Source: Clavelina lepadiformis (taxonomy: Eukaryota > Chordata > Ascidiacea > Aplousobranchia > Clavelinidae). From it: DNA of 64,000 nucleotides. Both the position numbers and the translations under genes were made by a program. Where the stretch lies: NCBI RefSeq assembly GCF_947623445.1, contig NC_135245.1, forward strand, positions 5,835,501-5,899,500, read 5' to 3'. This document shows, one piece after another, positions 1 to 64,000 of this stretch (within the stretch, counting starts at the first letter, position 1; each line of letters opens with the position of its first letter). The notes under the pieces are model-generated. The model made no database searches. It was not told the DNA's origin and saw only the letters and a program-made list of their open reading frames with translations.

Positions 1-914
1 TGTTCTAAATACGAAAATTAGAAAATGCTAGAGAAATAAATAGCAACTAAGCAATTTAGAAAATGCCATGACAGCAATCGCAAATGATCAATAAATTTGA
101 AAAATGCAAACTTTCGGCTTAACTCGCATACTCTTATCTCATAAACCCGTATAATAATCTTAAGCTCATTCTACTCAAGCCCAAGATTAGGCCCTTTCTA
201 ACTTATCACCAACAGAAATTAGGAGCAGCATCTATTGCACCAACTGCTGTCTGTTATATTTACATATAAAATGAAACAACTGTGTTACCAACTATGAAAG
301 ATTCAATATTTACATGAAATATTATACAAGTGTGTGCCAGTTTTCTGCAGTATTAAATTCACTGCCTGATGACTGTTAATAAAAAATTAGAGTGGCACTG
401 CTATCATGTAATGTTTTAAAGACAAGTTCTTAAACAAACAGTGACATTAAAAACTACCAGCTGGAAAATAGATATTTTTACATATTACTTTAACAAAATT
501 AATCAAGTTGATTATTTTAAAATAGTATACCCAACTAGTTGGCTTAAATATTACAAATACTGTCCAACAATAGTCAGAATAGTCTTAGACAAGTTGCATG
601 TGACTAATTCAATTTTAAGTATAATATATGAACTGTCAAGAATGAATTGTAAAAAATGGTAAATGTTTATATCATGTGATTTATTCCAAATGCAAAAGTT
701 TAACAAAACTCTTGGTGCGACCAGTGAAAAGTTTTGAAAACCATTACATATTTATATGTATAGTATAGTATTTATACCTTCTTTCTTATAATCTGTAAGT
801 AATATTCCTGGATTTTTCTTTTAAATGTTCCTGAAGCAAACTATGTTTAATAATATTTCAACAGCCCTCGTTGCCAAAAATCTTGTAGTCACAACACTAA
901 GTTTTGCTTTACAG

Positions 915-1289
915 TTACTAGTTTAAAGCTGACATGGTCACATTTGCAACATGCTGGCTTTGAAGTAAATAAAACAACTGCATTCGTGTCAAACAGCTGT
1001 TTGTCACAATTATCACTTAACAGGTTTACAAACCAAATATGTGCCACAAAACTTGGCCAGCAACAAATTAACTGTGAAAAATCAAGGTACGTTTTGTGCA
1101 GTGTCAGCACCACTGTTTAGTGATTCACATCCCAAGACTTTATCGCAACAAAAACTGATGAAGGGTGCACATTTACCGTGTCATGCTACTTTAATTTCAG
1201 AAGGCTTTGATGCAGCACTAACAGAACACAATGATGTAAAATTGGATGTGAATTTTTCACAGTATTGGCATTACCAAGAAAACTCTTAA
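915..1289 (+). other. Possible terminal exon(s) of an off-window gene
   Basis: A stretch from 915 to 1086 sits between an acceptor-like site (TTTGCTTTACAG) and a strong donor-like site (AAATCAAG followed by GTACGT). It is open for 56 codons in one frame (residues TSLKLTWSHL... to ...INCEKS). A second plus frame overlaps it and stays open to a TAA ending at 1289, after residues FSQYWHYQENS. The two frames cannot both be explained by the 15-nt gap between them, because that gap is too short for an ordinary intron. No family is recognised in either frame. The stretch could be the last part of a gene that enters from the left edge, or chance. Confidence is low. Confidence 0.2.
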
Positions 1290-3749
1290 AAATATTACCA
1301 CTGCTGTGCGGCGATTCAGTGACAGAACTCTTATGACAAATATTTAAAACACATTCACATAAAGATTTTTTATTAAATGAAAACTCAAATCAATCTAAAT
1401 CAAGATCAATCAGTGATGGCTATTGGTGGACATTCTAGTATAGTGGTGGCAGACTGTGGGCTCCATAATACTAAAGAGTGCTGCTTCTATTTCCAGCTAA
1501 TTATGGGGCTTGGATCACTATATTAGCCTGGTTGAACTAGATTGCTAATGGGGTCATTTTTTCAATCCAATTTCTGTGGTTGCAAAAATTGATCTACGAA
1601 TCATAACGATAAACAGTTGGAAAAACATACAAATTACCCTGCAATAACCTTCCACGTGGATAACATAAATTCTTACGTCATCGAGAAAAAGAATATTTTT
1701 ATTTATAATGTTAGTTAAGTTTCTTACCTAATCTTTCCTAATTGTGATTGGAAAAATAGTTCAATCAATTACAGCAAGTGTACGGGGAATAGCCAGAATC
1801 ACACATCTAAGTTTTAAAGCTTTGGTCAGCAAACAAATATAAAGGGATTCAGGGTTTATTTTGTCAGCATTGAAAAGACAATGATTTCCAATAAACTTTA
1901 GAAACTGAATCCAAGTTCTAAAACTCATCACTAAGTTTTTAAGAATTATTAGAGTTAAAAAAACAACTGCAAATGAGATTCAAAAACCTATGTTTGCACT
2001 AACCAATGCAGGTTTTGGCTTCAAGACCCTGAGACAACTTAACCGTAGTCAGACCACAATAGCAAAGCAGTACATTGGTAATGCAAGGGTATTTTTAAGT
2101 AATAATTGTTTGTAAATTGCAGACTATCTTACTCAAGTGAACTAGTAAAAAGTACATTTTAGATAAGTAGGAAGTTGATCGGGGTAAAATCCTAATAGTT
2201 TTAAACAACTGCTATTTGTTGCGAAAAAGGGAAATTACAGAAATACATAAAAATTACCATTTATCTACTAATATTTATAGCAATATGTACATTTCCCATG
2301 TAATGCTGGGCGTTGAATTACTACTGAATTGAAAACTTGGGCTGTCATAATAAGTTTGCAGACCACAGTTCTAAATTAACGAATCTAAAAGATTTGAATT
2401 CAATAATCGTATATTTTCTGAATCCGAGAAACCAATTTCGTTTCATAATTAAATAGCTTCATTTGCAAACTTAGTTGAGTTTGTTGTCGTATTGAATTTT
2501 ACGACACAAGACCAAGTGCTGCATGCATTTGTCATCATATATTTAACTATATACATCACGCCAGTTTAATAAAATTATCATCTTACTTGAAACAATATAA
2601 TATCCCTGAATCCAGACCTATTGTAAAGGTGAAGGACTGTTACAAAACCTATGCGCAACTACCATAGCGCACACCCAAACACCTTCTTATAAAATCGATC
2701 TAAAGAGCAAGGCTCTATTTTCAAATTAGGAACGGAACCAAAATCGCGGTCTGTTTTGAAAGTTATCCACCCATTGCTTTTTTTCTTGCACAAACAATGC
2801 TACAAACGCACAAAATCAATACAAGTGGTTAGATTAAAAAAGTAACTATAGTTTTATGTAGTGAATAAATTTTGACTGCTTTGAGACTAACTTAACACAC
2901 AATTTTTACTCCACAAAGTTAATGTTAAAAAAAAAAACAATAAAATGCGCAACATTAAACACATCAGGACCACATGATAAGAGTTTGACGTTTTGTTTTT
3001 TAGGCTGATGACAATGGTCAATAACTAAAACGAGACTGATGACATGATGGAGAGACTCACTAAACAAGTCGAGTTGTCATCGTAGTGTCGTAATGTGCTT
3101 CATGCTGCCATGATTTTTATAAGTTAGCAGATATGTGCTTTGAAAGTGAAGAATATCAAATCATTGAACAACTGCATCTACAATTTTAGCAATCTCTTAC
3201 TAATCTACTCATCTACTAATCATTTGTGACGAGTGTGACCAAAACAAATCTCTTCAAAATCGGATTCTATGAAATTTTCTAACACATACAACAAATAATG
3301 ATAACCAATTATTAGGTTACAGTTAAACACACATTTTACAATTGCAAACTTGCAACACACAGTATACGATTGGTTTTTAAAAACGTTGCATGATGAAAAT
3401 ATTTTTAACTGCTAAAAAGAGCGGGAGTGTGAGTTGCACAATGAGTGCGCTCTTTTTATATATACATAGCGACAGCCTGAGTGATGCTCCTTTTGAAAGA
3501 GCGATTGTCCAGCTCAGACAGCTACGCTGAATTTCAACTTTGAAACTATTTCAAAATCAGGATTAAAAAAAACTACTCTAGAGATCTTGTCTTAGTACTT
3601 AGTCAAGTAGCCTACTTTGTATTGTACAATCCTACGGATAGCTCATTGATCAAACATATCTAGCTTAACTTCATCTTCTTGATTTATCAGCAGACTGCAT
3701 ATAAGCTGCATATATACTATAACTTACTTATTCATTAATAATAAGCAGT
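1290..3749. other. No recognisable feature
   Basis: AT-rich sequence with no ORF or splice-bounded exon that I can support. A short stretch near 3415-3455 has an interrupted inverted repeat (AAAAAGAGCG against CGCTCTTTTT). Confidence 0.5.
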
Positions 3750-3867
3750 GTCTATTTCAACGGCTACCGGTTACTGAACTTGGAAAAAGCTACTTCAGTA
3801 AACGGCTAGCCGGTTACGCAACTGGTATTTTCTTATTTCGGTAAACAGCAGCCGATGAAATAGACAT
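3750..3867. repeat. Short palindromic MITE-like repeat
   Basis: The left end reads TGTCTATTTCAACGGCT. The right end, read on the other strand, gives ATGTCTATTTCATCGGCT. The interior repeats CCGGTTAC and GGTAAAC words in both orientations. No clean flanking duplication is visible, so the class is not assigned. Confidence 0.45.
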
Positions 3868-4221
3868 TTAGTTTACCGGCCGCGGTTACCAAAATAGGAA
3901 AATACAAATACGACCAACGGCAAAAAGACTAGCCTGTGAATTAAAATGTAGGCTATGTTAATTATCCACTTAAAATTTTTCCAAAGTGCAAAGTAACCTA
4001 AAACTAATCCCCTCTGACCCAAACTCTTACTTCTCCTGATTAAATTACTGCACTTAGCTAGACTGTGAATTGAAAAAAAATTCAACGCTATTTTTCAACG
4101 GAAAATGACAATTTTTTTCCAAACTCTAATTTAAATGAAAACTAATTCTCACCTACCCAAACTCTCACGGTACTAATTTAGGCCTACATCAAAACTAAAT
4201 TTGAACAAAAAAAAGGCAAAC

Positions 4222-4287
4222 AATAGCAAGATTCAAACCTGAACCCTCCAGCGTATTAGCCCCTTTGTTAACCACTAAGCTACTGCA
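4222..4287 (-). repeat. tRNA-like sequence (SINE head or tRNA pseudogene)
   Basis: Read on the minus strand, the segment contains an A-box-like GTAGCTTAGTGGTTAAC and, about 40 nt later, a B-box-like GGTTTGAATCTTG. This is the spacing of a pol III type 2 promoter. The flanking arms do not pair into a convincing cloverleaf, so this is a tRNA-derived repeat or a decayed tRNA rather than a functional tRNA. Confidence 0.35.
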
Positions 4288-4870
4288 TTGCTTTCTTCCC
4301 TTCGTCCAAAACGAGAGTGACAAAACCATCAGCAAAAATCTACCGATTGCCGTATCGTGATTCAGCAACTTCACTAAATGGATGCCGTTGAAATAATCAC
4401 TTCGTTAATAGTATGCTTGTAAACAAAAAAGGCTGCAAGCATATTTATTTTCTTGAACGTTTCTATGTTTCACTCTTCACCATGTCAGAAGTGTGGAAGT
4501 TAAAATACTGCAGGCTACTAATCTTAGTAATCTAAATGACAATCATGCAGGATATTCTGCTAATTGAAATAAAACTGTCAAACTTTCCACTTTCCAGGGT
4601 TAATTTAATTTTATTTTTTTCCAGTTTGGTTGATTTCGTAGGAAATTATAAAGAGCCCAATATTTTCCTACTGGGAATAATCCAAAATTATTTGTTCCTT
4701 AAGTTCTCATCAGTTTATGATCTCAGAAATAGTAGGCTAGTTCGTTCTTCTCTTTTTTGAAAAACTTCACATTACGATGTTTTTCCAATTTTTTCTTGAG
4801 ACTTGTAATTTTCCAGTTTCGATACTTCTGTACTGGAATGTCATATTACGTAGCAAACTTTCCGGGTCTA

Positions 4871-4963
4871 GTGCAGAAGTTCACAACCACAGGACACATA
4901 GTAGGCCTATACTAGACCCCAGCTACTCAAATTGTGAAGTCATTTGGTTGTGCACTTCTGCAC
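4871..4963. repeat. TA-flanked MITE, about 93 bp
   Basis: The element starts GTGCAGAAGTTCACAACCA and ends, on the reverse strand, GTGCAGAAGTGCACAACCA, with one difference in 19. TA lies on both sides, as expected for a Tc1/mariner-type target duplication. A related copy lies at about 25750-25890. Confidence 0.6.
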
Positions 4964-5668
4964 TAAACCCAACTATTCAAAATTACATGAGGGTGTCAGG
5001 CCCTGTAAGAAAAGAGTGGAACCTGCACACATGAAGTTTTTCAATGCGTACGCCAAACGTTTTTACCTTCATGCTGATTTAGGCTATATTCTGCACCAGT
5101 ATAATATATAAAGAAAATCTCGTGGTTTAAATGCCATGTTACAACAAATGAACAAAGATATGAGCCTAAAGATGACACAGCACGCCATTATCAAAACAAA
5201 ATTTGCGTCTTTGCACGCACAATTTCTCGTTGTAAACTGGGGGTGCCTTCCAGTTAGAGGTCAAAGCCTTAGGCCCACCGCTAAACTCTCAACTGCCCAG
5301 ATAGCCATTCGGCAAACATATAATTAAGAGTATGTTGATAGAAACTACTCATGTAACAAAATATACCTTGACATTTGCCGTCTCAAAAATACCAACACGT
5401 AGCCAGACCGAGTTCATTGCCTACAAAGCGTTCCTGGAGCAAACTGATCACAACCCCACAACCAAGTAAACAAATGCTAAATTGGCAACAGCAATTACCC
5501 GCCACTGGCGATGGAGCTTGACGTCATATTACATTGGCACGTAAGGCGCATAAAATCATTCGCTTCGCAAAGATACATTTAGCCACGTTATGGTAGCGTA
5601 TGGTTAATTTTTACTGCCAACCGCAGGGGCTAAAACATAGTCCTAACTTTGTTACAGCAAAACGATTA
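4964..5668. other. Intergenic, nothing recognised
   Basis: Only short unsupported ORFs occur here, and no coding or RNA signal stands out. Confidence 0.4.
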
Positions 5669-6064
5669 TGGTTAGCCATATGTGTCAGAATTCGTTTTTT
5701 TCAGCGTTTATGAAAACTGTGAACGCGTTCGTAATTACTAATTAGTATACGTGTTTGTGACAAAAACGCGCGTTCCCAAATTGTCAACACAATTGCAATT
5801 TACAAGCGTGTATAAGTGAGCCAATAGTGACCTGTTTGGCCAACAGAGCTAATTTTTCTGCGCGATAATTCATCATGCATGCAATTTGTGAAATTTCAGC
5901 GTAGGCAAAAAATATATAAACATAATTTCGGCCAGGAAAAAAATAAAACCTATGCGTTTGTAAATTGCGATTATGAACCTTTCGGCCAGGCAAAATATCT
6001 TACTTACGTGCTCATTATTTTGAACGCGTTGAAAGCAATGAATTCTGACACATATGGCTAACCA
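5669..6064. repeat. TA-flanked MITE, 396 bp
   Basis: Perfect terminal inverted repeats of about 25 bp begin TGGTTAGCCATATGTGTCAG at 5669 and are mirrored at the right end (6040-6064). The dinucleotide TA flanks both ends (5667-5668 and 6065-6066). Structure and target site fit a Tc1/mariner-type non-autonomous element. It has no coding capacity. Confidence 0.75.
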
Positions 6065-6217
6065 TAAACAATTGTATCGCAATTCGTAATCTTACTTCTC
6101 AGACTGAGCAAAAGGAATATGAAGAATGAATGTGAATATAAGACTGTTGCGGCCACAGTGCCACCAACGATCACCTTGTTTTCACCGCTGGACATGTCAC
6201 TGTTATTGTGTTTGCAC

Positions 6218-6646
6218 TAGGGATGGGCCGATACGAACCCAAACCCGAATAGATTCGCCGAATATCGCCTTTATGGAAGATTCGGGCGAACACAAATACC
6301 AACAATGGCGAACCCGAATACAATATTACTGTACTTATAAATTTACTGACTTTCGTAAAAAAGGATGATCTAGTTTCCCGACAATGCTAAACTAGAGTCA
6401 GCAGTATTTACAATGAAGGTAGTTTTCCTAACGATTTTGCTTTTTCAATCGTTTTTTAAAAACTAATTTTCGAAAGAAAGCGATTTGTTTATCGATTACG
6501 TCATTTTAGAAGCAAGACTTGACAACTTTTGGAGGAAATTTTATTGTTTGGTTCTTATACGAATAGATTCGGGATTCGTTCGTGTCGAACTTTATGATAT
6601 TCGGGTTCGCACGAACCCGAATAATCTTCCTCGCGGCACATCCCTA
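6218..6646. repeat. hAT-type MITE with perfect 8-bp duplication, 429 bp
   Basis: The ends read TAGGGATGGGCCG (left) and TAGGGATGTGCCG (right, reverse strand). The 8-bp direct repeat GTTTGCAC lies immediately outside both ends (6210-6217 and 6647-6654). The interior repeats GAACCCGAATA and GATTCG words. Eight-bp duplication with A/T-starting short TIRs is the hAT signature. Confidence 0.8.
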
Positions 6647-7184
6647 GTTTGCACTGATTTTACGGTGGAATACATGGCATTTGTTCGATGTTGTATATAT
6701 GTGTGTATATTCTTGTCTTCGAGAGACGAGTACTGGTATTGCAGCACCACAATATAAGTTGCTTTTTATCAGTCTGAATTGTTTACAAGTACGCTTGGGA
6801 CAGCTCGTGTAAGTTCTCACTGGAAAAATCGGGCAACTGTCTTCTCTTACTCGTTATCTCGAATCATAACCTTCTAAGCGCCGCAAACCTAATATCCGAA
6901 GGTAGGCTACGATGCTTAACTGGCTGACTTCGCTATATGCTTTGTTTTTTTCGTGTTTCCGGGAAATGACTTACAATTCGACCACCGAATGGACATAGGT
7001 ATAGGCCTACTTCTAAATGGATACTACAATTAGACATAAAGGATTAGGCTGCTGCAAATCTTAATCCTGCTTATAGCTGTTATGCAAGAGCCAGGCCCGC
7101 AACCAGGGGAGTTCGAAACTTCGTCTTTTCAGCGACATAGTGAAATCTCAACCAGTTTTATTTCACATTTCACTAAAATCGGTC

Positions 7185-7262
7185 GGCTTGGTGGCGAAAA
7201 GCGGTAAGAGCATAGAACTCGTAAGAACGCGACGGCCAGGTTCGTTACCCAACCAAGCCACC
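7185..7262 (+). other. tRNA-Thr(CGU)-like pseudogene or SINE head
   Basis: A 75-nt core begins GGCTTGG and ends CCAAGCC, a perfect 7-bp acceptor stem, and is followed directly by ACCA. Inside are an A-box-like segment (GTGGCGAAAAGCGGTAAGAG), an anticodon-loop-like CTCGTAA with CGT in the anticodon position, and a B-box-like GGTTCGTTACC. The anticodon and T stems pair poorly, so it is probably not a working tRNA. Eukaryotic tRNA genes do not encode CCA, so the ACCA hints at an origin through reverse transcription of a mature tRNA, but it could be chance. Confidence 0.45.
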
Positions 7263-9799
7263 ATTGCAGAGCAAGGCAAGAAATCTCACGTGTATAACTC
7301 ACCGCGCTTACAGTTCAACCATTTGGCCTACATCAGCATTGTAAAGCGATTCCGTATTTATTATGTCACACACATATGTGCATCGTTGTACTGTCTTACG
7401 TTTCCTTTGTAAGGCAAATCACTCACGTTGCGCCAGAACCTTAAGTGTCAAGAAGCTTAGATCTCGGACTACTTTGGTCATTCACTTCACTACATTTTCT
7501 TGCCGTCACGACTGCCATGGCGGGGCTCGAGTTATTAAGAAGCTAAAGCCAAATAGTTTACGACCTAACTGATGCAGCGCGAGTCTTTTATGCTGGTGCA
7601 AAAATATGTGAATTTTGGAGTCTGACTCAGGCCAAGTCATTTAAGACTTTTAACTGGAGTCAAGTTAAGTCATAAAAAAAATTGAATCGGGTAAATTCGA
7701 GTCAGTACAACGCTGCAAATAACCTATTAACAATGTAGGCTTAATCACAGCTTGATTCATTGCTCTAACTATAGGCTAATATTTAGTAGTAGGCAAATAT
7801 GGATATGGGTCAGAAGCTATTAACTCGAAATACTCCCTAGCTTTCTTAATTCTTCCTCATTTCCTCTTTTGGTGAACTAAGTGGCCCCAGTTAAGAATCA
7901 CTGAGTTAGAATAAGTTGAAAACTCCGCCATCAGCGAGCCTCATTGGGTGGACGATAAATGGAATGTGGAGTGACAGGAAACTGAAGAAAGTACCTTTAG
8001 ACTTCGCAATTTCATCACTGACACCAGCTTCCACCCCACCGGACTTTCGTTGCCGGGATGGTCTGGGTACAGTTTAATCGTCTGCGAAGCGGCACCGGGC
8101 GTTTTCGTTCCATTCTACACTGATGGTCAAATGGAAAATTCTGTGACGCGGAAAACAAACTGCAGACCATCTTAAATCGGAATGTTTTGTCTACTATGTT
8201 CCCCACAGAATACATGGACTGCTAGTTTCGGACGACAGGAAAAAACAGTGACTACTCGACTCGTGTCCCGACATCTTGTCTAGGTGAAAGAATAACCTAA
8301 TATATCTGGCCCATACGATAAAGCCATGTCTAGATGTGGAAGTGAGCCGTTTTACGTTTATCATGTATAGCATGTATATCAAAAGCGGGCTGTGCTGGCA
8401 TAGTTCGACCTGTGTTCAATAACCAAAGGCTTTAGGGTTGGAATATTAAATTTTCTTAGGCAATGCACTAACCACATTTGCTTCTGTTCAGTGGTTCGAA
8501 TAAACAGTTCTAAATCCGCGCAATAGGTTATTAGGAAGAGCGTAGCTTTATTTAACATCACCTTACTGTTATAATCATGCTTTCTCACTTATAGTTCAAG
8601 TGATTTAAATTTTGCACATACAGTAGATCTTTTTTTTACTATTACGTGTTACTCCCAGAATCCTGCAAATCTTGAAAACACGTCATTTATCTTGTTTCTT
8701 CAATGTAACGAAATTACTCTAAAAATTCCTCATAAGGAGCCCTGATAATTTAATAGATTTAGCATGTCTTGGTCTGTTACATCATGAAATGCTGACTAAA
8801 CCACATATCTCTAACTCTGGCTTCCTAAATTCAGTACAGTACTAACAGTTCTGGAAAAAAACATTACATAAGTCTTCGGTTTTAAAACACATTTTAAACC
8901 TAAACTGGAAAGTTTTAACAGGCCATCTGCTAGCTTAGCCGTATATAGACTTCTTGAAGAAAGTATTGTCTATATAAAAGTATGATCGATTGGACGATTA
9001 TGTAAATTTACAAATGATTGAACATTGTTTAGTTTCCCAGTAAAATGCATTATTTTAGTCGTGCTTGGTGTCTTACTACTTTAGTTGTCCCTGACGATAG
9101 AAATCCAAAATACTTTCATACCACTAGTAAAATATGAACCACATTTACCTGATAAGGCTCGTTGTTCTGAATCGTCTCGGTCTTCTATCACAAAAATGTG
9201 GTATACCTACAGTAGGGTCTACATGCGAGTTTTAAGCAGAAAAGGATGTAAAACATGACACGCAAACTTAACGTTCGAAGTCCGCAGCTTGATACTTCCT
9301 CTCGAATTGTCATGGTGTTTATGCCTCAAAAGTCTTTTTTCGAATATTTTAGCATGCAGATGGTTGATTAAAGCAAATGCATTTTGTTAGACGATTCACC
9401 GCGGCCGGTCAAACTGCTTCAAGTTATCTGAACAGTCGAATTAACCTAAGACTAAGTCGAATTGACTGACTTTCACAGTACGCCGCATAGAGGGTCCATG
9501 TCCTTCCTCTTAGAACAAAAATTCCAGCATCATGCCAAGCCAACCAATCCGAGGTAATATAACGTTTTGGTTGTTAGAATTAACCTGTGCTGTTAACTTT
9601 GTCTATTCTTTTATCCTTATCCTTATGCACGGGTTTCTTATAAATTAATAATTTGACACAAAGGCCTCCGTTACGCACCATCGATACATTTGTTAAATAT
9701 GCATAACATAGCACTTGATCGGAAAATTAACAAGAACTGCTGGAACAAAAAATTTCATGATTATAGTAAAATAAAGATAAAATCGTACCAACTGTAATT
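7263..9799. other. Intergenic region downstream of SOS
   Basis: No supported gene. The segment 7610-7720 contains several AAGTCA/GAGTCAAG words like those in the hAT element at 18829-19254, so it may be a decayed relative. The word at 7880-7910 (reverse strand CAGTGATTCTTAACTGG) resembles one end of another hAT MITE family (compare 58382-58678), but no partner end was found. The rest, including the SOS 3' flank, shows nothing recognisable. Confidence 0.4.
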
Positions 9800-12700
9800 T
9801 CATACAGAGGGGGCACTAGGCTGCCGCCGGGGTATGGGGGGAGGGCCACCGGAATGGGAGTTAGATGTGACCCTATTCGAGGAAGAGGCAAACCTCATAG
9901 GGTCCGGTACATACCTAGTGCTTGAATAAGTATCGTCACGTGGTGGTACAACAGGAGGGTCCCTCGGTGGAACAGGTGGCGCACGTTCCACAATGGCAGG
10001 TGGAGGGGGAGTGGAGTTAAAGGGTGAAGGATAGCCAATGTGCTGCTGCCCTGAGGTCGGGAACGTAAATTCTTGAGAATTGAAACCAGACTCTATTTCC
10101 GAAGATGGATCAGGTTCGGGGAAATTGTATCCATACATTCCCCCTTGGCTATATGGATGCATTGGATGATGCATAAAAAGATCTGCTTGGTTATGAAAGA
10201 ACTCTAGTTCCGCAGGTGGAAAGGAGGGCTGCGGTTGATTCCAATAATCATCACGTGGTGGTAAAGGAGGTGGACCATTGTCATCTTCCTCAATGGAAGT
10301 AGCTCTTCCGAAAATTGCCGGAGTTTCAGGAGGATGCAAACGGGGTACATGATCAAATGAAAATACATTTTGACCCATGACTGGGGGCGCCGATACCAAG
10401 TCATGAGCCATTGGTTGTCTCGGAGGACGTGGAGGAGGAGGCGGCTCCTTTTTAACTGGAGTTACTGGCGCCTCTGGTGTGACTGCAGGAGCAGGAACAG
10501 GCTCCTCATCAGGAACAGAATTTCTACGATCCAGCAACGAAATTTTTGACTCATCACGGTATAAGCTTGTCTTGGTAGATCGCTTGCTTGGCACAGTTCC
10601 AGGAGACTTCATTTCCTTATCGTTGAGAGTTCGGGGCTAAAGCAGTATTTTAAAAGAAGGTTATATTTGGTGTACTTGTTTCCAAAACAGCTTTATTATA
10701 GTAACAACAATTGGTTTTGAATTGTGTATAGAAAAAGATCCTGCAAGATGCAATAACTAGCGAATTGATAAATAAAATCAACAGAAATTGTTACTATAAC
10801 GTTTAACCTTATGTACTTTTTACAGTTTACATGATAACTCACAAATCTCGCTGCTCTCTCAGCATGCCTAGGTTCGATGTCTTGTGAACAAGCAAACAAG
10901 TAGTCATTGAACTGTTTCTCAGTGAAACCTTTTAACGGGCTTAAACCAGTTAAAAATTCTTGAATTTCTGGAACAGGAATTAGGTTGTACGGTTGGTTCT
11001 GATATTGCTGAATGTCAAATAAGATTGATGCAACCATGCGCCTAAACAGTAGGTGTGGATTAATAAAAATTTTGTACAATGTTTATGGTCACCCACTCTG
11101 TCGGCCAGTAGAAATTGAAATTTTAAATAGAAATTTTATTCGTTTTTTTATTCTTCTTCTTCTTCAAAAATAATAGTAACAATTATACCTCTTTGCAAAG
11201 TTGATTAATTCCAATTTCTCAGGATAATTAGGAAGCAAATGTGGGTTGCCTTCCTCAGTTTTTAAAATGTTGGTTAAAAATGTACCTAAAACAGGTATTG
11301 GAACATACGTCATTTGCTAAATTCTAAGTTTATCACAGAGCATCAAAGTTATCACACGTTAGCATTAAGTTCAACATACCCACAAATGGGACACAAGGTG
11401 GATCACACGACCTTAACTTTTCTAAAGTTCTTGTCAGCCTGGGATCACACAGGTCCATGCATTCTCTTAATGCTTTAAGCAAACGTTCTGGCAAGTGCTG
11501 CAAATGAATGATAAAATGAAAAATAAAACCTCTAAAATGCAGTGAAAATTGGTAACAAACCAAACTGATAACATATTTTACTTCAAGATCTGATAATAAT
11601 TTCTGTTAAAGTTTTTACCTGTTTTGTGTGATGTAGGCGGTGAATGGCAGATGAGTTGAAAGCAGCAACAAATTCAAGCAACCCATTAAAATTATTGAGT
11701 TGTTTTAAAACCTGCATAATTTCCACTGCTCGACTCATTACTGAGGTGCGTTCCTCAAAGTTCTTCGCCTTATAAAGGTATTCAAAATCACCAAACAGTT
11801 TATTCCTATGGCTACTTCCTTATTTATGTATTTATACACAACCGCACAATCTACCCAAATTGTGCATTGGTTAATTCAGGCCTGCACAACACCCGGCCTG
11901 CGCAACGTTTTAATGCAGCCCACGATGCAATAATACTTCATTTTTTTCTAACTCGGCGATATCTCTTATTCGACTATATCACATTGTATACACGTTACAA
12001 TGGTTACATCTACGTCAGTATGCGGCCTGCGAAAAATAGTTTTTCTTGTTGCGGCCCTGGTACCATTTTGAGTAGTGCAGGTCTGGTTTAACAACACATC
12101 CCCATATTGTTCTCATACCTCAACTATTGACTTTGATAGCCATCTGGACACAGTTGTGGAACTGTGAATCATTTTAAGCAAGTTGGGAGAATTTGCCTCC
12201 TTACCCGCTTTCGTCCAGACAGTACCAACAAGCTCAGACGGTTGAACCTTACTGTGATATATTTCGCACCATAGTCAGTAGACAAAGATTAAAAAACAGG
12301 AGTGATTGAAGAGCACTGTGAGTTATATATAGGCAGAACACTCACCGATACATTGCAAACTCAAGCAATGTCAATTGACGAGCTATCTCAATAGGATGAA
12401 GTGTCATGATTGTGTACTTCTCTTTATCGTGAGTCAAGTGCCACTCCACTGGAGGAGGATCTTGAGCAAACGAGAAGGTTGGCATTTCATCTTCACTATC
12501 ATTCTTCTTCATGATGATCTTCTGCATCGTTCTGGCCCATTTTTGCATGTTCTTGCCATGAACAGATGACACAAATTTCTCAACTCGTTTTAAAAGTGTT
12601 TGGTCTGCTTCAAAGTCGTACCAGTGGTATTCAAGCCATTGTCGAAGAACATTCATCACCCTGTAGATGACAACATTCTACAAATATCACATTGTTCTTT

Positions 12701-15700
12701 TTACTTTTCACAAAAATTGACAACTGGGAGACATCAGGATAATTAATCAGATCAATAGCTATATGTTGATATCACAATCTTATTAATCAACCATGTTTTC
12801 TTTAGATATAATTAAATGTAATTGCCATAAAATAAATCCTAATCCGAAAGTAATTCCCAGTGCAGTAAGATTAGCACGCTTCTGCAGTAATATAAGTCCT
12901 ATCCCAAAATTAAAGCAACACCCCTACAAAACCATACAGAGAGCCCACCATCACAAGATTCTTAAAGCAAGTTGTAATAGTCAATGTCATAAATAGTCAC
13001 AGCCATTCAATCAATGTTTCCACAGTTTTATTGAGTGTCACTTGTTACCATAATAAAGATATTATTGCATGAGACTAAATTTATGTGGCTGTAATATAAG
13101 ACCAAGGCCTCTGCCAAACATTAGCCCAAAAAGCTGATTAATAAAAATTTTAAAATCTCTTTTTAAGAATGAAATATGTAAGCCCAGTCAAATTTCTCAT
13201 ATATATTTGAAAATTTTGATATACACCACAATAGCCATTGATCTATGATAAAGCAGTATTTTTGTATTTAACCAAATAATCTCAAACAAAATTAGTATTC
13301 CTTGAAACAACAAATCTAACATTTAACTGTTGTATACAATAGATTTCTGCTGTTAACATTATCATTTCAGGACCTGTTCTCAAAAACATCTGATATTCTG
13401 ACATAATTATTAAATAGACTTGCATACCTCAGCTGAATCGGTTGAGCAAATTCATTGCGGAATCTTTTCAAGTCATCTCTGGTGATGATTTCACCTCGAT
13501 CGATGGCAGCTTGTTGCTCCTCACTAGGTGGTGGCTCCGGGATGTTGAACCTGTTTCACATGTTTTTTTTTAACAACAGCAGTTTTGGTTAAGGTTCAAA
13601 GAAAACTTTCGAATAAGAAACCACATTAAGCAGAAAACTAAGAAATGCATCATTTAAAGCAAAACCTTTCAAATTTATTTAACAAATGTCACATGATAAA
13701 ACTGTATTATGCTTAAGGTTACAGGACACATGTTGTTTATATTTGCAAATAAAAATCACTAATCTTATACATCCCATTACATATGAATTATATATTATCT
13801 CCATTTCAAAGAAACATACTAATGAGTTGTATTTAGTAAAATACTTGGCAGGGTATAATATGAATGTTGTCTACCGTATAATTATTGGCACTGCTGAAGG
13901 CTGACATTAACATCAAAATTAGCATGTAGGGCATACCATAAAATTTCATAAATCCTTCACTACTCACCTCTCTATTAGGAAATCCAGCAAAAGCTGCGGC
14001 TTACAAAATGAACGAAAGGTTGTGAGAAATGTTTTTGTGAAGCTTGAATCTACAGATATGTATCAAAATAACATGGGTTAGTTATATTAATAAAGTAATA
14101 AAGATCAAAATTTAAATTTCCTTTTTACTGTAGCTAATTAAATCTACTTCAAAAATTTTAACAAAAAACTTTCAGACATATAGTAAGTCTAACCATAATA
14201 CTCATGGTAAGTTAAGCGTTCAACCAGCTTCAGCACAGTGCCCCCTTTAATAGAAGGTATTGACTTTTCATCATCGATGATTATATTTTCTGTGGTATCT
14301 GGCACTGCAAAACGATACCTAAAACCACATCCACATGCATTTATATTACAATGACGATTTCCAAACCCCCATGTTACTGCTTACATTTTACATCAATAAA
14401 GCACCAACATTTTAAGGGAGAAAATTAGTCATATACTTCCAGCTAAACTTGCAGAACATTGTTTATCAAGCAAATTAAAATTTACTTGTCTTCAGATGGA
14501 AGACGTAGTGGTTGACTTTGTGCTTCTTTCCTTATCAGCTGATCAAGCCTGTGATCATACACAGATCGGTATTGCAAGCGTACAAGATGCGACATCCAAG
14601 TCCGCTTCTCATCTTCAGAGTGGGCAACAAATAAATGTCGTGTTTCTCCTTCACAAACAATGAACTGTTGACCACTTTGTTCATCATCTTGTATGGACGT
14701 CTACAAAACATACTTGTTAAATAAGTATGTGTCTGTGGAATTCTATATCTACGAGCATATAAACTCTACAGCAAAGGTCATGGTATGCATGGACACTACT
14801 TCACATTTGCAACGTGACATTTCACAGAAGATTTGTAAAATTTTTTTTACTTTGATGCAGCAAATGTTAGAACTTGCATTGTTATGATAAATTGCATGCT
14901 ATTGTGTGTGTAAATGAATTGCACTTACTCTACGAAGAAGAATTTTTTCTTTCAAACGGAACTCATGTGTCATAGTCACTGAAGGCATTGGCCTTCTTCC
15001 TTGGTTTGACTTACAACAAACCATGAGAGAGTCAAAGAGGAAAACTCGTCTTTCTGAAGATCTTTTTCCACTGATCCTTACCAAATCACCCTGTATCAAT
15101 TTTTAAATACAGCATATATTTATCTAGAAGAAAATGTTCGTAAATGATCCTATCATTTTTTATGTCTAAAGTCATACAAAGCAGCAAAATAACACACGTT
15201 ATTCCTTGAAACTTTTCAATTAATGAGATATCGGTGAGCACATACATCATTAACTTACTGCTAAACTATCTATTAAGCATTCAAAAACAAAATCGAGCCT
15301 TAGCAAATTATATACCTCATAAATGAATTCGTTACACATTTGCGTGATTGTTTTTCCTACCCAGCCTTCGATACTATTCTCAATGCGTTTCATTTTTTCA
15401 GCTTGAACACCTCCTTTCCAAGAAATACGAAGACTTGCTTCGCTAGATATTAGATATTAAATTTAGCACTATTACTACTACTGAGTACTATTAATACAAA
15501 AAAGGTTGTTAATAGTATTCGTGCACCTTGGTCTATTCTTAGGTAGAGAAGCGGCTCTTCCTTCTATCACTAATTTAATTGGAGAAATTGCACTGACAGT
15601 CTGACAAAAGCAATCTTTGTCTTCTTCATCTGATGTTGTTCTTTGTAAAACCTATCATGAGACATTAGTACTGAACCATACATATGCACCAATAAACTTG

Positions 15701-18700
15701 ATAAAGATTACTACTTAAAATGATGTTATATAAGTTTGGACAAATACAATCAATAGAGTGACATATTTTGGTAACAGGGATAACTGTCTTTGAAAAATTT
15801 CCCAAAAAAATTAAAACATTAATTATACAACATAGTTAGTACCTGTATTTGATCAAAATAATTTAATCCATGGTATATGGGTGCAACAAGTAGATGAGGC
15901 AAGACATAAGTGACCATGTCACGAAAACCTTCAGCTTTCTCAGCCTATATTATACAGCATACATAACAAATTTGTAACATTTGTACTTGGACACGAAGAA
16001 AACCACACCCAGACTACTGAAACGAATATGGTAGATTTGAGATTTGTTTGTGTCAGAATGCTTGATATTTGTGTTGATATGAAGTAGAATAAATGTTGTC
16101 TCACCAGATTCCTGGCTATTATACATCAGTCATTGTAAATTTAGTGGTACACGTGAATGCGAAGCACCTTCACGACAAAATTAACCCTTTAATTCAAAAA
16201 TCATAAAATATTAGGCTTAAAAGTTTTTCTAAAATCAAATTTAAAATTCTGGACTTGTTATTCTATAACGATCATCCTTAGACTTTTAAGACCAGTAAAA
16301 AAACAACTTAGAGATTTTGTAACACTTTTCGTCAGGTTTAATGCCATTGCTGCTGTGAATAATTTTCAAAGACTAAACTTACTTTTAAGACAGAATTAAC
16401 AGCGGTTTGTCTAAGAATAGCTCGAAATTGACTGTCCCATGTTTCTTTTGTAATATTCTGAGCATAATCGGAGTAAAGCTCGAAGCTGCATTCCTGTCAT
16501 AAAAGTTTTCGTTTAAGTAACAATGCATCTCCAAATTGAAACTATTCCACATCAGCGTACATTGAAATTGCCTTCTTGAAAAATTCATTGAAATGTTTAC
16601 TTTGGCTAAATATAGCTAACCTCTGCTAGTTCCTCGAAGCAATTACCGATCAGTGGTACAGGGTTGGATTCATCTGTCATCTCAGCCGCTTCTTCGAGCA
16701 TCACAATCAACTTTGTGGACATTTCAGCAATATCTTCAATGTTACCAAAAATGATATCAATGTCCTGCAGAAATTGAGAAGTCTCTTTATGTATATCCTT
16801 TATCTTTAAGAGTGATATGACTGCAGCAACATACATTGAAGCCATGTCTGATGTTCACAGTTAGAAAGCCAATGGTAAATTTTCTAACATGAGGCTTCAT
16901 ATATCAAAAAAAACAAAAATCATATATTTATATAACCAAAATTCTCCTTCACATACTGCTTCTGTGAACAAGTTTGGATTGTCAGTGAAAGCTTTCTTGA
17001 AAATCTTTATGATAAGGTGAAGATCTCTCAAGTATCGCTGCTCTTCTGCCAACAGGGCTCGCACAAGAGTTGCATAAGATGTTTCTCCTGAGACACATTC
17101 TCATTGAAAAAACAACGTCAGCCATCAATTTCGCAAAATTAACACAAATTTCAAATTGTTGAGAATTTTGACTGTAAAAACATTGTTTTTGGACAATTAA
17201 AAAGGAAACAGTGTTCAAGCAAAACCAAATTCTATTACGTTTTCAATAAAAATACCTTAGCAAACGTTTTGCTTTAAAGATTATGCCACATAAAAGCAAG
17301 ACTTGAAAAGTTTATGGTAACAATTAACTATTTGCAATAAACAAATTATCATAAAATATTCGGTGTGGGTATATAAAAATTACAAATGCTAGCATCAAAT
17401 ACTCTAAAACAAAACAAATAACCTTTCTCATCAAATGTGGCAACAGGTATTAATGGGATATCTTCCTCATTTTCATCACCTTGAAAGATATTCACCAATA
17501 CCTAGTATTGTAACAAATATAGCGTTTCTTCATTGTTTAAAACAGTAGTGATTATGCTCCTTTAATAGCATCTTTCAATGAGATACATATATCAAAATAT
17601 TAATTTCCAGGCTTACAAAAATTTTAAAAAACATTATGAATATCTAAAAATCCTTTCAACACAGGTAAGAGCACAGAACATACACTAAGCATTTTTACAC
17701 AAATAAATACAAGCATTTCAAAATCAATCCAAGGATTTATTCACCTTATCGGCATACATAGCAATTTTTACATCTTGTTCACTAATTTCCTTCCTTGTCA
17801 TTGAGATATTTTCAACATAGTTTGCCGTTAGCTTCAGAATGTCAAACAGCATATACTCAAGTAGAGCAGCAAAGAACAAGGATACTTGTTTATCGGCACT
17901 GCTTTGGGCTAAATCCTAAAAGGTTTTGAGAAACATAACCTTACTCCAAGTACTATTTTTCAAGCCATGCAAAATCTTTCCGATAAAGTTGCACCAAATT
18001 AAATAAGTTAAATAAAAATATATATTACTCGTTAACTAATATATATTTTTCATTAACTAAATGTAGGGCCTCACCTTTAATATATGATGAACTTTGTCCA
18101 CAGAAATATGAACCTTTTTCCTGCTTTTATCACGCATTTTCAGTTTTGCATCCTCTATAGCTCCAGATGAAAGAGGCTCAGGAAATTTTCGGGATAGCTG
18201 CTCTTGTGCTTCCTGGAATAAACAAAAATATATTAATGAAGTAATTGCCCGCTATGCTTGAAAACTACAACAAACTAATAGGCTACATATATTTCATAAA
18301 TTCAAGAATAATCATACAAACACAATTTACTATCTCTAACTCAGCATTTCCCTATTCACTTTTCACCCTGTACCCCCTGGGAGTATAAAAACCAATCTTG
18401 CACTCTTTGTTTTGAATAAACGACCTATTCTTTATTCCATTTGTGTCTCACAACCCCCATAAATACTTCTGCCACTCTCCTGGGGTGCAGACAACCTTAA
18501 CTGGTAAGCACTTTAAATTAGCATTGGCCTATTAAAGATCATAGCAATTCCCAATAGCCTGTGTTTTTACCTGAAGATTTTTTGGAAAGGGTTGCAATAG
18601 AGATACGAGTAATCTAATAAGAAGATGATCTAAATATTGCACAGCTTCCTGTGACAAGGACAAAGAACCATGGCGAGCTTGTTGAATCTGAAAACAACAC

Positions 18701-19556
18701 ATTTTTAAGGTCTTGCATTCAACAATAATGTTTCCATAATTCAAATGACTACCATACAAGTAGCCTGCAATGACACCTGAACGGAACTCTAAAAACGTGA
18801 CACTATAAGCAACAGTTATTATAGACGACAGAGCCGTAACCAAGTCATCAAACTCGCGACGCAAGTCAAGTTGAGTCTTTTGGTAAATACGAATCGAGTC
18901 AACTGAAGTCAAATCGATTAATATTCGAAACCAAGCCAAACAGAAAGCAAAAACACCCTTTCCATCAACCACAAATGTTTAGCATTATTATAAAATTTGC
19001 TTCATTTGGCTGCAACATACGCATTCGTAGAAAAATAAAACCATTTTAAGTTACACTTTAATGTATTCTGACCAAAAAATAGAGTTTCGTTTTACTGTAA
19101 TGCTGAAACGTAATCAAAAAGACCCGAGTTGAGCCAAGTTGAGTAATTTCAAACAATGACTTGAGCCAAGTCAAGCCATTTTTGTACTTTCTTAGAAAGG
19201 GACTCAAGTCAAGTGGAATCTTTGAAAAAAGTGACTCAAGTCATTACGACTCTGATAGACGAAGTTAGTCTGAAAATGTCCATACATAGCAATTCTTGTT
19301 GAATCGGCTACTGTGTAATACAAGACTGTGAAATATTGTCAAAATGTAGGCTACTACATGATGTGATAATCTACATGCATACAAGCCCACAAACTAGCGA
19401 TACCTTTAAAACATACACAAGACATTTTAAGTTCATCGGAAAGAAAAATGGTTAACACAAAATAACCACTTACCCAATCACCAAAATATAGCATTTTACC
19501 TTTGTAATTGAGGATATAAAAGTACCAGAAAAGCGAGTTTCATTAGAAGAATCCAT
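9800..19556 (-). CDS. SOS1: Son of sevenless (SOS), Ras/Rac guanine nucleotide exchange factor
   Basis: SOS loads GTP onto Ras downstream of receptor tyrosine kinases, at the plasma membrane, recruited by GRB2. I read 23 exons on the minus strand: 19556-19500, 18687-18571, 18212-18075, 17915-17745, 17501-17423, 17087-16957, 16764-16621, 16493-16383, 15944-15843, 15651-15527, 15442-15316, 15090-14929, 14700-14486, 14318-14194, 14049-13968, 13550-13428, 12660-12346, 12251-12119, 11768-11619, 11497-11380, 11285-11189, 11041-10843, 10636-9800. They sum to 3858 nt, giving 1285 aa, close to human SOS1 (1333). Domains in order: histone fold (about 1-185), DH (about 188-390), PH (about 430-540, [12 protein letters not shown]), REM (about 580-720), CDC25 catalytic domain (about 760-1005, with [13 protein letters not shown] and NNFNGLLE), and a proline-rich tail with PxxPxR motifs such as PPLPPRDD and PPVPPRDPP for GRB2 SH3 binding. 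The start is the first [12 protein letters not shown], in a 57-nt exon. Introns 1 and 18 carry hAT-type insertions. The symbol follows the vertebrate orthologue; SOS1 versus SOS2 cannot be told. Confidence 0.95.
11877..12085. repeat. hAT-like MITE in a SOS intron
   Basis: The left end is CAGGCCTGCACAAC and the right end on the reverse strand is CAGACCTGCACTAC. The flanking octamers are GGTTAATT and GTTTAACA, which match at five of eight positions, so the duplication is decayed at best. The element lies between the exons at 11768 and 12119 and ends 34 bp from the latter's donor side. Confidence 0.5.
18829..19254. repeat. hAT-type non-autonomous element in SOS intron 1, 426 bp
   Basis: The termini are CAGAGCCGTAA (left) and, on the reverse strand, CAGAGTCGTAATGACTTGAG (right). 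A perfect 8-bp direct repeat ATAGACGA lies outside both ends (18821-18828 and 19255-19262). The interior is rich in AAGTCAAGT-type words. It is inserted between the first and second coding exons of SOS. Confidence 0.8.
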
Positions 19557-21159
19557 TTTGTTTCTATTAAGTAATGGTATGCAGTAATTCTGCTTCCTTC
19601 AGCAAAGATTGGCCTTTAAAATTCGTGATTACACCATATCTTGCAGCAGTAAAATGATTGGTAAGGTCATTCAAGATTTATTCCACCAGATTCAAACTAG
19701 CGGTAGATTTCAAATGCCATAAGCTAGGACGCAGCAGTACGACAAACACAAACCCGCAGAATACCAAACTAGGCCAGTATGCCCGTTTTGCAGCAAATTT
19801 CCATATTTTAATATGATAACAAGGTACAATCCCACCGTATTCGATTTACTTTCAACAACTTAGAAGCATAAGCCTACAATACCACACCTTAGCCTACCAC
19901 TTTTCAACTAAACATCTGTGAGCCAATTTAGCTTTCAAAAGAAGCAAAACTAGCAGAGCTGCAAAAATTCACTCGTATAGCAATCATATTCTGTTTTCAA
20001 AATATAAGTGGTTGCTCTAAACATTATCAAAATAAGATTTGTTTTATTTTTGAGTTATTGTAGTTACACTGTACGTAAGATTTCCATTGTATTTACACTA
20101 GAGCTAAAGAGACTACACCATTGCCATGAAAAAAATTATTTTAATTTGACCTATTTTAGGTAATTAACCTTTTTGTTTTTATGTTCGAAAAGATTTTTCT
20201 ATCATAGGTGTGGCGGTTGATGTTGGAATCAGGCCATTTTAAAAACACCACAATTCCTTGACAAATTATGACGTCACACGAATGTGAATTCCAACGCTGC
20301 ACAAAAAGAGCGAGGGGCAATTGGAGTAATAACTTGGAGTAAAGCAAACCTGTTTCCTTATTCGTCTTTGTGTGCATTTAAGTGTTAATCAATGCGTGCA
20401 TGAGGGACAGCCATTAAACGAAATGCGAAAGCGTGATTCGACCATTAACTTCGTATCACCTTGACAATGATTGAATGAAGCTGTCATGATTTGCTTATAG
20501 TGATTCTTGGATGTTTTTAAATGTATATATTTAATTTGACTTTGCTGCCAACTTCCAGCCCTCGATGCATCTTCGCTATAATGAAACATTGGAGTCCGAT
20601 GTTACTCATGGACAGTGGTGGCTTTTGGTTTGTGGGCCCCGAAGCGAGGTATGGCGCGACTTAAGCTTTGGGACCCCAAATTTACGGGAGACATAAGCTA
20701 TCTATCCTCGTCGGTCCGGGGGCATGCTCCCCGGAAAAGTTTGAATTTACGTGATATAAAATGCATATAATTTTGTTTTTATTTCAAAACACAAACTGCT
20801 CGAGATGTTTTGTGCATTTCTTTTCAGTTTTTTGCTGCCTAAATTTTGCTCTATGGCCCCTAAGATTTTACACTTGAAATGAATTGTTTGTTGCTATCGT
20901 GCATCTAATACCTCAGAGGTTTGCCAGCAGAGAACACAACTTTTTTTCGTCTTGGCATAATGTTTTAAATCATGTGAACGTTTAAGCATCAAGCTATATG
21001 AAAGTAATCTCAACAGAAAGGGGACCGATTTACACGAAGGTTCGATTCACACAATTTTTTCCCTATTCTAAATACAGTTCATACAGTTAATCAGCATTAA
21101 CCAATGAATGAATCCTGTCCCAAAAAATTGCGAATAGTTAACAATAAAACCTGCACGCA
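19557..21159. other. Upstream region of SOS
   Basis: SOS 5' flank. From 20613 a segment begins CAGTGGTGGC and contains GGTCCGGGGGCATGCTCCCC, a word familiar from hAT-type MITEs of marine invertebrates. Its other end was not located. No gene, TATA box or CpG-rich stretch is evident. Confidence 0.4.
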
Positions 21160-21224
21160 ATGTTTGTTCTTTTTGTTCTATCCTCATGGTGGGAAACCCG
21201 AGTCGATCGCCTTGCTCGCCTCAC

Positions 21225-21440
21225 CCTAAAACATGGGTGGGCAACCTACGGCCGGATCCGGCACGCGACAGCGTTCAAAACTGCTCATTGTACCCGTCCC
21301 GTGACCGCATTAAAATTTGGTGTTTTTGCTGCTCGGCCGGATGCAATTTATGCGGTATGCGGTACTTTTATGTACCAACGTGTTTTGTTTTTTCAGACTA
21401 CATACGAAAAGAGTTTTAAAATTAACCACTGATGCGGACG
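21225..21440 (+). repeat. Fragment of a hAT-type element (one end)
   Basis: ACATGGGTGGGCAACCTACG near 21230 resembles the GGGTGGGCAACCT terminus common to hAT (Charlie-like) elements. It is followed by GGCC-rich sequence. The opposite end and target duplication were not found. Short ORFs here have no recognisable domain. Confidence 0.35.
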
Positions 21441-21478
21441 TAGTAGTTAGTAAAGGAACTGAGTGAGCAGATGAATCG

Positions 21479-21593
21479 TCCTAGGTTGAATGGTCCTGGG
21501 TTGAATGGTCCGCGGGTTGAATTGTCCTGAGTTGAATCGTCCGTGGGTTGAATCGTCCGGGGTTTAATCGTCCGTGGATTGAATCGTCCGACC
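21479..21593. repeat. Short-period tandem repeat, about 15-17 bp unit
   Basis: Seven imperfect copies of GGTTGAATCGTCC separated by 2-4 variable bases (TG, GCG, TGA, GTG and similar) run through the segment. The minus-strand ORF over it reads as a TIQPTDDSTQDN-like low-complexity peptide and is not taken as a gene. Confidence 0.7.
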
Positions 21594-22590
21594 ACCAAAA
21601 TAAAAGTGGTATTGCAATTAAAAACGAAATTTAGTTCTTGGTCTTTGTCGGCTGTATTCCTAAAGTTAGAATAAAATTTGATAAAAGTAATAAGTTTTGA
21701 TAAAATTTGGAATATCTCCAATATCTATACTAGTATATCTGAATACTTGAAATAATACAATGAACGTCTGATTAAATTTAAGAACTAATTAACTTCCAAC
21801 TGAACACGGTAACCGAACCAACCTTTTATTCTTCATTACAACAAGCGTTTGTGCCAACATAATTCATCGCTTCCGATCATGCCATATGCTGGGACACTAA
21901 ACCCATTTGTCTTGGCGCCAACAGAAGTTTATATTTCCTGAATCCTAAAGAATCATTGTCGAGTTTAAAGTCGTGCAAACACTTTGTTTAGGCCGAGGCA
22001 AAGATTCTCTCGGCCGTAGCTGTAGTGTATTGTGCACTGAGTATTTCTCTGTTGGGTAATTATGTTACATTATGGCCCTGAATATTTTTCAATGCTGAAC
22101 ATTATTTAAAAACGTGTAATCGTGGTCGAATTAAAATATTTGTTCCGTGGAAATTGAACCCTGGCTACGGCCTTTTTGCCTATGCCGATGGCATACAAAA
22201 TATTTCTGCTTCCAGAACGCTTGTTGTTAATTTAAAATCTGGGTGTTTTGTTTGCTGTCCTGGGTGTATTTCAGCCAAATTTTTCGAAAAAAATTTTCCA
22301 TGTCAAGTTTACCATACCAGTAAAATGGCATCAATGACCTGTTTCAAAGGAAATGAATCCTGCACGGAATTCTCACTGAATCTGCGATGATACGGCATTA
22401 CAGTATAATACACATTAAATTGTTTTAATTGCATATAATTGACTATTATGATAAAAACACATACACTGGAGTACTAGACGCAACAAATACAATAAACGTA
22501 TTAAAAACACAAAAATCTGTAACAGACAAGCGCAATTACGACACAACATTGTGACATTGAGTAGGAAGACTACTACTTACATAACGAAAG
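21594..22590. other. Intergenic, nothing recognised
   Basis: Between the tandem repeat and the NUDT14 stop codon. Only short ORFs without domains occur here. The segment 22150-22290 repeats the words CTACGGCC and GGTGTTTT seen at 21230-21330, suggesting a second fragment of the same repeat. Confidence 0.35.
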
Positions 22591-25500
22591 CTACAGATAT
22601 TGTTTTAAACTTTCATTAACTTTGTTATTCAGGAACCATGATAGTGCATATAAAGCACCAGATGGAGTTTTGATAAGTTTTGAGCTGTCAGACAAGAAAA
22701 TTTTGATTTCAGATAGCTTAAGATGAAATAGATCGATCATTTCACCTTCATGCTCACACCCCCCTCCGTCAGTTGCCTGTTGATAATTTACAGTCAATAT
22801 TAATGGAATTAAATACTACTGTAGTGCAATGACCAGGAATTTAAATCATACAATACTGGCAACTACCGCCGTTTGTGTTATGTAATACTGCATATCACAC
22901 TTCTTGTTCATAAAGAGTAAAATAAATAAAACCTACTTTCATGGTGTCGTCAACTTCTACATAAAACATATGCTGAACATTTCCAGACACACCAATGCCT
23001 GACCTTGAAAATGGAAAAATTCATACAAGACACTGAATAGCAAATTGTACAGATTAGTGCTATGCACCATACAGTTTACAATGCAGTTAATGCATAATGC
23101 AATTAGATAACTACTTTATGAGGTATTGAAAAATAGTCTGTTATTATTTCTAGGGTCACATTTTGATGCAATACAAGGATAAAACTCGGGGGGGAATTCT
23201 TGGTTTTAGTATGAAAGCCAAAAAAATAATTGACAAAATGATGCTTCTACTATATATACATTAATTACCTAAACGAAACAATTGGTTCAAGTTTTTCTTC
23301 CATAACTTTATAACCTGTCTCTTCAAAAACTTCACTTGTTGCTATTTCTCGTGGTGAGGCATCTCGGTCAATAATACCAGCGCATAACTCATAAGTAACC
23401 CCAGAAGATGATGGCGCTAGTTTAAAACATATATATAATGTACTGTATTTACGGTAATGTTAAAACTGAATTAGGATACTTCACAGTTGAAATCAGTACA
23501 GCAATGTATATTCCTACATCTTAAAAAACTGGAAATGTTTTGGTAAACGTCTTATCAAAGCATAAAATGGTTCATGAAACGTTAGCCATCATTGTCTAAA
23601 TTTAACTGTTAACAGTTTATTCTAAAATATGCTCTCCTGAAAACAACAGTTCTCCAAAGCATGTCAGCTTTTGAGATCAATAAAACACATTGGCGGCATT
23701 TATTGCTACCAGACTTATTGCATATACTGTACATTGATTATAAATACTTTAAAACAAATACAGTTATAAAAGGGATATACATTTAATATAACCAGAGATA
23801 GCAAGAAAAAACATTAGAAAATAGCATAAATGCAAACATTCAAAGCATACCTTGATTTGAACCTTCTAATTTTGAGTGTGACGCCATATATACAGCTAGA
23901 AAATAAAATAATGTATTGATTAAAGTTGTGTCTTTCTATTGTCATATCAATGCAATAGAACCAAATATAAACCTGGTCGAAATTGCTGCACCATCACAAT
24001 TTTTTGAGATGTAACATTGAAAATAAGCACAGCAACGCTGTAAAAATAAAAAGACCCTATTATTATACAGTATATCAAAATAATAAAATGTACCATTATA
24101 TACATCAAAAACTAACAAAACTATTAGTAAGACATAACTAAAAACAAGATATTACCAAAAAGCATCAAAAGTAAACCAAGCTACCTGTCATGAACTTTCA
24201 TATAATCCCAAGTCTTTTTGACTCCAGCCTGTGCAGAAAGTAGAACATTATGTTAAAACAAAATGGTAATGTGTGTTATTCGAATATTTGTTTTCGGACT
24301 AAAGAAATCCTTTGCAATGATTTCATATTGTACAGTCCTATTCCGTGAGTATTGAGCATATGACTGCATTTGTACTACAAGTGATGTAAAGCATTAGTAA
24401 CTAGGTGTGACCAACTATTTTAAATTCAACTGATTAACTTAGATATCAGTCTGGTCATCTAAGAACAGTTGATCTAACACGTTTGCAAATAAAAAAAAAA
24501 GACTACACTACTTTATAAATCATGTGAGTAGTCATGCCGGCCAATGTTTACTGTAGACTTTATTTTAGAAACAATCTTATTCTGATGGTAGTACGACTTA
24601 AAATGTGGGTTCGTAACACAATGGCAGGCAATTCTCAAAAAAAAGACGTTTACATGCCTTAACAAATTAACAATAACATGCTGGAGTCTTAAAAAAATCA
24701 TTGTAAGGGACAACATTAGCTGTTTAGAATAGTCTGATGTGGCTGAGATCGATAGCCAGATTCTTGTGTCTGCATATTGTAACTGAAAGAGTCTAGCAAA
24801 AACTTAGCTTACCATCGGAATTAGATTGAGACAGTTCCATTTTGAGGAACTTGTCTAAGCTGGTGTGTGATTTGTACTTTTTGTGTATAATAAGTACTGC
24901 AGCACTGATACTATTCTACAGATGTGGCAAGTTTATGTTTATTACGTTTAGTTATACTTAGAAGGTACACTTACATTTGACTTTTATGCTCTAACTTTTG
25001 TACTTGGTTAACAAAAAATTAGGAAAAATATCTTTGAATGGGCAATGCTTTCAGTGGAAGTCAAGTTGAAATACACTTCTCCATATTTTGCAATTTTATT
25101 TTTTGTCAGTTTTTGGGTGGTGGGGACAAAAAACAATGCCAATTGCTTTAAGCATGTGTTAATACATGGTGAGAAAGTTAAAAAGGCTTAAAACGGGCAA
25201 GAAAATAATAATGGTATTGGAAATAACTTGAATATTGTTCGTGCAGTAGCCATACTTTCCACTATGGATTTTAGACATCGTAAACAAAAATTTTAATCTT
25301 CTAAAACACATGGCTATGTTGCCAGAGACCAGACAGCCATTTTTTGTATGGAATATCTTCTATGTGCATTTTTTTTTCTTGTGCATGAATTTTTGACTTA
25401 TTTTCACTGCAACAATTCAGTATCATTTGGTAGGTTTCTACCAATCGGGTTGAGTTTGAAAAACAACACATTAATATTCAAATTAATATTTCATACTTTG

Positions 25501-26190
25501 TGAAGTTAGCTGTCTGAACTAGCAGAGCTTGTGCAAGTGGTTGCAATCACACATAATGGTCAGGAGTGCAGAGTGTGGCAGTTTTCGCCGATATCGTGGG
25601 GCTGCAGAAGCAAAATTCCGGTATGCAAGGAAACAGCCGTTGTGTACCCTGACTTGTGGACTTATATGGACCAATTATGATGGCCTGTCACAATATGTCA
25701 TATACTTTTGAGAAACATGTCCAAATGATTTAAAAAATATTGGGGTCTAATGCTGAAGTGCACAACCATCCGACGTCACAATTTGAATAGCAGGGTTCGA
25801 GTATATAAATGCATCACACGGTTATTTACTTCGAGACTTCTGTACTAGACCGAAATACTTTAATTACGACGTCATCTGGTTGTGCACTTGTATACTATAC
25901 TGGATAAAGCAAGGTTTCAGGTCCAAAAGTGGAACTAAACGTCATTTCATAGAACCAAAAAGTCCAACTTCCAGGGTCAAAAAATACCAATAGCCTAGTA
26001 ATATAACTCCTTTCCATTTAGGCCATCACAAAGGAGTGCAAAGGCTAAAGACTAACATACCGTAACTGGCGTTATTGTATACCTGCATGTAAGTTACTCG
26101 CATTGGCTTAATGTATTTGGAATCGGAAATCTTCTCAGTGGAGAGAATTTTTACATCTTCAATATTTTCTCTGATATTTTTAAAATCCAT
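22591..26190 (-). CDS. NUDT14: NUDT14-type UDP-sugar pyrophosphatase (Nudix hydrolase)
   Basis: This family hydrolyses UDP-glucose (also ADP-ribose) to a sugar 1-phosphate and a nucleoside monophosphate, in the cytosol. Seven minus-strand exons: 26190-26083, 24228-24185, 24037-23973, 23895-23851, 23416-23269, 23003-22937, 22776-22591. They sum to 663 nt and 220 aa, against 222 aa in human. Diagnostic stretches are TWDYMKVHDS (exon 2), VQQFRPAVY (exons 3-4), the Nudix region CAGIIDRDASPREIATSEVF with EETGY (exon 5, residues 99-123) and SGIGVSGNVQHMFYVEV (exon 6). Within the Nudix box, the glutamate and arginine of the GX5EX7RE consensus are replaced by Ala107 and Ser115. The catalytic E116, E119, E120 and G122 remain. 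Human NUDT14 is similarly divergent at these positions. The start is the only ATG (MDFKNIREN) in the first exon. Confidence 0.9.
25566..25655. repeat. Dispersed repeat, copy 1 (NUDT14 intron 1)
   Basis: Shares GGTTTTCGCCG-type and GCAGAAGCAAAATTCCG words in the same order and spacing with 52336-52436. It lies in the long first intron of NUDT14. Ends and class are not resolved. Confidence 0.55.
25750..25890. repeat. MITE related to the 4871-4963 element
   Basis: The inverted ends AAGTGCACAACCATCCGACG and AAGTGCACAACCAGATGACG lie near the two edges, and TA lies at the left boundary. The interior includes CTTCTGTACTAGACC, as in the 4.9-kb locus. It lies in NUDT14 intron 1. Confidence 0.5.
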
Positions 26191-28614
26191 ATTTATATAG
26201 CCTATACTGCAAATTCAAAAGTGTATGTAACGCAATATAACCCAGATCTACTTGTAGCCTGCTTTTCTCACCATCTGCTAACGCAACCACAAAACAACAA
26301 TCGATTGTATTATATAGCAATAGGATATTTTGCTGAGTCATAATTAAACCAGCGCGCTAATAAAACAAACATAGAAAACATGTGATGCAGAAAAAAGATG
26401 CAACTGCGCATTTGCGTAAAGTATTTTTTTGTAGTTTTGTAATTTTTTGTAGTTCTAATGAAGTGTTTCGAAAATATCATATTACTTTCCCGACTCCCGA
26501 GAGACAACGTTACCAGCCAGCCAATGGTCGATGGACGCGGTAAATATATATCCAGCATTCGTTGAATGCAGCAAAATTTGTACGTGATCAATCAACCCTG
26601 CACCGGTTACCAGTTAGGTGATTCTTCTAGGCCTAAACTATATAGGTACTGGGCGTTTGAAAATGAAAACTACAAGAAATCTAGAAATGTGGTTTTCCTT
26701 CGTCGCTAACAAATGATGGCCATGCTAACCTACCATCTTATAGCACATTTCTATTATTGCTCTCTTGCATGTTTTAAGCTCTTGGGCTTTGCCACTTTTT
26801 CCTGCTCAATAACTGTTGGTGAACATGTGTTTTATTGTGTTATAACTACAACGATTAGCGTCCTAACTTTTGCTTTGCACAGTTAATGGCAAAAAATAAA
26901 CAATACAATACTAGGCTATGTTGGTTTCATGGCTTGATTTTTCAAGGAAAAGATAGCAGAACTATTTCTTCATGAATCTTTGATTTAATATTTTTTTCAT
27001 CATGTCAACATTGTTTTCCCATACAAAGTTTTTGAATTGTGATACATCAACTTATTACATTCGTCATGTCAAAAATTTTGTTACTAGCTCAAGCCTTTGT
27101 TCCTACTACAATGTGGTGACAAGCAGGTGCCATAAAAGTTCATAATCTGACGCAATACCTAATTCTGACCGTGGTTAAGTTGATGTTTGCTTGAAAGGAA
27201 ATCGTAGTTTGTTCATGCTGACATAAGATTTAGCTTATATCGCTATCAGAGACAGTTTATTTTCACCATTTAAAATAAACTAAAAATTATCATATTATAA
27301 TTCTAAAATAATTATTGATTGGTGCCGGGCAGCGAAAAGACCTCAAGGTCATCTGCCCCAGATGTTATTGCAAAAGAAAAACAATTAAAATGGATAGAAA
27401 ACTGAAACTCAATTAATTAAAATAATGCTGTAAAATAAAAACCGAGACCCAGTACAGCACTTACAGCGGAATAAAAAAATCTTTTAACCAAATCAAAAAT
27501 TAACTACATATAATATGACACAAATAAATTAGTTTAGCCATAATTTATTAAGAATTAATAACCATACATTTATTACCTTATTCATAATTATCCGAACAGA
27601 ACTTCCGTTGCACAAGACCGCTTTTCAATTGATATTAGAAATATTTATGAGACTTAATTTTTTTTTTATTATTTAGTAGTTTATTCCAAAAAATTAGATC
27701 CTCGAAATGTTAACTTTTTTACCTTTTATTGTTTTGGTTCGGGGAATGAATAAGTTGTCCTGTGATGATCTATTATTGTATTTGTGTACAGTTTGGATTT
27801 TGCTGAAATAGTTATTAAATATTTGGAGAAGAAGATTTGTGTAATAGTTACGCATGAATTTGCCTGTATGTAATTGATAGATTTGAGATATATTTAGAAG
27901 ATATTCAATATGCCCTACTCATCTGGAAAGCCCTACTCAACTCGCCTTTAAAGCAAAGTCTGTCACTATTTCACTCTCTACAGGAAAGTTTGCTTGCAAT
28001 GTGCCAGATAAATTTAATGTCAATTTTGTACCACGAGAACGTAATAACTTACAATATAATGCAAAACGTCAATTCTGTGCCAGAGAAATCAATCACATAC
28101 TAAACAAAATGGTGAGGATCATGTGATTATAATAGGCGTCATCATATCAATGGCGTATCGCTGAAATTAATACAGCCTCCAGTTTTAAAAGCTAGTATGA
28201 GGATACTTTTACCAGATATATAGGTTAAACATAAATTTACAAAAGTAATGTTAAATTCTTAGGCACCCAATGCAAGAACACAAAAACAGTTTTGCGCTAA
28301 CAATTGTTTTGGACAATTTCAAAAGATTGATGAATGTGGTTTGTCATTTTTGAAATAAAAATTTCTTACCAATTGAAAATTTTTTGTTAAGTAAACATTG
28401 TAATTTTAGTTTCATAATGACTTAGAATTTGCCCAAGTACTATTTGGTAATTGCCTCAAGGGCGTAAGCCAGTTTCTCTCATCTATTGTTTGAATAAATT
28501 AAATGTATATTGTTGGTTAGCAGTTTTCACACACGGTTAACAACAAAGAAATTTCGCTAATACAAGTCATCAATATTTCATTCTCAGTTAAAATATATCA
28601 GTGTGTGTTACATA
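26191..28614. other. Intergenic between divergent NUDT14 and AMACR
   Basis: About 2.4 kb separates the two divergent start codons. No gene is supported. A TTCATTCTCAG acceptor-like site ends at 28586, 28 nt before the AMACR start. It could serve an upstream 5' UTR exon or trans-splicing. Confidence 0.4.
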
Positions 28615-30706
28615 ATGGCTCTCAAAGGCATCAAAGTTCTAGAACTGGCTGGTTTAGCTCCTTCACCTTTTACTGGAATGATTTTAGCAGATTTTGGAGC
28701 CAAAGTAATTAGAGTTGATAAGCCACACATGCCAACTTTGGATACTATGGCTAGGTAATCACGAATTGGTTTTATATCCATTACTGAAAAGTTACATTTT
28801 GTGACAGGAAATATATTATGGTTGATTGTAGCTTAAATGAAATGTGTTAAATAATAACTTCTCAGAGTGGGTACATTTTGCAGGGGAAAACGTTCAATAT
28901 GTGTTGATATGAAAAACCCAAATGGTGTGCAACTACTAAGAAAATTATCCAAGCAATCTGATGTTCTTATAGAACCTTTCAGACCAGGTATATAAACATT
29001 CAGTATAAGTTGGTTGTTGCAGAACTACTAGTTAAAACAAACTATAATCAAAACTGCGTCTAATTTAAAGGTGAAGTTGTTGCTTGTAATTAATGGCAGG
29101 TGTCATGGAGAAACTACAGCTTGGTCCTGATGTGCTAATGAGAGACAATCCTGGTCTGGTGTATGTGAGATTGAGTGGATATGGACAAACTGGGCCATAC
29201 AAGATGAAAGCAGGACACGACATAAATTACATTGCCACGTCAGGTTTAAAAACCTTTTTATGCTTGTTTGTCCAACAGGTTATAATAAGCTGCATAACCG
29301 TTAACCTGCAATACTAGGATTACAGTGCTAAATCAGCAATATTTAGGTGTTTTATCCATGCTGAAAAGAAAAGATGGAAAACCAACTCCCCCAATAAATT
29401 TGGTCGCTGATTTTGCAGGTAACCAACATAATGTTGAAAAAACTTGCAATTACTTTTAGTGCAGAGCTGCCACATGTGTTTAATGTTCATAATAATAGAT
29501 ACCAATTTTAGGTGGTGGGTTAATGGCAGCATTCGGAGTTGTCACAGCTTTGTTGGAACGACAAAAATCTGGAAAGGGACAAGTGATTGATGCTAATATG
29601 GTAGATTTAAGGGTTTTATGTAATGTAAATTGTGTGTTTCATTTCAATTCTGTTTCTTTTTGAACCGCAATTTCTGCCTTTAGGTAGAAGGTTCAGCCTA
29701 TGTTGCATCATTTCTATTTACTGCCAAACAAAGACTATTTTCCAACGAAGTCGGAGAGAACATGTTAGATTCTGGTGCACCTTTCTATGACACTTACGAA
29801 ACAAAGGATGGCAAATATGTCTCTGTTGGAGCTATAGAGCCAAAGTTTTATGCTAACTTATTAAGAGGTTATTAGAAAAAAATCAGCAGAGCTTCTTTCG
29901 ATTGCACAACTGCATTAAGTTGTAACCTTGATTCTCATATCCGTTTAGGTTTGAAACTTGACCAAGAAGCAATGCCTCATCAAATGGATGTGGATGAATG
30001 GCCAAACATCAAGAAAGTTATTTCTGATAGCATTTCAAGTTACACTAGAGATGAGCTTTCGGAAATATTTTCTGGTGACGATGACTGTGTTATGCCAGTC
30101 TTAACGCATGCTGAAGCTCCCCAGAATTCTCATAATAAGTATGATATTTCATTGATACTTTGTTAAATTTAGCTCAACTTAAATTTGTGAAATTGCCGGC
30201 CCATCTTGCCTCTGACGTCAATGTTTAAAACACCATTAAAAAATATTGCAACTCCTTTTTTCAATCACTAAGGAATTTAACTTTTATGTTTAACAATTAG
30301 TAACATCATGGTTGGAATATTTGTAGTAAGACCATGGCAATGAGACAACCTGCCATTGGCAATTCATGTCATTTTGAAAACAGCAAGATGATTAAAAGTC
30401 ATAGTTGGCAGTCAACAAATATTATACCAAAAATTCAGCTTATCCAAATGTAAACAAGCTCTGTAAAAACGTTTTTGTGTATTTAGGGAGAAAAAGTCCT
30501 TTTTTGAAGATGCAGAAGGAAAGTATATCCCTGCACCAGCCCCACGCTTGTCACGTACACCCGCGAAAGCAGATTCTAATCCGCAACCCATCGTAGGTGA
30601 ACACACGATAGAAGTTTTAAAAGAATATAATTATAACAATGAAGAGATTAATCATCTTCTGCAGTCAGGCACAGTTGAGGATAATTCCATTAAGAGTAAG
30701 CTGTAA
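28615..30706 (+). CDS. AMACR: Alpha-methylacyl-CoA racemase (AMACR)
   Basis: A family III CoA-transferase fold enzyme that interconverts (2R)- and (2S)-methylacyl-CoA esters, needed for beta-oxidation of branched fatty acids and sterol side chains in peroxisomes and mitochondria. Eight exons: 28615-28754, 28884-28987, 29100-29243, 29347-29418, 29512-29600, 29684-29867, 29949-30138, 30487-30706. They total 1143 nt and 380 aa (human 382). The N-terminus [19 protein letters not shown] is typical. The catalytic His (GHDINY, about residue 121) and Asp ([10 protein letters not shown], about 151) are present. The protein ends NSIKSKL, so SKL is a canonical type 1 peroxisomal signal. For exon 4 I chose the acceptor TTTAG before GTGTTTTATCC, because it gives ATSGVLS as in the family. 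An earlier AG at 29334 would insert extra residues. AATAAA occurs at 30864. Confidence 0.95.
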
Positions 30707-30863
30707 AATTTGCTTGTTTAATTGCAAGGAAGCATGTTTAATGATTGATGTGTTGTTTATTATGTAAATGTAATAACAGAATAGTAAATGTCATACCTTT
30801 TTATATTATAATGCAATTTTGTTGTGTTTCTTTAGCTTTTTTTAATTCTATGCAAATGTGGCG

Positions 30864-30869
30864 AATAAA
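30864..30869 (+). terminator. Candidate AMACR polyadenylation signal
   Basis: AATAAA lies 158 bp after the AMACR stop codon. Assignment is positional only. Confidence 0.4.
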
Positions 30870-32097
30870 ATAACACTCTACAGAGTCTAGAAAACAAACT
30901 TTTCACTGCTTGATTGATACGAATACCTATAAGTCATGCACCATCTGATGGTTACATTGAAATAAATTTATGCATTATTTCATTGCAGTCCAGAAAGTGT
31001 CTGAAGAAACATCTATTTGATTAATTAATTATAATCATACTTTCTTAACTTAAAGTTTGTCTATATCTAGACAAAATCTAATTCATAGGTGAAAACGCAT
31101 CAATGACGTTGGAAGTTATTCTCCCAGATGTCGTTTTGAGTGAAGAAAGCCTTTCCTAATCAACAGTGCATTCACTGTCTTTAAGGGAACTCGCACCAGT
31201 CAAACACAAAGCAACATACCTAACACTTTAAACCAGTTTTGTGCAAAATCAATTAAACCGTTCACAATCCTTACCATTAGTCTGTACAGTGTACACACAC
31301 TCTGTATGAACTCAATATAAAGTTAAGTAACAAACCTGAAACGTGTGCTTTAATTTAAAAAATACATTACACACATTGGAAAATAAAAAAAACTATTTTC
31401 TGTGTGATGAAGCCTTTTAGTTTTTGTTATCGATTGAGAAATATATCATAGGTATATAGAGTGTGCAACCTGCTCTATTGAACACTTGTAATGTAATACA
31501 ACAGATAAATAGCACACAACAGAAGCCTTGGTAATCTCAAACTGCGTATGAGAATAGGAATAAGTAGAAATAATATAGCCTAGTGATTGAATAAGAAAAA
31601 AACAGGGAACTTTTTTAACTGCAAGCTCTTGGTATGAACATGATGAAACTAGACACAAAACAATCGGTCTTGTGTTTAGCTGCTCTGTAAAGTAAGACTT
31701 TCCGCACTAGTCTAGAACAAAACAGAAATATGATATGGTCCAATAATATTTCCCCATAAGTACTGTAAATTGGAGGAAAAATTTAAATTCTGTTCATTAT
31801 AGTCAACAAAGCAATTTCACAGTAGGCAGCTCAAAACGACACATGAAATAACATCAATTTTTTTAACAAACACCTGATCAATATTATTTAATATACTAAC
31901 AGTTCTCGGTATTTTAACAAAATCCTGTAAGTGCGTGACAAAAAGTTGAAAAACCAGTCAGCAAAATGAAAATCATGCGAATAGAATATGAACATAAGAT
32001 GAATTGTTACTGCAGTGAAATATATGCCTTGACAAAATTTACATATATATCACTAACACAAAAATCTCAACATCAAACCACAAACAATAAAACCATA
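30870..32097. other. Convergent intergenic region (AMACR / PGPEP1 3' flanks)
   Basis: 3' flanks of two convergent genes. Only short ORFs without domains or conserved motifs occur here. Confidence 0.45.
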
Positions 32098-33630
32098 TCA
32101 ATTATGTTGCACTGAAATCCTTTCCAAAATAGCTGTGATGATTGCTTTAATACCAAGAGCCAAATCATTGCCGCTATATGGTCTGTTTAGTGGTGGGACA
32201 TGTATGAAAACCGTATGAGCCTGCTTCATTGATAACGAGGTATAATAAATATAATCGCAGCAATACCTGGAAAATAAAATCTGGTTTACAAGATATATTC
32301 GTTAAAGTGAAGGGCTAGTTGGTCTTAAATCAAAGAGTAGTTGTCAGTTAGTATAGTGGAGAAATGATTTTTACAGATATGAGCTTAACATGTCTCTGGA
32401 TTTGCCCCTCACTATAAGTATTTACTCAAAGCCGGACTATTTAGCCTTAAATGAAATTGGAATTACAACTTGTTACAAAGTTTTTAGCCATCACTTGCAA
32501 TTATATAGTTTATGTAAGACAATGACAAAAAGCTTAGACATCAAGTATACTAGGTAACAAATAATAGGCTTGGCCATCCAACAAAAAATACATGTTGGAA
32601 AAATCTGGCCTGCTTACAAAATCTGTCTGTACACAACATTACGTCAATGCAACAAGAAGTGTGGTTTGCTATCTACCTTCCAGGATCTTGTGACACTGCA
32701 ACGTTTATTCCGCTTTTTTTAACTCTGTCTGATTCAGCAATGTCTTGCATGTCAATTGTTGACTTGAGAGTTTCCTCACCATTTCTTTTGCAACAATTGT
32801 GTTTTGGACATTTCTTTTTGATGTCAGTCCTGCAAAGAAAAATATTCGTACATATAAACTAAGGCAATGCCAGCTTTAGTATTGAAATATATATGTTTAC
32901 TGTTCACATAGTATTAGAATCTACAATACATACAACTACATAAAACAATGACATACATACTGGTTATAACCATAGTTGTGAGCCAACTGTTCCAATGTTA
33001 TTGCTTGCGCAAAACCAGACACTCCAACATGAACCATTAGCTGAACACACAATAAAACTAATGGTAGATTAAAATTATTTTCCAAAGCTGTTCAAAATAA
33101 TTGAAAAATACCACTTTCATTGAAATATAATTGAAATATTACATACAAAATATTATAAAACTTACCTATGTCAACTTACATATCTATGCAACATTTTTAC
33201 GCAGTGCAATTAGCAACTATATACTGTACTAATTTGGCAAATAAGTCATATTTGTATAGTATATTTTGTGTATTATAATTTGATTTTTTTCCATTTGTAT
33301 AATTTGCGTATACAGTTAGTTATTCTAATTTTTACCAATGGTTTATGTTTCTTCCATAAACCAGGAACTTTTTTATCTATTGCTTCATACTCCACAGAAA
33401 TTTCTTTTACTTCAAGATTAAAGTTGTCATCATCGAGGCCAATATCAGCTAATTCCTGTAAAAAAAAAACATGTATTGTAAGGTAAAAGTAAAGAGCATT
33501 ATAGAGCAAAATGTACTGTAACAAGTTTCATATAATACTATACCTTAACAGCAACCCAGCTGGAGTTAATTTTATAACCTCCAAATGGTCCGAAACCAGT
33601 AAGTACAATAGTGGGCTTGGATGGGGCCAT
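32098..33630 (-). CDS. PGPEP1: Pyroglutamyl-peptidase I (cysteine peptidase C15)
   Basis: A cytosolic peptidase that removes N-terminal pyroglutamate from peptides. Five minus-strand exons: 33630-33544, 33455-33336, 33040-32961, 32829-32677, 32266-32098. They sum to 609 nt and 202 aa (human 209). The start reads MAPSKPTIVLTGFGPFGGY, the conserved TGFGPFG loop. The catalytic triad is present: Glu about 86 in AITLEQLAHN, Cys about 150 in GRYCCDYIYYTS, and His about 169 in FIHVPPL. A doublet Cys149-Cys150 replaces the usual RYLCD, with the second Cys in the catalytic position. Exon 4 holds a CPKHNCCK segment like the cysteine-containing loop of animal PGP1. It converges on AMACR. Confidence 0.93.
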
Positions 33631-34582
33631 TGAAACAACAGAATTAGTAGACAGCACTGCTAAGCAAGAATTTTGCACCCTGTCTATTCTCATAAATTAC
33701 AACAGCAGCTTACTACTAACTATTGTCAGTATATTTACCTGCCACCGCCAAAACCTTTATATGTAAAAGGTGATTTAATTAATCTGGTAACATGACATGC
33801 CACAATACTAAATTATAATGATCAACAAAGTTTCTTCAATAAGTAAATCTACTTCTTAAGCATAATTGTTATATATTCTTACAGCGCAAAAATATTTGTT
33901 CCACAAAACGTTTCAACAGAGCCCAAAGGTACTGAGGTGATTATATTGAACACATACTTTTTGGTGTTTCAAAAACGCATGGTACTTGTGCATGATTAAT
34001 GGTACTGATGTTTGATGGTATGGATATGTTTAATGGTACACTAGTAATTATAAGTTAGCTTTCATCTTTACTAACTAAATATATTGATTTCACAGTGGTA
34101 TTTGTGATAAGTATGTGAAATCTAGATTTACTTGGTAGATGTTATCTCCTCAACCCACACTTTAACGCAAAAAATAAATTTGCTCTCTGAGGAAAGATAA
34201 GGACCTACGTCCCAAGCGCAATATGTAACAATTAGCCTATGCCCTATATGTAATTATTCGCTCTAATAAGTTTTAGTGAAAAAAAAAACAAACTAAAAGC
34301 AACCTACAACATTTGTAAATGCAGGGCCACCGAGAAATTTCCCGGTTTCCCCATGGGCTTGTCCGCCTCTGGGGTAGGCTTATTGACTACAGTAATAAAG
34401 ACGTTCCGACGTAATCTCAATATAGCAGTGAAGAAGGACCTCATATAACAAACCGTAAAAAAGAATTAAACAACTGGCCTAAAGTTAAGCAATTTAAAGA
34501 CAAATAACCCAAGTTAAAACACAAAAATAATGCAACGGCAAGTCTGCAACTAATACACTAAAATGGCCGAAGTTGCGATAAA
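33631..34582. other. Intergenic between PGPEP1 and the transposon cluster
   Basis: PGPEP1 5' flank. Near 34322 the sequence CAGGGCCACCGAGAAATTTC resembles a hAT terminus but has no identified partner. Nothing else is recognised. Confidence 0.35.
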
Positions 34583-35876
34583 CGCTCAGTGGCCACTAGC
34601 GGTCATTTTGACCGCTTCTCTGAAAATTCGTTTTTGTTAGGATTTGCGTTGTGTGTTTGCAGCTTAATTAGCTATTGAACAAGTATTCAAGTCACATGAC
34701 TCGATCAATCTATCCACCAAAAAGAGTTTTATTTCAAATGGGCAAATACCTGGACACGAAATTAGAAAATATTTCACATTTGTGTTGTCGCACATTTAAT
34801 AGATTCAAAATGCTCCGTAGCGGTACACTTACCACATAGGGTTTTGTTACATTTCAAACAAAGTTTCTTGGTTTTGTTTTGCGTACAGTTTGCAGCTATT
34901 TCACACTGTTTACGCATCTTGGCTTTGTTGTTTTCACGAGCGTTCAGCAGTGTGTGAGGTATTGCAATCGTAGCGTTTCTGCTTGATCTTTCAACGATGT
35001 GGTCTTCACGTAGTTCAGTAGCAAGCTTAAAGATGTCTTGAAACCTTGTCATCTGTTTGTTTTTTATACAGCACAAAAGCATTGATGCCTGCCAAATCCA
35101 AAATGTTATAGAAAACAGCAACGGGCCACTGATATACTACCTGGCCATTTGATCAGCAACATCAACACCACATATGGTCTTGTTATAAAATTTCACCGTC
35201 TCCGGTTTCTTTTTGAAAGATGCGCCAAATTCAATAGACTGATGCTGAGAATTAAGAACATAAACGCTTTTCTTGGACTTACACAGATACACAGTCAGAG
35301 TTGCCAGATCGCATGCCTTCATGAGCTTACTAGAATAGTGTTGCTGCAAGCATTTTGCAGATGCGGGCAGCTCACGTCTAACCTTGTTCATAGTTCCAAC
35401 AAGACTGGGTTCCTTCTTTTTCAGCTCTTTGGCAAGTAAAAACGACGTGAAAAAGTTATCGGTTGTAACATTTCTGCCTTTACCCATAAATGGTTACATG
35501 AGATTCATGACAACGTTATCACTAAGCCTTTGGGTGGGTGGACGCGACTCGTCTTCACCCAGATATGGAACGGCATTTAGGATATACTTCGATTCCACAT
35601 CAACCGACAGCCAGAACTTTATGCCAAACTTGTCTGGTTTGTTTGGCATATACTGGGTGAATTTACAACGAGCTTTCGTCGGAAACAGCTGGAAAAAAGG
35701 CTTAGAAAAGATAGTTTTTATTGAGCGGTCAAAATGACCACTAACGGCCGTTGGAGGTAAACCACCCACTAAAATATTGCTGAAAGCAGTCTTCCGCTTG
35801 ATACTCAGCATGGGCATTCCTCCTAGCATTTTCAAATTCCAAATCGGTAAAAATGACCGCATCGGCTGTCCTAGTG
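34583..35876 (-). mobile_element. piggyBac-type transposon, deletion derivative
   Basis: The right terminus, read on the minus strand, is CACTAGGACAGCCGATGCGG, directly next to TTAA (35877-35880), the piggyBac target. The left terminus at 34583 shares GCGGTCATTTTGACCG with the right end's GCGGTCATTTTTACCG. It is flanked by TAAA, a likely one-base decay of TTAA. Subterminal copies of GCGGTCAAAATGACC occur at about 34600-34620 and 35725-35740 in inverted orientation. The right subterminal repeat runs directly into the middle of the transposase, so the N-terminal half of the gene has been deleted. The element is about 1.3 kb, half or less of a full piggyBac. Confidence 0.75.
34774..35760 (-). 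pseudogene. piggyBac (DDE_Tnp_1_7) transposase fragment
   Basis: Conserved stretches in order on the minus strand are CKFTQYMPNKPDKFGIKFWL, then YLGEDESRPPTQRLSDNVV, GRNVTTDNFFTSFLLAKEL, and KTICGVDVADQMAR. These cover three catalytic-core aspartate regions. The C-terminal zinc-ribbon-like CLKCNKTLCGKCTATEH lies near 34800. An in-frame TAA at about 35494-35496 interrupts the core between the VVMNLM and PFMGKGRN segments. A further break lies near 35125 before the SITFWIWQA segment. The N-terminal domain is absent. The gene is therefore non-functional. It is typical of PGBD4-like invertebrate elements. Confidence 0.85.
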
Positions 35877-35889
35877 TTAAATATGCATA

Positions 35890-36690
35890 GCCTATATCGG
35901 GGGCGTTCAAATGTTGGATCTCGATTCGGATCTTTTCAACTTTTTGTCTGGATCTTCCAATGTAGTCTTGAAAAAAAAAATTACAGTAATTTTATGTGGA
36001 TACCAATTGTTAGTGTTGAAATTAATTTTTCAACACTCATCTCTAAAGCACCGGAAACTAAGGAACTTTCTAGATCAGCATAATGCTGAATTTTGTGATG
36101 TACTGACGCATAATAACGTGAGATGGCTAAGTAAGGGCAATGCTTTGAAATGGCTGTGGGACCTTCGTAAAGAGTTGGTCATGTTTTTGAATGAAAAGGG
36201 TCAAACTAGTACTCTGCTTGAAGATAACAATCTATGAAACTTGGCTTTTCTTGCTGACTGTTTTACCCATCTAAATACTCTGAACTTGAAGCTCCAGGGC
36301 AAGGGGCGTACTATCATTCAACTGTGGTCAGCAGCGAAATCTTTCAATCAACAGCTGTTGCTATTCGTTTGTGTTTTGGTTATCACTTGTAACCTTGAAA
36401 AGGTAGCCAGTTATAATCAGGCTGGCTAGAAGAGTCCTTACTTGCTTCGCTTCTACGTACCTTTGTGGGTCGTTGTTTTCATCAATGAATTTTGTAAAAA
36501 ACAAGCAAAGAACGAGACTCACAAATGCTCATCTTCATGAACTTTTGAGGATATCAGTAAGTGACAGAAAGTTCCGATTCGATGCTTTTGTGAGATTTAA
36601 ACCAACTCATCATTTTTCTCATAGAAACAATCTTGCAGCTGTAGCACACTTCACTTTTGACTTTTACAAAGTTATTAATATGCTGTAGGC
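35890..36690 (+). pseudogene. Decayed hAT transposase, ZBED5/GTF2IRD2-like
   Basis: Three segments lie in different frames. Segment 1 (about 36090-36237) reads NNVRWLSKGNALKWLWDLRK then ELVMFLNEKG, and segment 2 (36241-36360) reads NLAFLADCFTHLNTLNLKLQ. Segment 3 (about 36475-36620) reads FSSMNFVKNKQRTRLTNAHL then HELLRISVS, corresponding to the C-terminal hAT dimerisation domain. The order matches the ZBED5/SCAND3/GTF2IRD2 transposase family. An in-frame stop between segments 1 and 2 (about 36235) and a frameshift before segment 3 make it a pseudogene. It starts right after the piggyBac TTAA. Its own termini were not found, and the neighbouring MITEs do not obviously belong to it. Confidence 0.75.
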
Positions 36691-36761
36691 CCTACAATGT
36701 AGGGTACATCTACATAAATAAAGCACCATAAAAATTAAAGCTTGTCCAATGTGTTTATCAT

Positions 36762-37196
36762 CAGGGCTTTAGAGACGGAGCCGGAGCAGTGCATTTTCAA
36801 CGGAGCTGGAGCTCTACGTGAAATTCAAATGGAGCTGGAGCCAGTTGTTTGAAAAAGAGGTCCGGCCCCGATGTATTTCATAAGATGCTATGTTACTAGC
36901 CTATTACTATTGGCTGAATTCACATAATTTAACAGCAACCCTTCACAAAATTAAGAATTGCTGGGGATTTGACAGCAGAGCAGTCACATGTTCATAGCTG
37001 CAACCGATGGTACTGACTACTGACTGACCCATTGAGCTAGATATTCCAAATTGAGCGTTCATCCTTAAACCTCAGTTTTTGACGTAATGGAGCCGGAGCA
37101 GTGTTATCAATGAGCTCCGGAGCTGGAGCTAATTTATGATAAAAGAGAGCTCTGGAGCTGGAGCAATTTAACATTTACGCCTGCTCCAAAGCCCTG
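36762..37196 (-). repeat. hAT MITE family A, copy 1 (inverted)
   Basis: Termini CAGGGCTTTAGAG and, on the other strand, CAGGGCTTTGGAGC. The interior is rich in GGAGCTGGAGC words. The flanking octamers TTTATCAT and TTTACTAT match at six of eight positions. The orientation is opposite to the copies at 37537 and 41833. Confidence 0.75.
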
Positions 37197-37536
37197 TTTA
37201 CTATTCGTATTTAATTGATCATCATGTTGTCAGGTTTGGCTGTGGTCGATCATGGCAGAAATCATTTGAACACCCCTGGCCTATATTATTAAACACCGAA
37301 ACACTAACGCAAATCGTATATAAGCTAGCCTAAAAAGATAAAAACACAATGAGGAAATATTCATAAAGAATATTTTAATTTGCATTAATATTGAACAAAT
37401 CAAACGAATTGCTATCTATACCGATAAGGTTAAGCCTTAATCCTGAACAGTATTCACTTCAGTGGCGAATTCTATTTTGTTGCTTATCATCAAAAAAGGA
37501 AAATGAAATTTCACTAATTCAAAGTCTTTTTATAAA

Positions 37537-37979
37537 CAGGGCTTTGGAGCAGGCGTAAATGTTAAATTGCTCCAGCTCCAGAGCTCTCTTTTATCATAAA
37601 TTTGCTCCAGCTCCGGAGCTCATTGATAACACTGCTCCGGCACCATTACGTCAAAAACTGAGGTTTAAGGATGAACGCTCAATTTGGAATATCTAGTTCA
37701 ATGGGTCAGTCAGTAGTCAGAACCATCGGTTGCAGCTTTAAACATGAGGCTGCTCTGCTGTCAAATCCCCAGCAATTCTTAATTTTGTGAAGGGTTGCTG
37801 TTAAATTATTTGAATTCAGGCAATAGTAGTAGGCTAGTAGCATAGCATCTTATGAAATACATCGGAGCCGGAGCTATTTTTCAAACAACTGGCTCCAGCT
37901 CCATTTGAATTTTACGTAGAGCTCCAGCTCCGTTGAAAATGCACGGCTCCGGGGCTCCGGCCCCGGCTCCAAAGCCCTG
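37537..37979 (+). repeat. hAT MITE family A, copy 2
   Basis: Starts CAGGGCTTTGGAGCAGGCG and ends GGCTCCAAAGCCCTG. The flanking octamers TTTATAAA and TCTATAAA match at seven of eight positions. It forms an inverted pair with copy 1 across a 340-bp spacer. Confidence 0.8.
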
Positions 37980-39402
37980 TCTATAAACCAGTGAATCACT
38001 GGCAGTGATATCTATGATCTTTGGACGATTTAAGATACGTAATGTTACATCATGAATGCACGAAATTGTTCGAGAACGAAAAGAACACAAACAAACTACT
38101 ATAATAAAAAAATTAAAGGCAAACTTACTAACGCCGAATGTAATTTTCGAGATATGAATTTAATTCAAGGAAGATAAATTTTTTAAGAAAACTTTATTAC
38201 ATCAAAAATCAAAACCAACGCCCGACACGCTTGGATGCAGAAGCCGACACTGTCCAGTTTACAGGCACTTCGATTAAATCTCTACCATTTACAAAAGTTA
38301 TTCGCTTGAATGAGTTTAAGTGAATATAAAATCAGCTGTTTATGCAGCAAAAAAAGTAAACAAAGGACATAACGATACCAAAACAGCAGTTCTTCTGTTC
38401 TAAATGAGCCTCTGCCGTCTTCACTGCCTGTACGCAAAGTAAAATAGTTTTGAAGTTAAATGACCTTCTATAATGCAAATGTTGTTGTTTGATTAGTTTA
38501 GGCAATTTTAGTTTAAAATAGTTGTATTTACTTTAAAATAATTGTAATTATTTATTTCACGGCAAAATTATGGCTGTGGTGGTTCCGGTCAGCCTTTAAA
38601 TTCATTATAAAGATTTAGAGACAGTGTATGTATAAATGGGTTACTGTTATAAGCCTATATTCTGGCATTGCATTTTAGAACAATAGCATATTGCTGTAGA
38701 TTGGGCAGACTTGGAAAAATTAAGGCGGACGTTGTGTGTATCAAGCTATTGCTAGCACAGAATTAGGCCTAGCATCTTAGGTAACTTTGGACAAAGTAGG
38801 TTTAAAGTGGTTTTAACATGACATTTGCAATTTTTATTATTGCTTTGAAAACTGCCTTCTAGTTTTTAGTCCTGTTTGCAGATTATGACATTTTTCAGTG
38901 AAATCTTCAATGTAAAGAGGTATAGGCCTAATCGTCCTGTATGTATCTGTATGGACTGAGAGATTTACACCAAAAAAATTAGGTCTATGTTTTACGCCAC
39001 GCCAATATTAAAACTCTAATTATTCCTCAAATCGCAAGCCATTGGCTTGCATTTACAATTTTTGTATGCTTGTTTCTTATGACACGATTTTGTGACCACG
39101 TCAGAAAGACTGAAGTTGATATTTACGTCAGTGGCATAATGATGTTTGTTCCTTTGCTATGGCTGTGCTGGAAAACTCCGGCATATCTTGCAAACTTTTT
39201 ATACAGCGTAATCATCCCAATGTCAATGGGCGTTTGAAATGCCTCAAAACATTATAAATCTAGCTTGCCAATCAATTACCTTGCCATAGACTAGTATTTC
39301 AATACTTATGCCTTTGAAATATGTGCAGCAAACCTTTGTTTTTCAGCTTTTTATGAGCTTAATACATGATTAATTGCTCTGGTTAATGTTGAGTGCTGCA
39401 GC
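37980..39402. other. Upstream region of the SLC45 gene
   Basis: No supported gene or repeat. GAGTGCTGCAG ends one base before the SLC45 ATG and resembles a 3' splice site, so an upstream 5' UTR exon is possible. Confidence 0.4.
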
Positions 39403-42400
39403 ATGGAAGATGGTGGTACTAAAAATGGTGAACCTTCAAGTTCTTGTAGGAATGGCCATGGTAGGAGTTTTATTTTTTTTTTGTAGAATATCTTTAGTTT
39501 TTCATATACTATTACATATAATTGTTTGTCCTAACTTATCGTAGTCAATATTGCCTATTAATTATTTTTTTGGTCATGCATACCAGGTTTGGAATTTAGA
39601 ATGAAGGAATTGATTTTAATTTTTCAGACATTTTGCCACTTTTGGGTACTCAAAGTACATTGGATTGTCAAGTCTAAATTAATGAGTTTATTCTCTTTAT
39701 TTAAACCATAAAATGGCTTAACTATTATTATTACACAGCATTTACCTCTTTTTGCAATTTCTGTTTCCAAACACAGAGCACAGATGTAGACACTTTATTG
39801 CCTTTTTTGTTTACTTATTAGTGTATGGTACTGATGAAAATTGTTATCTTGCTTTTGATTAGAATTTTCATTTCAACTATAAAATCGTTTTTATTAATTA
39901 GCTGCATAACTGGTGTGGCATTTTTAGAACTTGTACTAAGTGATACAAGTGCAGGAGCAAGTGATCATGAAAAACCACACAGGAAATGGTCAACATTATG
40001 GCTGCATACATCCATTATGTGTGGCAGAGAGTTTCTGTATGCAGTAGAAATTGTCTTGGTGACACCAATAATTTTGCAACTGGGTATGTTATGGTTACAT
40101 TACAAGATTATTATACGTTTTTCCCAAAATTTCAATTTGATTCAAGTAAAAGATTTTTATACAGTATTATGTTGACTAAAATGATCAATATAATAGATTG
40201 ACCATTTTGGTAACATAGCTTTAAATGACAGAATATGTACAAATAAAATCTGTTTCGATGAAACAAAACTAATTGTTAACAAAGGTTATAATTTGTTTCT
40301 AATTTTGGTATCTATGGTATGTATCACCATTATTTCTTAAATATGAAGCTGCAAATCTGTCACTAACTATGCCATGAGCATTTACAAGTTAATAACTTGA
40401 TAGCAACAAGCAGTGTCAAGAACAATATGCTTACCACTGTTGCAAGTAGCGCCAGTAGTTACTGTATCTCATGTTTTTGTCAATGTGATGTAACAGAAAC
40501 GTAATTGATGACATGACATTGATTCACCAGAAGTTTATATATCTAAGTAATAAATAATAAAATTGTGCATCCGAACCGCATTGCAAATATCATACCCATA
40601 ATCACAGTAGAAAAGAAACACACATCCATACCAATAGCTCAAATGACTGTGCAAGGTGGGTATACCCATACCAGGCTCTAGTGTGAATAATGCTTTAATC
40701 TTTAATCCTGACAAGCTGTTTATGATATATATATGACACTTTTAGGCATGCCAGAAAAGTACTACAGCTTCATGTGGTGTTTTAGTCCCATCATTGGAAT
40801 ACTTGTTGGTCCAATCTTGGGCTCACAAAGTGATAGATGCATGTCAAGATTTGGCCGAAGACGTCCCTTTATCGTTGGCCTTGTCATTGGGGCAATTATT
40901 GGGCTTACCCTACTTATATTTAGCAAAGACATTGGTAAACTGATAAATATCATATGAACATCTGCAATGCATTGCATAAAAATAATGCATTTTGATTAAA
41001 CACCTGACGCTTTTCTTTTGTTTCTTTTTTTGACATAACAGCTGCAGCTTTAAGTGCACCAGATAAAGAAAATCAGAGGCTGTGGGGTACAATTATTGGT
41101 GTCCTTGGCGCACAGACTATGGATTTCTGCCTAGATCAAACAGAAACGCCGCTTCGTGCATACACACTTGATGTTTGCTCTGCTCAAGACCAGCCAAAAG
41201 CTTTTGTTTTGCAAACTGTGTTTATAGGTAAGCTATTTTGTTTATTTCTCTCTGGGTTGTTTCAATAGCCGGTAAAATCTTATATTACCTCCTGAAGACT
41301 GCCTGTTGGTGCATTCAACAGCGCAACAAAATATGAGTGTTTTTTCTAATTCTTTAACACAAAGCGCTACTTAACCAGTAAGCTTACTTTACAAACAAAT
41401 AGACAGGAAAATTATACTTCTTGAAAATAAAATCGTGAAAATGTTTTTCATTTGTTCTAGAATTCATGCCTAATTGCTTGGAAACAGATATATAAATAAC
41501 CGATTACGTGCTTCAAAAAATATAAATGTTTGACCTTGACCTCACCTAGGTTTGCTTTGACATTGGTCTAGCCGTTGGCTTTATTTCCGTTATTTTAGTA
41601 GCTTTAGATGTTTACATTACTTTTTTCTACTTTTGCATATATATCTTAAACCTTCTGATTAACTGGTCTTAATACAGTAGTTTCAACACAGGTTCTTCAT
41701 TGCTTTATACTAAGGGTTGGCCAACACTTTTTGGTGCAACCCACATAAAAATAGAATCCTACAATCACAATGTTTTGTGAGCATGATTTGCATGCTAAGC
41801 AATTGAAAATGATAACTGTAATAAGTCGTAAGCAGGGCTTTGGAGCAGGCGTAAATGTTAAGTTGCTCCAGCTCCAGAGCTCTCTTTTATCATAAATTAG
41901 CTCCAGCTCCGGAGCTCATTGATAACACTGCTCCGGCTCCAACTCCGGCTCCATTACGTCAAAAACTGAGGTTTAAGGATGAACGCTCAATTTGGAATAT
42001 CTAGTTCAATGGGTCAGTCAGTAGTCAGTACCATCGGTTGCAGCTATGAACATGTGGCTGCTCTGCTGTCAAATCCCCAGCAATTCTTAATTTTGTGAAG
42101 GGTTGCTGTTAAATTGTGTGAATTCAACCAATAGTAGTAGGCTAGTAACATAACATCTTATGAAATACATCGGAGCCGGAGCTATTTTTCAAACAACTGG
42201 CTCCAGCTCTAGCTCCATTTGAATTTCACGTAGAGCTCCAGCTCCATTTAAATTTCACGTAGAGCTCCAGCTCCGTTGAAAATACACGGCTCCTTGGCTC
42301 CGGCTCCAAAGCCCTGGTCGTAAGGCTGCACCACAAAGAACATTTTTATGGTTACTGCGGACACGAATATCGTGTGTATGCCTAGATGCAAACAAATCTC

Positions 42401-45400
42401 AAATTTATTTGCTTCAGAACAATATGATAGATTTTCATCAATATGTTGGCCAGTTGGTTTTTGTTTCAAAAAAATTACCGTATTTCTTTGAATATATACC
42501 ACCTTGTCTGTAAGCCTAGTAAATTTAAACTAATATACTGTATACGTTTGCATAAGCAATTATGGCTCTCAGACATTGGCTATATCGTAAGATATTAAAA
42601 ATGATACAAATCACCATTGTTTACAAGTACCTTGAGTATAAGCCACTTATAAAAACGAAAAATTAAATATTACCTTCAGCTTAGTCCTCAAAAAGTTCAG
42701 TAATTAATTTTCGATTAAGAAGCTTAAGCCGTATACAACATATGACTTAATTTAAAAAAATGCTTATTCTTTTTTAACTAAACCACCAAAATGAATAGTA
42801 AATTTTCATCAATTTTGATAAATCTATCATAATTGTTTTGTTTGGATTGGTCAGAAGTCACTCTGTACAAGTTTAAAAAGTTTATCATGGCCTAGAGAAA
42901 AGGGCTTTGCGACCCTATTTGCACTATTTGCCGACCTCTGCTCTATACCAGAACCCCCATGAAAGTTTTGAGATGAAGAGCGACAAAATTATAGAATGCA
43001 AAATTAAGCTTGAGCTTAAATTAAGCAAAATTTTTAGCCCATAACGACCCATTAGTGAAGTCATATACTATGGCGTTTGAATTACAATAAATGATATTTG
43101 GACTAATTTCTAGATATAGAAAGCAAGTTATGTCCTGGGGATCACAAAACAGTTCATGTTAAAGGATTTGTGGATTGCTGTTTGCATGCATTTTAATAGG
43201 CGTTTTACTATAACCGACAAAGTAACTTGGAGTTATCTGGCAAATTGTGTTAAACAAAGAGTTAATGAGCTTTCATTGTATTTCTTTCAACAATTTTCAT
43301 AGTGGTTTGGGCTCTATAGCAAATAGCAGAAAAAAGTTGCAACCATCAAACTGAACTTCTAGTAAGAAATTACATAGCATATTAAATTATACACTTTTCA
43401 CTACACCTTAATTGTACACTAATGTTTAAATTAAAAAATCGTGATTAGTTATAAACTACTGAAACGTATTTCCCTGGCAACAGACAGGAAATGATTAATG
43501 TTAGTGTAACAACAATTATTTATTTACTGTCTAATTACACTAACCCGGCTACGCTGGTGTATTTTTTGCCTCATATTTAATATTACTGTTGGAAATTAGT
43601 AGTGCACTGTATCGAGCTAAATCCAATACAACTGATTAACTCATATTGATGTGAGAAGTGCTATGAGAAATAGGTTATGAAAATACATCTACTATTATTG
43701 TGCATTAATTTTAAAGCAATGCATGAATGAGATTTGGGCATACAAGAACAAAGACATTATTTGGATTAGATATTTATTATTTAGGTTATTCTTTTAGGTG
43801 TTGGTGGCGCTCTTGGATTTATAATTGATGGAATAGATTGGGAAAATACATTTCCTTCTGGCAGTGTTGCCAGCCAAATAAAAGTTGTTTACATATTTGC
43901 TGTTGTCATATACATTACAACAACAATCTGCAATCTCATTAGTATAAAGGTAAGGCAAGTGTTGCACATAACTAACAATAATTTATTACTTTTGATGATA
44001 ATATGTTATGTTACGTTATTAATAAATCCATTTCTCGGATATATGCACACAAAACATCACTGATTAGCTTTTTAACTTGTCTGCACTCATTACATAAACA
44101 CAATCGAAATGTGTTTGACTTCTGCTTTTGGCTTTTTGCTTTAACTTACCCCATTGTCGTTTTCCGAAACCTGGCGATAACACGAAGCAATGTCTTTTGT
44201 TTATCAAGTATGGAAAGTATAGTGTTGAAACTGGCTAAAGTGGTATCATTTTGCAGGTAATCTGCAAGGAATTATTGTTTGCTTTGTGGATTATATCGTG
44301 GAAGATACACAATTAAGTTTGGGGAACCGTACTTATAAAATTAGTCTGATTAATAACGGTTATAGTAAATAACCTTTGTACTTATATAACTTGAAACAAG
44401 GATAACGGTTTAAAAAAATATATTCAGTGGAAAACTTGATTTTTTAATGGTGAAATCTGAAACTTTTTAATGGTGTTCTCCAACTTCATCATTAACAATC
44501 ACTGACACAAACAATGTACTTGTCATAATAATCTTGTTTCATGTAATGCTATTATATCAGGAAACACCATGGGTGAAAGTGAAGACAGCCACGCCAACTG
44601 CAAGTAATTCAGCAAAGTTTATTGCATCACACTTGCCACCAGTTAGAAAATCAAAGTCTGCCCAAAATAATGTTCAGACAGGTATTCAATCAGATAGTGA
44701 ATTGTATGTAAGTGTATTAGTGATCAATTAGTGAAATAGCAGTAATATATTTATAAGGTTATATGTAAGCATTTCTCTACCTTTGGTGTCATTTGATTTC
44801 AGTAAGCTATTTTTTATCTAATTTGATTTGATGGCCTAGAAACCAATTAAAGTAATTACGTTATGAAACCAATTTATTGTAATTATGTAACATACTGTAA
44901 CCTGATAACTTTAAAACAGAATCAGAGTGCTCAATCAATAATACAAACCCTGAAAAATGTGACAACTTTACTCCAAAAATAGTTGTAAGTGAAAAACATG
45001 GCGTTTTGTTTTATATTTCTTTTCACTTCTCTTAACCAAGTATTTTAGGAATGTAGCAAATAATGATAATTTGTTGTATTATTTTTTAGGTTTCATCTTG
45101 CCCAAATACAGGTGAACATGTACTACAAGGTATGTTTGTTGTCCGAATAATTACGATAATACTTGTTTACAACACCTCTGTAAATACATTTGATCTCGAA
45201 TATGAAATTTTGCTAGATGGCAGTGATATTAAAAGCTTATGTCAGCATTTAATCTTTTGTTTTCAAACAGTTACTAACAAGCTATTGTTATTTTGAACAT
45301 GGCATCCATGATCTAAGGCTTACAGTTGATTAAATATATGTCATCATATATTCTATGTCCAGTCACTTACTTACCACTTATTACTCATAGAACACCTGCC

Positions 45401-47860
45401 ATATAATCAACGGCCATTGAGTTTACTCTCAAGGATTTCAATGAGCAAAGGACTCTACATTTCCACATCATGTCCTGGTGGTCTAAATAAGCGTACGCAA
45501 ACTAATAGTGAATCTACGTCTTCTTTAGTCACCAAAGATTCAGCATATGGAGAGGACTCAGCCATGGCAACCTCATCAAACGATAGCTGTAAGCTTGATT
45601 TTAAGCACACTACACTACACTACAATGCTTAGTATTAGTTTGTGGTCAGTATTAATACAGATAAAGCTTATGAATGAAGACAAAACAATGCTTGAATTTG
45701 GCAGTGAAAACAGATGACATTTCTACATCATTTCCATCACTACTTACAAAAGAAAACCGGACGTCTGATGTTGGTGGAAGTCTGCTTAATCTTCTCAGAA
45801 ATAAACAGTTTTCAATAAAGAATAGTATAGCCGACCCTACACAAAACAATGACTTTATTTTAAACAAAAACATAGACACAGATTTAAATTCAAACAAAAC
45901 ATGGACTTTAAACGGCAATCATACTGAAAACATGAAAGAAGAAAAGTTGAATGACAAAGAAAGTTCAACAAGGGCTGAAGAAAAGGTTTGTGCTACAAAT
46001 GATCAAGTGGAAACATTACTTCCGAATAAAAACTCAACAAAGCACAATTGCAAGTCGATCAAAGATCACAGCAGTAAAGAGCTGAAACAAGGTAATCCAA
46101 AACTTGCCGATGTAATTGATTTTGATATGTTATACTGTCTACATTGGATGACCATCTGCATTGCAAATATTTACTCCATTTGTTTTAACAACTATCTTTT
46201 CACATGCATTATGTAGATTCCATGATTATACTATTGATTACTGCTTGATCGTTTTCCGAATATTTATTAAAGTTTAGTTACCACCTTAGTCGATGAGCAA
46301 CACACATTTTTACCTGGTCCTAGAATGGTTGCAATGGGCTGGTCACCAAAAATCATAAGTTTTCAAGATAGAATTTGAAAAATTGATTATTGAAAGACCT
46401 GATTATTCAACATACACTGTTCAAGATACAGACGTTTTACGTCCATAACAGAATCGTTTATGCATGAAATTTCAATCAAAATGCAATGCTCATGAAATTG
46501 ATTATAATTTATCATCATCATCAGGCTTTTGTTATTATAATCTAACATTTAAACAGACTAAAGAAAAGTAAAATAAAACTTCTACAACTAATGCAAAGGT
46601 AAAAAAAGAACTAAGCAGTTAGAAATGGTGTTTTGGCTTGAAATAGTCTGAATATGCAGATCACGACTTTCTTTCTGTCTTGTCAAATACTGCTTAACCA
46701 ACTTAAATTTTATTTTACAATAAGAACGCCCGGTCACACTTCGTCAGCTCTGGCTTTCCATTCTTACAATGCCATCTGAACTGCGATGGTTATGTGCTGT
46801 CCAGTTTTTTGGGTTTGTCGGCATGGAAACATTTCTTTTATGGTACACTGACCTCATGGGAAGAATAGTTTATCATGGTGATCCTAAGGTATATCGGATT
46901 TACATTTAGCTGAAAATTTTCTGTTTTTCGTTGATTTTTGTCCATGTTTCTTGCAAATTCCAGTTTATCAAACTGCTTGATTTTCCACATTTTTACATTT
47001 AGGCACTTTCCAACTCAACTGAATTAGCAGATTACAACACCGGTGTTAAAATGGGTTGCTGGGGGCTGACCATCTACGCTGTTGCAATGATCATATTTCC
47101 TGGTAACGTGATGTAAATAAAGTCGGTTAATATCACAAAGTTGTTGCAATCGGACTATCTCATATATTAAAAATAATACTTTTAATCTGCATTAGTTGTA
47201 TTGGAACGTTTCCATCTCCTTACGAAGATAAGCATGCGCTTTCTTTATTCATCTGTTTTTCTGTTGGGAACAGTCGTTATGATCATTATGTTCTTCTTTA
47301 CAAACAAATGGGTAATGTTGATTCTGAACAGTTGCATTGGTGTCACTTTTGCCACCATGCTAACTCTACCTTATGTACTTGTTGGAAAGTATCATCAAAA
47401 CAAAATGGTATGATAATAGACCTTCTGTGTTATGAATATTTATTTTCTTTACAATATGTGATTACTTCAATATGTTTGCTTCATTTAGTATGCACTAATT
47501 TATACTTTAGAGCATGATAACATATTCTTGATTGCTTAGAGACTTGGCCTTCACATACAATGTGTTTGATGTGTTTTCTAGTACGTCTTGACAAGTCCTG
47601 GAAATACAAGCAGGGGTTTTGGACTGGATTGTGCAATACTTGCATGCCAAATGTATGCGGGCAACATCGCTTCTGCCGCAATAAGCAGTCCGATTATTGA
47701 CAGATTTGAAACATGCAAGGCGATGCTTCTTACAACAGGAGCATGCTTCTTACTCGCCTTTCTGTTTGCGTTTTTTCTTGTTACTTATCCAGATAAAAAT
47801 AGAACATGCTGTGGAACTAGCAAGAAAAGGACTATGGATGACGATACAGTAGCTGTATAA
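39403..47860 (+). CDS. SLC45-family H+-coupled sugar transporter
   Basis: A 12-helix major facilitator of the SLC45 (PAST) family, which carries sugars with protons. Fourteen exons: 39403-39460, 39928-40083, 40746-40934, 41042-41227, 43798-43949, 44561-44681, 44920-44984, 45090-45129, 45391-45588, 45705-46091, 46725-46888, 47003-47102, 47196-47407, 47582-47860. They sum to 2307 nt and 768 aa. Family marks are GREFLYAVEIVLVTPIIL in the first helix, RFGRRRPF (about 106-113) in the loop between helices 2 and 3, DFCLDQTETPLRAYTLDVC, FLLWYTDLMG with YHGDPK, and GFGLDCAILACQ. Residues about 250-525 are a long, polar, poorly conserved cytoplasmic loop encoded by exons 6-10. Exon 10's acceptor GGCAG before TGAAAACAG is needed to keep phase and avoid an in-frame TGA at 45671. 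Length and loop suit SLC45A1 or SLC45A4. I cannot separate them. Intron 4 contains nested hAT insertions. Confidence 0.9.
41711..42940. repeat. Non-autonomous hAT element, outer element of a nest, 1.23 kb
   Basis: The left end is TAAGGGTTGGCCAAC and the right end on the reverse strand is CAGAGGTCGGCAAA. The flanking octamers CTTTATAC (41703-41710) and CTCTATAC (42941-42948) match at seven of eight positions. It contains family A copy 3 (41833-42316), and without that insertion it would be about 740 bp. No transposase is recognisable. It sits in SLC45 intron 4. Confidence 0.6.
41833..42316 (+). repeat. hAT MITE family A, copy 3, with perfect 8-bp duplication
   Basis: Starts CAGGGCTTTGGAGCAGGCG and ends GGCTCCAAAGCCCTG. 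The octamer GTCGTAAG flanks both ends exactly (41825-41832 and 42317-42324). A short segment (CACGTAGAGCTCCAGCTCC) is duplicated near the right end compared with copy 2. The perfect target duplication indicates the most recent insertion of the three copies. Confidence 0.88.
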
Positions 47861-48150
47861 CCTACCGACACTTTCTCATTTTAGTCTCTCTGTTTCACAC
47901 AATTCATACATTATGCATTGCATCTATATATTGTTACTGAGGCTCTTCAACAATCTCCATTTCTTCTTTGACTTATCATCCAACTGTTTTAGTGTATTGG
48001 TATCATACCACCTACATTTAATGGAAGACAACTACAAGTTAAGTTTATGCTTGATACCTCGTCTCGAAAGTAATTTTTTTGCTGCATTTTATGAACACTT
48101 TCTTGCTATGCAACTAACTAACATATTTTATCGCATTCTTTATATAGCCA

Positions 48151-48156
48151 AATAAA
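48151..48156 (+). terminator. Candidate SLC45 polyadenylation signal
   Basis: AATAAA lies 291 bp downstream of the SLC45 stop codon. Assignment is positional. Confidence 0.4.
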
Positions 48157-49588
48157 TGTTAAATCTTCCACTTCGTTAATGCAAAACCTTATCTATGTTA
48201 GAGATTATTGAATGGTGTAGATATGTAATTGTTCTGTATTAAATTCAAATATTTATCCATTATTTTATGACGTTAGTTTTCTACCAACAGAATCTATGTA
48301 AAACTGACACATTTCTTTTTTGCATTACCAATGTTAAATTGCCATGTTTCAAAATATGATTAGTAAACCTAGCGCATTTTGTGGAGATTTGGTTGATAGG
48401 AAATCTTCAATAGGAAATTAAACCTATTATTAGCGTGCGAAATGGTATCAACATATTACAAGAAAACAGTGAATTCCGGTGTTTCAAGGCGTGCACCACA
48501 ATACCTCATTATCTGCTAGCTAGAATATGTATTTTCTGTTGAAAAATTTTGCAGAATCGGTGTCAGATTCAGCCACTCCTTTGATTCACCTACCGTTGTT
48601 CATCGCTGTGCATTTATGTTACCTGTTTAGGCTACTGTTACAACAGTATTAAATGTAATTTTTCAAATGTTTTACTGAACTGTTTTGTTTTACCTGAGCA
48701 CAAATACACCAGTTTCTGAAATTTTGTTTTCTGCTTTGTAATGGCTTGCTGCTGTCAATCAGTAGAAGTTGATTGTAACTTTAAAACAAATGGAATCAAA
48801 TTGGTAGCAACTTAAGTCTTTATTTATTAAAGCATGTGAAATAACACATAAACAATGATTTAATTAATTAATTATCTCAGGCACATCATAACTTTGCTGT
48901 TTGAAGCTGAACTACATCGTTTTCAAGTGTTAGTGGTGTGATATGATATCTTTGGACTGAGTAGACTCTTTACATGACCTAAAACTCGATGATTCCTCAC
49001 AACTCAAGAACCAGCTTGCAAAATCCATCTTGCACGACTACAAGTCAAATGCTCTCTCTGCAATGCGAAACTGTTGAGCTTTTAAAAGCTAGCCTTCCAA
49101 ATAGTAGGTTACATAAGTTAGGATAATCATTCACTGTAAAAAAGGACATAACCAACCAAACAATAAAATCATCAGCATTTTTTTCTTTAAAATACCTAAT
49201 GTATAAAAACAAATCCCCAGCTGAGTTCTTCCACTTCCAAAACAAAATTAAAAAATAAGTTTGTGTGAGTTAAAACTATGTAGTAGACTATAACGTTTTG
49301 GCTGTTTTCTTGGCTGAATGCAAGAAAATCTGCTTTCTTTTGAACGTAGGCACACAAGGATGTTTTAAAGTTCAAGTTACTTCAAATAAAAATGGAACAA
49401 GAACTTCACATAAAAAATAGAAATAAATATTCATGGATAAGGTCAACAATGATTAAATCTGTCCACCTTACACATTACGGCAGTTATAAGGGAAACCTCC
49501 AGACGGACAATTTTTACCAACAAATCAAGAAATTTGCATTGTAAATTGCAAGTATAGATGCTATTTTTCAAAACACAGAAGCATTATG
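48157..49588. other. Convergent intergenic region (SLC45 / SNF8 3' flanks)
   Basis: No supported coding or repeat feature in about 1.4 kb of AT-rich sequence. Confidence 0.45.
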
Positions 49589-51261
49589 TCAAGAAGCAAA
49601 TTGTTGTTCAGCTGTAAAAAGAGCTGGAAACCAATACCAGCGCTCGTTAGTAGGTGTTTGATCGTCCACCCATGCCATTCCTTCATGGGTTAAGTGATCT
49701 ATTACATGTTCACATCGTTCACTTTTCCATGACAGTTTTTTCACAACTTCTGAGACAGACATATGCCCTCCATTCTAAAGAAATACAACAAATGGGTGAC
49801 CTAGCATGGTAATTATCATCTCGTGTCGTCGATTCTAAAATAAAAAATCCATTATACCATATTTACTTGAATAATAAGCTCGATTTTTATTTTTTTCAAA
49901 CTTTTTTTGTAATTTTTTGTCATACTTAATATAGTTGACCAGTACCACATGCACTAAAATTACCATGCTGCTTATCCTGCGAATCAGTAGTTACACACAA
50001 ACATACATAAGGTAGTTACGTTCGCTTCTTCAAATCTCCTTCATTGCTAAGATAATGCTTACACACTTCCAAGTCGCACAATGCAGGTTTTTTAGTACAG
50101 TAACCTTTTAGAAACATTTTATGTGTTTCCTAATCAAGGGCGCCTTCTTATTTTTAAAATCGTTTCATGCGCCTTTTAATCAAGTAAAAATGGTATTTGC
50201 AATGTGTAGTTATTCAGTTAACTCAAGTCGCTGTTACAAATAGAATTTAACATTTTCTTTCTTATTAATGATCTTAAAAAATAATGTGGCCTATGTCGTC
50301 AAAACCTGATAAAACTTACCTGCTGGGCAAGATCAAATATTGCTGTATGGTCCATGTTAAGTTCACCTGGTACAGATTGCACAAGCTGATTACTTTTGCT
50401 TCCAATTAAGGCAAAACCTGTTCCCAGCACCTTTAGCTTTTTGATAGCCGTCTGCACGTCTTCTGTTGAAATGTCTTGTCCATATCTACCCCTTGTTTTG
50501 ATTAATCTGTAATAACATATGCCATAAATCTTCATTTTTCATTTCGTTGACATGTATGATCACTATTTTTTTAACGTAAAGGTTCAAATATGCATGGGTC
50601 TGAAAAATGAAAAGTTACATACTTTTGGTGAATTTCCTTCAGTGTCATTATTCCTCCATTTTGCGGCCTTGTTGCAATACAGATTTCAACAGCTTGCACT
50701 CCAAGTTCGTAGTAAAAGTCTCCCACACCCAACATCTCTGACCAAAATCCTTTACCAGAGGCCAACGGGTCTACCTATAAAAATTATTACAAATACTAGC
50801 AAATACAAAAATGATTAATGCCTTAATCAAATACAGTAGATAATACGTAAAAGTTTCTGTTTACAGTTATGAAACAAACAAAATCGAAATTTTCATGCTT
50901 ATTTGTAAAGATATATCCATGCATCTATAGCAGTGGTCACTTCCAAAACACTCACCCCAATAGCTGCACACATTTGTTGAAATTGGTGTCGAAATTGTGG
51001 ATTTTTTTTAATTTCCTAAAAAAGCAAATACATCAAATGTTACTTTACTATAAACTATAACGTTAAGGGCAGCAACAATCTACCTAAAGTAACCTGTTTG
51101 TGCTTGGCGGCAAAATCTTCCAAATTAGTGTGAAAAGTTTCTAATTGGTTGCTTAGTTGTTCAAGTTGCTGAGCTGCAATTTCATTGCCACGTTCTTTGT
51201 AACGAGCTGTTTCCAATTTTTTCTTAGTCACGGCACTTGCCCCAACTCCACGTCGCCTCAT
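49589..51261 (-). CDS. SNF8: SNF8 / VPS22 / EAP30, ESCRT-II subunit
   Basis: A core subunit of ESCRT-II, which sorts ubiquitinated cargo into multivesicular endosomes together with VPS25 and VPS36. Five minus-strand exons: 51261-51094, 51015-50956, 50774-50623, 50506-50320, 49774-49589. They sum to 753 nt and 250 aa (human 258). The N-terminus [16 protein letters not shown] is the conserved start. A coiled-coil helix follows (about 15-56). The winged-helix domains include [20 protein letters not shown], then [15 protein letters not shown] and [12 protein letters not shown]. The last exon carries the second winged helix ([18 protein letters not shown]) and ends [16 protein letters not shown]. 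All junctions are GT-AG and in phase. Confidence 0.95.
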
Positions 51262-52335
51262 TATGTTGTTTGTAAGCGTTAGATTGTTTAGTATGTCCTA
51301 TTTTACACTACATCTCTAAATCCTGTTAAAAAGCTGATCCATTTTTTATAGGCTATTTACTTAAGTTTTTACGTAAAAGTGATTACAGTAAGCAATATCA
51401 TCAACATCTGTTCTACTAAAACACATGCCTTAACATAAAGCTTCCCAAACATAAATTTGAAAAAAACTGTCAACAAGCCTACCGGAGAAAGAGTTATTCA
51501 ATAATATGTCTTTGTGGTTAAGCAATCACCACCAAAAGAATTCTCAAAGAAATGCAAATTTGGTGCTGATTATGACATATGTGGTGGCAATTACGACATC
51601 ACGACCTTCATAACCAATAGGAAAGGGGGCCATAATCCTCACCTTAAAGATCCAATCTTATAGGGCCATATAGCCGTTTTTAAGTCTTCATAATTTTTTG
51701 TTTGCAACTTTTTATATACATAACTATAACCTATGCAACATTAAGTGCTATAAAAGCTACACAAAGCATTGTTTTTAAAGAATGACCATAGCCAAAGACA
51801 GTAGTCAGCCGGTTGTTTGTCATTTTGGACATTAAATATTCAAAAAAGAACTTTGACGGCCTAGATTCAACAAAAATAAGTCACACACTGGAGTTGTTGA
51901 AAAGGAGTTGTGTAATGTTTAATCAAGTTGTAAAAGCAAATTTAGGTAAACCCAGATTTACCGCCAGGTATAGATGTTGAAAGAACATACATTGCAATAA
52001 CTTAACATCATGCGAGTATGATTATAAAATGATCGTATGCCATCAAAAACAGCATCATAGCAATAACATAGGCCTAGTGTACAATATTCTACCGTTTTGA
52101 GCTACGTAATGACATGACACCAATCCCACAGACTGCATAATGCTAAGTCAACAACCCCAACGTGATACAGCTGTGGAAACCCTGGCTTACATACCCAGTA
52201 GGTCAACTAGGACTGTAAAGAACTCAGTAGGGCCAATTACCCACTAATAGGTTTTCATGATTTCGAAACGTCAAAGGAAGAAGCTCTAGCCTAGTGCTGC
52301 TCAGTAATGAAGTAGGTTTACTTACGTACTGGACT
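51262..52335. other. Upstream region of SNF8
   Basis: SNF8 5' flank. No gene or repeat is recognised. Confidence 0.4.
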
Positions 52336-52436
52336 TCAGAGTATGGCGGTTTTCGCCGAGATCTAAGGTGTGCAGAAGCAAAATTCCGTTGTGCAAGAAA
52401 GTAGGTGGTGTGCAATTCGATTCGTGGCTAGGAATT
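52336..52436. repeat. Dispersed repeat, copy 2
   Basis: Contains GGTTTTCGCCGAGATC and GCAGAAGCAAAATTCCG, colinear with 25566-25655. Class is not determined. Confidence 0.55.
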
Positions 52437-53612
52437 CACATTCTAGAATAACCAACCCTGAAGAACTGAATCTCAAAAGATGCAAATATAATTTTTTTTT
52501 TGGATCTTATAGGAACCGGTTTAATTTCATGATTGAAGTTTTTTATTTGCACGTGCAGCAGATGTTGTTGTCGATTGTTATTTCACATTCCAATACTATG
52601 TGATGAGTGCGTTAATCATCATAAATTAAACCTTGTGTCATGTCAATTTGACGATTGTAAACTTGCTTGAAACAAAATAATTTTGTCAACTTATTGCAGG
52701 TTCAAAACAAAAGCTTTTAACTTTTATCTTGTTCTAGAGAAGGATTCGAAATTCTAGATTAGGAATAAACTATTCTAGAATAGTCAGTTATTTTTTAATG
52801 TACATTCCTACTCGATTATTCATGGCTCAAAGCTGCCCAGCATTTGTGCACAATAGGGGAAGTTGCGGCTCTATACAATAGAAATCTGGAAAAAAATCAG
52901 TGTTTCCCACTTTTTTTTGGAGACAGCGGTTTGTCCTGGTTTGCAATGCAGTTTTGGAAAAGAATCTAGGGCGTGCTCTTTCCATACTATGCAGTCTCGC
53001 TTATGTAGTCTACTTAAGTAAAATCCGTCTACTTTGGCTACTTACTTAATAGTTAATAAGTAGTTTTGTTCATAGGCACTCCATAGTAACGTACTTGAGT
53101 ATTGCCTTAAGTTGTATTGCTTTAAGCAAACTCTTGGTAATTTGCGCTTTCAAAACCTCATATTTCAGATCGATAACTACTTTTCAAACGACTTCTTACT
53201 TGAGTAGTTTAAACTTTAAAGTATACTACTTTTAAGAAATTAAATTTTTAAACAGCAATACTTTCACTCGTAATGAAGCAGATTTTTCGGAAATTACAAT
53301 ACTACTACTTAACTAACTTAATGTTTGGCTTTGACCATCACTTTGACCGAAGAAATTTGCAAAGAAATACTTGAATAAACTGAAACATCCTTACAACAAC
53401 ACAATGTTTGTGATGGGTACGTTTGACTGTTCAGTAAAGTTGCTTCAGTATGATGTTTAATATTAAATGTGTTCCAGCTGCGCCGGTACACGTTTTCTGC
53501 TGAGTCAAAGCAAAAGTAATCTTTGGTCAAAATCACAATCAGAATAAGATTAATGATGTGACGTCGCAATGGGAGACAAATTTTCGTTTTGGCACAACTC
53601 TGGCAGTCAGTA
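52437..53612. other. Intergenic, left flank of the foldback element
   Basis: No supported feature. The segment 52990-53300 repeats ACTTACT/TACTTAAGTA words without clear period. Confidence 0.4.
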
Positions 53613-53621
53613 AACAAGGAA

Positions 53622-54510
53622 GGCACTGGGTAAAACCTGGACACGACGCAATCCGCGGATCGTCCATGGACGGTTGAAAATGGACGATTTTTGCGTAAGC
53701 GTCCATGGACGCTTTTACGCAAAAATGACGTTTTCCTTTAATCGTTCATGGACGGTTGTTGAAATAGGCTTAAATCAGTTCTTTTGCATCAAAGCGTCCA
53801 TGGGTGGTTTTTAGGATAAGTTTAAAGCAGTGTTTTCGAGATCGTCCATGGACGGTTGAAAATGGACGATTTTTGCGTAAGCGTCCATGGACGATTTTAG
53901 GAAAAGCTTAAATAGCGGATATGAGGAAAGCGTCCATGGACGGTTGTGGGATTAGGCTTAAAAAGCGTCCATGGACGATTTTAGGATAAGCTTAAATAGC
54001 GAGATGATGAAAATGTCCGTGGACAGTTATGGGATAGGCTTAAATAGTGGATATGATGTAGTGTCCATGGACTGTTTTGGGGTAGGCTTAAATAGTGGAT
54101 ATGATGTACCGGTAGTGTCCATGGACTGTTTTGGGATAGGCTTAAATAGCGAATATGATGAAGTATCCATGGACGGTTATGGGATAGGCTTAAATAGTGG
54201 ATATCATGAAGTATCCATGGACGGTTATGGGATAGGCTTAAATAGTGGATATGATGTCAGCATCCAGCAAGCATGGACAGTTTTGGGGTGATATGCAGAA
54301 ATGATGGGACATGCAAAGACGTCCATGGGTTTTGGGATAGACTTAAATGATGTATTTTGGATTAACGTCCATTTAAGGGTTTTGGGATCTAGGTTTAAAA
54401 TTAAATGATGGATATTGGAAAAACGTCCATGTACGGTTTTGGGTTAGGCTAAAGTGATACAGTTATAGGCATCTATAAGCTGGACACGAAACAATCCATG
54501 GACTGTTGAA
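53622..54510 (+). repeat. Left foldback arm: tandem units with the palindrome CGTCCATGGACG
   Basis: The outer part has units built on CGTCCATGGACG joined by TTGAAAATGGACGATTTTTG. The inner part changes to a roughly 48-bp unit (GTCCATGGACGGTTATGGGA then TAGGCTTAAATAGTGGATAT, then GATGAA). Units degrade towards the centre. Since 48 is divisible by three, the array stays open as a repetitive peptide (SMDGYGIGLNSGYDEV). I read this as a by-product of the repeat and not a gene. Confidence 0.85.
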
Positions 54511-54649
54511 AATTTTGAGTAATTATTTCGTGGCATGACCAACTTTTTTATTTATATGTCTTTACTGTAAATTGTTGTTATTATTCTGATTTAGATATAA
54601 CATTACTGATCTCAATACATATTACTCTGATATTGTAAGTGTATTTTAG

Positions 54650-55069
54650 ATCATTTTTACGTGCTAATGGCAAATGTTTTTGTGGCACTTGGGATAAATG
54701 TATGTTTCAGCATAGCAAACATGAAAGGCAACAAGACAGTTCGAATTGTGGCTCACTTGCTTTAAAGGTATTTTTAGAAAGGATGAATTTAAATTTGTGA
54801 AGATTAAGTATATATATAATCACTATTATCACTAATTCAAACTATTTGACATCACAATGTGTAATCGTGTATATTCCTAAAATCAAATTGGATTGTAAAA
54901 AATAGCTTTTCTATCAATAAGTGGCTTATTGCAGGAAGCTCAAAGAATCCTTAATGAAAGTTCTTCCGAGGAACAGATCGATACGGACAGCGAGTCCTGC
55001 AAAAAGTATCGCATGGACTTTGGCAATTTACTGCTTGATTCCACCGTTGAGAGGCTGTTGGGCTTTTAA
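54650..55069 (+). CDS. C-terminal part of a Ulp1/SENP-like (C48) cysteine protease inside the foldback element
   Basis: Two exons, 54650-54767 and 54935-55069, join in phase 0. Exon 1 ends KHERQQDSSNCGSLALK, and exon 2 reads EAQRILNESSSEE... to YRMDFGNLLLDSTVERLLGF with a TAA stop. The Gln-x4-Asn-Cys-Gly pattern, followed by a helix and a terminal RxxFGxLLLD helix, matches the end of Ulp1-type proteases, with the Gln of the oxyanion hole and the nucleophilic Cys. The expected upstream His and Asp exons are not present in the short space to the left arm, so the gene is truncated or its upstream exons lie elsewhere. Ulp1-type domains occur in several transposon groups, including some Mutator-like and Zisupton-type elements. 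Confidence 0.6.
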
Positions 55070-55388
55070 TTAGAACTGCAGTATTTGTAGCATGTTGTGA
55101 CCTTGTTGTTGTTTAAGGTCGTTGAAGTATACCACATAATTTTCCAGAAGAGCACTAAACCATACTTATGTATAAAGTTAATGTAAAAGAGATTTATAGG
55201 AAAACCACCAACATTTTTAACCTGACTTTAAACAGATTAACTATTTTGTTTGTTGTTGTATTTGTAACTGGCACATGGTTGGTCTTGAATTTGTTAACTA
55301 AATATTTTTAAAAACTGTATATATACTTCTGTTTTCACAACAAAGTATTTTAATGTAAAAATGCAGATAGATTTATTTCATTTTGCAG

Positions 55389-56664
55389 ACTATGATGTAT
55401 TGTTGAGTTTTTGCAATATATGCCACAATCAAGACCCATCTGAAATTGACCAGCAAAAGACAGAATGGGTAAACCTTGTTCATCATATAATATATTAACT
55501 TAGGCATATTTAACCATCATTGCATACAGTTTAGTAGGTATTATAAGTTGCAACTATTTTACCACTGTAGTAAAACTATTTCGAACTGGGCAGCGGCAGA
55601 TATCAGATTTTGGAGAAGTTTATTTTCAGTTTTACTGTGGTCTAGGCCAAATTTTGAACTTTTTACTTTTAGCTTGATACGTCAACAGGACCATGATAAT
55701 CTCTATCGTCGTTTCTTCGCATGACTTAAACCTGGCACTGATTCCTAATCATTCAATACTCTGGTTAACAAGCTAGCCTTTGTACAATTTTTTTTGTGAC
55801 ATATTTTTTATTGGTTTTTGCATCATATTGCCCAAATTTCAAACTTTTTGCCAGTTTAAATAAAAAGACCTAGCGTCGTTAATGCATTGCAACTGAGTAT
55901 CGAACACAAGCCATGCACAAAGTTTGCTCATTTGTTTCAGATGTTACTCTATGTTTCTACATTCAGATAATAAATGTCTACGAGCACACAGGTCCAGCAG
56001 TGCATAGTTTTATTTTTGTATAATTCCTGTTCTACAACCAAAAATTGTGTACATAAAACCGTACATAAAAATTACTTAACTCAAACACAACTAGAAAATT
56101 TAAAATCACTTTTAAAATTCTAGTTGTTTTAATTTTGCACTCGTGGTTCCAAAACACTTATGAAAAAACTAAGTTAATGACTTGTGTTTTTTTTGATAGG
56201 TTGTTTTAACTTTATAGAACACCTATACCATGCTCAAGCATATGTGGGCAGTACTGCGGTACTATAGTACCGAATTACTTTTTTCAAGAAATTACAGTCA
56301 GTCCCGGTACTTTTCGTGTGATTAGTTAAAATTTAACAAGTTTATGTTCAAAAAACACATGTTAATTACTCCTTAATACCAATTGTAGCATCTGTTGATC
56401 TTTTTTAATCTAGAAGTGTCAAGCAAAATTGCGAACAAGTAACCTTTACCGCAGCAAATATTGCATTTGCTGCAGCATCTTTTACACGAAAAGTGCTGTC
56501 TGTTCACCTCTTTGCTTAAGAGATCACTTTACAGGATTTAATTGTCTATATTGTTTTTTCAGATTGAATGCAGTCTTTGTTGTCGATGGGTTCATCAGAA
56601 TTGTGTACCATTAATACAGTATTTGTCGCAGGAATATTTTTGCAGCACCTGCAAAAAAGAATAA
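55389..56664 (+). CDS. PHD-type zinc finger exons inside the foldback element
   Basis: Two exons, 55389-55468 and 56563-56664, are separated by a 1.1-kb GT-AG intron. Exon 1 gives FCNICHNQDPSEIDQQKTEW. Exon 2 gives IECSLCCRWVHQNCVPL and EYFCSTCKKE, then a stop. The ligands fit C-x2-C, C-x2-C, H-x2-C, C-x2-C, the C4HC3 PHD pattern, with the usual Trp before His (RWVHQNC). Exon 1 starts in phase 1, which does not match the phase of the upstream protease exon ending in a stop. It is therefore probably an alternative 3' end of the same gene or a separate gene fragment. Confidence 0.6.
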
Positions 56665-56956
56665 ATGGATTAATACAAATTTTTGTGTTTGACGCGAAAG
56701 TGAATATATTCAATTTTAAGCAATATATGACGAAATGAAATCGAGATTAGGTGTTACGATGCTCACAGTTATAGTAAAATATGTACAATTTAACACATTA
56801 AGCTTGAGTGATGATGAAAACAACTTAGTTAAAGTCTTTATATTCCCAATTAATTATATTCCTCCCCCGCGTTCACATTCAAATACTGAGTGAGTTTTTA
56901 CTGGATTGACGATGATGGTCACTTCTCTCCTGTCAGCTCATCTTATAACAAAAATC

Positions 56957-58119
56957 GTTCATGGATGCTTTTAAAGCCCATCTCAAAACAGTCCATGGAC
57001 ACTTCATCAAATCCACTATTTCAGCCTATGCCATAACTGTCCAAGGATACTTTCATCATATGCACTATTTAAGCTTATCCTAAAATCGTCCATGGCCGTT
57101 TTTTAAGCCTATCCCATAACCATCCATGGATACTTCATCATATCCACTATTTAAGCCTATCCCATAACCGTCCATGGATACTTCATCATATCCACTATTT
57201 AAGCCTATCCCATAACCGTCCATAGATACTTCATCATATTCGCTATTTAAGCTTTTCCTAAAATCGTCCATGGACGCTTTTTAAACCTATCCTAAAACAG
57301 TCCATGGACACTTCATCATATCCACTATTTAAGCCTATCCCATAACCGTCCATGGATACTTCATCATATCCACTATTTAAGCCTATCCCATAACCGTCCA
57401 TGGATACTTCATCATATCCACTATTTAAGCCTATCCCATTACCGTCCATGGATACTTCATCATATCCACTATTTAAGCCTATCCCATAACCGTCCATGGA
57501 TACTTCATCATATCCACTATTTAAGCCTATCCCATAATGGTCCATTGATACTTCATCATATTCGCTATTTAAGCTTTTCCTAAAATCGTCCATGGAGGCT
57601 TTTTAAACCTATCCTAAAACAGTCCATGGACACTTCATCATATCCACTATTTAAGCCTATCCCATAACCGTCCATGGATACTTCATCATATTCGCTATTT
57701 AAGCTTTTCCTAAAATCGTCCATGGACGCTTTTTAAGCCTATCTCAAAACAGTCCATGGACACTACATCATATCCACTATTTAAGCCTATCCCACAACCG
57801 TCAATCGACGATTTCCCCATATCCGCTATTTAAGCTTTTCCTAAAATCGTCCATGGACGCTTACGCAAAAATCGTCCATTTTCAACCGTCCATGGACGAT
57901 CTCGAAAACACTGCTTTAAACTTATCCTAAAAACTACCCATGGACGCTTTGTTAAAAAATAACTCATTTAAGCCTATTTCAACAACCGTCCATGGACGAC
58001 TAAGGGAAAACGTGGGTTTTGCGTGAAAGCGTCCATGGACGCTTACGCAAAAATCGTCCATTTTCAACCGTCCATGGACGATCCGCGGATTGCGTCGTGT
58101 CCAGGTTTTACCCGGTCCC
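56957..58119 (-). repeat. Right foldback arm: tandem units in inverted orientation
   Basis: Reverse-complement counterpart of the left arm. Between about 57000 and 57840 some fifteen units of about 48 bp (GTCCATGGATACTTCATCAT then ATCCACTATTTAAGCC, then TATCCCATAACC) are highly alike, with occasional variant units ending GCTTTTCCTAAAATC. The outer 230 bp carry the CGTCCATGGACG units and the terminus. This arm is about 1.16 kb against about 0.9 kb on the left, so copy number has diverged between arms. Confidence 0.85.
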
Positions 58120-58381
58120 AACAAGGAAGGCCGCCACTATTTCATCAGAAAAATAGTGCGTTCAAGGCCATTTCTCAGTTTTTTGTTAACCTAACTTTTA
58201 CAAAGTGACCGTATGTAAGTCACGCAACCTGTTGTTAAAGATCGGTTAGAGTCGATCGATCTGTTAGGTTAGGAGAATGGGCATGAAACACGTTGATTCT
58301 AGCTAGGCTATTTAAGGTTTTCTTGGAGTTAAATTTAGTTTAGAAGGTGGGTTTAACTTGGATTTAAGCCATAGTTTAAAT

Positions 58382-58678
58382 CAGTGGTTCTCAATTTGTC
58401 ATGGTTCGTGGCCCTCTTACAGTGACCTTCAAAATTCGTTGCCTCCTGCTCATCAATCAAAAATGTAGATTGTTGATTGCAAAACACTTTGTACTTCACT
58501 ATAGGCTAGGCCTAACATGAGCGCGTTTGCTGTATCCTTCGCCCGTTAAGTTTGCACAGCAAGCACAAAAACGTTAGGAACCTGTGTCCCGCTTTGTTAC
58601 GTCTTCCCCTACTATAGCTCATTAGTGAGGCAACTACTTATGCCCCCGGGGCCATTAGCTCCCGGTTGAGAACCCCTG
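58382..58678. repeat. hAT-type MITE, 297 bp
   Basis: The left end is CAGTGGTTCTCAATTTGTC and the right end on the reverse strand is CAGGGGTTCTCAACCGGGAG. The flanking octamers GTTTAAAT (58374-58381) and GTTTAAAG (58679-58686) match at seven of eight positions. CAGNGGTTCTCAA is a terminus widely shared by hAT elements. Confidence 0.8.
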
Positions 58679-58686
58679 GTTTAAAG

Positions 58687-59559
58687 CATGACAACTGCAC
58701 CCTCAAGATTTTTAATAGGCCTACTAATTTTAACTTTAATACCAAAGTTTTCCTTTTTTACCGTCAAAAAAAGAGGCTTTGTGTTTAGGCTAATGTTCAT
58801 TGCAGACTGCAAAATGCACCTAGTACACCATTTTGCATTCGATGCACCCTGATTTTAGCCAACCAGCACCCGCTCACCCCAATTATAGCCATCCTTCACC
58901 GCCGAGATCTTCTCGAAAAGTGCCATGCTTTCCAACTTGGGATCTAACAATGTTATGACATTTAGATTAGGTTAACAAGGAACTTTGAAAAATTGCTTCA
59001 AACACATGATTTTCTCCAGTAAAATAGTGACAGCCTAACTTTTTTGTTATTAATAAAATATATATAGGCTACTTATTACTTACATAAAATTCGTTCAGGT
59101 CCATTTATCTAATTTCAATTACAAAATTAAATCCAAAATAACTCGAATCAAAATTTTAAATGCTCATCCTCTAGGAGTCTAGGCCTAGTTCGCTTGGAAT
59201 TGCACCCATGTGAAATTGTGTCTACCTCACTTTCTCGAAAGCCGATTCCTATACATGGTCAATATCCCACATGAATGTATCGCAAAAGCTATGGAATTCA
59301 CCAAAATCCTGATAATATGCAACGCTTATTGTTGGGAGTATAAATTTATCCTTCGTATGTCAGTCTGGATGTTGTCATCAAGAGAAGAGCTTTTCGGGGA
59401 AGGGGGCAAGCCTCCACGAAATTGCACTTATGTGCAGTTTACATATTCATTTGATTATTGTTTATTTTTCTTAAGAAAGGATTGTCAAATAAGAATATTA
59501 TTTACCATTAAACCAGTTAAAAGAACAACGCACAACAAATTCTGCCTACGTGTGCATTG
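58687..59559. other. Intergenic, nothing recognised
   Basis: Contains an ORF of 116 codons at 59210-59560 with no recognisable domain, and no other signal. Confidence 0.35.
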
Positions 59560-61180
59560 ATTTCGATAACCATATGTATGTCTTGAAAAATTCTTTTTGA
59601 TTGAACATTCACTATATATGTTGAAGAGATCAGGGGAGCATACACAGCCTTGCCATACTCGTTTTTTGATGGATATTAAATTTGTTTCTATTGTTCATGT
59701 CCGTATTTTGCTCCTTGCTAGTAGTAAAGGTTTTATATCAGTCGCAAGTTCTTTTCCTCCAGGTTCATTTTGTTTAGTAATTCCAATAGCTTCAGATGTT
59801 TAACACGGTCAAAAGCCTTTTTGTAGTCTATAAAGCTTAGGTAAAGGTTTACTTGCATTTCAATGGCGCTCTTACAGATAGTTCTAAGCAAGAATATAAC
59901 ATTATTACGTGTTTCTCTGCCTGGCAAAAATTCGTACTTTTCTGTTGAGATTTCGGTGTGGAGTTTCCTCTCTCTTGATCGAAATAAAGCTACTTTTTAA
60001 ACAATTTTAATGACGTGGCTCATGAGACTGATGGTGTGAAAATGTTTACAATCGTTAGTTCCTAGTTTCTTAGGGATAATTATAAATATTGACTGTCACA
60101 GCGCTTCTGAAATCTTGCCGCTGTTGTAGATTAAGTTAGGCAGTTTGTGAAGTAAATCAATACATAAGTCTTTAAGGTCTTCAACTGCGATGTTGTCTGG
60201 CCCCACAGCTCTACTGTTACTAATGCTACACACGGCATTCCTGATTTTACTCAAAGTTATTTCTGGGCCAGATAATGGCTCTCTGAAGGAAAAAGGTTCA
60301 TTATTTGCCATTCTTAATGGAACATCTTGTTGAAGGTGAGCTCTAACTGTTGGCTGCCTAATACCTTATAATTCAATTTTTTCTTGTAAGATGTAACTTT
60401 GTATTTCTTCAACTTCTCTCTAATTTTAGCCACTACTGGAACATGGTTGCTATACCAGTCTGCTCCATGGTATGTCTTTGCATCAAGGACTGCATTTCTG
60501 AATCTTTTGTTAATGATGATGTAATCTATCTTGTTTTTATATTTTCCTCCTGGTGATTTCCATATATGTAAGCATCTGGCATGGTTGTTGAACCAAGTGT
60601 TGGTGATGGTCATGTTGTTTACTTCACACCAGTCATGCAGTAATTCTTCTCATTTCCTTCACTTCTGCTCATCCCTTGCCAACGCTTGCTCTGAAGTCGC
60701 CCATGAAAATGAGTAGCTCTCTTGAGCTGTATGTGGTTGTGGCTTCACATAATTAGTGATGAAAGTTTGTCATATCTGTTTCTGTGGAAATTTCTGTTGG
60801 AGCATCTTAGACTTGTATTACATTGTAGTGTACTTTTTGTCCTCCGAGTTTCAGCAGTAACATTCGGTCATATATTGCCCAATGTTTTTGGTAACATTTC
60901 GCTGATTTTTTTTCCATCACTGTTCCTATACCATGTTCATGTTTTTTGCTTCCTGATCAGATGATTTTGAAACTTTTCTTGTAAATTTGTCCTTGGTTTG
61001 TGCAGCGCATTTCAGCTATTCCCATTTATTCTGTCTTTTCTTGAGTAATGTTATCTAGCTTCCTTTTCTGGTAGAGACTGCATACATTTCATGTTGGGTT
61101 GGACTTTGATACCGACGAGTAGCTGATTGACAACCGAGTAGGACATGTTGGGCGTCATCACAAGTCCGTTGAGTTTGTGG
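59560..61180 (-). pseudogene. Decayed non-LTR retrotransposon (LINE), endonuclease and reverse transcriptase
   Basis: On the minus strand, in order: an endonuclease N-terminus at about 61080-60960 (KRKLDNITQEKTE, MGIAEMRCTNQGQ, HGIGTVM). The GDF motif FMGDFRASVGKG follows near 60690. The endonuclease C-terminus lies at 60613-60400 (WKSPGGKYKNKIDYIIINKR, GADWYSNHVPVVAKI). The RT start lies at about 60300-60150 (ISNSRAVGPDNIAVEDLK). The RT core lies at 59927-59733 (FIDYKKAFDRVKH). A late RT block lies at about 59720-59600 (VWQGCVCSPDLFNIYSE). Several frameshifts and stops separate the blocks, and the YxDD box is not seen. The order APE endonuclease then RT is that of Jockey/CR1/I-type or RTE-type LINEs. 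The clade is not decided. Confidence 0.8.
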
Positions 61181-61656
61181 TTGTAACATTTTCAGGTGAT
61201 CTCCAGTTTAATAGTGATATGCAAACAAAAACGTTTGACTTCTTAGTGCAGAATTTGACGACTTATGGCAAACTAGACCAGGGGGCACCAATACTGTGCC
61301 CATGGGCGCAGGAACCACACCAGTTTCCCACGGTTCATTTTTAAAAATAGCAATAAATTTTTTTTTAAATCTTCTACTTCTAAAAAAGCCGCATGTTACA
61401 TCACTCTTTTTGATCACAAGTGAAGTTTTTTCCTTTTATGTAACATGTGTAATTTTATACTATTATACATATTTAGCAGGTTTGTTTAAACGTCCATTTG
61501 CTTGCTAAGTGTTCTTACGAACACTTAACGGCCCTCAGGAAGTGTACTTAAGTATTCCTTTTTTATTGTGCTGATTTTGGTTTTGCGGCTGACACTTTGA
61601 AATATTGAAGACTACTGTCTTATTATATATACTTTTTATTTTTTTAGATCAGTGCA
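61181..61656. promoter_or_regulatory. 5' flank of the ZnT5 gene with an acceptor-like site
   Basis: A T-rich tract, TTTTTATTTTTTTAG, ends at 61647, nine bases before the ZnT5 ATG at 61657, and looks like a 3' splice site. It would fit either an upstream non-coding exon or spliced-leader trans-splicing. No other element is recognised. Confidence 0.4.
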
Positions 61657-63783
61657 ATGGCAGACAATATTCAAAGTGACAAGCTGGGAAGAATTCAGTC
61701 AAATATTGCCAGCGGTTTTGGAAAATATGGCTTTATTTGGATTGTTATCAAGATAATACGTTGCATCGGTCTATTTCAAACCAGTGATTTACTGAAAACC
61801 ATTCCTGTAGTTCCATTTTTATTTTTTGCTAAGCTTACTTCAGCTGGAACATTTTTGCTCATACAGAAGCCTTTTTCAAGTGGCCAGAAGTTGAACAAAA
61901 AACAATGGAAATACATTTTTCGACACGCTTTGCTGGGACTAGTTTCGAATCTTTTGTGGTTATCGGCACTTAAACTTTGTGGCCCTTTGCGAACTATTTT
62001 GGTATACGAGCATGGTGAACCTATTTTGATAGCTATGTTTGTTGGAATGTTCTCAAATGGACGCAGGGGAAACCATGCAAAGGCCAGGGGATCACTGATG
62101 TTTTTCCTTGGTATAGTTTGCTTGCTGTTTTTTGATAATGACAGTACAATGTTAACCAGGAAACCTAATCACCCCGAAGGCACACACACAAGCAGTATAT
62201 CACACTCATTTTATGCTTTGATATCTTCTCTAGGGGTTGCCGATCACAAAGGAGGTGTTCTGCTTCTGGTTTTCACGTTGCTGCTTAAAGTTGCATGCAG
62301 TGGATACACTAAGAGAGTCAGCGCTCATATTGGATGTGTCAAACGCTTACATGCTCTATCAACTTTGTTGTCTGCTGTGTTGCTTTGCCCATTTTCGATT
62401 CTAATCTATCTTACTGGATCTGAATTAAACATAGTCAAGAGCATTTTACCTTTATTCCTTGCTGTCGTGTTAGTTTTTGTCATCGATTATTATGGACACT
62501 TAAAGGTTTCCACAAAGCTGGAAGCTGTACGTATGGCACGCATTGGATATTTCACAATGGCGATTTTTGCTCTGTTTTTTGGACTTCAGTGGAGTCAAAC
62601 AGAAGGCTTATCATCAGTTCATCATGTGGAAGAACATGCCTTATCCGGTGGAGTGGTTGTTAGCACTGTATTTTTTATTTTGGCATCTGATATGTTGTCG
62701 TGGCCATCTTCTAAAAGTCAAAAAGGAAGCTTTATTGGTTATTCTGCTGAAGGCTTACCCTTATATCGCTTTGCAGATGATGTATTGCAACGAGCTTCTA
62801 AATCCACAGTTGTTGAATTATTCCATGGTCTTATGCAGCGTGTTATGAGAGAAAGGGATTCAAGACATATTTTCTACTTCCTTTGCATCAATCTATGTTT
62901 TGCCTTTGTTGAACTCACCTATGGCATATGGAGTAATTCACTTGGGCTTATATCAGACAGCTTTCATATGCTATTTGATTGTACTGCTTTAATACTGGGT
63001 TTGATTGCTGCAGTGATGGCAAAATGGAAACCGTCAAGAATGTTTTCTTATGGTTATGGAAGAGTAGAAGTCCTATCTGGATTTGTGAATGGCTTATTTT
63101 TGCTGGTTGTTGCCATCTTCTTGTTCCATGAAGCGTTTCAAAGGTTACTGGATCCACCAAAAATTGATACGGACAAATTGATGGCTGTATCTGTGGCTGG
63201 GTTTCTTGTGAATTTGGTTGGTGTTTTTGTGTTTAGTCACCAACATGGTCATGGTTCAGCTTGTAATCACGACCATCACCATCATGATAACACCAACTTG
63301 AAGGGTGTTTATCTCCATATTTTAGCAGATTTATTAGGAAGTGTCGGAGTCATTGTTTCATCATTTGTAATTGGACGCTGGCAGATTTTAGTTGCCGACC
63401 CTATTTGTACTGTTCTTGTCGCTACACTTATCTTGTGCACAGTTTGGCCATTACTCCGGGACTCTTCGCGGATGTTAGCCATGTGTGCATCCCCAGAATT
63501 AGAACTAGACATCAACAAAGCATTGTCAAAAGTTTCGGCAGTTGATGGTGTCATATCCTTTCGTTTCTGTCAAGTATGGCAGCACACTGATGATGAAATA
63601 ATTGCTGCAGTCAGTGTCTATGTTGAATCTCATGTGATCGAACAACGCATAATCTCCCAAGTTACTGCTATACTTAAAGAACACCGGATAACTTCCGTTA
63701 CTGTTCAAGTAGAAAAAGACAACTTTTATCAGCACATGTCTATGGAACGCCAACGCCGCAAAAATAGCAAAGTGTTAAATTGA
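61657..63783 (+). CDS. SLC30A5: ZnT5 (SLC30A5)-like zinc transporter, single coding exon
   Basis: A cation diffusion facilitator that, with ZnT6 in vertebrates, loads zinc into early secretory compartments. A 708-aa uninterrupted ORF (human 765). The start MADNIQSDKLGRIQS is the first ATG after an in-frame TAG in the flanking acceptor. Residues 1 to about 400 form the long, multi-spanning N-terminal extension that is unique to ZnT5 (QKPFSSGQKLNKKQW, LCGPLRTILVYEHGEP, LGVADHKGGVLLLVF, ALSGGVVVSTVFFILASDML). The CDF core follows. Metal-site residues His437 and Asp441 lie in SDSFHMLFD, and His554 and Asp558 in LHILADLLGS. A His-rich loop (HQHGHGSACNHDHHHHD, about 529-545) lies between them. The C-terminal cytoplasmic domain ends VTVQVEKDNFYQHMS. 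It is the only intron-free gene among seven in the window. A retrocopy or lineage-specific intron loss is possible, but the reading frame is intact and conserved. Confidence 0.95.
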   Translation: MADNIQSDKLGRIQSNIASGFGKYGFIWIVIKIIRCIGLFQTSDLLKTIPVVPFLFFAKLTSAGTFLLIQKPFSSGQKLNKKQWKYIFRHALLGLVSNLLWLSALKLCGPLRTILVYEHGEPILIAMFVGMFSNGRRGNHAKARGSLMFFLGIVCLLFFDNDSTMLTRKPNHPEGTHTSSISHSFYALISSLGVADHKGGVLLLVFTLLLKVACSGYTKRVSAHIGCVKRLHALSTLLSAVLLCPFSILIYLTGSELNIVKSILPLFLAVVLVFVIDYYGHLKVSTKLEAVRMARIGYFTMAIFALFFGLQWSQTEGLSSVHHVEEHALSGGVVVSTVFFILASDMLSWPSSKSQKGSFIGYSAEGLPLYRFADDVLQRASKSTVVELFHGLMQRVMRERDSRHIFYFLCINLCFAFVELTYGIWSNSLGLISDSFHMLFDCTALILGLIAAVMAKWKPSRMFSYGYGRVEVLSGFVNGLFLLVVAIFLFHEAFQRLLDPPKIDTDKLMAVSVAGFLVNLVGVFVFSHQHGHGSACNHDHHHHDNTNLKGVYLHILADLLGSVGVIVSSFVIGRWQILVADPICTVLVATLILCTVWPLLRDSSRMLAMCASPELELDINKALSKVSAVDGVISFRFCQVWQHTDDEIIAAVSVYVESHVIEQRIISQVTAILKEHRITSVTVQVEKDNFYQHMSMERQRRKNSKVLN

Positions 63784-64000
63784 ATCGCAAGTATGCAATT
63801 TATGTATTGTTTTCATAATTTGATTGGAAGGTTTTCAAACGTAACTTTATAGATTCAAATCACGAAACAACAAGCCAAACGCCAAAGCCGGCAATCAAAC
63901 GGGCTTTTCTGTGATTGCTGTTGCACGATTCATATGGCAATTATCAAAATGGTTTCGCAACATTTACAATTACACCACAGTTTTATAAACTTGATTTTTT
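63784..64000 (+). other. ZnT5 3' flank to window edge
   Basis: No AATAAA or poly(A) tract is seen in the 217 bp after the stop codon. Confidence 0.5.

Follow-up and report, generated by a model that had tools for sequence, protein, structure and literature searches.

Mutator transposons that encode Ulp1 are described from hydra and lancelet, and according to its legend, Figure 1e in the same paper aligns the Ulp1 and PHD domains found in transposases of Ginger1 and Mutator (PMC2836005). In Ginger1, as described there, the transposase is followed by Ulp1, joined in one family by PHD, and its catalytic domain is a Gypsy-type integrase and not of the MULE type. Tm1 of Meloidogyne (Mutator/Foldback; PMC3169594) is described with arms resembling those of foldback elements, duplications of 9 bp and terminal motifs that differ between its two ends; a single copy is putatively autonomous, and the many others are MITE-like or deletion derivatives. 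At 0.17-2.5 kb it is small, its protein has a FLYWCH finger, and both 'protease' and 'PHD' have 0 occurrences in PMC3169594. The Cg-1 gene of Tm1 has only its name in common with the CG-1 domain. For the clade Rehavkus (Repbase), PMC6446971 lists a PHD finger in the transposase, a minisatellite near the 3' end, a 9-bp duplication and inverted repeats of 26-400 bp. Foldback architecture is also described for Galileo and Drosophila FB, with Galileo belonging to the P-element superfamily by its transposase.

In this study, we analysed 64,000 nucleotides of the tunicate Clavelina lepadiformis (hereafter the window), which contain an element of 4,498 bp at positions 53622-58119. With a probability of about 0.92, this element is a foldback transposon of the Mutator superfamily (MULE) that became non-autonomous through an internal deletion. 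Its family resembles the hydra and lancelet Mutator transposons (Repbase; PMC2836005) in a MULE transposase with an Ulp1-type tail and, compared by description only, may differ from them in the long tandem-array arms and the upstream CG-1-like domains. It shares the arms, the 9-bp duplications, the asymmetric ends and the ratio of one potential source to many derivatives with Tm1, the duplication and possibly the PHD finger and minisatellite with Rehavkus, the domains behind the transposase with Ginger1, and the foldback architecture with Galileo and FB.

Ends, arms and genomic copies

The features of the window copy are listed in Table 1. A preliminary description made from the letters of the window had proposed near-identical termini, a 9-bp direct repeat and long inverted arms of tandem units. 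The termini and the repeat were borne out to the base, with 0 mismatches between the left and right copies of AACAAGGAA. The outer arms (53622-53952 and 57789-58119) are complementary over 331 nt at 94% without gaps, in keeping with the terminal inverted repeats, often long, of Mutator elements and MULEs. Both arms are tandem arrays with units of mostly 48 and 34 bp built on the palindrome CGTCCATGGACG, which is the arrangement of foldback-type elements, and the left arm includes a degenerate inner copy of the end sequence at 54474-54502. Exact copies of the palindrome number 13 in the element vs 0 in the remaining 59.5 kb of the window; allowing up to 2 mismatches, the counts are 34 and 1. 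No RNA family out of 4227 reached its gathering threshold between positions 50000 and 62000 of the window.

Table 1. Positions of features of the foldback element and its flanks in the window
Feature	Position	Strand	Remarks
Target-site duplication, left copy (AACAAGGAA)	53613..53621	.	exact
Left foldback arm	53622..54502	+	GGCACTGGG end; terminal inverted repeat 53622-53952; tandem units with CGTCCATGGACG palindromes
Remnant of region upstream of the parent's frames	54503..54624	+	54545-54624 matches L059 8321-8400 at 91%
Internal-deletion join	54624..54626	.	about 4.1 kb of L059 (4199-8320), including both upstream open frames, absent
Exon with Ulp1-like Gln/Cys motif (RQQDSSNCG)	54650..54767	+	splice sites by eye; no match to PF02902
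Next exon, end of Ulp1-like part	54935..55046	+	donor after exon is TT
PHD finger, first exon (CNIC...)	55389..55468	+	Pfam on joined exons of parent copy
PHD finger, second exon with stop codon	56563..56664	+	PF00628 E 2.7e-4, below cut-off
Right foldback arm	56951..58119	-	GGGACCGGG end; tandem array longer
Target-site duplication, right copy (AACAAGGAA)	58120..58128	.	exact

A genome search with the end sequence gave 50 forward and 50 reverse matches, inner copies of the end included, and the reversed pattern used as control gave 0 and 0. Exact 9-bp duplications, within the 8-11 bp (typically 9 bp) of Mutator elements and MULEs, flank 10 of the 15 copies for which both ends are in hand, and each of these 10 has one GGCAC end and one GGGAC end; the other five two-ended copies are without duplication. 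Thus, neither of the outcomes named beforehand as speaking against the preliminary description, a lack of further copies of the ends or of duplications at their flanks, was obtained. Among the 40 candidates scored out of 711, none was a full second copy of the right flank, as an empty site would give, and a portion of this flank is a dispersed repeat.

Retained exons

Between the arms, four exons of 118, 112, 80 and 102 nt maintain one frame up to the stop codon. The PHD finger proposed earlier was recovered with Pfam PF00628, just under its cut-off of 24 bits, both by the exon frame 56542-56664 of the window (21.3 bits) and by the joined pair of exons of the parent copy (22.3 bits, E 1.3e-4, model positions 1-47 of 47). 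A comparison of the joined tail with solved structures returned 20 rows, nearly throughout PHD-finger proteins (best E 0.014). The protease part of the earlier proposal is weaker: Pfam PF02902 (Ulp1, Peptidase C48) gave no match in the frames of the window at E up to 10 or in the joined tail at E up to 1. QQDSSNCG fits a Gln/Cys loop of Ulp1. From the catalytic set His-Asp-Gln-Cys, this loop and a DP motif were recognised by eye, and a search by eye for the His exon found none, so 'protease' is used here as a motif-level reading of an Ulp1-like tail. The preliminary description had noted no evident DDE core, and no transposase frame was seen in the window copy.

The splice donor behind the second retained exon is TT in the window vs GT in 15/15 other copies found by pattern. 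The substitution rate of the exons was lower than that of the non-exon sequence in 7 of 19 comparisons with the window, and equal or higher in the other 12. As the exons are not systematically slower to diverge than their non-coding surroundings and the window copy has lost this donor, they appear to be passengers. A continuing service to the element, e.g. as a truncated regulator under selection, is very unlikely. It would agree with the open exon frames in the window and its closest copies and with the four exons lacking no base in 18/19 aligned copies (insertions uncounted), but is opposed by the exon rates, the lost donor, stops in L012, L019, L021 and L024, and 2 nt inserted within the first exon of the PHD finger in five rows (L013, L015, L016, the second core of L020, and L026). 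Selection on the retained exons was thus rejected as unsupported.

A transposase-bearing relative and the internal deletion

The longer copy with a transposase that the preliminary description had suggested looking for was found at C4:17589900-17599899 (L059), with a family end at 420 and a core like that of the window at 90-96%. Between the family end with core and the second arm, it has an open frame of 885 aa (stop to stop) that matches the MULE profile PF10551 with E 3.8e-8 and 34.1 bits, exceeding the cut-off, as expected for a MULE-type DDE transposase of an autonomous relative. This frame sits between the family arms, upstream of Cys-motif and PHD exons matching those of the window. It also hit the IS256 transposase model with E 5e-7, far below that model's own cut-off, and gave no match to solved structures at E up to 10. 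By eye we assigned what we take to be the D, D and E residues and a CxC...CxH (SWIM-like) motif. L059 was the single copy found with an intact transposase frame. Its second arm ends about 87 bp before the outer end, and none of the copies found combines two ends with an intact transposase. Since L059 is without one outer end, its transposase would act in trans. Extrapolated from L059, the full parent structure would measure roughly 8.9 kb. Inspection by eye gave no phase-matched connection from the 885-aa frame to the Ulp1-like exons, so a single fused protein is only a possibility.

Apart from about 4.1 kb that it lacks, the window element corresponds to L059: from position 54626 onward it aligns to L059 from 4198 downward, and as window pieces match L059 on both sides of the missing segment, the flanking pieces are collinear. 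The join is common to 14 of 17 aligned places (L009 and L010 among these being one duplicated insertion), which indicates spread from one founder; L059 is undeleted, and L021 and L060 have another join. The deletion, common to many copies, and the 9-bp duplications are both shown directly. The different deletion of L021 and L060 has a nearly identical right breakpoint, for which a short shared GATATTG stretch, seen by eye, may account as the only explanation offered.

The preliminary description had left two origins, derivation by deletion from an autonomous element with a gene for such a protein, or a foldback element with captured host exons. L059 favours the first, as its MULE frame lies upstream of the same exons. 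Because the same unit holds the transposase frame, the Ulp1-like and PHD exons are parental remains. Capture of host exons, similar to Pack-MULEs of plants, is hardly credible: the window copy taken alone, with arms and exons and nothing else, would suit it, but in L059 the transposase frame is followed by these exons within one unit, PMC2836005 describes Mutator transposons with Ulp1 tails and compares Ulp1 and PHD domains of Mutator transposases in a figure, and a genome search with PF02902 gave 8 rows, none at the family's places.

L059 could also be a chimera, in which an unrelated MULE was inserted in a foldback element and the family was mobilised by something else; the intact frame in one copy only and the missing end would be in line with this. 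We regard it as improbable, since no inverted-repeat pair of at least 14 nt bounds the transposase region in L059 4000-8560 (the longest of 10 pairs, 22 nt at 77%, lies within the gene), in a scan that is blind to inserted elements without inverted repeats. Moreover, family end cores occur in L059 only at 435 and, degenerate and resembling the inner copy of the window, at 8482. Pieces of both upstream frames were also found at C1:3153626-3154713 and, mirrored, at C1:3434629-3435716; each site lies within another pair of family ends, with a join of the undeleted type at a distance of about 1.4 kb.

According to the preferred reading of an internal-deletion derivative, the long arms of tandem palindromic units in the parent would have enclosed a MULE-type DDE transposase gene with Ulp1-like and PHD exons downstream. 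A single deletion that runs from immediately within the left arm into the intron ahead of the Cys-motif exon took the transposase and the domains before it, with the arms and the last four exons staying behind. Transposase made elsewhere would bind the arms, cut at the GG[C/G]AC ends and insert with a 9-bp stagger, and the leftover exons would travel as passengers.

Clade assignment and CG-1-like domains

The preliminary description could not match the combination to a named family with certainty. PF10551 assigns it to the Mutator/MULE superfamily, and the clade within may be Rehavkus, Phantom or another. Rehavkus, a finer label compatible with the deletion reading, is a possible but doubtful assignment. 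The 9-bp duplication agrees with its listed characters, and the arrays in both arms and the downstream PHD exons, which score just under cut-off and are only possibly fused to the transposase, may do so; against it, PMC6446971 lists only arthropods and annelids as hosts and places tunicates under Phantom, and the Pfam MULE profile matches the L059 frame over cut-off. For Phantom, the same source lists none, FLYWCH or SWIM, and Pfam gave no FLYWCH row for either L059 frame. Other MULEs were rejected as close kin: 20 with loci, out of 141 matches, were compared, 19 showing 24% identity over 89 columns and the remaining one 39% over 33 columns. In viral contigs, 3 stretches fitted the peptide pattern of the transposase in one scan, and 0 were confirmed as relatives.

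Two CG-1-like (CAMTA-type) domains, weak and below the Pfam cut-off, precede the MULE domain. Against PF03859, the trimmed second domain aligned over 7-114 of 116 positions (E 1.8e-4, 21.6 bits vs a cut-off of 23.5), the first over 12-50 (16.7 bits), and the whole L059 frames gave E 0.0027 and 0.0077. L059 was absent from the list of a genome-wide PF03859 search, and a comparison with host CAMTA exons gave no support (hhalign probability 3%). CG-1 has 0 occurrences in the passages of PMC10027918 covered here. That the parent transposase carried two such domains, with the fold by which CAMTA transcription factors bind DNA, ahead of its MULE core and recognised the CGTCCATGGACG palindromes of the arms is a tentative proposal, which we consider rather unlikely.

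In this family, the line from a single parent gene through a single deletion to numerous descendants is clear to follow, and the apparently odd set of protease-like and PHD exons is accounted for as parental remains and the likely trans-acting source, itself without one end, is still readable. Hitch-hiking elements of this kind are ordinary; the DNA-binding part of the parent enzyme may be the unexpected feature. Should the CG-1-like domains prove real, transposases would be tied to DNA binding of the CAMTA type, and the repeated palindrome would gain a role open to testing. If the domains recognise this palindrome, the foldback arms would consist of arrayed binding sites for the transposase, and CG-1, like FLYWCH and WRKY-GCM1, would be common to MULEs and transcription factors.

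Ends, arms and copies of the foldback family

The preliminary description had placed a unit with a 9-bp direct repeat at 53622-58119 of the window, and this was confirmed: the window element comprises 4,498 bp and carries AACAAGGAA on both flanks. Its outermost 331 nt form inverted repeats (94%). The arm units contain the palindrome CGTCCATGGACG, which was present in 13 exact copies in the element and in none elsewhere in the window (with up to two mismatches, 34 and one, respectively), and the single-stranded DNA fold of the first 400 nt was far better than that of 100 shuffled sequences (z −9.15). A tandem array of TGAATCGTCCGTGGGT units similar to the arm motif is located at 21472-21590 of the window, and a dispersed repeat (about 70-87% identity; 40 scored of 711 first-look candidates) directly outside the element at 58365-58690. 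Also in the window, an uninterrupted open frame of 711 codons with a Cation_efflux domain (61648-63783; E 7.3e-48), which resembles SLC30A5/ZnT5, is possibly a retrocopy or a native single-exon gene, and a minus-strand frame with DDE_Tnp_1_7 (35494-35991; E 8e-12) is a fragment of a piggyBac-type transposase.

Features of the window element and of the parent-type copy L059
Feature	Location	Strand	Remark
Left foldback arm	window, to about 54502		tandem array inward
Right foldback arm	window, from about 56951		tandem array inward
Exon with Gln/Cys motif	window 54650-54767
Second retained exon	window 54935-55046
First PHD exon	window 55389-55468
Second PHD exon	window 56563-56664
L059	C4:17589900-17599899		family end at 420
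160-aa open frame	L059 8335-7856	minus	stop to stop
885-aa open frame	L059 7358-4704	minus	stop to stop

Other genomic copies of the ends and their 8-10 bp duplications, suggested as checks, were searched for in 209,060,895 bases on 95 contigs (C1-C9: 28.78, 26.53, 25.73, 25.07, 24.62, 20.77, 20.45, 19.51 and 15.73 Mb); the kaClaLepa1.1 assembly is slightly larger, at 210.1 Mb in 102 scaffolds with nine chromosomes (PMC10884593). A 30-base end pattern (≤3 mismatches) matched 50 times in forward and 50 times in reverse orientation, some of these matches being inner copies of the end; the reversed control had no match in either orientation. Of the 22 loci examined, 14 had two readable outer ends, giving 15 copies with the window element, while eight loci with one end only or cut were set aside (L022, L024-L028, L059, L060). 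Exact 9-bp duplications were found in ten of the 15 copies (window, L012-L016, L018-L021) and were absent from L009, L010, L011, L017 and L023. Since the flanks of L009 and L010 are identical, these two represent one insertion duplicated together with its surroundings.

All ten copies with a duplication bear the end pair GGCACTGGG and GGGAC[C/T]GGG, and three of the five without it have the same end type at both ends. The GGCAC end lies 5′ of the gene remnant in six of the ten; the core between the arms is inverted relative to the ends in L018, L019 and L021, and L020 contains cores in both orientations. Recombination between arms would explain this mixture.

Several loci have a more complex structure. 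L020 (C4:9471000-9480999; 9.0 kb), with two opposed cores, and L015 (C4:2669000-2678500; 7.9 kb) each contain extra inner ends and are bounded by one 9-bp duplication. On C1, the copies at 3149776-3156672 and 3432670-3439566 are mirrored, with an identical internal match pattern in opposite orientation, as are L025 and L017 (C1:2956814 and C1:3834260), with a nearly identical 30-nt flank adjacent to the end. Both pairs resemble the products of inverted duplication or the traces of an inversion, a kind of change that foldback elements can cause. Larger, older copies are present at C5:21971366-22021879 (four ends on the same strand in a 49-kb stretch) and C4:4456411-4473398 (a 17-kb unit with oppositely oriented cores at its two sides), with 81-85% over the first core piece.

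Parent-type copy and internal deletion

Derivation by deletion from an autonomous element had been considered in the preliminary description, and the longer copy with a transposase sought there was found in L059, where the exons of the window element recur downstream of an 885-aa frame. Pfam assigned a MULE domain to residues 450-544 of this frame (E 3.8e-8, above cut-off), with Transposase_mut and IS256 similarity both below their cut-offs; by eye, a CxC...CxH motif was recognized, as were D, D and E residues in contexts like those of MULEs. A six-frame search of the genome revealed this one intact frame; the other 15 rows were partial, nine of them with stops, and one corresponds to a related domain in the 160-aa frame of L059 itself. 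No inverted-repeat pair of at least 14 nt bounds the transposase region in the manner of a separate element; the longest of ten pairs there (22 nt, 77%) lies within the gene. L059 could supply transposase in trans, and it is probably not movable as a unit because its second arm ends at about 9185, some 87 bp before the outer end.

Window positions 54545-54624 align to L059 8321-8400, and the sequence from 54626 on aligns to L059 4198 downward, about 4.1 kb being lost from the window element. This join is common to 14 of 17 aligned places; L059 retains the segment, and in L021 and L060 a different deletion brings the arm into direct contact with almost the same point. A genome-wide join pattern, which missed five aligned copies having the join (L013, L015, L016, L023, L026), gave 14 matches, 11 of the deleted and three of the undeleted type. 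The latter comprise L059 and two mirrored C1 loci that contain pieces of both upstream frames, as would be expected of intermediates. The copies nearest to the window element differ by less than 1% (L019, 15/2,269 sites; L018, 18/2,268; L023, 18/2,282; gaps excluded), so the deleted form has spread recently.

CG-1-like domains and retained exons

With whole frames, CG-1 ranked third among the Pfam rows of the 885-aa frame (E 0.0027); for the 160-aa frame it ranked first (E 0.0077). After trimming to the CG-1-like regions, chosen once the match had been seen, it was the sole row for the former (E 1.8e-4, 7-114 of 116) and headed the rows for the latter (E 0.0062, over 12-50); the scores of whole and trimmed frames alike were below the curated cut-off. 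These domains of the two frames are mutually related (32% identity; E 6.6e-9 and 5.5e-10). A genome-wide PF03859 search returned two rows, both on C2 and looking like a host CAMTA gene, and neither L059 domain; comparison with these CAMTA exons gave no support. In open-licence PMC literature, CG-1 combined with transposase matched only a plant CAMTA review, and among the papers retrieved on Mutator transposases and DNA-binding domains CG-1 occurred only in the Tm1 paper, as a gene name. The first part of the 885-aa frame, ahead of its CG-1-like domain, contains a 159-bp (53-residue) unit repeated three times in tandem (L059 6781-7254).

The lengths of the four window exons maintain a single reading frame, and by eye a DP-motif exon lying upstream in L059 also joins in phase; the same inspection of L059 found neither a phase-matched link from the 885-aa frame to the downstream exons nor a catalytic His exon. 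Of the PHD finger and Ulp1-like protease described previously, the former was matched by Pfam just below cut-off and the latter was unmatched. Exon substitution rates equalled or exceeded non-exon rates in 12 of 19 comparisons with the window and were lower in seven (L009-L012, L021, L023, L024; widest gap in L021, 6.7 vs 9.7%), each comparison covering at most 363 exon sites and many sharing ancestry. One splice donor reads TT in the window vs GT in 15 of 15 other copies, stops occur in exons of L012, L019, L021 and L024, and the first PHD exon has a 2-nt insertion in five rows. From these rates, the lost donor, the stops and the insertions we conclude that the retained exons are passengers.

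Relation to known Mutator elements

According to PMC2836005, Ulp1 is present in hydra and lancelet Mutator transposons; one of its figures compares Ulp1 with PHD domains and takes in Mutator transposases. Table entries in PMC6446971 list 9-bp duplications, a PHD finger and a minisatellite for Rehavkus and tunicate hosts for Phantom. The architecture of Tm1, as outlined in PMC3169594, nearly matches that of the window element. Our literature searches retrieved no paper on a tunicate foldback Mutator element, and for a MULE with Ulp1 and PHD finger in Hydra only an unrelated rice paper. The window element therefore belongs to a new family within a known kind.
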